From Lachnospiraceae bacterium (GTDB lineage Bacteria; Bacillota; Clostridia; Lachnospirales; Lachnospiraceae), in the NCBI GenBank assembly GCA_024691015.1, contig JAILOD010000329.1:1-43161 (forward strand): a stretch of 43,161 bases of DNA. Reading direction: 5' to 3'. The notes below the pieces were generated by a model. It did not search any database and was not told the DNA's origin. It saw only the letters and a program-made list of their open reading frames with translations. This document shows positions 1 to 43,161 of this stretch, one piece after another; positions within the stretch are counted from its first letter, which is position 1, and each line of letters begins with the position of its first letter. The position numbers were made by a program, and so were the translations under genes.

Positions 1-20
1 GATATAATACGGAAATAACA

Positions 21-1055
21 GTGGCATACGGTGAGCTGAAGAAGGATGAGGCATTGCTGAAGAAAGCCGCAGAGCTGATAGGCAGAGGAGAGCTTGTTGC
101 CATACCTACCGAAACGGTATATGGGCTTGCGGGAAATGCGCTGGACCCTACGGCAGCGGGCAAGATCTATGCAGCAAAGGGAAGACCTTCCGACAATCCT
201 CTTATTGTACATATCTGCAAATGGGAGGATATAGAGCTTATAGCGAGAGATATTCCGAAGGAAGCGGGGCTTCTGGCTGAAAAGTACTGGCCGGGGCCGC
301 TGACCATGGTTTTAAAAAAGACCGGCAGAGTTCCTAAGGAGACAACGGGCGGACTGGACACAGTAGCGGTCAGGATGCCGGTTAATGAAATTGCCCGTGA
401 GTTTATAGATGCCTGCGGAGGTTATATAGCAGCTCCCAGTGCAAACACTTCGGGAAGGCCAAGCTGTACAACGGCAGGCCATGTATATGAGGACCTTAAC
501 GGAAAGATTCCGCTTATAATAGATGGCGGACCGGTTGGTATTGGTGTGGAATCCACTATAATCGATCTTACCGGAGATAACCCCGTACTTCTAAGGCCCG
601 GGTATATTTCCCTGGAGGAATTAAGGGAAATACTGCCGGATATCAAGGCTGATCCCCATATAGACGGGGCAGAGGAAGAGGGGGATTTTAAGCCAAAGGC
701 TCCGGGTATGAAGTATAAGCACTATGCACCAAAAGGTCAGCTTACAATAGTTAAAGGTGAACCCGATAGAGTGGTTTCTTATATAAATGAACGGTGTGAA
801 GAACACGATAAGAATCGTGAGAGCTGTGCGGTTTTATGTAACAGTTCACGTGCTTCGTCGTATAAGGCTGAAATGGTATTCAGTCTCGGGTTTGATCAGG
901 AAGAGATCGCCCATAATCTTTTTGCGGCACTCAGGGAAACTGACGACAGGGAGCTGAAATACATATATTCAGAGAGTTTCGAGGGCGGAAAGCTTGGAAT
1001 GGCAATAATGAACAGGCTGACACGAGCAGCCGGTCATAAAATAACGGAGGTGTAA
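21..1055 (+). CDS. ywlC: L-threonylcarbamoyladenylate synthase (Sua5/YwlC/YrdC family, long Sua5 form)
   Basis: 344-aa ORF; YrdC-type motifs (PTETVYGLAGNA, KGRPSDNPLIVHI, SANTSGRPS) plus a C-terminal Sua5 domain (PGMKYKHYAP). GTG start. Confidence 0.95.
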   Translation: MAYGELKKDEALLKKAAELIGRGELVAIPTETVYGLAGNALDPTAAGKIYAAKGRPSDNPLIVHICKWEDIELIARDIPKEAGLLAEKYWPGPLTMVLKKTGRVPKETTGGLDTVAVRMPVNEIAREFIDACGGYIAAPSANTSGRPSCTTAGHVYEDLNGKIPLIIDGGPVGIGVESTIIDLTGDNPVLLRPGYISLEELREILPDIKADPHIDGAEEEGDFKPKAPGMKYKHYAPKGQLTIVKGEPDRVVSYINERCEEHDKNRESCAVLCNSSRASSYKAEMVFSLGFDQEEIAHNLFAALRETDDRELKYIYSESFEGGKLGMAIMNRLTRAAGHKITEV

Positions 1056-1057
1056 AA

Positions 1058-1498
1058 ATGAAGATAAGTATTGGTGCCGATCACGGCGGATTTGTTCTTA
1101 AGGAAAGCATAGTGGCCTACCTTAAGGAAAAGGGACATGAGGTAAAGGATTTCGGTACATATTCAAAGGAGTCCTGTGATTACCCTGTTTTCGGACAGAA
1201 GGCAGCCGAAGCTGTTGCAAACGGTGAGTGCGAAAAGGGCATAGTTATATGTACAACCGGTATAGGTATTTCCATCGCAGCAAATAAGGTAAAGGGAATA
1301 AGAGCAGCACTCTGCACAGATCCCTATATGGCAGAAATGACAAGATTCCACAATGATGCCAATGTTCTTGCACTCGGAGCAAATATCATAGGTGACGGTC
1401 TTGCAAAAAAGATAGTGGATGTTTTCCTGGAGACAGAGTTTTCCGGCGGAGAAAGACACCAGAGAAGAATAGATGAGATAGGAGCTATTGAGAAATAA
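1058..1498 (+). CDS. rpiB: ribose 5-phosphate isomerase B / RpiB-LacA-LacB family
   Basis: 146 aa; MKISIGADHGGFVLKE, GIVICTTGIGISIAANKVKGIRAAL and NDANVLALGA are RpiB hallmarks. Confidence 0.95.
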   Translation: MKISIGADHGGFVLKESIVAYLKEKGHEVKDFGTYSKESCDYPVFGQKAAEAVANGECEKGIVICTTGIGISIAANKVKGIRAALCTDPYMAEMTRFHNDANVLALGANIIGDGLAKKIVDVFLETEFSGGERHQRRIDEIGAIEK

Positions 1499-2884
1499 GT
1501 GAGTAAGCTTGCAGTGAGAATAATTAACTGCATATTGAGTATTTTTCTGGCTACAGGATTGATCTTCGGGTCTCTTACGGTCCCGGTTCTCGCGGATACC
1601 ACCAAGGAGAAGCTTGAAGAAGCCGAGAAACAGAAAAAGGAATCTGAAGGTCAGCTTGACGCAGCTCAGGATCAGATAGAGAACCTTGAAAACTCCAAGG
1701 ATTATCTGGAGGGGAGCTTAAGTGATCTGAACAGCAAAATGACGGACATTTCAAGTGAGCTTGAGGATCTGGAATCCAGAAGGCTAGCTGCGCTTGATGC
1801 AAAGAAAAAGGCCGAGGAGGAGCTTCAGAATGCCTCAAAGGACTGTGCCGATCAGTATGCTGCGCTTAAGGCCCGTATCAGGATCATGTACGAGCGCGGT
1901 AATGACAATATCTTCGACGCTTTTTTAGAGTCGGGCAGCTTCAGTGCCTTTTTAAATCGTACGGAATATATAGAAAGAGTTCACGATTACGATACCCAGC
2001 TTCTTGAAAAGTATAAAAACCTTGAGGCAGATGTTCAGAAAAAGAATGAGGTTCTTCAGTCAAAGATAGAAGAGCTGGATCAGATCCAGAAAGAGACCGA
2101 GTCCAAGCAGGACGAGATCCAGGAAGCCATAGATGATACTAAATCATCCATTACATCCTATGCGGGTGCTATTGATGATGCGGAAGTGGCGGCTTTGGCC
2201 ATAGAACAGAAGATCATCGCGCAGAACAGTACGATAGCGGCTCTTAAGAATAAGCTGAAAGAGGAAGAGGAGCTGGCTCGTAAATCTCAGGAAATGGCCA
2301 AGAGAAGCCTTTCGGAGGTTTCCTTTGCCGGAGGCGATAAGGAGCTTCTCGGTGCTCTTATCCAGTGCGAAGCAGGCGGAGAACCCTGGGCCGGAAAGAT
2401 CGCGGTTGGAGCAGTTGTCATGAACCGTGTAATGAGCGGAGCTTTCCCCAATACCATTTCAGGAGTTATATATCAGTCGGGACAGTTTGAGCCTGTAAGC
2501 TCTGGTCGTCTTGCCATCAGGCTTTCGCTCGGAGCAAATGAGGAATGCTTAAAGGCTGCGGAAGAGGCCATGAACGGTACCAATAATATCGGTGAATGTC
2601 TGTTCTTCAGAACCATCGTTCCGGGTATTCAGGGAACCATTATCGGTCATCACGTATTCTACCTCTACTGGACAGGAAAGTATTCGGGATACGGTACGGC
2701 GGATGAAACCCTTGAAACTGCCAAGGCTCCGGAGGAAAGTGAAGATTCCGGTGAAGAAGAGAGTTCCGAAGAGGATACCTCATCGGATGAAGATGAGGAA
2801 GAAGAAGATTCTTCCGAAGAGGAAGAAGAGGAGGAATCCTCCGAAGACGAAGAGGAATCTTCTGAAGACGAAGAGGAAGAATAA
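1499..2884 (+). CDS. secreted cell-wall hydrolase: signal peptide, long coiled coil, SleB-type hydrolase domain, acidic low-complexity tail
   Basis: GTG start directly after the rpiB stop; signal peptide ending ...VPVLA; PcsB/EnvC-like coiled coil; ELLGALIQCEAGGEPWAGKIAVGAVVMNRV typical of Hydrolase_2 (SleB/CwlJ); Glu/Ser/Asp-rich C-terminus. Confidence 0.88.
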   Translation: MSKLAVRIINCILSIFLATGLIFGSLTVPVLADTTKEKLEEAEKQKKESEGQLDAAQDQIENLENSKDYLEGSLSDLNSKMTDISSELEDLESRRLAALDAKKKAEEELQNASKDCADQYAALKARIRIMYERGNDNIFDAFLESGSFSAFLNRTEYIERVHDYDTQLLEKYKNLEADVQKKNEVLQSKIEELDQIQKETESKQDEIQEAIDDTKSSITSYAGAIDDAEVAALAIEQKIIAQNSTIAALKNKLKEEEELARKSQEMAKRSLSEVSFAGGDKELLGALIQCEAGGEPWAGKIAVGAVVMNRVMSGAFPNTISGVIYQSGQFEPVSSGRLAIRLSLGANEECLKAAEEAMNGTNNIGECLFFRTIVPGIQGTIIGHHVFYLYWTGKYSGYGTADETLETAKAPEESEDSGEEESSEEDTSSDEDEEEEDSSEEEEEEESSEDEEESSEDEEEE

Positions 2885-2906
2885 GAATATCTTTAATATA
2901 ATATTT

Positions 2907-2937
2907 AAAGGGCTGTCAGCTGACAGCCCTTTTTTAT
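2907..2937. terminator. bidirectional intrinsic terminator (perfect 26-bp palindrome)
   Basis: AAAGGGCTGTCAGCTGACAGCCCTTT followed by T-rich sequence, between two convergent genes. Confidence 0.9.
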
Positions 2938-2940
2938 TTC

Positions 2941-3414
2941 TCATATTCGATCTGTGATCTCTTTGGTGAGTGTGGAAAAGTCTCCGGAATAAATGATGTT
3001 AAGCAGTTCATTTACCGTAGATAAGGCCTTTGCCACATCCTCTTTATCTAAGAGCCCTTTTATAAGAGCCTCACCAAGTTCGTCCAGATCGAGTACTTTA
3101 ATTGTTTTGTCGGGATAAACGACAACATCTGCCAGCAGGTCCCTGAAGGTGTAATCATTGTTTTCTATCGTGAGATCCACGATATCGCAATACCAGTAAA
3201 CCGGTTTGCCATCAGGTCCCATAAAAAGACTGACCTTATAATTCTTTTTCAGGAAGAAGCAGGAAAACCCGTGCTTTATATCCTTTCTCGGATGAATGGG
3301 ATCCCATTCGGTAACAATGATTTCATCATCAGAATGAATGATCTTGTCACTGTTTAAAGGGAGACACTCATCCGGGATCAATCTTTTTCTGTAGAGATGT
3401 ATGTCTTTATCCAT
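2941..3414 (-). CDS. DUF402 domain-containing protein
   Basis: MDKDIHLYRKRLIP...CFFLKKNYKVSLFMGPDGKPVYWYCDIVDL resembles the DUF402 family; ORF open to 3447 but ATG at 3414 is the likely start, overlapping the end of ntpD. Confidence 0.75.
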   Translation of the reverse strand: MDKDIHLYRKRLIPDECLPLNSDKIIHSDDEIIVTEWDPIHPRKDIKHGFSCFFLKKNYKVSLFMGPDGKPVYWYCDIVDLTIENNDYTFRDLLADVVVYPDKTIKVLDLDELGEALIKGLLDKEDVAKALSTVNELLNIIYSGDFSTLTKEITDRI

Positions 3415-4054
3415 TGGCACGCTCCTTATAGTGGTGTGCCTCCTCAAGCATCATGTCCTTAACCTTCATAAGTCTGGTCTGTGAGCTTCTTTCGTTCTCA
3501 TCCAGCTTCATAGAGATGTATTTAATATTAGCCTCTGTCTGAGGGATCAGGACATGCTCAAGGGCATTAACACGACGACGTGTTTTTTCAATCTCTTTTG
3601 ACATCAGTCTGCAGGCTTCCTCGATCTCTGAGAGTTTGATCATGTCATCAACGAGATCCGAGAGAGATTCCACAGCTTCATCCAGTTCACCGGATGTGAA
3701 AGCAAAACCGTAGGAATAGCCGTGTGCGGCGGTTTTATAATCGAATTTCGGGATATCAACACTCATGATGTTTGCGTAATCCGCTTCGACCGTGATTTCC
3801 TCGCCGGAGGCCATCAGGGCTGCTTTAACTTCCTGTTCGGACATTGTAGACCTGGCGAACATGAACTTCTGGTTTGAGGAATTCAATGCTGCCTCTACCC
3901 GCTTTCTGATCTTCATGTTTTCGCGGACCATAGAGAGGAATTCTCTCATAAGGCCGTCTCTTTTATCCTTCAGGAGCTTGTGTCCGCGCCTTGCCGTTAC
4001 CAGCTTTTTCTTAAAACGCGTGAGCTCCATTCTGGTAGGATTAATGGTAGCCAT
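3407..4054 (-). CDS. ntpD: V-type ATP synthase subunit D
   Basis: MATINPTRMELTRFKKKLVTARRGHKLLKDKRDGL is the subunit D signature; position in the V-ATPase operon. Confidence 0.96.
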   Translation of the reverse strand: MATINPTRMELTRFKKKLVTARRGHKLLKDKRDGLMREFLSMVRENMKIRKRVEAALNSSNQKFMFARSTMSEQEVKAALMASGEEITVEADYANIMSVDIPKFDYKTAAHGYSYGFAFTSGELDEAVESLSDLVDDMIKLSEIEEACRLMSKEIEKTRRRVNALEHVLIPQTEANIKYISMKLDENERSSQTRLMKVKDMMLEEAHHYKERANG

Positions 4055-4068
4055 AAGGATCTTCCTCC

Positions 4069-5448
4069 TTAGTTTTCAGGTTTTGCGTAATACTTATCGA
4101 GATATTCGTCCTTAATTCTCTTAAGCTCTGTTCTGGGAAGGATACGTAAGAGCTCCCAGCCAAGGTCCAGAGTTTCTTCGATAGAACGGTTTGCCTGATA
4201 ACCCTGTGAAACATAACGCTTCTCGAATTCATCCGAGAATTTAACATAGAGCTTGTCCATATCACTAAGAGCGGCTTCACCAAGGATCATCATAAGTTCT
4301 CTTGCATCTTTACCACGGGCATAAGCTGCGAACAGCTGGTTCATTGTGTTTGCGTGGTCTGCTCTGGTCTTTCCGTCACCGATACCCTTATCCTTCAGAC
4401 GTGAAAGTGAAGGAAGAACATCGATGGGAGGTTTAACACCCTTACGATACAGGTCACGGGAAAGAATGATCTGTCCCTCTGTGATATATCCTGTAAGGTC
4501 GGGGATGGGATGAGTCTTATCATCTTCAGGCATGGAGAGGATGGGGATCATTGTGATGGAACCCTTTCTTCCTGTCTGTCTTCCGGCTCTTTCATACATA
4601 CAAGCGAGGTCTGTGTACATGTATCCGGGATATCCACGACGTCCGGGAACTTCCTTACGTGCTGCGGATACTTCACGAAGAGCATCTGCATAGTTTGTGA
4701 TATCCGTCAGAACTACAAGTACGTGCATTCCCTTTTCGAAAGCAAGATATTCGGCTGTTGTAAGAGCCATCTTAGGTGTAGCTATTCTCTCGATAGCGGG
4801 GTCGTTAGCTAAGTTAACGAAGGTAACCGTTCTGTCGATAGCGCCCGACTCACGGAAGCTCTCGATGAAGAAGTTTGATTCTTCGAAGGTGATACCCATT
4901 GCAGCGAATACAACGGCGAAGTTTTCGTCTGTACCTCTAACTCTTGCCTGACGAACGATCTGAGCTGCAAGCTGTGCGTGAGGAAGACCTGAAGCTGAGA
5001 AAATGGGAAGCTTCTGTCCACGAACCAGTGTGTTCAGACCATCGATGGCCGATACACCTGTCTGGATGAATTCCTCGGGATATGCACGGGATGCGGGGTT
5101 CATAGGCAGACCGTTGATATCTCTTCTTTCCTCGGGGATGATCTCGGGACCGCCGTCTATGGGACGTGCAAGTCCGTCAAAGACTCTTGATAACATATCT
5201 TCTGATACACCGAGTCTCATTGAGTGTCCGAGGAAGTGTACCTTTGATGTTGAAAGGTTAATACCTGTTGAAGGCTCGAAGAGCTGAACAAGTGCGTTAC
5301 CGTCATCGATCTCAAGGACCTGGCAACGACGGAGTTCTCCGTTTTCAAGCTCTATCTCACCGAGTTCGTTGTATGTAACATTTTCTACGCCGCGAACCAG
5401 CATCAGAGGACCGGCAACTTCTTGTATGGTTCTATATTCCTTCGGCAT
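4069..5448 (-). CDS. ntpB: V-type ATP synthase subunit B
   Basis: 459 aa; [55 protein letters not shown]. Confidence 0.98.
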
Positions 5449-7221
5449 TTAGATGTCCTCCTTATTTGAAATTTTGCTGAGCTCGTTTGACAATTCGTCG
5501 ATGACTTCCTTATATCTGGCAGCGACATCCTTTTCTTCCGTATATTTGAAACGGCCGATCGCTTCACGGACATCCATTTTGAATATGTCATCAACATCAA
5601 CACCCTTATCAAGTGCTTCGAGTGCCTGATTGTAGAAAGCAAGAACCAGCTGCATCATCTTGTGCTGCTTGTCCAGAGAGGTGTAGGTATCTACATCGTG
5701 GAAAGCATCCTGGTGAAGGAAGTCCTCACGGATGGAGCGGGCTGCTTCCATTTTAAGCTTATCGGGATCTGAAAGAGCATCCATACCGACAAGCTGAACC
5801 ATTTCGTTCAATTTGCTCTCGTCTTCCAGAAGGTTCATGATCTCCTGTCTGAGCTTGATCCAGTCGGAAGCGACATCGGAATTGAACCACTTTGAAAGAG
5901 AATCCATATAAAGTGAATAACTGGTAAGCCAGTTGATAGCCGGGAAGTGTCTCTGATAAGCCAGAGATGAATCCAGACTCCAGAATACCTTTACGATACG
6001 AAGCGTAGCCTGTGTAACGGGCTCTGAAATATCACCGCCGGCAGGAGAAACGGCTCCGATAACCGAAAGGGAACCTTCTCTGTCTTCACTGCCGAGTGTC
6101 TTTACGATACCGGCTCTTTCATAGAACTGTGCAAGACGGCTACCAAGATAAGCGGGATAACCTTCTTCACCGGGCATTTCCTCAAGACGTCCGGACATTT
6201 CACGGAGAGCCTCGGCCCAACGTGATGTTGAGTCTGCCATCAGAGCTACCGAATAACCCATATCACGGAAGTATTCAGCGATCGTGATACCTGTGTAGAT
6301 AGAAGCCTCACGGGCTGCAACGGGCATATCCGATGTGTTTGCTATAAGAACCGTTCTTTCCATAAGAGAGTGACCTGTACGGGGATCCTTCAGCTCGGGG
6401 AACTCGTTAAGAACGTCGGTCATCTCGTTTCCACGCTCACCGCAACCGATGTAAACAACGATGTCGGCATCTGCCCATTTTGCAAGCTGATGCTGAACGA
6501 CCGTCTTACCTGAACCGAAGGGCCCGGGAACGGCTGCAACACCACCCTTTGCGATGGGGAAGAGTGTGTCTATAACTCTCTGGCCTGTGATAAGAGGCCT
6601 TTCGGGAGAGAGCTTTGATTTGTAGGGACGACCTGTACGAACGGGCCACTTCTGCATAAGAGTGAGCTCCTCTTCGGAACCGTCCTCAGTTTTGATAACG
6701 GCGATAACGTCGGTAACCTTGAAATCGCCTTCTTTAATTGATTTTAATTCGCCGGCCTTTTTGGGGGGAACAAGGATCTTCTGCTTAACAACAGCTGTTT
6801 CCTGAACCTCGCCGAGAACATCTCCGGCCTGTAATTTGTCGCCTGCCTTTGCCGTAGGAACAAAGTGCCAGGTTTTATCTCTGTCAAGTGAGGGAACGTC
6901 AACACCTCTCTGAAGGTTATTGCTGTTTGAAACCTCCATGATCTTTTCAAGAGGACGCTGGATTCCGTCGTAGATACTTCCGATAAGTCCGGGGCCCAGC
7001 TCAACGCTCATGGGCATACCTGTTGATTCTACAGGCTCTCCGGGACCAAGTCCTGAAGTCTCCTCGTAAACCTGAACAGAGGCTTCATCACCATGAATTT
7101 CGATTATTTCACCGATAAGACGCTCTTTACTAACCCTGCACACGTCAAACATGTTGGCATCTTTCATACCGCGGGCAATAACCAGAGGTCCGGCTACTTT
7201 TTTGATAGTACCTGTGCTCAA
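5449..7221 (-). CDS. ntpA: V-type ATP synthase subunit A (catalytic)
   Basis: 590 aa; P-loop [48 protein letters not shown]. Confidence 0.98.
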
Positions 7222-7257
7222 TTTGATTTCCTTCCTTTCACTTTAGAAACGTAAGGA

Positions 7258-7575
7258 TCATTCCTTGTTTCCGAATATGATATCTGAACCGACCGCTACT
7301 TCAACGGCCTTCTTAACATTTGCAACTCCGATGCCGGTGTTGTTCTTTACGCCGGGGATGGGAGTGATAACGGGAAGAGGAGTAAGCTTTTTATCAATCT
7401 CCTCTGTTAAAGCCTCATAACAGCTTTCGGTAACGTAGATGATCGCATAATCGGACCAGATTTCCTTAACCTTATGCAATGCATCGGACTCGGTACGGGC
7501 GGGATAGGTATCAAAACCGACTGAGGCGAAACCGTATATGCTGTCAGAGTCACCGACTACTGCGATCTTATACAT
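7258..7575 (-). CDS. ntpF: V-type ATP synthase subunit F
   Basis: 105 aa; MYKIAVVGDSDSIYGFASVGFDTYP; located between subunits C and A. Confidence 0.93.
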   Translation of the reverse strand: MYKIAVVGDSDSIYGFASVGFDTYPARTESDALHKVKEIWSDYAIIYVTESCYEALTEEIDKKLTPLPVITPIPGVKNNTGIGVANVKKAVEVAVGSDIIFGNKE

Positions 7576-8530
7576 ACATTGCCCTTACCCTTTCCCGGAT
7601 GGATTCATCGCCGAGGTTGTTTTCTATACCGGAGATGACTATCCGAACTGTTTTTATTTCATTCTGTCTGGCCAGGATATATGCCGCTACCGGGCCTAAA
7701 GTCGACGGATTGTGAATCTGAGGCTTAATGTAGTCGATAAGCAGGTTGTCACACCAGCGTTCAAATGCTGAGATCGACTTCTTGAGTTCAGGAACTCCGT
7801 CTGCGTATTTCGTGCGCATAAGATATTCGCATACTGCGTCTTTTCCGGCAAGAGCTGCACTTACAAGCTCATCCTTGTCGAGAGTATCGCAGGGGGCGAT
7901 GGCAAGCTCGAAATATTCACGGCTGGCCTTTGTGTCGGCTCCGCGCACGGCGATCTTTATATCTGAGGATGCAATGGTAACTTCACTGTAAAGTGAAAGC
8001 ACGGGAGTCTGGGAACGCTTTCCCGCAGCCCTGATGGCATCCAGTGTAGCACGGTCTATAATAGTATCACTCATATGACCATCATGTGTTCTGAAGATCT
8101 CTTCCAGGGCATCTGCCGCAGACTGCTGCATAGATTCGGGCAGACGGGAGAAATCCTTTTCACTGACTGCTTTTATGACTGTGGCCGGATCCGTGATCGC
8201 CCTGTCAAGAACGGGAGTATCCTCGGGCTTAAGCCCCATATATGAGCTTTTTATCGCAGCCTTGAGATTGTGGCAGTCGTTTTTCAGTAAAAATACATCG
8301 AACACCGAAAGATCATCCACCAGTTCACTTACGAAATCCCAGATAGAATTTTCCTGATTGTTCAGGATGGAATCCGGGTCGTCTCCGTCCCAGCCCTGAG
8401 TATTAAGTGTATCAAGGGCCGCTTTAACGGATTCAGAGTGAATGAGACGATCTATAAACTGGTCTGAAAGCAAGCTTAATTCATGATGACGGACACGTGC
8501 GACAGCGTAGATAAATTGTTTGTCTTCCAC
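7568..8530 (-). CDS. ntpC: V-type ATP synthase subunit C (V1 AC39-like)
   Basis: 320 aa; YAVARVRHHELSLL, FDVFLLKNDCHNLKAAIKSSY; 3' end overlaps the ntpF start. Confidence 0.93.
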   Translation of the reverse strand: MEDKQFIYAVARVRHHELSLLSDQFIDRLIHSESVKAALDTLNTQGWDGDDPDSILNNQENSIWDFVSELVDDLSVFDVFLLKNDCHNLKAAIKSSYMGLKPEDTPVLDRAITDPATVIKAVSEKDFSRLPESMQQSAADALEEIFRTHDGHMSDTIIDRATLDAIRAAGKRSQTPVLSLYSEVTIASSDIKIAVRGADTKASREYFELAIAPCDTLDKDELVSAALAGKDAVCEYLMRTKYADGVPELKKSISAFERWCDNLLIDYIKPQIHNPSTLGPVAAYILARQNEIKTVRIVISGIENNLGDESIRERVRAMYV

Positions 8531-8544
8531 TTATGTCCCTCCTT

Positions 8545-9114
8545 TTAGAATATTGCTTTCTGAATTTCTTCCTGAAGCTCTTCGCGCTTGTCACGGAGAA
8601 GGGCCTCAAAGGTGCAGTTTTCTTCAATATCTCCGTATTTGAGGATGAAACCTCCGGAGATTTCAGGCTTCTCGTTTGCAAGTGTAAGCGGGGCAAGATT
8701 TGCTTTAAAAGCTGTAGGCATTCTTGAATTATCTTTTGCCGAGAATGCGATCTCTCCCTTTTCACCCTTACGGGAATATTTATCAAGCATCTTCTGTATA
8801 AGCTTAAAATATTCGTCATCCGAAAGAGATGTAAGAGACGCTACTGCATCGGAGAAAACCTGATTTATCAAGTTTCCTTTTTCGGAAAGGATCTGCTGTT
8901 TCTGGTAAAGAGCTGCCTGTGAATCTGCTCTGGATACGATTGAAGCTGCTTCTTTTTCAGCATCGGCGATGATCTTCTTTTCGTCGGACGCTGCAGTCTT
9001 TTCAGCTTCGGCGAGTATCCTGTCGGCTTCTTCACGAGCTTTTTTCAAAACGGCTTCGTTTTCCGCTTTGGACTCTTCGTTGATCCTTTCTATGATCTTA
9101 TCTAATCCTGTCAT
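8545..9114 (-). CDS. ntpE: V-type ATP synthase subunit E (peripheral stalk)
   Basis: 189 aa; MTGLDKIIERINEESKAENEAVLKKAREEADRILAEAEK; operon position. Confidence 0.9.
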   Translation of the reverse strand: MTGLDKIIERINEESKAENEAVLKKAREEADRILAEAEKTAASDEKKIIADAEKEAASIVSRADSQAALYQKQQILSEKGNLINQVFSDAVASLTSLSDDEYFKLIQKMLDKYSRKGEKGEIAFSAKDNSRMPTAFKANLAPLTLANEKPEISGGFILKYGDIEENCTFEALLRDKREELQEEIQKAIF

Positions 9115-9140
9115 TTATTATGACCTCCGAATGGCTTATT

Positions 9141-11670
<2,530 letters not shown>

Positions 11671-11681
11671 TGATCAACCTC

Positions 11682-12014
11682 CTAAACTATTCCTTCGGTA
11701 ACTATACGAAGCGCGTCAGCCTTTCTGGAATTGAATTTTTCTTTGATAGCCGAAATTTCGTTGCCTGAGTCGCCCTTTTTGGAAGCTATGATGCTTTCCG
11801 CTTCAGAATTTGCCTTTTCAAGGATTTCTTTAGCCTTTTCTCTGGCCGCCTTCTGCCTTGATTCCAAAAGAGATTGGGCATCGTTTTTTGCCTTGTTGAC
11901 GATCTCATTTGCTTCGACTTTTGAACGTTTTGCCGATTCCTCGGACTTCAGTTCGGCATCACGGATTGCATCCAGTGTTTTTCCGGAGCCTACAGTTTCG
12001 CTCAATAAAATCAC
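11682..12014 (-). CDS. V-type ATPase subunit G/H (peripheral stalk partner of E)
   Basis: 110 aa charged helix (EIVNKAKNDAQSLLESRQKAAREKAKEIL), first gene of the V-ATPase operon; ORF opens with GTG at 12014, a TTG start at 12005 is also possible. Confidence 0.8.
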   Translation of the reverse strand: MILLSETVGSGKTLDAIRDAELKSEESAKRSKVEANEIVNKAKNDAQSLLESRQKAAREKAKEILEKANSEAESIIASKKGDSGNEISAIKEKFNSRKADALRIVTEGIV

Positions 12015-12182
12015 CGTCCTTTACTGTTATATTTTTGATGATAATGAAATTGGAAAAATTAGGCAAAATTGTTAAATATGAAATATAAAACAAAAGAAAC
12101 CTATGCAAAATCACTATAATCATACAAGGTACATTATCGCATTATTTATTCTCTCAGTCAATGAAAGACGACAAAAAAATCG

Positions 12183-12211
12183 TTGTACTTTATGCTTCTT
12201 TGACTTAATAT
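12183..12211 (+). promoter_or_regulatory. putative sigma-A promoter for the 816-aa gene
   Basis: TTGTAC - 17 nt - TAATAT; -10 ends 7 nt before the ATG at 12219. Confidence 0.6.
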
Positions 12212-12218
12212 AGCTTCT

Positions 12219-14669
12219 ATGAAACAGATTATTTTAAAGACTTTAACATTTATTGTAGTATTCACGGTTTCACTATTTATCATGTTAAATATGATCAATA
12301 GTACCACAAATACGGAAATGACAGGAAACACAGAAGAGGCATCTCTTCCGCTTGTGTATATTAATAATAATGGCAGCAAGATAAACCTTATGCGCGGAAA
12401 TACCGGAAATATTCAGGTAAGCTCCGTAAGAGGACCGCTGACTGTCCTTGATGAAAGCAGAGAGGTCGACATCATAGTGGACACATTTGGGGAAGATGTG
12501 GAGGAGCTTTCATATGAGGTCAGGTCCATAGACGGAGGCCGTCTTGTAGAGGACACTCATATCAGCGAGTTTGAAAAGCATGGAAACGAGCTTCATGCCG
12601 GTATAAAGATAAAGGATCTCATAAGTCCCTGTACGGAATATATGCTCATTGTTGTTGTTGGTGAAGCAGATAAGACGGCCAGTTATTTTACCAGGATAAT
12701 TTACGGGGTAGACTGGCATGAACAGGAAATCCTGAATTTTGTTACAGATTTCTGCAGGACGACCTTTGATAAAGAAAGTGCCACGAATCTTACCACTTAT
12801 CTTGAGAGTAATGCAATGGGCGACAATTCCAGCTTTGAACATGTGACCATAAATTCCAGCTTTGAACAGGTAACCTGGGGAAATCTCAATGTAAAGGCAC
12901 CCAAGGTCATTAATCCGAGTATAGTTGATATGGACGGATATACGGCTGCCCTTGGAATAGATTATGAAGTGGATTTCAGTGGCAATCATTACTATGTCAA
13001 TGAATATTACAGAGTAAGATACACCGAGAAGAGAATATATCTCCTGGATTACCGCAGGGATATGAAGGAACTGTTTCTGCCGACGGAAGAAAGGTTTGCC
13101 AATGATAAGATCATCCTCGGTATAAGAGACGAAAATGTAAATATGCAGGAGAGCTCGGATGGAAAGAACCTTGCATTTGAGCAGAACGGTACACTGTATT
13201 CCTTCAGATGGAGTGATAAGAGGCTTGCACTTGTGCATTCCTTCTATAACGAAGATGATATCCGTACCGGATTCGAAGGAAGCAGGGTAAAGATATTAAG
13301 AGTCGGTGAGAACGGAAGCATTTACTATGCGGTATACGGCTATATGACAAGAGGGCGTCATGAAGGTGATACCGGAATCAGTGTATGCTATTACGATTCG
13401 GCATTGAACCAGACCGAAGAAATGGTCTATATACCTTACAGGTGGTCGTATGACAGGCTGTTCAACGATGTGGATACTCTTTTCTATTTTGACGGAGGTT
13501 CTTATATAAATACATATCTGGGTGGCGGACTGTATAAGATAAATATCGATAACAGAAGCATAGAAGAGATAGCAACGCCGCTTGATATAGTGGTTTCGGC
13601 CAGCCAGCGAATGACGGCGATCTATGAAGGAAGCGGAATAAAGATCCTGGATTTCTATGCGGGAAACACCAGGGAGATGACAGAAGAGGGAGTCAGGGCC
13701 TTGGGCTTTATCGGAGAAGATTTTGTCTACGGTGTGGTTGGAAGCGCTGATGTGAAGAGATCCATCTTCGGTTCCGATTTTGAGGTTATGAGCACGGTAT
13801 ATATAGTTGATAAAAACGGCGATGAGATAAAGCGGTATTCCAAGCCGGATGTATATGTTACCGGAGCAGAGATAAATGAAAACGAAATAAAACTGAAATG
13901 CATAAGCTTTGCCGGAGACCGTATCATAGATCTTCCGGATGAGGATATTATGCACAATAAATCACCTGAGGCTACAAAATGTTCGGTACTGCGTGTCGCA
14001 ACCGAGGATATGGAAACGGTCACGGAGATAGGCCTGCCTCAGAAAATGAGCGGAAGCCTTCAGCTTGTCACACCGAAAACGGTTCTTTACACCGATAACA
14101 GAGATACAGCCATTACGGAAAGGACTCTGGAGGGCAGCTTCTATACATATATCCAGGGTAAGCTTGCAGGAAGATATATCAATCCCGTGGAAGCCATTAT
14201 GGATGCGAATAAGGGCTCCGGTGTTGTTGTGGATGACCATAATAATTATATATGGAGAAAGGGTAAAAAGGATATTACAGATATAGCCGATATTTCGGAT
14301 ACGGACGGAATGAATCTTGCGATAGCTCTGAATACAGTGCTTTCGCATGTGGGAGTCAGCATAGACAGCTCGCCTCTTCTTGCAAGAGGGGATACCGCCA
14401 TAGAGATACTCTCGGATAATATCGATGGGTGTGTTATGTCCCTAAAGGGGTGCGATCTGAGTGAAATGCAGTTCTTTATAAGCGAGGACTGTCCCGTTCT
14501 TGCCGTATACCAGGGAGAGCCGGTTATCCTTAAGGGCTATGATCCGGATAATATCACGGTAATAGGCGCCAACGGACAGACCGAAAAAATGAGCATGTCA
14601 ATAGCCGCTGAGATGTTCGAATCCAGCGGCAATGACTATCTTGCATATGTAAATTATGTGAGTGATTAA
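12219..14669 (+). CDS. membrane-anchored/secreted protein of unknown function; beta-propeller-like middle region and C-terminal C39-peptidase-like (degenerate) domain
   Basis: 816 aa; single N-terminal hydrophobic helix (MKQIILKTLTFIVVFTVSLFIMLNMI), repetitive beta-strand segments, C-terminal ISEDCPVLAVYQGEPVILKGYDPDNITVI. No enzyme family confidently recognised. Confidence 0.85.
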   Translation: MKQIILKTLTFIVVFTVSLFIMLNMINSTTNTEMTGNTEEASLPLVYINNNGSKINLMRGNTGNIQVSSVRGPLTVLDESREVDIIVDTFGEDVEELSYEVRSIDGGRLVEDTHISEFEKHGNELHAGIKIKDLISPCTEYMLIVVVGEADKTASYFTRIIYGVDWHEQEILNFVTDFCRTTFDKESATNLTTYLESNAMGDNSSFEHVTINSSFEQVTWGNLNVKAPKVINPSIVDMDGYTAALGIDYEVDFSGNHYYVNEYYRVRYTEKRIYLLDYRRDMKELFLPTEERFANDKIILGIRDENVNMQESSDGKNLAFEQNGTLYSFRWSDKRLALVHSFYNEDDIRTGFEGSRVKILRVGENGSIYYAVYGYMTRGRHEGDTGISVCYYDSALNQTEEMVYIPYRWSYDRLFNDVDTLFYFDGGSYINTYLGGGLYKINIDNRSIEEIATPLDIVVSASQRMTAIYEGSGIKILDFYAGNTREMTEEGVRALGFIGEDFVYGVVGSADVKRSIFGSDFEVMSTVYIVDKNGDEIKRYSKPDVYVTGAEINENEIKLKCISFAGDRIIDLPDEDIMHNKSPEATKCSVLRVATEDMETVTEIGLPQKMSGSLQLVTPKTVLYTDNRDTAITERTLEGSFYTYIQGKLAGRYINPVEAIMDANKGSGVVVDDHNNYIWRKGKKDITDIADISDTDGMNLAIALNTVLSHVGVSIDSSPLLARGDTAIEILSDNIDGCVMSLKGCDLSEMQFFISEDCPVLAVYQGEPVILKGYDPDNITVIGANGQTEKMSMSIAAEMFESSGNDYLAYVNYVSD

Positions 14670-14676
14670 AACAGAT

Positions 14677-14718
14677 AAAAAAGACCGGTATCAAACCTCG
14701 CCGTTTTTGTATCTGGTC
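14677..14718 (-). terminator. putative intrinsic terminator of the dnaD-dnaC-prs operon
   Basis: On the minus strand: imperfect hairpin GACCAGATACAAAAACGGCGAGGTTTGATACCGGTC followed by TTTTTT; overlaps the prs stop. Confidence 0.55.
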
Positions 14719-15875
14719 ACAAGAGACTGGATACGGTTGTTGGGGTTTAACAGATCGCTTATGGATGAATCATGATTTAAGGTATCGATGATAAAGGCTA
14801 TATATTTACTCAGATCGCAGGAAATATAATAGTCTTTTTCGAGAAGCTCAGGCGGCTGATAAATACAGTTTGTTGTAAGCACCTTTGTGATGATACCGTT
14901 TTCAACGGCTTCATCAAAACGGTCAAGCCCCTGGGTAAAAAGACCGAAGGTTGCCATTATAAAGATGCGGTTCGCTTTTCTGCGTTTCAGTTCTGTGGCA
15001 ACTTCGATAACGCTGTCACCCGAAGAGATCATATCGTCTATTACCAGTACATCTTTTCCTTCCACATCACTTCCGAGGAACTCGTGAGCCACGATCGGGT
15101 TCTTTCCGTTTACTACGGTTGTGTAGTCTCTTCTTTTGTAGAACATACCCATATCGAGCCCCAGAACGTTCGCAATATAGATGGCACGGCTCATGCCGCC
15201 TTCATCCGGACTTACAACCATCATGTGAGCGGCATCTATGGTGAGGTCGTTTACATGACAGAGAAGACCTTTTATGAACTGGTAGGCAGGCTGTATGGTT
15301 TCAAATCCGTTTAAGGGAATGGAGTTCTGAACTCTGGCATCATGTGCATCAAATGTAATGATGTTGTCAACGCCCATTTTCACAAGCTCCTGAAGAGCGA
15401 TCGCACAGTCTAACGACTCGCGGGAGCTTCTTTTATGCTGACGGCCTTCGTACAGGAAAGGCATTATAACCGTAATACGGCGTGCCTTACCACCGACGGC
15501 GGCGATTATTCTTTTAAGATCCTGATAATGATCATCCGGAGACATGTGATTGTCACGCCCGCACAGCCTGTAGGTCTGGGAATAATTACAGATATCCACC
15601 AATAGAAACAGATCCATTCCTCTGATGGACTCGTTTATGGCGCCCTTGGCTTCGCCGGAACCAAACCTGGAAATAGTGGCACTTATAAGATAAGAATCAC
15701 GCTGGTACCCTGCAAAAGCAAGAGTGTTCTTGTGTTCGTTCTCTCTTTCGGTACGCCAGTTAACCAGATACTGATCAACCATTTCCCCAAGCTTTCGACA
15801 GCCGACCAGAGGGATAACACCGAGCGTGCCCACCGGGATGGTTTCAAGTTTACGTTTTCCTGCATGTACTGACAT
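14691..15875 (-). CDS. prs: ribose-phosphate pyrophosphokinase (long form)
   Basis: PRPP synthetase/phosphoribosyltransferase fold; VLVIDDMISSGDSVIEVATELKRR, RITVIMPFLYEGRQHKR. ORF opens with GTG at 15887; ATG at 15875 chosen as likely start. Confidence 0.88.
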   Translation of the reverse strand: MSVHAGKRKLETIPVGTLGVIPLVGCRKLGEMVDQYLVNWRTERENEHKNTLAFAGYQRDSYLISATISRFGSGEAKGAINESIRGMDLFLLVDICNYSQTYRLCGRDNHMSPDDHYQDLKRIIAAVGGKARRITVIMPFLYEGRQHKRSSRESLDCAIALQELVKMGVDNIITFDAHDARVQNSIPLNGFETIQPAYQFIKGLLCHVNDLTIDAAHMMVVSPDEGGMSRAIYIANVLGLDMGMFYKRRDYTTVVNGKNPIVAHEFLGSDVEGKDVLVIDDMISSGDSVIEVATELKRRKANRIFIMATFGLFTQGLDRFDEAVENGIITKVLTTNCIYQPPELLEKDYYISCDLSKYIAFIIDTLNHDSSISDLLNPNNRIQSLVTRYKNGEV

Positions 15876-15883
15876 TGGTATTC

Positions 15884-16834
15884 TCACTTTCTTAATCTAA
15901 TATCCGCGCTTTTGAACATATATAAATCCGAAGTGCTCAAAAGCCTTGAAAAGGAACGCTCCGAATAGCTTGATTTAATCTTTTCCAATGAAAGATTGCT
16001 GGATATGATGACAGGATGCTTTCTTATCATCCGTTCATTCAGTATTGTAAAAAACTGTGAGCGCACCAGTGAATTGGGGAGCTCTGTGCCGAGATCGTCG
16101 ATTATAAGTACATCGCAAGTATAAAGATCCTCGTGCAATTGGGCACTGTCAATTGCATTGGTCTTACCGAAGGTTGCGTCAGACAGGAGCCTGAACAGAT
16201 TGAACGACGAAAAATACAGGCAATTAACGCCCTTGTCCAGAAGACCTTTTACTATACAGTTGGTCATAAATGTCTTGCCGCTTCCCACAGGCCCCAAAAA
16301 CAGGAGGCTGCCGGAGTCTTCGGAGAAGTTTTTAACGTATTCTGCCGCTCCATTATATACTTTTTGCATATCGGGAACAACATCGGGAGAGTAAATGTCA
16401 ATATTAAATTTTTCGAAATTTTCGTCCTTCAGTATTTCCGTAATATTTGATTGATCATATTTAACGTGGGCTATCCGCTTCTTTAAACAGGCACATCTCT
16501 CGTTTCCGATATAGCCCGTATCCTTACATAAAGGGCAGTTGTATATGGGTGAGAGATAATCCTCCGGAAAGCCGTTTTGTTTAAGAAGAGCTTTTTTCTT
16601 TGCGGAGAGATCTTCGATCTTGCGGCTTACATCCTTTAAGGCGTTTTCATCTCCTGCTATAAAGTTTTTTGCGGAGGAGAGAGCCAGGTCGCGGATCTCG
16701 TCAGAAAGTGCCGAAAAGCCGGAAATCTTCTGTTCAACTTCTCTGACTCTTGCTTCATGGGTGTTTTCGTTATGAAAGCGGGTGACCTGGTATTCGTGCA
16801 TTATATCGTTGTATAAACTGGTTGAGAGATTCAT
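15884..16834 (-). CDS. dnaI: DnaC/DnaI-type replicative helicase loader (AAA+ ATPase)
   Basis: 316 aa; Zn-type CPLCKDTGYIGNERCACLKKR, Walker A LGPVGSGKTF, Walker B VLIIDDLGTE, IISSNLSLEKI. Confidence 0.92.
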   Translation of the reverse strand: MNLSTSLYNDIMHEYQVTRFHNENTHEARVREVEQKISGFSALSDEIRDLALSSAKNFIAGDENALKDVSRKIEDLSAKKKALLKQNGFPEDYLSPIYNCPLCKDTGYIGNERCACLKKRIAHVKYDQSNITEILKDENFEKFNIDIYSPDVVPDMQKVYNGAAEYVKNFSEDSGSLLFLGPVGSGKTFMTNCIVKGLLDKGVNCLYFSSFNLFRLLSDATFGKTNAIDSAQLHEDLYTCDVLIIDDLGTELPNSLVRSQFFTILNERMIRKHPVIISSNLSLEKIKSSYSERSFSRLLSTSDLYMFKSADIRLRK

Positions 16835-16840
16835 ATTTCC

Positions 16841-18013
16841 TCACTGATTCTTTACAAATTTCTTTTCAAGAGCGTTGAAATCATAATCGCGTTCATTGAA
16901 ATTCTTAAATTTATCGGGCGGATCCTGTTTTGTATTCTGCTTTGAGACGGCCGGCCCGATGCTTGCTTTGCGGGCTTCGTCAGAGCGTGTAACGTCATCG
17001 GGAGTCCGTATGTTTTCCTTTTTCCAGTTGGAAAGCATGGTATTTGCATATTTGAAGCTGGCGCTTCCGGTATTTATAAGGGTTCTGTCTGCTGCAAGCA
17101 GGATGATATCCATTCCGAAGCCCAGGTCGTTTTTCCAGTATTTAAAGTATTTCAGCTCCTCGCTGCCAAGATCCCTGCCCTTGATCCCAAAGGCCTTTTT
17201 TAAAGAGGCAACATCACCTGTATTAAATGAAGAGGTACGTTCCTTAGCCTGTTCAACGGTAAGTACGCCATCCTCGTACCAGGCGGTTGCTACGGATTTG
17301 ATGTAATGCATACTGGAATGGCCGTTATCCGCACAATATTCCACAAGGTACTCTATAAGATTTGCGGGAAGCTTTAAGGTGTCATACATATATAATATGG
17401 TATTTGTTTCGGGCAAAGTAAGAGGCCTTCCGAAATAGCCTTTTGTAATGAAGATGATCTCCTGTATGTCATCCTGGCTTGTAAAGTCGTTTATCTGATC
17501 CTTGGTGTAGAACTGTGTGGGAGACGAAACAACGGATTCCACACGCGGAGCGGCTTTATGGGCTTTCTCCTCTGCATGAATTTGAGGCTCTGCAGGGACT
17601 TTCACTGTATCATAGCCTATTCCCGGAGAGCTTTGCATGGGAGAAACCGTAGCGATATCAGCCCTGAAAGCCGGTGCAATGGATGTAGCCACAGTGCTCA
17701 GCGGAGAAGGTGAAGCCGCAGGGGTATTTACGGGGTCGATAAGCGAAATTGCGCAAAGAGAGCCGTTATTGTATTGAAGAGAAAGAAGCCCCATGCGGTG
17801 CCAGTAATCCAAGGCACGCGAAATATCGCGCTCGGAGAAGTTAAGGTCATCTGCTGCCGAGCCGATGGAAAATGAGCCACCGGGAAGGTTTCTCAGTAAA
17901 TAGAGGTAGATCTTCACCTGGGCTTCATTGGCATCCTTTATGTAATTATCGATAAAATAATTGGGCACAGAGGTATTGCTGTTCGCCGTGCCGCGAATAG
18001 AGATATTGTTCAC
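16841..18013 (-). CDS. DnaD/DnaB-type replication initiation protein
   Basis: 390 aa; N-terminal winged-helix-like segment and DnaD-type domains (ITKGYFGRPLTLPETNTILYMYDTLKLPANLIEYLVEYCADNG...SMHYIKSVATAWYEDGV); immediately upstream of the helicase loader. Confidence 0.88.
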   Translation of the reverse strand: MNNISIRGTANSNTSVPNYFIDNYIKDANEAQVKIYLYLLRNLPGGSFSIGSAADDLNFSERDISRALDYWHRMGLLSLQYNNGSLCAISLIDPVNTPAASPSPLSTVATSIAPAFRADIATVSPMQSSPGIGYDTVKVPAEPQIHAEEKAHKAAPRVESVVSSPTQFYTKDQINDFTSQDDIQEIIFITKGYFGRPLTLPETNTILYMYDTLKLPANLIEYLVEYCADNGHSSMHYIKSVATAWYEDGVLTVEQAKERTSSFNTGDVASLKKAFGIKGRDLGSEELKYFKYWKNDLGFGMDIILLAADRTLINTGSASFKYANTMLSNWKKENIRTPDDVTRSDEARKASIGPAVSKQNTKQDPPDKFKNFNERDYDFNALEKKFVKNQ

Positions 18014-18176
18014 TGTTTTTTCCGTCTTAATGTTTTGTGTTACGATTCATTGGTCCAAAGGACAGATGAACTGTAACTGTTTTATTTCTTTTCCCGTGAG
18101 GATTATAGCATAATGACGTCTTAAATCAAACAGTAAATTTGCCTGAAAGTGGCTTAAAATGGGGATTTGCGCGATA

Positions 18177-18292
18177 TGTGGATGAGGTGGATAATGTGGA
18201 CAAAAAATTTATTGAAAGCATTTTTGCCTTAAAAGATAACCCACATTTATCCCGACCTGAAAAGTCGAAATAAATGTGGATATTGTGGATAA
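18177..18292. promoter_or_regulatory. cluster of DnaA-box-like 9-mers upstream of the dnaD-dnaC operon
   Basis: TGTGGATGA (18177-18185), GGTGGATAA (18186-18194), TGTGGACAA (18195-18203), TGTGGATAT (18275-18283), TGTGGATAA (18284-18292); the last is the exact complement of TTATCCACA, the others have one mismatch. Confidence 0.75.
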
Positions 18293-19681
18293 TTATTTTT
18301 TAACCAACGCATGGCCGATTTTGTCAACATCTCCGGCACCTATGGTTATCAACAGATCTCCGTTGACACAATTTTTTTTCAAAAAATTTTCTATTTCCTC
18401 AAAAGAGGGGAAATAATAGGCGTCTATACCCTTATCTTTGGCTTTTTCGGCAAGCAGCTCGGAGCTTACTCCGAGAGTGTCGGTTTCGCGGGCGGCATAG
18501 ATATCGGCCATAACAAGATGGTCCGTAAGAGTGAAGGCATCCACGAAATCATCCAGAAGAGCCTTTGTCCTGGTGTAAGTATGGGGTTGAAAAACGGCCC
18601 AGATGCTGTTGTGGGTGCGTTTTGAAGCGGCTGTTAAGGTGGCTTTTATCTCAGTCGGGTGATGAGCGTAGTCATCAATGACCGTTACGTTTTCGTTGGC
18701 GGCCATAGGACCCAATACCTCGAAACGTCTTTTGGTGCCGGTGAAAGAAGACAGACCGGCGATTATGTCCTTCTCCGGGGCTTCCGAAAAATGGGCGGCG
18801 GCTGCTGCGGCCAGGGAATTTCCTATATTATGCTCTCCAGGCACCATCAGAGATATCCTTAACGGAGAATCGCCGATCCCGTTAAGATCAAATTCGGCAC
18901 AGCCGTTTTCGCCATAGGAGATATTGTCTGCATAAACATCGAAGCTTTTGTTCAGCCCGTAGGTAATGACCTTGCATTTCAACCCGTCTGTTATATAGGA
19001 TATATTTTCCACCTCACCGTTTATTATTAGAACACCGTCGTCCGGGAGAAGACGGGCAAATTCCCTGAAGGAGTGGCGGATGTCATCGAGATCCTTAAAG
19101 AAATCCAGGTGATCGGCTTCTATATTAAGTATGATTCCGATCTTCGGATTCAAACTTAAGAAGGAATTGGTGTATTCACAGGCTTCCGTAATGAAAATGT
19201 CACGACCGCCCGTGCGGAAATTTCCGTTTATCGAAGGAAGGATGCCTCCTACGGAAATCGTCGGATCTGAGCCTGAAATAAGCATGATCTCGGATATCAT
19301 GGATGTGGTGGTTGTTTTACCATGTGTGCCCGAAATTGCGATGGGAATGCGGTAATTTTGCATAACCGAACCTAAAAACTCGGCTCTCGTAACCTTTGGC
19401 AGACCTTTTTGCTCCACAGCCATGAATTCGGGATTATCCGGGTGGATTGCAGCAGTGTATACTACGAGATCAATATCATCGGTGATATTTTCGGCTTTCT
19501 GAGGAGTGTTGATCACGGCACCCATTTCGGCAAGCTTTTTTGTGAGGTCGCTTTCATCCCTGTCCGAGCCGGATACCGTAAACCCGTTTTTCAGAAGGAG
19601 TTCAGCCAGACCGCTCATGCTGATGCCGCCTATGCCTATAAAATGTATATGCTTCTTTGAATTGAAATCGATCTTTTCCAT
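18293..19681 (-). CDS. murC: UDP-N-acetylmuramate--L-alanine ligase
   Basis: HFIGIGGISMSGLAELL, ISGTHGKTTTTSMI, DDYAHHPTEIKATL. ORF open to 19702; ATG at 19681 considered likelier. Confidence 0.97.
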   Translation of the reverse strand: MEKIDFNSKKHIHFIGIGGISMSGLAELLLKNGFTVSGSDRDESDLTKKLAEMGAVINTPQKAENITDDIDLVVYTAAIHPDNPEFMAVEQKGLPKVTRAEFLGSVMQNYRIPIAISGTHGKTTTTSMISEIMLISGSDPTISVGGILPSINGNFRTGGRDIFITEACEYTNSFLSLNPKIGIILNIEADHLDFFKDLDDIRHSFREFARLLPDDGVLIINGEVENISYITDGLKCKVITYGLNKSFDVYADNISYGENGCAEFDLNGIGDSPLRISLMVPGEHNIGNSLAAAAAAHFSEAPEKDIIAGLSSFTGTKRRFEVLGPMAANENVTVIDDYAHHPTEIKATLTAASKRTHNSIWAVFQPHTYTRTKALLDDFVDAFTLTDHLVMADIYAARETDTLGVSSELLAEKAKDKGIDAYYFPSFEEIENFLKKNCVNGDLLITIGAGDVDKIGHALVKK

Positions 19682-19856
19682 ATTAAGATAAAAATCCTCC
19701 ATGTATTGGTATATTTATTATTATTTATAGTCTTAAAGCTTACAAAATACAAGGTGTCTATTTAGCTATATTTAAAAATTGTACACAATATCTTGTATGA
19801 ATTATGTGCATATTGCAATAAAAAGATGCGAGAATAAACATAAATTTCTAAAAATA

Positions 19857-19885
19857 TTCACAAAAACGATACAAGGTGTTATAAT
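19857..19885 (+). promoter_or_regulatory. putative promoter of glgCD
   Basis: TTCACA - 17 nt - TATAAT upstream of glgC. Confidence 0.6.
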
Positions 19886-19946
19886 TAGTCATACGTGTTT
19901 AATAAAATGCGATTGAATATTACATATTAATTGTGAGGTGATGCTA

Positions 19947-21221
19947 ATGGTAGTGAAAAAAGAAATGATTGCCATGCTTTTGGCAGGCGGACAGGGTAGC
20001 CGACTGGGCGTGCTTACCACGCATATGGCAAAACCGGCAGTACCTTTCGGCGGGAAATACAGGATCATAGACTTCCCGCTCAGTAACTGTATCAATTCCG
20101 GTATCGATACGGTCGGTGTTCTGACTCAGTATCAGCCGTTAAAATTAAATACCCATATCGGAATAGGAACCCCCTGGGATCTCGACAGAAATATGGGCGG
20201 CGTAAGAGTCCTTCCTCCCTTCGAGAGAAACGTAAACAGTGAATGGTACACGGGAACAGCCAATGCTATCCTACAGAACATTGAATACATGGAAAGCTAC
20301 AATCCCGATTATGTTCTCATTCTTTCAGGTGACCACATCTACAAGATGGACTATGAGGTTATGCTGGATTTCCATAAGCAGAACGAAGCTGATGTTACCA
20401 TAGCTGCTATGCCCGTTCCCATCGAGGAAGCCAAGCGTTTCGGTATAGTTATAACAGATGACAACAGAAGGATCACCGAGTTTGAAGAAAAACCCGAGCA
20501 TCCGCGCAGCAATCTGGCATCAATGGGAATATACATCTTCACCTGGAAGGCTTTAAAGGAAGCCCTTATGGCAAATGAAGACCAGTCAAATCTGGATTTC
20601 GGAAAGCATGTAATCCCCTATCTTCACGATAAGCAGCAGAGGATGTTTGCATACGAATACAACGGCTACTGGAAGGATGTAGGAACCCTGAATTCATACT
20701 GGGAAGCCAATATGGAGCTTATAGATATCATTCCTGAGTTCAACCTCTACGAGGAATACTGGAGAATCTATACAAAGAGCATCACGCTTCCTCCTCAGTA
20801 TATCGCACCCGGCAGTGTGGTTGAAAAATCCATAATAGGTTCCGGTACCACCATTTACGGAAAGGTATACAACTCCGTTATCGGCTGTGACGTTGTAATA
20901 GGCGAAGGCACCGAGGTTCACGATTCCATCATCATGAACGACACAAAGATCGGCAAAAACTGCAAGCTTGAAAAAGCCATCATTGCAGAAGATGCCGTGA
21001 TCGGAGATATGGTCAAAATGGGCGTCGGAGAAGAAGCGGAAAACGAGGATTTCCCCAACATCTACAATCACAGTCTTGTTACCATTGCGGAAAATACCGT
21101 TATTCCTTCAGAGCTCAGCATAGGAAAGAATACGGTTATGTCAGGTACATTCACGCTGGATGAGTTCCAGGACGGTATCCTTCCTTCAGGAAAATCATTC
21201 ATAAAGGGAGGTGACAGATAA
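19947..21221 (+). CDS. glgC: glucose-1-phosphate adenylyltransferase, catalytic subunit
   Basis: [48 protein letters not shown] Shine-Dalgarno before ATG 19947. Confidence 0.97.
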
Positions 21222-22336
21222 TGAGAGCGATCGGAATTATTTTGGCAGGTGGAAACAACCACCGTATGAAAGAGCTTACCAGAAAAAGAGCTATCGCGGC
21301 TATGCCTGTTGCCGGAGCATACAGAAGCATAGACTTCGCCCTCAGTAATATGACAAATTCGCATATTCAGAAGGTTGCGGTATTCACCCAGTTCAATGCA
21401 CGTTCTCTTAACGAGCACTTAAGCTCCTCAAAATGGTGGGATTTCGGTAGAAAACAGGGTGGTCTTTACGTATTCACACCTACCGTTACGGCAGAAAACA
21501 ACTCCTGGTACAGAGGAACGGCCGATGCGATCTACCAGAACCTTTCATTTTTGAAAAACAGCCATGAGCCCTATGTTGTTATCGCATCCGGTGACGGCGT
21601 ATACAAGATGGACTACAACAAGGTTATAGAATACCACATCGAGAAAAAGGCAGATATCACGGTTGTCTGCAAGGACATAAACGACGATGACGTAGAGCGT
21701 TTCGGTGTTCTTAAGATGAACGAAGAGTCACGTGTTGAGGATTTCGAGGAAAAGCCCGTTGTAGCCAGAACAAATACCGTTTCCTGCGGTATCTATGTTA
21801 TCAGAAGGCGTCAGCTCATAGAGCTTATCGAAAAGTCCGCAGAAGAAGAGAGATTTGATTTTGTTCGTGATATCCTTATCCGTTACAAGAGCCTTAAGAG
21901 GATCTACGGATACAAAATAAAGGAATACTGGAGCAACATCTCCACGGTATCGGATTACTTCAAGACCAATATGGACTTCCTCAACAAGGACGTAAACGAC
22001 TATTTCTTCAGAACCTATCCGGATGTATATTCCAAGGTAGAGGATCTGCCGCCCGCAAAATACAATGTGGGAGCTACGGTATCCAATGCCCTCATCAGTT
22101 CGGGATGTATCTTAAACGGCACGGTTGAAGATTCGGTTCTGTTCAGAAAGGTCTTCGTTGGAAACAACAGTTACATTAAGAACTCCATCATTCTGAACGA
22201 CGTTTACATCGGAGACAATGCCCACATTGAAAACTGCATTGTGGAAAGCCGCGGTACCATCAGGGCCAATGCCTATTATAAGGGCGAAGGCGGCATACAG
22301 GTGGTTGTTGCCGAAGGCGAAAGATATATTATGTAA
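21221..22336 (+). CDS. glgD: glucose-1-phosphate adenylyltransferase regulatory subunit
   Basis: 371 aa; diverged nucleotidyltransferase motif (LAGGNNHRMKELTRKRAIAAMPVAGAYRSIDFALSN); directly follows glgC. Confidence 0.95.
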   Translation: MRAIGIILAGGNNHRMKELTRKRAIAAMPVAGAYRSIDFALSNMTNSHIQKVAVFTQFNARSLNEHLSSSKWWDFGRKQGGLYVFTPTVTAENNSWYRGTADAIYQNLSFLKNSHEPYVVIASGDGVYKMDYNKVIEYHIEKKADITVVCKDINDDDVERFGVLKMNEESRVEDFEEKPVVARTNTVSCGIYVIRRRQLIELIEKSAEEERFDFVRDILIRYKSLKRIYGYKIKEYWSNISTVSDYFKTNMDFLNKDVNDYFFRTYPDVYSKVEDLPPAKYNVGATVSNALISSGCILNGTVEDSVLFRKVFVGNNSYIKNSIILNDVYIGDNAHIENCIVESRGTIRANAYYKGEGGIQVVVAEGERYIM

Positions 22337-22360
22337 GATAAGCTTTAATATGATATAATT

Positions 22361-22392
22361 AAGAACCTCTCATATATGGGAGGTTCTTTTTA
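22361..22392 (+). terminator. intrinsic terminator after glgD
   Basis: AAGAACCTCtCATATATGgGAGGTTCTTTTTT. Confidence 0.88.
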
Positions 22393-22458
22393 ACTTATTG
22401 ATGAGCCGGCTTCACATTTGTTGAAGGTGGCGTAAATCTATGCCTGAAAGGGAAATAC

Positions 22459-23022
22459 ATGTATATTATCACAGGCCTGGGAAATCCCGGAGCAAAATAC
22501 GACGGAACAAGACACAATGTAGGTTTTTCGGTTATCGATATTCTAAGTGACATGATGAATATACCGCTGGATTATGAGAAACATAAGGCTATTTGCGGAA
22601 CCGGTATGTATAAGGGAGAAAAGGTACTTCTGGCAAAGCCGATCACCTTTATGAATCTAAGCGGGGAGTCGGTGTCTCAGCTCTGTAATTATTATAAGAT
22701 CGACATTCCCGAAAATCTGGTGGTCATATCGGACGATATAGATCTTGAAGTCGGTCGTGTGAGAATAAGAAAGAAAGGCAGCGCAGGCGGGCATAACGGC
22801 TTGAAGAACATAATACAGCTGCTCGGGCGGCAGGATTTTCCGCGCGTGCGCCTCGGAGTGGGAGCAAAGCCTCCGATGTGGGATCTGGCTGACTGGGTGC
22901 TGGGACACTTTGACGAGGAAGGTGCAAAGATAGTCGGGGAGGCCGAAAAAGAAGCTGCCGAGGCCGTAGCCCTGCTTATTGAAGAAGGGATCGACAAGGC
23001 AATGAACAGGTACAACTGTTAA
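22459..23022 (+). CDS. pth: peptidyl-tRNA hydrolase
   Basis: MYIITGLGNPGAKYDGTRHNVGFSVID, KPITFMNLSGESV, SAGGHNGLKNI. Confidence 0.97.
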   Translation: MYIITGLGNPGAKYDGTRHNVGFSVIDILSDMMNIPLDYEKHKAICGTGMYKGEKVLLAKPITFMNLSGESVSQLCNYYKIDIPENLVVISDDIDLEVGRVRIRKKGSAGGHNGLKNIIQLLGRQDFPRVRLGVGAKPPMWDLADWVLGHFDEEGAKIVGEAEKEAAEAVALLIEEGIDKAMNRYNC

Positions 23023-23037
23023 AGGTTCAGGTGAAGA

Positions 23038-26000
23038 ATGAAAGCATTTTTTAAGCCGATAAAGGCATTAACGGATAAAATCGAAGGAATGAGTCTTGAG
23101 GGACCGCTTTCCCTTAACGGTGTAACGGGAGCAGCCGAAGGAAATCTTATTGCGTCACTCACGCTTATGACGCGTGTAAAGATCGTCGTTGCGGAAAATG
23201 AGATAAGAGCCGGAGCGCTGGTAAACGATCTTCGCCTTTACAATAAGGATGTTAGATATTTTCCGCCAAAGGATCTCATTTTTTATCAGTCCGATCTGAA
23301 CGGCAGTCTTCTTTCCAGGGAAAGGCTTTCCTGCTTTAAGGCACTTTTGTCGGGAGAAGACGTGCTTATTGTTACCACTATCGATGCCTTTCTGGAGAAA
23401 AGACCGGCATATGGCACGATCCTTAAAAACATTATAAAAATAGATCTGAACTCGGTCATCGAACTTGAAGCGTTTACAAAGAAGCTTGTACATATCGGCT
23501 ACAGAAAAGCCGCAGAGGTAAACGATCCGGGTGAATTTGCCGTTCGAGGCGGGATTGTCGACATCTTCCCGCTTACCGAAGAGAATCCCGTAAGGATTGA
23601 GCTTTTCGGTGATGATGTTGATTCCATAAAATATTTTAATATTTCTTCCCAAAGGTCGGGAGAAGCGATCAGCGAGATAGAGATATTTCCGGCATCCGAG
23701 CTGTTCCTTAGCCCTGATGAGATGGAAAGGGGCAGGGAAAAGATCAGCCGGGATCTGGATAAAAGATACAAAAAGCTCAGAGAAGAAATGAAGACTGAAG
23801 AGAGCGCGAGGTTAAAGCGCACGGTCGGAGAGTTTCTGGAGGAGCTGGGGATGTTCGCCCAAACCGCAAATCCGGCGAGCTATTTAAATTATTTCTATGA
23901 CGAGCTTTTTTCTCTGGCGGATTTTCTGGATAAAGAGAACACTCTGATCTTTCTTCTGGATCCGGCAAGGCTTGTCGAAAGAAGCGAAGAGGCCCGGGCT
24001 GAATTTTCCGAAAGCATGGAAGGAAGATATAACGGCGGATATATTTTAGAGGGACAGAAGGAGCTTCTGTTTGATGCGGGTGAGATCGCAGAAAAGCTTA
24101 CAGGTTTCAGATTGATAGCGCTGTCGGAAATCGCAAAAAACCAGAATGTATTCGTATTTGACAAAAGCCTTGAGGTGAATTCCAGACAGATAGGCTCCTA
24201 TCATGGCAGCTTTTCAGGCCTGGAGTCCGATCTTCTGAGGCTTGGGAAAAAGGATTATGCAACGATAATCCTTTCGGCATCGCATACCAGGGCCAAAAGG
24301 CTTGCGGAGGATCTTCTGAAGGACGGTATCAATGCCTTCTACACCGAGGATTATGACAGAGTTCCTTTAAAGAAGGAAGTAATGGTGACCTACGGCAATA
24401 AGGCCGAGGGCTTTGAATATACGGATATGAAGTTTGCCGTTATAAGCGAAAGCGATATTTTCGGCGGCATTAGAAAGAAAAAGAAGAGGTTTCAGGCGTA
24501 TGAGGGCGAAAAAATATCTGCATTTTCGGCTCTCAATGTCGGAGACTACGTGGTGCACGAAGATTTCGGTATAGGCGTATATCAGGGTATAGAACATATT
24601 GAAATAGACGGTGTAACAAGGGATTATCTGAACATAAGCTATCGGGATAACGCAAATATTTATGTCGGAGCCTCCAACCTTAACTCGCTTCAGAAATATG
24701 CGGCCGCCAACACGGAAAAGAAGCCGAAGATAAACAGGATTGGCGGTAAGGAGTGGGCAAGAACCAGAGAGCGTGTCAAAGGGGCGGTCGGCGAAATGGC
24801 CAAAAAGCTGGTTGAACTCTATTCGCTCAGAAGCCGCTCTGAGGGCTATTATTACGGGCCGGATACCGTGTGGCAGAGGGAGTTTGAAGAGCTGTTTCCG
24901 TATGAAGAGACTGAGGACCAGATTCATGCGATAGAGGCGGTAAAAGCCGATATGCAGAGCAACAAGATCATGGACCGTCTTATCTGCGGAGATGTGGGCT
25001 TCGGTAAAACCGAGGTGGCGATAAGGGCGGCCTTTAAAGCCGTACAGGAAGGAAAGCAGGTGGCTGTTCTGGTTCCCACAACGATCCTTGCAGAGCAGCA
25101 TTACAACACGTTCAAGGAAAGAATGCAGAATTATCCCGTTACGGTGGATCTGCTCTGTCGTTTCAGAACCCCACAGGCCCAGAAGGAAACTCTGAAGGAG
25201 CTGAAAAAGGGCAGGGTGGATATAGTCATCGGAACTCACAGGCTTCTTTCGAAGGATGTGGAATTTAAGGACCTTGGTCTTCTTGTGATAGATGAGGAGC
25301 AGCGCTTTGGTGTGGCTCACAAGGAACGTATAAAAGAACTGAGGAAAAATGTGGATGTGCTTGCTCTTACCGCAACGCCCATTCCCAGAACGCTCCACAT
25401 GAGCCTTGTCGGGATAAGGGACATGAGTGTTCTCGAAGAGGCACCGCAGGATCGTCAGCCCATACAGACCTTTATCATGGAATACGCACCCGAGATAGTA
25501 AGGGAGGCGATAAACCGCGAGCTCAAGAGAGGCGGACAGGTTTACTATGTCTATAACAGGGTAAACGATATTGAGAATGTTGTGGATAAACTTCGCGAGA
25601 TATGTCCGAAGGCAAACATAGATTACGCACATGGACAGATGCCGGAGAGGGTGCTTGAGGATATAATGAGCGATTTCATAAACGGCAGTATTGATGTGCT
25701 GGTATCCACAACCATAATCGAAACGGGTATGGATATTCCGAATGTAAATACAATGATCATTCAGAACGCCGATCAGATGGGGCTTTCACAGCTTTATCAG
25801 CTCAGGGGCCGTGTCGGCAGATCGAACAGAACGGCGTATGCGTTCCTTATGTACAGCAAGGATAAGCTGCTTAAGGAAACCGCGGAAAAGAGACTGAATG
25901 CCATACGCGAATTTACCGATCTGGGAAGCGGCTTCAAAATAGCCATGAAGGATCTTGAGATAAGGGGAGCCGGTAACGTTCTGGGCGCCGAGCAGCACGG

Positions 26001-26541
26001 ACACATGGATGCCGTGGGCTACGACCTTTACTGTAAGATGCTCAATACCGCCGTAAAGGAGGAAAAGGGCGAACGGATCATGCCCGATTTCACAACGTCC
26101 ATCGATATCGGTATAGATGCATTTATTCCAAACGAATATATAGGCAACGAGAATATAAAGCTGGATATGTATAAAAGAATTGCCTCAGTGGAAAATGATG
26201 ATGACGCCGCTGATATGGTGGACGAGCTTACGGACCGCTTCGGGAAGGTTCCGAAGAGCGTGCTGAACCTGGTGGAAATATCCAAGCTCAGAAGCCGTGC
26301 GCATGAAGTATATATTGAGAACCTGAGTACCAACCTTAAGGAAAACGAGATCGTATTTCTTATTTTCCCGAAGGCCGAGTTAAATCCTGAGCATATAGGG
26401 GATGTGCTGGGTGAGGTAGGAGAAAAGCTGTCGTTCAGGGCAGCGGGCAGGCCGGCTTTTGTATTAAAAACAGAAGAGGAAGATAATTATCTGGAAAAAG
26501 CAGAGGTCGTTGTCAATGCCATGAGGAGGCTTTTGGACTGA
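23038..26541 (+). CDS. mfd: transcription-repair coupling factor
   Basis: 1167 aa; UvrB-like N-terminus, RID (VGDYVVHEDFGIGVYQGIE), RecG-like helicase (DRLICGDVGFGKTEVAIRAAFKA, VIDEEQRFGVAHKERIK), TRCF C-terminus. Confidence 0.98.
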   Translation: MKAFFKPIKALTDKIEGMSLEGPLSLNGVTGAAEGNLIASLTLMTRVKIVVAENEIRAGALVNDLRLYNKDVRYFPPKDLIFYQSDLNGSLLSRERLSCFKALLSGEDVLIVTTIDAFLEKRPAYGTILKNIIKIDLNSVIELEAFTKKLVHIGYRKAAEVNDPGEFAVRGGIVDIFPLTEENPVRIELFGDDVDSIKYFNISSQRSGEAISEIEIFPASELFLSPDEMERGREKISRDLDKRYKKLREEMKTEESARLKRTVGEFLEELGMFAQTANPASYLNYFYDELFSLADFLDKENTLIFLLDPARLVERSEEARAEFSESMEGRYNGGYILEGQKELLFDAGEIAEKLTGFRLIALSEIAKNQNVFVFDKSLEVNSRQIGSYHGSFSGLESDLLRLGKKDYATIILSASHTRAKRLAEDLLKDGINAFYTEDYDRVPLKKEVMVTYGNKAEGFEYTDMKFAVISESDIFGGIRKKKKRFQAYEGEKISAFSALNVGDYVVHEDFGIGVYQGIEHIEIDGVTRDYLNISYRDNANIYVGASNLNSLQKYAAANTEKKPKINRIGGKEWARTRERVKGAVGEMAKKLVELYSLRSRSEGYYYGPDTVWQREFEELFPYEETEDQIHAIEAVKADMQSNKIMDRLICGDVGFGKTEVAIRAAFKAVQEGKQVAVLVPTTILAEQHYNTFKERMQNYPVTVDLLCRFRTPQAQKETLKELKKGRVDIVIGTHRLLSKDVEFKDLGLLVIDEEQRFGVAHKERIKELRKNVDVLALTATPIPRTLHMSLVGIRDMSVLEEAPQDRQPIQTFIMEYAPEIVREAINRELKRGGQVYYVYNRVNDIENVVDKLREICPKANIDYAHGQMPERVLEDIMSDFINGSIDVLVSTTIIETGMDIPNVNTMIIQNADQMGLSQLYQLRGRVGRSNRTAYAFLMYSKDKLLKETAEKRLNAIREFTDLGSGFKIAMKDLEIRGAGNVLGAEQHGHMDAVGYDLYCKMLNTAVKEEKGERIMPDFTTSIDIGIDAFIPNEYIGNENIKLDMYKRIASVENDDDAADMVDELTDRFGKVPKSVLNLVEISKLRSRAHEVYIENLSTNLKENEIVFLIFPKAELNPEHIGDVLGEVGEKLSFRAAGRPAFVLKTEEEDNYLEKAEVVVNAMRRLLD

Positions 26542-26662
26542 AAAAAGCACTGAAATTGTGTATTTATACGGATACAATTCGCTGGAAACCCTTGAATTAT
26601 CTGACAATTCAGACAAAATAATAATGTATTTAGAAAAATACAAAAAATATTTGCAAAATGTG

Positions 26663-26691
26663 TTGACAATTTAAAACCTTTGTCATATAAT
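26663..26691 (+). promoter_or_regulatory. perfect consensus sigma-A promoter
   Basis: TTGACA (26663-26668) - 17 nt - TATAAT (26686-26691). Confidence 0.88.
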
Positions 26692-26697
26692 CAACTC

Positions 26698-27100
26698 ATA
26701 ACAAACGAGGGAACAAAAATAAACAAAGCCAAAGGAGATGATTCCAATGTATCGAGGCTTTAGTCCAAACATTTAAGAAAAGGAGGTACGGTCCACCAGA
26801 CACTTAAAACTTGGTAGTTTATTTTAAATCCTTATAATCAATTACAGAAAGGTTTTAAAGCTGTAGTTGTTCGAAAGTTAAATGTACATGACAACAAGCA
26901 GAAAAGGCATCAGCGAATATAACGGGGCCGATTATATGATCAGATCCTTGCCAGAGAGCAGAGGAAAAAGAGCCCGTCAGGATGAGATGAATATTTGTGA
27001 TGGTGCAGGACTCGGAGGTATAGTCCAATGGGAACGTTAGTTGAGTCAGAAAGCTAAGAGGGCGTCGAAGAAGTAGGGTTCGGCGTCCTCTTAGTTTATG
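26698..27100 (+). ncRNA. putative large structured non-coding RNA (family not identified)
   Basis: About 400 nt with no substantial ORF, driven by a perfect promoter and ending in a 16-bp hairpin; contains several complementary segments. Family needs a covariance-model search. Confidence 0.65.
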
Positions 27101-27106
27101 TGTTTT
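27054..27106 (+). terminator. terminal hairpin of the putative ncRNA, followed by U-rich sequence
   Basis: CTAAGAGGGCGTCGAA-GAAGTAGGG-TTCGGCGTCCTCTTAG (16 bp incl. two G-U) then TTTATGTGTTTTT. Confidence 0.7.
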
Positions 27107-27202
27107 TAAAAACCTGTGGAAGATACGGTCTTTTTTATGGTATCATAGGCAGGTATTTTTTATGCAAAAAATCCCGATGGCAGGATATGAATGGAGAGAC
27201 TT

Positions 27203-27835
27203 ATGAAAACAGACGGACTTATATTGGACATAGACGGAACACTCTGGAATTCAACGGGTATTGTGGCGGATGCATGGAATCAGGCTGTAAGTGAGCACGG
27301 ATATACATACGATATCAAACCTGATGACTTAAAAAGGCTTTTCGGAAAAACCATGGACGTTATAGCACTGGCTCTTTTTCCGGAGCTGTCCGATGAAGAA
27401 CGTGATTCCCTTATGAAGAGATGTGCCGAGCTGGAGCAGAAATATCTCGAAGAGGATGAATGTAAGATCGCCTATGAAGGTGTGGTTGACACCATAAAGG
27501 AAATATCGGGAAGGCTGCCGGTATTTATTGTCAGCAACTGTCAGTCGGGTTATATAGAGCTGGTTTCGGACAAGCTGAAAATAGAAGAGTTTATAACTGA
27601 TTTTGAGTGCTTTGGAAATACGGGAAAAGGAAAGGCAGAGAATCTTGCGACTCTCTGCCGGCGAAACAATTTGAAAAAACCTGTTTATGTAGGTGATACC
27701 GACGGTGACAGTGAAGCCTGTGCCGAAGCGAAGGTACCGTTTATCTTTGCCTCATACGGATTCGGAAATACCGAAAACTTTGCACTGTCCATCGAAAGCT
27801 TCAAAGAGCTTAAAGATTGTCTGGAACCGGTATAA
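27203..27835 (+). CDS. HAD-superfamily hydrolase (phosphoglycolate phosphatase-like)
   Basis: DGLILDIDGTLWNSTGIV, VFIVSNCQSGY, PVYVGDTDGDSEACAEAKVPFIFASYGFG; GGAGAG Shine-Dalgarno before ATG 27203. Confidence 0.9.
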   Translation: MKTDGLILDIDGTLWNSTGIVADAWNQAVSEHGYTYDIKPDDLKRLFGKTMDVIALALFPELSDEERDSLMKRCAELEQKYLEEDECKIAYEGVVDTIKEISGRLPVFIVSNCQSGYIELVSDKLKIEEFITDFECFGNTGKGKAENLATLCRRNNLKKPVYVGDTDGDSEACAEAKVPFIFASYGFGNTENFALSIESFKELKDCLEPV

Positions 27836-28337
27836 CATCTCCGTCAATCCTGTCCTTGATAAAATCAACGATCTCTTTTGAGTCGATGTCAAGAGCGAAG
27901 GCAAGCTCGCTGTAAAGTGCACGGCTTGCGGCTTTGAAATAGCTTTCATCCACCGCCGTGGCTGTGTGCCCTTTGGCACGGCGGGCCATATTTCTGGAAT
28001 AAGTGGTTTTGATCAGCTTGAAGAGCTGCACGCAGTCATTCTTGAGCATAGCGGCACTGTAAAGCTGCTCACGGGTTTTTTCGTTTTCAATCTGCAATTC
28101 GTCGATCTCGGGTAAGGCATCTATTATCTCCAATGCCTTTTCGTGTGAAAGTGGTTTCCTGATGAGATTATCAGCTGTGTTTACCGGAACATAAATCCTG
28201 CTTTTTGGATTGTTCACGGGAACTAAAATAAAATAATCCCGCTCTTCGCCGTCCCCCATAACGTCAATAGGTTCTACATTTGTGATGCGGCATAAGCCGT
28301 CGCGACTGTGAATAACGTACTCATCGATTTTGAACAT
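27810..28337 (-). CDS. CarD-family transcriptional regulator (CdnL/TRCF-type domain)
   Basis: MFKIDEYVIHSRDGLCRITNVE...YFILVPVNNPKSRIYVPVNTADNLIRKPLS; helical C-terminal half typical of CarD. Confidence 0.88.
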   Translation of the reverse strand: MFKIDEYVIHSRDGLCRITNVEPIDVMGDGEERDYFILVPVNNPKSRIYVPVNTADNLIRKPLSHEKALEIIDALPEIDELQIENEKTREQLYSAAMLKNDCVQLFKLIKTTYSRNMARRAKGHTATAVDESYFKAASRALYSELAFALDIDSKEIVDFIKDRIDGDVIPVPDNL

Positions 28338-28442
28338 AATTACCTCACTTGATAAGAAAAAAAGAAAACAGTTAGAAACGCGACTAATCCTATTCTAACA
28401 AAAAAATCCAAGATATGTAAGAACTTTTTAAGGTACAATTTT

Positions 28443-29798
28443 ATGATTCCTGAAGAATTTAAACAAAGAATGCAAAATTTTTTCGATAAAGATGAATATG
28501 AGGAATTTATCGGAACATTTGAGAAGGCTCCGGCAAAGGGGCTGAAGATAAATCCGCTTAAAAAAGGGTATGAGGGGGTTAAGGATTTTTTTAACCTTGA
28601 AAGTATCCCATGGAGTGAAAACGGCTTTTATTATGATCCGGAAGAAGCACCCGGTAAACACCCTCTTCATGAAGCGGGAGCCTATTATATACAGGAACCG
28701 TCCGCAATGGCTGTGTCGGATTATGCAGCAGCGCGCCCCGGTGAAAGAGTGCTGGACCTTTGTGCCGCACCAGGAGGAAAAAGCATCGGTCTTGCCATGA
28801 GCATGAAGAATAAAGGGCTGCTGGTATCAAATGAGATCGTTCCGAAAAGAGCGAAGATTTTAAGCGAAAATATTGAGAGAATGGGCATTTCGAATGCCGT
28901 TGTAATAAATGAAGATCCTGAGAAGCTTAAGAGGATCCTGCCCGGATTCTTTGACTGTATCGTTGTGGATGCACCCTGTTCGGGTGAAGGCATGTTCAGA
29001 AAAAATGAAGAGGCCGGAGGGGAATGGAGTCCCGAAAATGTTGCCCTGTGCGCCAAAAGGCAGGATATGATACTGGATGCCGCGGCAGAAATGCTAAAGA
29101 GCGGCGGAAGGATAATTTATTCCACCTGTACCTTTGCGCCGGAGGAGGATGAGGGAAGCATAAACCGCTTTCTCATTAGACACACGGATTACAGTGTCGG
29201 TGAAATAAAATCCTTCGAGGGCTTCGACAGCGGGATTCCCACACTGGTTGAAAACGGGCGTGAAGAATTAAAGCACACCCTAAGACTGTTTCCGCATCAC
29301 ATTCGCGGAGAGGGACATTTTATCGCTCTCCTTAAGCATAATGCGGAAGAGGCGGGTGGCGCCGGTTTTGCGTGGCTTGACAGGATTGACGATAAAACAA
29401 AAAAACTATGGCTGGATTTTAAAAAGGAAGCCGGAATAAAGGCGGAATTTAACGATTCATATACAATGTTCGGGAACAATCTGTATGCTCTGCCGGAAGA
29501 AATGATACCTCTTAAAGGGATAAAAACCTTAAGAGCAGGTCTGATGCTGGGTGAGGTTAAAAAGGACAGGTTCGTTCCCTCTCATTCGCTTGCGCTTTTT
29601 CTTGAACCGGATGAAGCCTTTAGTACGGAGATTGAATCCATAGATGCCGCAAGAGCATATCTGAAAGGAGAAACCCTTAATATCAAGGTCGAAAAAGGGT
29701 GGAGACTGGTCACATTTCACGGCTTTTCACTGGGCTGGGGCAAATCTGACGGACGCATCATAAAGAACCATTATCCCAAAGGCTTGAGAAAAACCTGA
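28443..29798 (+). CDS. RsmB/RsmF (NOL1/NOP2/sun) family rRNA m5C methyltransferase
   Basis: YIQEPSAMAVSDYAAARPGERVLDLCAAPGGKSIGLA, VDAPCSGEGMFRK, IIYSTCTFAPEEDEG. Confidence 0.94.
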   Translation: MIPEEFKQRMQNFFDKDEYEEFIGTFEKAPAKGLKINPLKKGYEGVKDFFNLESIPWSENGFYYDPEEAPGKHPLHEAGAYYIQEPSAMAVSDYAAARPGERVLDLCAAPGGKSIGLAMSMKNKGLLVSNEIVPKRAKILSENIERMGISNAVVINEDPEKLKRILPGFFDCIVVDAPCSGEGMFRKNEEAGGEWSPENVALCAKRQDMILDAAAEMLKSGGRIIYSTCTFAPEEDEGSINRFLIRHTDYSVGEIKSFEGFDSGIPTLVENGREELKHTLRLFPHHIRGEGHFIALLKHNAEEAGGAGFAWLDRIDDKTKKLWLDFKKEAGIKAEFNDSYTMFGNNLYALPEEMIPLKGIKTLRAGLMLGEVKKDRFVPSHSLALFLEPDEAFSTEIESIDAARAYLKGETLNIKVEKGWRLVTFHGFSLGWGKSDGRIIKNHYPKGLRKT

Positions 29799-29838
29799 GT
29801 AAAAGGCCTTAAATCTTTAATTAAACCCCATAAATTCA

Positions 29839-29867
29839 TTGACAAAACATATATGTATAGGTAGAAT
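29839..29867 (+). promoter_or_regulatory. putative promoter of ileS
   Basis: TTGACA (29839-29844) - 17 nt - TAGAAT (29862-29867). Confidence 0.7.
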
Positions 29868-29940
29868 TTTTGTGGTATGCCCTACGAGAACGGGGTACCT
29901 ATGCCAAAGAGAACAGCATAGAAAACAGGAGGAAAAACCA

Positions 29941-32900
29941 ATGTACCAGAAGGTCAATACCGACATGAATTTTGTCGGCAGAGAAAAAGAGATCGAACAG
30001 TTTTGGAAAGACCATGACATTTTCAACAAGTCCATGGACAACAGGAAGAAGGGCGAAACCTATACGTTTTATGACGGACCGCCGACAGCTAACGGCAAGC
30101 CCCATATAGGTCACGTTCTTACAAGAGTTATCAAGGATATGATCCCGAGGTATCGTACGATGAAGGGATATTACGTTCCGAGAAAGGCCGGGTGGGATAC
30201 CCATGGTCTTCCCGTTGAGCTTGAGGTTGAGAAGCAGCTTGGACTGGACGGAAAGGAACAGATAGAGAAATACGGGCTGGAGCCCTTTATCAAGAAATGT
30301 AAAGAGTCTGTATGGAAATATAAGGGTATGTGGGAAGACTTCTCCGATACCGTAGGTTTCTGGGCAGACATGGATCATCCCTATGTCACATACGAGGATG
30401 ATTATATCGAATCCGAATGGTGGGCACTGAAAAAAATCTGGGATAAGAACCTTTTATACAAGGGCTTCAAGATCGTTCCCTACTGCCCCAGGTGCGGAAC
30501 CCCGCTTTCCTCACACGAGGTAGCACAGGGATACAAGAACGTAAAAGAGCGTTCCGCGATCGCAAGGTTTAAGGTTAAGGGCGAAGACGCATACATCCTT
30601 GCCTGGACCACCACACCCTGGACACTTCCGTCAAACGTGGGTCTTTGCGTAAATCCCGAAGAAACATATATCAAAACAAAGACAGCCGACGGCTATACAT
30701 ATTATATGGCTGAAGCACTTGCCGAAAAGGTTCTCGGCGGAGACGCTCCCACAGCACCTTATGAGATCCTCGAAAAATTCAAGGGAACGGATCTTGAATA
30801 CAAGGAGTACGAGTCTCTTTTCGAGTGCGCAGCTGTAGAGGCAGGAAAACAGAACAAAAAGGCTCACTTCGTTGTATGCGATGATTACGTTACAATGGAA
30901 GACGGTACCGGAGTAGTTCATATTGCTCCGGCCTTCGGTGAAGATGATGCCAGAGTCGGCAGAAAATACGATCTTCCCCTTGTTCAGTTCGTTGATGAAA
31001 AGGGTGAGATGACAGAGGAAACTCCCTTTGCAGGGCTCTTTGTTAAAAAAGCGGATCCCGAGGTATTAAAGGACTTAGAGAGCAGAGGCCTTCTTTTCTC
31101 GGCACCGAAATTCGAGCATGATTATCCCTTCTGCTGGAGATGCGATACACCGCTTATCTACTACGCAAGGGAATCCTGGTTCATCAAGATGAGCGAGGTT
31201 AAGGACGATCTGTTAAAGAACAACGACCAGATCAACTGGATCCCTCCCACGATAGGAAGCGGAAGGTTCGGAGAATGGCTCAGAAACATTCAGGATTGGG
31301 CCGTATCCAGAAACAGATACTGGGGAACACCCCTTAACATCTGGGAATGTCCGGACTGCCGCGAAAGAATCTCCATCGGTTCAAGAGAGGAGCTTTATAA
31401 GCTCAGCGGAAATGAAGAGGCAAAAACTGTAGAGCTTCACAGGCCTTATATAGACAAGATCACGGTTAAGTGTGAAAAGTGCGGAGGAACGATGAAGAGA
31501 GTTCCCGAGGTTATTGACTGCTGGTTCGATTCCGGAGCAATGCCCTTCGCACAGCACCATTATCCGTTTGAAAATAAAGAGCTTTTTGAAAGCCAGTATC
31601 CGGCAGCATTTATATCAGAGGCTGTGGACCAGACAAGAGGATGGTTCTATTCACTGCTTGCGGAGTCAACACTTCTGTTTGATTCACCTTCTTATAAGAA
31701 CGTAATAGTTCTGGGACTGGTCCAGGACGAAAACGGACAGAAGATGAGTAAGTCCAAGGGAAATGCGGTAGATCCTTTTGAAGCACTTGAGAAGTTCGGA
31801 GCAGATGCCATCAGATGGTATTTCTACATAAATTCCGCACCCTGGCTGCCCAACCGTTTCCACGACAAGGCCGTAATGGAAGGCCAGAGGAAATTTATGG
31901 GCACGCTCTGGAATACATACGCGTTCTTCGTGCTCTATGCAAATATCGATAACTTCGATGCCACAAAATACACACTTGACGAAAAGAGCCTTTCCACAAT
32001 GGACAGATGGCTTTTGTCAAGGCTTGGTACAACGGTAAGAGAAACCGATAAATGCCTCGAAAACTACAAGATCACGGAAGCAGCAAAATGCCTTCAGGAT
32101 TTTGTGGATGAGATGAGTAACTGGTATGTCCGCCTTTGCAGAAAGAGATTCTGGGCAAAGGGTATGGAGCAGGATAAGATAAATGCCTATATGGTGCTCT
32201 ACACCGCACTGGTTACTATATCAAAGGCAGCAGCTCCTCTCATCCCGTTTATGACAGAGCAGATCTATCAGAACCTTGTACGTTCGGTAGACGAAAGTGC
32301 ACCCGAATCCATCCATCTTACGGACTATCCTGTAATGGATGAAAGGTTTACGGACGAGAAGCTTGAAAAGGAAATGAAGGAAGTCTTAGACATCGTACAG
32401 CTTGGAAGAGCAGCCAGAAATGCCTGCAATATCAAGAACCGTCAGCCTCTTAAGACCATGATGATAAGGGCTGCGGAGGTACCGGACTTCTATAAGGAGA
32501 TAATCGCATCCGAGCTTAATGTAAAGGGTGTGCAGTTCACGGATGATGTAAGAGAGTTTACAACCTATCTCTTCAAGCCTCAGCTTAAGACCGTTGGTCC
32601 CAAGTACGGAAAGATAGTCGGAGCCATCAGGGAAAAGCTTGGAAGCATAGACGGAAACGAGGCTATGGATACACTGAATTCCGGAGAGCCCCTTAAGTTT
32701 GACATAGACGGAAACGAGGTTGTATTATCGAAAGAGGACCTTCTTATTGAAATGAGTAATAAGGAAGGCTTCGTGGAGCAGAGCTACGGCGGCATAACGG
32801 TCGTGCTCGACACCAATCTTACCGACGAGCTGGTAGAAGAAGGCTTCGTAAGAGAGCTTATCTCAAAGATCCAGACCATGAGAAAGGAAGCCGGCTTCGA

Positions 32901-33090
32901 GGTAATGGACAAGATAACGATCTACGTTGAAGGAAATGATAAACTCATTGCTTATATGAATAAGAACAATGACACCGTAACCGGTGAGACAATGGCAGAT
33001 TCCATTGTTGCCGGAAGCACGGACGGATACACAAAGGACTGGGATATAAACGGCGAACATGTAACTCTCGGCGTAAAAAAGAATTCATAA
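29941..33090 (+). CDS. ileS: isoleucyl-tRNA synthetase
   Basis: HIGH-type motif GKPHIGHVLTRVIKDM, GWDTHGLPVE, GQKMSKSKGNAVDP, two Cys4 Zn motifs. AGGAGG before ATG 29941; the ORF call at 29839 extends into the promoter. Confidence 0.97.
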   Translation: MYQKVNTDMNFVGREKEIEQFWKDHDIFNKSMDNRKKGETYTFYDGPPTANGKPHIGHVLTRVIKDMIPRYRTMKGYYVPRKAGWDTHGLPVELEVEKQLGLDGKEQIEKYGLEPFIKKCKESVWKYKGMWEDFSDTVGFWADMDHPYVTYEDDYIESEWWALKKIWDKNLLYKGFKIVPYCPRCGTPLSSHEVAQGYKNVKERSAIARFKVKGEDAYILAWTTTPWTLPSNVGLCVNPEETYIKTKTADGYTYYMAEALAEKVLGGDAPTAPYEILEKFKGTDLEYKEYESLFECAAVEAGKQNKKAHFVVCDDYVTMEDGTGVVHIAPAFGEDDARVGRKYDLPLVQFVDEKGEMTEETPFAGLFVKKADPEVLKDLESRGLLFSAPKFEHDYPFCWRCDTPLIYYARESWFIKMSEVKDDLLKNNDQINWIPPTIGSGRFGEWLRNIQDWAVSRNRYWGTPLNIWECPDCRERISIGSREELYKLSGNEEAKTVELHRPYIDKITVKCEKCGGTMKRVPEVIDCWFDSGAMPFAQHHYPFENKELFESQYPAAFISEAVDQTRGWFYSLLAESTLLFDSPSYKNVIVLGLVQDENGQKMSKSKGNAVDPFEALEKFGADAIRWYFYINSAPWLPNRFHDKAVMEGQRKFMGTLWNTYAFFVLYANIDNFDATKYTLDEKSLSTMDRWLLSRLGTTVRETDKCLENYKITEAAKCLQDFVDEMSNWYVRLCRKRFWAKGMEQDKINAYMVLYTALVTISKAAAPLIPFMTEQIYQNLVRSVDESAPESIHLTDYPVMDERFTDEKLEKEMKEVLDIVQLGRAARNACNIKNRQPLKTMMIRAAEVPDFYKEIIASELNVKGVQFTDDVREFTTYLFKPQLKTVGPKYGKIVGAIREKLGSIDGNEAMDTLNSGEPLKFDIDGNEVVLSKEDLLIEMSNKEGFVEQSYGGITVVLDTNLTDELVEEGFVRELISKIQTMRKEAGFEVMDKITIYVEGNDKLIAYMNKNNDTVTGETMADSIVAGSTDGYTKDWDINGEHVTLGVKKNS

Positions 33091-33097
33091 ACGGAGG

Positions 33098-35587
33098 ATG
33101 ATGATGTTAGGAGACAACAAATTATTTGACAAAGAAGCGTTCAAAAAGGCTTTAAGCGACAACGTAAAGGTGCTCTTTAGAAAGACCATCAAGGAAGCCG
33201 ATGAACAGCAGATCTTCCAGGCTGTGTGTTACACGGTTAAGGATGAGATCGTAGAGAAATGGATGGAGACACAGAGGGTATATGACAAGGAAGACCCCAA
33301 GACGGTTTATTATCTGTCGATGGAATTCCTTATGGGAAGAGCTCTCGGCAACAACCTCATCAATCTCTGCCACTATGACGAGGTTAAAAAGGCCCTGAAG
33401 GAGCTGGATATCGATATCAACCTCGTGGAAGATCAGGAACCCGACGCAGCACTCGGTAACGGTGGTCTCGGCCGTCTTGCAGCCTGCTTCCTGGATTCAC
33501 TTGCAACTCTTGGCTACAGCTCATACGGCTGCGGTATCCGTTATAAGTACGGAATGTTCAAGCAGAAGATAAAGGACGGATATCAGCTTGAGATCCCGGA
33601 TGACTGGCTTAGAGAGGGAAATCCCTTCGAGCTTCGCCGCAGGGAATATAAGAAAGAGGTTAAGTTCGGCGGTTACGTAAAGGTTGAAACAGATCCCAGC
33701 GGAAGAAATCATTTCATCCAGGAAGGTTATCAGTCCGTAATGGCTGTTCCCTATGATATGCCCATCGTCGGCTACGGAAACGGCATTGTAAATACTCTTC
33801 GTATCTGGGATGCAGAGCCCGTTGAGTGCTTCCAGCTTGATTCGTTCGATAAGGGTGATTACAAGAAGGCTGTTGAGCAGGACAATCTTGCACGTAATAT
33901 CGTAGAGGTTCTTTACCCCAACGACAATCACTATGCAGGTAAGGAGCTCCGCTTAAAGCAGCAGTATTTCTTCATCTCGGCATCCGTTCAGGAAGCTGTA
34001 GAAAAGTACATGAGAAAGCATAACGATATCCGTAAATTTGCTGAAAAGAATATCTTCCAGCTTAACGATACACATCCCACGGTTGCTATCCCCGAGCTTA
34101 TGAGGATCCTTATGGATGAGCACGGGCTCAGCTGGGATGAGGCATGGAATGTTACAACACATACCTGTGCATACACAAACCACACGATCATGAGCGAGGC
34201 TTTAGAGAAATGGCCTATCGAGCTGTTCTCAAGGCTTCTTCCCCGTGTATACCAGATCGTTGAAGAGATCAACAGACGTTTCTGCGAGGAGATCGGAAGA
34301 AGATATCCCGGAGATAACGAGAAGATCCGCAAGATGGCTATCATATACGACGGTCAGATCAGAATGGCATACCTTGCTATCTGCGCAGGCTTCTCCGTAA
34401 ACGGTGTTGCAAGACTTCATACAGAGATCCTTAAGAATCAGGAGCTCAAGGACTTCTATGAGATGATGCCCGAGAAGTTCAACAACAAGACAAACGGTAT
34501 CACACAGAGAAGATTCCTGCTTCACGCAAATCCCCAGCTTGCAAAGTGGGTTACTTCACATATCGGTCCCGACTGGATAACAGACCTTTCAAAGATCAAG
34601 GGTATCGAGGTTTATGCCGATGACAAGAAGGCCCAGAGCGAGTTTATGAACATCAAGTTCAAGAATAAGGAAAGGCTTGCAAAGTATATCTTAGAGCACA
34701 ACGGAATCGAGGTTAATCCGAGATCTATCTTCGACGTTCAGGTTAAGAGACTTCATGAATACAAGAGACAGCTCCTTAACATCCTTCACGTTATGTACCT
34801 TTACAATAAGATAAAAGAGCATCCCGAAATGGACTTCTATCCCAGAACATTTATTTTCGGAGCAAAGGCGGCAGCGGGCTACAAGACAGCAAAGCTTACA
34901 ATAAAGCTTATAAACTCTGTTGCTGATGTTATAAATAACGATGCTTCGATAGACGGAAAGATCAAGGTTGTATTTATTGAAGATTACAAGGTTTCAAACG
35001 CAGAGATAATCTTTGCTGCAGCAGATGTATCAGAGCAGATCTCCACAGCATCAAAGGAGGCTTCCGGTACGGGTAACATGAAGTTCATGCTTAACGGAGC
35101 CCTCACCATCGGTACAATGGACGGTGCAAACGTGGAGATGGCCGAGGAAGTTGGCGAAGAGAATATGTTCATCTTCGGTCTGAGAGCAAACGAGGTTATC
35201 GATTTTGAGAACAACGGCGGCTATTCACCTATGGATATCTTCAACAACGACCAGGATATCAGAAACGTGCTTATGCAGCTGATCAACGGCTTCTATGCCC
35301 AGAACGATCCCGAGCTGTTCAGAGATCTTTACAACTCTCTGCTTAACACACAGAGCACATCTCGCGCAGACAGATACTTTATCCTGAAGGATTTCAGAGC
35401 TTATGCCGAGGCACAGGAAAAGGTCGGAAAGCTTTACAAGGACGAAAAGGAGTGGGCAAGAAAAGCCATTCTTAATACTGCAGCTGCAGGCAAGTTCTCA
35501 TCAGACAGAACAATTCAGGAGTATGTGGATGAGATATGGCATCTTGATCATGTAACGATCAAGAAAAAGAGCTCATTCAGGAGGTGA
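33098..35587 (+). CDS. glgP: glycogen/starch/alpha-glucan phosphorylase
   Basis: [67 protein letters not shown] (PLP site). True start may be ATG 33104. Confidence 0.97.
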
Positions 35588-35591
35588 AAGA

Positions 35592-37865
35592 ATGTCTGAT
35601 GCAATAAGTGTCAGGAATAGGGGCGCGTATTTAAAGAACGGGACTGAGCTTATTGACAGTCTTGATGTAAATAAAGATGAGGCAAAGAAGGGTACCATAG
35701 CTTATGGTATCCTGAAAAGCCACAATACCTCGGATAATATGGAGAAGCTTAAGATAAAGTTTGACTGTATCACATCCCATGATATTACCTATGTCGGGAT
35801 CATACAGACAGCAAGAGCTTCGGGTCTTCAGAAATTCCCGCTTCCGTATATCCTTACAAACTGTCACAATTCACTTTGTGCGGTCGGTGGTACCATAAAT
35901 GAAGATGACCATGTTTTCGGTCTTACGGCAGCTAAGAAATACGGCGGAACCTACGTTCCTCCCAATCTTGCGGTTATTCACCAGTATGCAAGGGAAATGC
36001 TTGCCGGCGGCGGAAGGATGATCTTAGGTTCGGATTCTCACACACGTTACGGAGCACTTGGCACCATGGCTATGGGAGAAGGCGGACCAGAGCTGGTTAA
36101 GCAGCTTCTGCAGCAGACATACGATATTGCAATGCCCGAGGTTGTAGCCATCTACCTTCACGGAGACGTAAATCCCGGTGTGGGTCCTCAGGATGTAGCA
36201 ATAGCTTTAATAGGAAAGCTTTTCAAAGAAGGCATCGTAAAGAATAAGGTAATGGAATTTGTAGGGCCCGGTGTTAAGGCTCTGTCAGCAGATTTCAGGA
36301 TCGGTATAGACGTAATGACAACAGAGACCACCTGTCTTTCTTCTATATGGCAGACAGATGATGAAATAGCACTCTGGTACGATACACATGGCAGAAGAGA
36401 CGACTATAAGGAGCTTAAGCCGGCAGACGTTGCATATTACGATAATGTAGTGGATGTGGATCTTTCGGCAATGAAACCTATGATCGCAATGCCTTACCAT
36501 CCTTCCTGCGCTTATACCATAGAAGAGGTAAATGCAAATCTTAAGGACATTCTTCACGAGGTTGAAGAGAGGGCTAAGATCTCATTTGGAGACAAGGTTA
36601 AGGTGGATCTTTCCGGAAAGATAAGTAACGGAAAGCTTTTAACCGATCAGGGAGTTATAGCAGGCTGCGCCGGAGGCGGTTTCGAAAACCTTTGTGTTGC
36701 GGCAGATATCTTGGATGGTGCAGATACGGGTAACGGAGAATTTTCCTTAAGTGTTTATCCTGCATCCATGCCTGTATATATGGAGCTTGTAAGAAACGGT
36801 GCGGCAGAAAAGCTCATCGGAGCCGGTGCTGTTGTAAAGCCAGCCTTCTGCGGGCCCTGCTTCGGAGCAGGAGATACACCTTCAAACAATGCCTTCTCAA
36901 TTAGACATTCAACCAGGAACTTCCCGAACAGAGAAGGCTCAAAGGTTCAGGAAGGACAGGTTTCCTCCGTTGCTCTTATGGATGCACGTTCCATTGCGGC
37001 AACTGCAGCCAACAAGGGTATTTTAACACCCGCAACGGATCTGGAGGGCTTAAAGCTCGGTAAATATAAGTATCATTTTGATAAGTCCATATACGATAAG
37101 AGAGTCTTTGATTCAAAGGGCGTGGCCGACAGCTCCACAGAGCTTAAGATGGGACCCAACATCAAGGACTGGCCTAAAATGGCAGAGCTTACGGATAATC
37201 TTATCTTAAAGGTTGTTTCGGAAATACACGATCCCGTTACAACAACCGATGAGCTCATTCCTTCGGGAGAGACCTCATCCTACAGGTCGAACCCCTTAAG
37301 GCTTGCGGAGTTTGCGCTTTCAAGAAGAGATCCCGAATATGTGGGACGTGCAAAGGCCGTAAGAGAGATAGAGACAGCAAGAGAGAAGTCAGTGTCTGAC
37401 GGAGAAGCAGCGGTTAATGCAGACAAGGAGCTCGTTGCAGCTATGAAGGCAGTAAAAGCAGAGTTTTCTGATGTTAATCTTGAAAACACGGGAATCGGAT
37501 CTACCATATTTGCCGTAAAGCCCGGCGACGGTTCGGCAAGAGAACAGGCCGCAAGCTGCCAGAAGGTTTTAGGCGGATGGGCAAATATCGCAAACGAGTA
37601 TGCGACAAAGAGATACAGAAGCAATCTGATAAACTGGGGAATGCTGCCTTTTGTTATTGACGGAGATATTCCGTTTAAGAATCTGGACTATATATTTGTT
37701 CCGGATATCAGAAATGCGGTAGCAGAGAAAAGAGCCGAAATAGCTGCCTATGTTGTAAAAGACGGTGGGCTCGAAAAATTTTCACTGTCACTTGGGGAAC
37801 TTACGGAGAATGAGAAGCAGATCATCTTAGATGGCTGTCTTATAAATTTCAACAGGGTAAAATAA
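35592..37865 (+). CDS. aconitase-family hydratase
   Basis: 757 aa; [35 protein letters not shown], aconitase-type GSDSHT and CxxC ([31 protein letters not shown]). Substrate not certain. Confidence 0.88.
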
Positions 37866-38545
37866 TGGAAGAAGTAATTGATGATGGAGCGATGGCGCTG
37901 GTTAATGCCATCGGAATGAATGAGGGCGTGGATAGCTGGCAGACAGTTATCCTGCTCTACAATTCAGCTCTTAAAGAGGTGGGTACAAAGCTGGAGATCT
38001 TAAATGACGAATTCCAGCATGTTCACAGGTACAATCCTATCGAACATATAAAATCAAGAACAAAGTCACCGGAGAGCATAGTAAAAAAGCTGAAAAAACG
38101 CGGGTATGAATCTACCATCGAAAATATGGTAAAATACGTAAATGATATAGCCGGAATAAGAGTAATATGCTCTTTTACGGCAGATATCTACCGTATAGCG
38201 GAAATGCTCGCCAACCAGAGTGATATTAAAGTCATATCCATAAAGGACTATATAAAAAGTCCGAAGGAAAGCGGATATAAGAGCTATCACATGATAGTCA
38301 CCATCCCGATCTTCCTTTCCGACGGACCGGTAGAAACAAAGGTTGAGATACAGATAAGAACCGTTGCAATGGATTTCTGGGCTTCTTTGGAGCATAAGAT
38401 AAACTATAAATTTGAGGGTGAGGCTCCCGAGCATATAAAAAGAGAGCTTTACGAGTGCGCAGAGATGGTTTCCGACCTGGATGCGAGAATGATGTCACTT
38501 AACGAAGAGATCCGCGAATATGCACAGAAGAATGAAGGGGACTGA
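37865..38545 (+). CDS. small alarmone synthetase (RelA/SpoT synthetase domain, RelQ/YjbM-like)
   Basis: 226 aa; VKYVNDIAGIRVICSF, DYIKSPKESGYKSYHMIVTIPI, VEIQIRTVAMDFWASLEHKINYK. Confidence 0.92.
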   Translation: MEEVIDDGAMALVNAIGMNEGVDSWQTVILLYNSALKEVGTKLEILNDEFQHVHRYNPIEHIKSRTKSPESIVKKLKKRGYESTIENMVKYVNDIAGIRVICSFTADIYRIAEMLANQSDIKVISIKDYIKSPKESGYKSYHMIVTIPIFLSDGPVETKVEIQIRTVAMDFWASLEHKINYKFEGEAPEHIKRELYECAEMVSDLDARMMSLNEEIREYAQKNEGD

Positions 38546-38617
38546 AAAACAAAAAGGTCCCCTATAAAAGAGGAGTGGCAGCGAATTAAAAGTTCAGAGG
38601 TCTTTAAATTCGCTGCC
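38536..38617. repeat. two consecutive inverted repeats downstream of the alarmone synthetase
   Basis: AGGGGAC...GTCCCCT (38536-38563, spans the stop codon) and GGCAGCGAATT...AATTCGCTGCC (38577-38617). Confidence 0.75.
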
Positions 38618-38805
38618 TATTATGAAAAAATTATCATTGTGATGAGAACAATTACTCGTTCTTGATAGATTATATATTAGCAACATGTTATGAATAAATT
38701 ATGAACAAGATGTGAATATATAGTAAAATGTTATAAAAATTATAGAAATCTAACCAATGTTTAGTACATATTATACATATATAAAACATGAAAGGGAAAG
38801 ATGCA

Positions 38806-39489
38806 ATGGATGATTTTATGGACAAGCTCCTGGCACAGGTCAGTCAGGCTGCTGAGAACCCCGAAAGTGTTCCGCTTGCGGTTCCTGAAAGTAAAACAGA
38901 GTATAAAAGCGAAGCTGTCGAAGAAGTAAAACAGGCAGAAATAAAACCGGAGGCAGGAAATATTTACCGGTTTGCACAACCTCTCGCAAAAGTAGATATG
39001 CCTGAAACAGAGGAAAAACCGGAAACAAAGGTCGTTCCGAATGTTCCCACCAAAAGAGCGGTCAGGTTTGATGATGTAAGCAATCTTCCCGATGCGAAAG
39101 CCGGTTTAAATCCAACCGGGGAACCTGTATCTGCCACATTTGGCGAGCTTCCCGGAAAAGCCGCACTTGCAAAAGAGGTCGAGATATCAAACAGGCTTGA
39201 TGAGCTTATGAAGCAAAAGGAAAACGGTTCTTCTGATGTGAAAACAGTTGCTTCAGTATCAATGAACGATGAAATGAAGGATGAAATGTATAAGATCGTT
39301 CATTCCGAGGTTGTAAAGAGCGTACAAAACAATGAAACGGTCCTCAAGGAAGCGGTCGTTCCCGTAGTGGAAGAGGTACATAAAACATCCTCCCTGAAAG
39401 GGCTTCTGATCGTTGCGATAATCCTTATGGCCCTTAACCTTGTCGGAACGGTATTATTGCTATTGCATATTTTTTTTTTGATGATATAA
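38806..39489 (+). CDS. hypothetical protein, charged/disordered cytosolic region with a C-terminal transmembrane anchor
   Basis: MDDFMDKLLAQVSQAAENPES...; C-terminal LKGLLIVAIILMALNLVGTVLLLLHIFFLMI. ORF open from 38788; AAAGGGA precedes ATG 38806. Confidence 0.8.
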   Translation: MDDFMDKLLAQVSQAAENPESVPLAVPESKTEYKSEAVEEVKQAEIKPEAGNIYRFAQPLAKVDMPETEEKPETKVVPNVPTKRAVRFDDVSNLPDAKAGLNPTGEPVSATFGELPGKAALAKEVEISNRLDELMKQKENGSSDVKTVASVSMNDEMKDEMYKIVHSEVVKSVQNNETVLKEAVVPVVEEVHKTSSLKGLLIVAIILMALNLVGTVLLLLHIFFLMI

Positions 39490-39524
39490 TGCAATAGATA
39501 AAAAAACAGGGAGTTTATTATTTA

Positions 39525-40826
39525 ATGGCTCAGTACGTTATAAAAGGCGGAAGTCCACTGGCAGGAGAAGTTGAGATAGGCGGAGCGAAGAATGCGGCTC
39601 TGGCTATCCTTGCTGCGTCCATAATGACAGATGAGACTGTTACAATAGAAAATATGCCTGCCGTTAGGGACACATCGGTTCTCTTAGATGCAATGGAAGG
39701 TATCGGAGTGGAGATCATCAGGGTAGACAAAAATACCGTTAAGATCAACGGCGCCCGTGTCCGTAACGTTAATATAGAATACGAACTTATTAAAAAGATC
39801 AGAGCTTCTTATTATCTTTTAGGAGCGCTCCTCGGTAAATATAAACAGGCGGAGGTTCCCCTTCCGGGTGGCTGTAATATCGGAAGCCGTCCAATAGACC
39901 AGCACATCAAGGGCTTTAAGGCCTTAGGCGCAGATGTTAAGGTTGAGCATGGTGTTATAAAGGCAAATGCCGAAAGGCTTGTCGGAGCCCATATATATAT
40001 GGATGTAGTCACCGTAGGTGCTACCATAAATGTAATGATGGCCTCCTGTATGGCAGAAGGAAAAACCACTATAGAAAACGCCGCAAAAGAGCCCCACGTG
40101 GTTGATGTCGCAAACTTCTTAAACAGCATGGGAGCCCAGATAAGAGGTGCAGGAACGGACATTATCCGAATAAAGGGTGTAAAGAGTCTCCATTCGGCAA
40201 ACTATTCCATAATACCGGACCAGATCGAGGCCGGCACCTTTATGTTCGCTGCAGCAGCAACAAAGGGCGATGTTACGATAAAGAACGTTATCCCGAAGCA
40301 TTTGGAGTCCATCACCTCAAAGCTTATAGAAATGGGATGCGAGATAGATGAATTTGACGATGCCGTGAGAGTTGTGGCAAAGGGAAGGCTTTTCCCCACA
40401 CAGGTTAAAACACTTCCTTATCCCGGTTTTCCCACGGACATGCAGCCTCAGGCCGGCGTTACCTTAGGGCTTTGCGACGGAAGCAGTGTGATCACCGAAA
40501 GCATTTTTGAAAACCGCTTCAAATACGTAGATGAGATCGTAAGAATGGGAGCCAATATAAAGGTCGAAGGAAACACGGCATTTATAAACGGTGTAAAAAA
40601 ATATACCGGAGCAAATGTTTCGGCACCGGATCTCAGAGCAGGCGCGGCACTTGTAATAGCGGCACTTGCGGCGGAAGGTGTGACAGTGGTGGACGATATC
40701 CACTTTATAGAAAGAGGCTATGAGGATTTTGATATAAAACTCAGGGCACTTGGAGCGGTAATAGAAAAGACCGAATCCGAAAAAGAAGTCAAGAAAGCCA
40801 AGATGAAGCTGAGAATAGTAGTTTAA
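39525..40826 (+). CDS. murA: UDP-N-acetylglucosamine 1-carboxyvinyltransferase
   Basis: 433 aa; GGSPLAGEVEIGGAKNAALAILAAS, PLPGGCNIGSRPIDQHIKGFKALGA, GYPGFPTDMQPQ-like YPGFPTDMQPQAGV. Confidence 0.97.
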   Translation: MAQYVIKGGSPLAGEVEIGGAKNAALAILAASIMTDETVTIENMPAVRDTSVLLDAMEGIGVEIIRVDKNTVKINGARVRNVNIEYELIKKIRASYYLLGALLGKYKQAEVPLPGGCNIGSRPIDQHIKGFKALGADVKVEHGVIKANAERLVGAHIYMDVVTVGATINVMMASCMAEGKTTIENAAKEPHVVDVANFLNSMGAQIRGAGTDIIRIKGVKSLHSANYSIIPDQIEAGTFMFAAAATKGDVTIKNVIPKHLESITSKLIEMGCEIDEFDDAVRVVAKGRLFPTQVKTLPYPGFPTDMQPQAGVTLGLCDGSSVITESIFENRFKYVDEIVRMGANIKVEGNTAFINGVKKYTGANVSAPDLRAGAALVIAALAAEGVTVVDDIHFIERGYEDFDIKLRALGAVIEKTESEKEVKKAKMKLRIVV

Positions 40827-40849
40827 ATCAGATAAATTTAATATAATAA

Positions 40850-40885
40850 AAAAAGAGATCTCTTACGTATAAGAGATCTCTTTTT
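40850..40885. terminator. bidirectional intrinsic terminator between murA and the HD-GYP gene
   Basis: AAAAAGAGATCTCTTA-CGTA-TAAGAGATCTCTTTTT, 16-bp perfect stem with A/T tracts on both sides. Confidence 0.93.
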
Positions 40886-41969
40886 ATAATATTGCTTCAA
40901 CATAAAGACCATGCTCGTGAGAAAGATCGATGTAGTGGCTTCCCACGTGAACCATGGGCTTTGAAAGATCCAGCTTGTTTATAAGGACTATCTCACCCTC
41001 AAGACCGTTTGAAAGCCTTACACGGTTGTTCAGATAGGTGTTTACGATATATTCAAGAAATACAAGAATGTACTGGGGATCGTATTTCTGCAGGCCCTCG
41101 GTTTCAAAAATGGAAATAACCTGGAAGGGACAAAGAGGACCGCGGTAAACTCTGGCGCTGGTCATCGCATCATACACATCGGCAATGGAAACGATGCGGG
41201 CAAAGCGGTCGATCCTTGCAGTGGTAAGACCAAGCGGATAACCCGTGCCGTCACAGCGCTCGTGATGCATAAGAGCTGCGTTTTTTATATGGTCGGATAT
41301 GTCTAAGTCCTTCAGAATATTGAAGCCCTCGATCGTATGCGTTTTTATGACGGTGTATTCTTCATCCGTAAGGCGGGCCGGCTTCTGTATGATGGGGCCG
41401 GGGATCTTTAACTTGCCTACGTCGTGAAGCAGACCGCAAAGAGTCAGGATATCAAGGTCCGATTGAGCCATGCCCAGCCACTTACCGAAAACGTTGCAGA
41501 TAAGAGCCACGTTTAAGCAATGGGCATAGGTGGGATCGTCGTACATACGCATGTTGTGGAGCATATCGAAAAGGTGAAGACCCGACATGTTTCCGCCTAA
41601 GAGCTTTTCAGGCTCTGCCAGCATGGCCTTTGTATCTACGTGACCGTTGGAACGCTTGCTGACAATATCGTTTAATGAACCCTGGAAATTTTCAACGGAG
41701 CTTTCGAAATCTTTTTTGAACTGTTTGAATTCCGCACTGGCCTTGATCTTTTCTGAATAGGAGGCCTGAGGAGCGGTTTCGGGGGAGGCTTTTATCCCGG
41801 CAGTCTCTTCCTTGATACGTACAGACAGGATGGAATAAAATTCCAGCTTTGTTATGGCTTTATCATTTAATTCCATACCCTCCGGAAGGATCAGCTGATT
41901 GTTATAGGTGTATACATCTTCAGCTATTACCATTCCGGGGATAAGATCCTGAGTGAGGACTCTTGGCAT
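40884..41969 (-). CDS. HD-GYP domain protein (predicted cyclic di-GMP phosphodiesterase)
   Basis: 361 aa; LCGLLHDVGKLKIP, MHHERCDGTGYPLGL, IVSIADVYDAMTS. Confidence 0.94.
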   Translation of the reverse strand: MPRVLTQDLIPGMVIAEDVYTYNNQLILPEGMELNDKAITKLEFYSILSVRIKEETAGIKASPETAPQASYSEKIKASAEFKQFKKDFESSVENFQGSLNDIVSKRSNGHVDTKAMLAEPEKLLGGNMSGLHLFDMLHNMRMYDDPTYAHCLNVALICNVFGKWLGMAQSDLDILTLCGLLHDVGKLKIPGPIIQKPARLTDEEYTVIKTHTIEGFNILKDLDISDHIKNAALMHHERCDGTGYPLGLTTARIDRFARIVSIADVYDAMTSARVYRGPLCPFQVISIFETEGLQKYDPQYILVFLEYIVNTYLNNRVRLSNGLEGEIVLINKLDLSKPMVHVGSHYIDLSHEHGLYVEAIL

Positions 41970-42076
41970 ATAAAAAACCCCCTGAAGAACCGAATAATTA
42001 TAAAAAATATTATAAAATCAATAATTAAGAATTATCATAACATATTAAACTGAGGTAATTATAAAATTACTCTTAA

Positions 42077-42105
42077 AGTATATGGATTTTACGCAATAAT
42101 GTCAA
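42077..42105 (-). promoter_or_regulatory. putative promoter of the HD-GYP gene
   Basis: Minus strand TTGACA - 17 nt - TATACT. Confidence 0.65.
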
Positions 42106-42289
42106 ATATAAGGGCTTTTCGAAAGGGAGAACAGAAAAAACGGTTAATGTTAAGACCCGGGCCACGCATCTGCTGCTTAGGCTACGGACTTTTACACCAG
42201 ACAGGCAAAAAATATATACTTGACGTAAAGGTATATTAGTTGTAATCTACAATCAGATATGAAAAATTCAATATTGTTTAAGATATTTT

Positions 42290-42393
42290 CTCTTATTACG
42301 AGTGATGGAGATGCAAAGGATCTGTGAAGTCACGACAACCCCCTGAAATTGAGGAAGGTGCCAACCTTGAGCGAGTAAATCGAACAATGAGAG
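42290..42393 (+). ncRNA. SAM-I (S-box) riboswitch aptamer
   Basis: CTCTTAT...ATGAGAG closing P1, ACGAGTGATGGAG, GTGAAGTCACGACAACC, GGAAGGTGCCAACC; directly upstream of metK. Confidence 0.92.
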
Positions 42394-42414
42394 GATTTGA
42401 TTATCAAAGTCGGG

Positions 42415-42462
42415 TCCGCTTATGAACTGTATTCCAGTGAAAAGCGGATATTTTATTTTAAG
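42415..42462 (+). terminator. riboswitch expression-platform terminator
   Basis: TCCGCTTatgaACTGtattcCAGTgaaAAGCGGA then TATTTTATTTT, between aptamer and metK. Confidence 0.75.
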
Positions 42463-42494
42463 GGACAGGTTCCCGATGAACAGGAGGAAACAAA

Positions 42495-43161
42495 ATGGAA
42501 AAAAGACTTTTTACCTCAGAGTCAGTTACCGAAGGGCATCCCGATAAGGTATGTGATGCCATTTCAGATGCGATCCTTGATGCTTGCATAGAGCAGGATC
42601 CGATGAGCCGTGTGGCCTGCGAAACAGCTGCTTGTACAGGTTTCGTACTTGTTACCGGTGAGATCACCACAAAGGCCTATGTAGATATCCAGAAGGTTGC
42701 AAGAGATACCATAGCAGAGATCGGTTATACAAAATCCGATTACGGTTTCGATGCAAATACCTGTGCGGTGCTTCAGGCTATCGACGAGCAGTCAGCCGAT
42801 ATAGCAATGGGTGTTGACAACGCTCTTGAAACAAAGAAGGATCTTAAGGCGCTTGAGAAAAACATGACAGACGAAGAGATCGGTGCGATCGGTGCCGGAG
42901 ACCAGGGAATGATGTTCGGTTTCGCAACAAACGAAACTCCCGAATATATGCCTTATCCCATCTCTCTTGCCCACAAGCTTGCAAGAAAGCTTACAGAGGT
43001 TAGAAAGAACGGCACACTTAAGTACTTAAGGCCCGACGGAAAGAGCCAGGTATCTGTAGAATACGACGAAGAGGGTAAGCCCAAGCGTCTTGAGGCTGTT
43101 GTTATTTCAACACAACACGACGAGGATGTAACCCAGGAGCAGATCCACGACGACATCAAGA
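42495..43161 (+). CDS. metK: S-adenosylmethionine synthetase (3' truncated by window end)
   Basis: [58 protein letters not shown] before ATG 42495. Not in the ORF track because no stop lies within the window. Confidence 0.98.

What the first reader, a model, noticed from the sequence alone, without database searches (positions are those of the whole stretch)
18177..18292. Five same-orientation DnaA-box-like 9-mers in back-to-back tandem groups upstream of the DnaD-DnaI helicase-loader operon
Seen directly: three contiguous 9-mers (TGTGGATGA GGTGGATAA TGTGGACAA) and, 71 bp away, two more contiguous (TGTGGATAT TGTGGATAA). One is the exact DnaA box complement and four have one mismatch; all have the same orientation with zero spacing within groups. 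Two weaker two-mismatch sites (18237-18245, 18247-18255) lie between in the opposite orientation. The cluster sits between the murC stop and the dnaD start. Inference: DnaA may control helicase-loader expression, or this may be a DnaA titration/secondary loading site.
Basis: partly seen in the sequence, partly recalled or inferred. Interest (0 to 1): 0.72.

Follow-up and report, generated by a model that had tools for sequence, protein, structure and literature searches.

The report
DnaA-box switch before helicase-loader genes
In a large group of gut and rumen bacteria (Lachnospiraceae and sister families), binding sites for DnaA, the protein that starts chromosome copying, sit in two tight arrays before the genes for its partner that loads the copying machinery, which suggests that DnaA switches those genes on or off; this predicted control has not been tested experimentally.

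Summary
In detail: five same-strand DnaA-box 9-mers in two zero-spaced groups (18177-18203, 18275-18292), never matched in 1000 simulated windows. All lie on the coding strand of murC and dnaD. The arrays are conserved across Lachnospiraceae and sister families. In 118 murC-neighbouring loci, 88 have a box directly after the murC stop and 69 have two in tandem; permuted motifs average 0.25. In an unbiased search, 55 of 89 perfect tandem 18-mers in 48 genomes lie upstream of dnaD. Upstream of murC, 1 of 72 loci has a tandem; downstream, 54 of 72. The promoter-proximal array ends mostly 49, 59, 69 or 79 bp (69 here) before an extended -10 promoter, roughly one helical turn apart. GC skew in a complete relative flips at dnaA, not here, so this is not the chromosome origin there. 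Best reading: DnaA, as a transcription factor, controls the dnaD-dnaI-like-prs operon, most likely by activation, behind a terminator that insulates it from murC. DnaA as regulator of replication genes is known; this order-wide architecture appears undescribed. Binding and sign of regulation are untested.

The parts
18284..18292 (-). DnaA box 1 of the upstream array (group I), exact TTATCCACA, directly after the murC stop codon
   Evidence: box within 12 bp of the murC stop in 60/80 named relatives; <=1 mismatch at this position in 88/118 relatives
18275..18283 (-). DnaA box 2 of group I, ATATCCACA; its 3' seven bases form the base of the 5' arm of the murC terminator
   Evidence: <=1 mismatch in 78/118 relatives
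   Evidence: (z = -5.2); box 2 paired in the minimum-energy fold in 44/99 relatives, 37 of them with a T-rich tail
18177..18203 (-). promoter-proximal array (group II): three zero-spaced DnaA boxes TTGTCCACA-TTATCCACC-TCATCCACA
   Evidence: conserved 2-3-box array in relatives
18102..18129 (-). predicted promoter: -35-like TTGATT (18124-18129), 16-bp spacer, extended -10 TGCTATAAT (TATAAT 18102-18107); 69 bp from the last box of group II
   Evidence: TATGCTATAAT-like element conserved at box distances of mostly 49, 59, 69 or 79 bp
16841..18013 (-). dnaD-family gene (390 aa, DnaB_2/DnaD domain), first gene of the controlled operon
   Evidence: PF07261 E=1e-39; TIGR01446 above cut-off
15884..16834 (-). 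DnaI/DnaC-like AAA+ helicase-loader gene (316 aa; PRK06835 family), 6 bp after dnaD
   Evidence: NF005304 above cut-off; below the DnaI equivalog cut-off (60 vs 228 bits)
14691..15887 (-). ribose-phosphate pyrophosphokinase (prs) gene, overlapping the loader gene by 4 bp; likely third gene of the operon
18293..19702 (-). murC, upstream neighbour on the same strand
   Evidence: TIGR01082 above cut-off

Best explanation
The murC-dnaD intergenic region is a DnaA-responsive control region of the dnaD - DnaI-like loader - prs operon. Shown by sequence: murC ends in a terminator-like hairpin, so dnaD probably depends on its own extended -10 promoter; a zero-spaced array of 2-3 DnaA boxes stands upstream of that promoter at distances that vary in roughly one-helical-turn steps; a second tandem pair lies at the murC stop codon and partly forms the terminator arm. 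Inferred: DnaA binds both arrays cooperatively and, from the promoter-proximal array, contacts RNA polymerase and activates dnaD transcription. The upstream pair nucleates or stabilises the complex and may add to blocking read-through from murC. Supply of the DnaA partner DnaD and of the helicase loader would then follow the pool of free DnaA. Repression through a DnaA filament growing towards the promoter is the main alternative sign.
For: Conservation far beyond chance: box 1 at the murC stop in 88/118 loci, box 2 in 78, both in 69, against means of 0.25 and 0.13 (maxima 9 and 7) for permuted motifs. Independent named genomes: group I in 60/80, group II in 62/80. Unbiased search: 55 of 89 perfect tandem 18-mers, in 36 of 48 genomes, lie upstream of dnaD on its strand. 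Neighbouring-region control: tandem boxes in 1/72 loci upstream of murC against 54/72 downstream. Promoter geometry: distances from last box to -10 cluster near 49, 59, 69-71 and 79 bp while the offset of group II from murC ranges widely; periodicity R=0.57 near 10 bp, 0 of 20000 uniform draws as strong. No box overlaps the -35 or -10 in the window, which suits activation. Hairpin with T-rich tail. The genome carries dnaA with its box-binding domain. DnaA is an established transcription factor (PMC8203912; PMC4447404).
Against: No binding or expression data exist here, so the sign (activation or repression) is inferred. Four of the window's five boxes have one mismatch. Some species of the same genus lack recognisable boxes (L009, L012, L013, L015, L019). 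The helical-turn periodicity is partly confounded by the 9-bp register of the boxes (R=0.50 at period 9). The -35 is moderately better than random, so the promoter may have activity without an activator.
Confidence: 0.6

Rival explanations
1. DnaA represses the operon: DnaA nucleates at the two arrays and a filament or a loop between them reaches the promoter, shutting off loader synthesis when free DnaA is high (negative feedback, as for dnaA autoregulation).
For: Two separated arrays suit looping or cooperative spreading; negative autoregulation is the best-known DnaA promoter action (PMC8203912); same conservation data.
Against: No box overlaps the -35, -10 or start in the window; the last box stands about 70 bp from the -10 in many lineages; the spacing between the arrays itself is variable.
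Confidence: 0.25
2. The cluster is mainly a DnaA titration or DnaA-nucleotide-exchange locus (datA/DARS/B. subtilis DnaA-box-cluster-like), and the neighbouring gene is incidental.
For: High box density; dnaD lies within roughly 50-500 kb of dnaA on the same contig in six of seven relatives compared (46-274 kb in five, 471 kb in one).
Against: Conserved linkage to one promoter and near-fixed box-promoter distance; 1.26 Mb away in G114; only 5 boxes.
Confidence: 0.1
3. A secondary or true replication origin.
For: DnaA boxes next to helicase-loader genes.
Against: GC skew in complete relative G082 changes sign at dnaA (about 1.436 Mb) and not at dnaD (1.676 Mb); box arrangement differs from the dnaA-linked regions of relatives.
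Confidence: 0.02
4. The box-like sequences are a by-product of the murC terminator stem or of coding constraint and bind nothing.
For: Box 2 forms the terminator arm in 37-44 of 99 loci; a TTATCAACA inside murC is conserved, probably through codon constraint.
Against: Box 1 and group II lie outside the hairpin; box 2 is kept in many loci without the hairpin; the exact consensus in tandem is repeated in distant families.
Confidence: 0.03

Closest known systems
Bacillus subtilis DnaA regulon promoters (DnaA-box clusters such as sda; replication-stress response)
   Same: DnaA-box groups upstream of promoters, outside oriC; genes responding to replication inhibition had at least two potential DnaA sites in their promoters (PMC13220808; PMC12448304). 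From memory, not checked here: the B. subtilis dnaB-dnaI operon is among the DnaA-responsive genes.
   Different: Here the target is dnaD with a DnaI-like gene; the boxes are zero-spaced head-to-tail arrays in two groups, one embedded in the upstream gene's terminator; the arrangement is conserved across an order.
Caulobacter crescentus DnaA regulon (predicted boxes upstream of dnaB helicase and dnaQ)
   Same: DnaA controls replication-machinery genes as a transcription factor (PMC8203912).
   Different: Different phylum and gene; no tandem array or terminator overlap is mentioned in the passage read.
dnaA promoter autoregulation
   Same: DnaA boxes upstream of a replication-initiation gene.
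   Different: Target is the loader operon; promoter-distal position suggests activation rather than occlusion.
E. coli datA/DARS and oriC
   Same: Clusters of DnaA boxes.
   Different: No origin skew in the relative tested; linked to one promoter at near-fixed distances; no IHF/Fis arrangement tested.

Membership tests
DnaA-regulated promoter (DnaA as transcription factor) | two or more DnaA boxes in the promoter region | tested here: met
   five boxes; conserved
DnaA-regulated promoter (DnaA as transcription factor) | box conservation and position linked to the promoter across relatives | tested here: met
DnaA-regulated promoter (DnaA as transcription factor) | DnaA binds the site in vitro or in vivo | not testable with these tools
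   needs footprint, IDAP-seq or ChIP-seq
DnaA-regulated promoter (DnaA as transcription factor) | transcription changes with DnaA level or box mutation | not testable with these tools
   needs reporter or RNA-seq
oriC / chromosome origin | GC-skew sign change at the site | tested here: not met
   relative G082: change at dnaA, same positive sign on both sides of dnaD
oriC / chromosome origin | adjacent unwinding region (DnaA-trios, AT-rich) | not tested
   no formal trio scan was made
datA/DARS-like DnaA-activity locus | changes DnaA-ATP/ADP level or initiation timing | not testable with these tools
   needs genetics and biochemistry
intrinsic terminator (murC) | stable stem followed by a T-run after the stop codon | tested here: met
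   37/99 relatives by the pairing-plus-T-tail criterion
DnaI helicase loader (second gene) | NCBIfam DnaI equivalog cut-off | tested here: not met
   60 bits against cut-off 228; passes PRK06835 ATP-binding family at 311 bits

The most novel reading that the evidence does not exclude
An order-wide feed-forward circuit: DnaA, from helically phased zero-spaced arrays, both reinforces termination of murC (a DnaA box doubles as the terminator arm) and activates its own partner DnaD, the helicase loader and PRPP synthesis, so that initiator level sets loader supply and ties replication to nucleotide precursor production.
Probability: 0.2. Interest if true: 0.82.

Novelty: new variant of a known kind. 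Interest (0 to 1): 0.6.

Why it matters
How loader supply is matched to the initiator is little studied outside Bacillus and E. coli. An arrangement kept across Lachnospiraceae and sister families, dominant among gut and rumen bacteria, gives a specific, cheap test: mutate the arrays and measure dnaD expression and initiation. It also gives a natural set of promoters with different box-promoter distances for asking whether DnaA activates by direct, face-of-helix contact with RNA polymerase.

Tried and rejected
Direct dnaD search in named genomes found nothing confirmed; murC was used instead. Outside the order (class-level search) none of the tandem loci fetched had a recognisable murC or dnaD; only two same-family loci did, so the linkage appears restricted to this order, though a diverged dnaD could be missed. 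Origin reading rejected by GC skew. Hairpin-only reading rejected because many loci keep box 2 without the hairpin. A third conserved stretch between group II and the -35 (AAACGCCCATTTTACGCGGTTT-like in several close relatives; dyad score only modestly above shuffles) was not resolved. Phasing between the two arrays was not resolved. Four B. subtilis papers on DnaA target genes (Hoover 2010, Ishikawa 2007, Washington 2017, Goranov 2005) were looked up and are not held, so the comparison with the B. subtilis dnaB-dnaI operon rests on memory.

Full report
What is there. The window is from a Lachnospiraceae genome (murC relatives in named genomes are nearly all Lachnospiraceae; own assembly 2.6 Mb in 340 contigs). 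On the - strand run murC (18293-19702), dnaD (16841-18013), a DnaI/DnaC-like AAA+ loader gene of the PRK06835 family (15884-16834) and a ribose-phosphate pyrophosphokinase gene (14691-15887). Short gaps (6 bp, then a 4-bp overlap) suggest one operon from dnaD onward. The 279 bp between murC and dnaD hold five DnaA boxes on the coding strand: TTATCCACA-ATATCCACA directly after the murC stop (group I) and TTGTCCACA-TTATCCACC-TCATCCACA 71 bp further (group II). Chance does not explain them: 1000 simulated windows never had more than 3 same-strand boxes in 116 bp, and only one had a single tandem pair.

Terminator and promoter. Between the arrays lies a 20-bp terminator-like hairpin (18239-18281, tail TATCTTTTAA; folding z-score -5.2). 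Its 5' arm starts inside box 2. In relatives the same design recurs, e.g. ATCCACA...TGTGGATTTTTT: box 2 is paired in 44 of 99 loci, 37 of these with a T-rich tail. Elsewhere the box is kept without the hairpin, so the hairpin does not explain the box. Downstream of group II is a promoter-like TTGATT-16-TGCTATAAT; a TATGCTATAAT-like element recurs in relatives.

Conservation. dnaD was found in 141 of 145 relatives. Upstream regions were collected and scanned. Of 118 with murC directly upstream, 88 have a box (at most one mismatch) at the murC stop, 78 a second 9 bp on, and 69 both; permuted motifs give means of 0.25 and 0.13 and maxima of 9 and 7. The sample spans many genera of the family and other families of the order. 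In 80 independent named loci, 79 have dnaD next; 60 have group I, 62 group II, 50 both. These rows are related genomes, so the counts are not independent events. Control: tandem boxes lie within 450 bp upstream of murC in 1 of 72 loci, downstream of murC in 54 of 72. Unbiased: of 89 exact TTATCCACATTATCCACA sites in 145 relatives, 55, in 36 of 48 genomes with any site, are upstream of dnaD on its strand. The reversed-pattern control gave none. Some species of the same genus lack recognisable boxes.

Geometry. The distance from the last box to the -10 hexamer clusters near 49, 59, 69-71 and 79 bp, 69 in the window, although the offset of group II from murC varies widely. Taking each distance once per genus (44 values within 40-95 bp), periodicity near 10 bp has R=0.57, never reached in 20000 uniform draws; period 9, the box register, gives 0.50, so gain or loss of a box may contribute. 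No box in the window overlaps the core promoter. Near-fixed distance on one helix face is what direct contact with RNA polymerase would require; hence activation is preferred, with repression as the main rival. That step is inference.

Not an origin. In complete relative G082 the GC skew is negative up to dnaA (about 1.436 Mb) and mostly positive beyond, including both sides of dnaD (1.676 Mb). Boxes near dnaA in relatives are of mixed orientation and mostly spaced, unlike these arrays. dnaD lies 46-274 kb from dnaA in five relatives, 471 kb in one and 1.26 Mb in another, so a titration role favoured by origin proximity is possible but not specific.

Known background. DnaA is an established transcription factor; predicted boxes precede dnaB helicase in Caulobacter (PMC8203912), and B. 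subtilis genes responding to replication inhibition carry promoter DnaA sites (PMC13220808). Searches of the held library found no description of DnaA control of dnaD in Lachnospiraceae; the library lacks most subscription papers. From memory, the B. subtilis dnaB-dnaI operon is DnaA-responsive; this was not verified. The system is therefore filed as a new variant of DnaA-regulated replication genes, with regulation predicted and not shown.

Noticed in passing
L142, L146, L149, L153, L154, L155, L160, L163; own genome L003:1500-1570 (G000:C84): A second recurring DnaA-box element, a single box and a zero-spaced pair mostly 53 bp apart (start to start), lies upstream of hpf (ribosome hibernation factor) in several genera of the order; similar elements precede trmB (L152, L161), a DUF1858 gene (L157, L162) and, in the window's own genome, a chemotaxis-receptor gene. 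Only 3 of 30 close relatives have a tandem upstream of hpf. Gene names here are by sequence inspection, not by a family search.
   Followed up: partly
L156:1446-1879 (G063:C132): About 25 DnaA boxes in about 430 bp, in both orientations and partly in tandem; possibly an origin or a DnaA-titration cluster.
   Followed up: no
window 18130-18176: In several close relatives the stretch between group II and the -35 resembles AAACGCCCATTTTACGCGGTTT; a possible second operator, dyad symmetry only modestly above shuffles.
   Followed up: partly
L149, L155, L157, L158, L160, L162 downstream of the tandem boxes: A GAACNNNNGTTTTGT-like stretch followed by TATAAT-like sequence, faintly resembling a LexA box, follows the second element (read by eye).
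   Followed up: no
L009, L012, L013, L015, L019: Species of the same genus whose murC-dnaD region is shorter (150-194 bp) and has no box with at most one mismatch: natural losses useful as comparisons.
   Followed up: no
window 14691-15887: A PRPP-synthetase gene overlaps the loader gene by 4 bp, suggesting co-expression of replication loading and nucleotide precursor supply; its conservation in the operon was not tested.
   Followed up: no

Follow-up and report, generated by a model that had tools for sequence, protein, structure and literature searches.

Comparison of the window (the whole stretch of 43,161 nt of Lachnospiraceae DNA that was analysed) with related genomes identified an RNA gene of ~400 nt at positions 26697 to 27097 on the forward strand. 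On comparative sequence evidence, it belongs to an RNA family that is specific to Lachnospiraceae and so far uncatalogued. The same comparisons delimit the modules of the RNA, its terminal minigene, its autonomy and its taxonomic range, and we infer strong expression, ribosome binding and a physiological effect. An earlier reading of the letters alone (hereafter the sequence-only reading) had proposed an abundant structured RNA. This was partly supported: an RNA gene with at least one stem is present, but the conserved parts are ribosome-binding-site (RBS) modules and a terminal minigene. The RNA is thus not wholly non-coding, nor is it chiefly one large rigid fold. To our knowledge, no RNA class has a design of start-blocked, repeated ribosome sites with a terminal minigene.

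The gene is delimited by a promoter, a terminator and family homologs. The promoter, TTGACA-17-TATAAT (26663 to 26691, + strand; TTGACA at 26663 to 26668, TATAAT at 26686 to 26691), matches the consensus at 12/12 positions, as the sequence-only reading had stated, and the RNA start was placed from promoter spacing. A 12/12 promoter was also found upstream in 76 of 142 motif-matched relatives and in none of the shuffled controls. The terminator (27054 to 27107, + strand) consists of arms at 27054 to 27069 and 27079 to 27094 forming 16 pairs (2 G-U), a loop of 9 nt and a T-rich tail, TTTATGTGTTTTT, in agreement with the 16-bp terminal hairpin and U-rich tail described before; it had been missed by the program scan because the loop limit of that scan was 8. 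It overlaps the stop codon of the terminal minigene, and the same arrangement was found in relatives. The folding energy of 26695 to 27106 gave z = -2.82 against shuffles, with 0/100 shuffles as low.

Within the gene, the first module (26731 to 26776, + strand) contains a Shine-Dalgarno (SD) sequence, AAAGGAG (26731 to 26737), and a minigene running from ATG at 26747 to TAA at 26776 (MYRGFSPNI-stop). Module A, TTTAAGAAAAGGAGGTACGGTCCACCAGACACTTAA (26772 to 26808, + strand), has its SD, GGAGG, at 26782 to 26786 and CCA at the start-codon position. The terminal module (27014 to 27057, + strand; GGTATAGTCCA) has GGAGG at 27014 to 27018 and a minigene from ATG at 27028 to TAA at 27057 (MGTLVESES-stop). 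The earlier description of the locus as gene-free has to be corrected. It contains a 52-aa ORF at 26882 to 27040, which is interrupted by stops in relatives and is not conserved as a protein, and two SD-led minigenes (26747 to 26776 and 27028 to 27057), the second of which has strong comparative evidence.

The distribution of the family was analysed in 299 Lachnospiraceae genomes, one per genus; many of the relatives are metagenome-assembled genomes. In a blastn search, 32 other genomes matched, almost all on 26763 to 26811 and a few on 27015 to 27052, and TCTAAGnAAAGGAGGTAYRGWCCRCCrraaAcrTAAG was derived as the consensus of module A. When GTDB genomes were scanned for an exact pattern, at least 119 loci matched, which with few exceptions bore Lachnospiraceae or related Clostridia in their titles; as the pattern fixes CCRCC, the invariance of this part among these loci is partly imposed. 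A sequence-only model of module A (R1; E up to 0.01, with rough E-values) matched the window's own genome at E=6e-12 and 139/299 genomes of the family, a lower bound, since many AUG- and AAR-type copies are missed. Genomes with R1 or the pattern GAGGTAYRGWCCANTG together amounted to 156/299. Cultured commensals that carry a copy include Claveliimonas bilis, Mediterraneibacter catenae, Blautia schinkii and Enterocloster. About half of the family is without a detectable copy, which argues that the function is not essential. Outside Lachnospiraceae, R1 gave weak matches only in a class-wide sample of 391 genomes. A search of phages and viral contigs gave no match, and a phage origin was rejected on this ground.

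Among 67 nonredundant RNAs, the length ranged from 193 to 680 nt (median 364). Two copies ~850 nt apart were seen in L058, and two complete RNAs in tandem in L193 and in G112:C57; in side-by-side double copies, each copy had a promoter and a terminator.

The modules follow a common plan: an SD-like GGnGG or AGAGG, then UAYRGWCCA, then CCR, AAR or AUG at start-codon distance. Many modules carry CCR or AAR instead of a start codon, and others have AUG followed by 1 to 3 codons and a stop. GGAGG occurred in 67/67 RNAs against 23 expected, in a set that had been selected on GGAGG. Module A (AAAGGAGG, with CCR in place of a start codon) often lies ~30 to 110 nt from the inferred RNA start. In CC-type modules, the displaced downstream UAA usually shifts by one base and falls out of frame. 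Translation of these modules from a non-AUG codon was rejected on this ground; the frequent one-base shift indicates an RNA consensus rather than a translated frame, and CC-type modules are probably not translated. Tandem arrays of ~5 to 11 modules were found in four genomes: 5 or 6 modules in L181, ~8 in L184 at a spacing of some 56 nt, and up to ~11 in L187 and L197. Many of the L187 modules read AUG AAA UAG. In L197 (G157:C59), many read AUG UAC ACA UAA, and a second such array lies upstream. Further, a conserved hairpin motif, AUAUGACGAGAAAGUAU (core GACGAGAAAG), was present in 26/67 RNAs (for example L005 and L044), where chance would give 0.2 RNAs.

At its 3' end, the RNA has a module with a minigene of 5 to 10 codons, the stop of which lies directly against the terminator. 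So that ORFs would not be picked by their stops, GAGGTAYRGWCCANTG alone was searched in the 299 genomes without a stop requirement; this gave ~69 sites, compared with 6 when the pattern was reversed as a control. Nearly all inspected sites lead ORFs of 2 to 17 codons, the two exceptions being a trxA-like gene and a chance site within another gene. The former is a thioredoxin-like gene in L214 (G148:C17:15461) with the same RBS, GGAGGTATAGACCAATG, and is the sole real gene seen with it. In 36 nonredundant cases, likewise taken without a stop requirement, the first in-frame stop fell at the terminator base (-15 to +6 of the hairpin base) in 34, compared with 12 and 15 in the other two frames; shuffles gave a mean of 14.3 and a maximum of 24 in 500. 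These frame counts are good evidence, not proof, of translation of the terminal minigene. Indirect support comes from its alternating starts (AUG 19, UUG 16, GUG 1) and its use of all three stops (UAG 19, UAA 10, UGA 7). The terminal module thus has an SD, a start and an in-frame stop within ~10 codons, under selection. Homologs of the terminal peptide in the genus read MGSLVETER-stop, MGCLDDSVN-stop and MGCLDESNS-stop, and the terminal minigenes of L235 and L240 differ by silent changes only. At the position of the first module, L231 and L232 encode MYNG-stop and L229 encodes MYRSVNLNIL-stop.

Structural conservation was examined in a genus search of 48 genomes, in which L229 and most of L231 to L242 share the plan of the window copy. 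Since whole RNAs of the genus aligned poorly in their middle part, only named stem arms were tested. The nested stem GGGGC/GCCC enclosing TCCTTGC/GCAGAGGA (26924 to 26975, + strand), with arms named by hand, was present in 11/12 genus members compared with 13% of shuffles. One pair of the inner stem varies among the members (U-A, A-U or C-G), and in the outer stem one G-C pair is replaced by U-A; these compensatory changes uphold the stem as proposed from the sequence. The 5' hairpin AAAGCC/GGCTTT (26725 to 26761, + strand), read directly around the SD and start of the first minigene, has a counterpart, AGCCG/CGGCT, at the same place in L231 and L232, a comparison of three sequences only. Of the other proposed pairings, GGACT/AGTCC was seen in a few close relatives but not beyond them, and no comparative support was found for GTTGT/ACAAC. 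The check for homologous intergenic sequence and covariation thus found both, and the RNA hypothesis survived it. Across genera, the variable middle is the least conserved part of the RNA.

These features can be read as ribosome capture. To 30S subunits or initiating ribosomes, the modules would offer a strong SD in the fixed context GGUAYRGWCCA. Modules with CCR or AAR would allow 30S binding without initiation, whereas on those with AUG translation would end within a few codons, so that ribosomes would be captured and almost no protein made. Such binding would protect the RNA against 5' exonuclease in the manner of STAB-SD elements, and would also titrate initiation capacity. We tentatively propose, as the leading reading but at somewhat less than even probability, that the family is a free-standing RNA to which 30S subunits bind with no protein being made, so that it serves as a decoy or gains stability itself. 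Binding of ribosomes or 30S subunits as such is, by analogy, fairly likely, because start-less SDs bind in Bacillota mRNAs and minigenes do so elsewhere. The bolder proposal must be considered doubtful; according to it, this is a new RNA class that uses minigenes and tandem start-less SD modules to capture 30S subunits or initiating ribosomes, and free initiation capacity in gut Lachnospiraceae is set in this way.

Precedents exist for parts of this design. A start-less SD stabilises RNA in the case of STAB-SD in the cry3A 5' UTR (PMC3997798, PMC4113751). Like these Bacillota elements, module A is a strong SD near the RNA 5' end with no usable start codon at the usual distance; STAB-SD, however, is a bare SD in a protein-coding mRNA, whereas the present family is a free-standing RNA with the fixed GGUAYRGWCCA context, sometimes repeated. 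A minigene SD has also been described as protecting mRNA, according to a passage in PMC8708949 that cites earlier work. Regulatory minigenes (axe-txe mg2 and the LEE1 and LEE4 mini-ORFs; PMC8708949) similarly consist of an SD and an ORF of 2 to 10 codons without a functional protein. They act in cis on a following gene, which the family RNA lacks, and here several minigenes may occur per RNA, with the last abutting the terminator.

Two other readings accept the modules and assign them a different role. In the first, the chief competitor, the RNA is a sponge: the modules mimic an RBS hairpin and titrate a translational regulator (protein or small RNA), as CsrB-type RNAs do with CsrA, and CCR in place of AUG would keep binding while preventing translation. 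An SD by itself would not require UAYRGWCCA to be so constrained, which suggests a second reader of the module site and keeps the sponge a strong competitor; conservation of GGUAYRGWCCA beyond the SD, the variable copy number with arrays and the free-standing form, as in sponges, also suit it. With CsrB/RsmZ, the family shares a free-standing RNA of 200 to 700 nt, a variable number of RBS-like modules and an own terminator. However, its module core is UAYRGW, with UACAGU and UACAGA variants lacking GGA in the loop, instead of the GGA-in-loop motif of CsrA, and it has a translated-looking terminal ORF. CsrA (PF02599) was detected in 70/139 RNA-positive and 84/160 RNA-negative genomes (p = 0.73); half of the RNA-positive genomes were without detected CsrA, and with no co-occurrence of RNA and CsrA, a CsrA sponge was rejected and CsrA was excluded as a general partner. 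No conserved target gene recurred with the same RBS, the inspected loci having given the one trxA-like case and the chance site, and the terminal minigene is left unexplained by a sponge, which we consider a possible but minority explanation.

In the second, the SD modules and minigene do no more than stabilise the RNA, as a STAB-SD roadblock to RNase J, while the function lies in the variable middle, which might act by base pairing with mRNA or through the structured GGGGC/GCCC domain. This would fit the strong start-less SD that most copies have close to their 5' end, the covarying domain in the genus and the GACGAGAAAG motif, but the middle is precisely what is least conserved across genera, the modules multiply in arrays, and one or two of them would suffice for stability, so that we regard it as rather unlikely. 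Control in cis, with translation of the minigene acting on the adjacent terminator and hence on the downstream gene, appears very unlikely. The minigene stop abuts the terminator and the downstream gene is co-directional in 52/68 cases, but it is convergent in 16/68 and differs by lineage (named by eye: HAD hydrolase, GH3-like, WYL-like, DegV-like, ABC-type), with the window's HAD gene recurring at few loci only; a general cis leader was rejected for these reasons. Upstream genes were divided 37:36 between strands. Since neighbour strands and families vary, the locus behaves as an independent RNA gene rather than as a leader tied to a single gene, in agreement with the free-standing gene proposed in the sequence-only reading. 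As regards a type III toxin-antitoxin RNA (ToxI), a tandem-repeat RNA directly upstream of a ToxN-like gene, the observation is likewise that the neighbours vary with lineage. By eye, a membrane-anchored glycoside-hydrolase-3-like gene lies downstream of the RNA in L009, L012, L033, L041, L045, L046, L058 and L061, and an asnA-like gene lies upstream of it in Mediterraneibacter. A known class (raiA, 6S, RNase P, SRP, tmRNA, OLE, ROOL or T-box) or a CsrB-type RNA in diverged form would match the size, promoter and terminator of an abundant housekeeping RNA, but is highly improbable given the missing CsrA association and the searches with cmscan against all 4227 Rfam families (Rfam 15). No family covered the locus at the gathering score, only chance matches appeared there at E up to 5, and 20 relatives gave only chance matches at E up to 10. 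Moreover, 6S RNA (RF00013) is a separate gene elsewhere in 11 of 12 relatives tested, including RNA-positive ones; neither 6S nor 16S was found in the window's own fragmented draft genome. The earlier reading had seen no hallmarks of tmRNA, RNase P, SRP RNA, T-box or 6S; in agreement with it, the RNA falls in none of the known large classes. Like OLE, ROOL and raiA, the family comprises large uncharacterised standalone RNAs of Bacillota, but it has no Rfam sequence or structure match, is modular, and is structured only locally.

A description of the family was absent from the open-access PMC literature, subscription papers lying outside that search. A human-microbiome screen lists thousands of candidate structured RNAs (PMC8040213), and a fragment of the family may figure, unstudied, among them. 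In Clostridium phytofermentans, which also belongs to Lachnospiraceae, no start site in the genome is stronger on cellulose than that of an unannotated transcript, suspected to be an ncRNA, that lies downstream of cphy2658 (PMC5171806); this transcript might be a member of the family. A consensus-promoter RNA that is absent from Rfam, yet present in about half of the genera sampled from this abundant gut family, would be a notable gap in RNA annotation. The family could offer a simple test of an RNA titrating initiating ribosomes, or a route to a factor that reads RBS hairpins, and would aid the reading of intergenic reads in gut metatranscriptomes. Elsewhere in the window, a SAM riboswitch (RF00162) was detected at 42290 to 42393 on the forward strand, with 57.1 bits, exceeding the gathering score.
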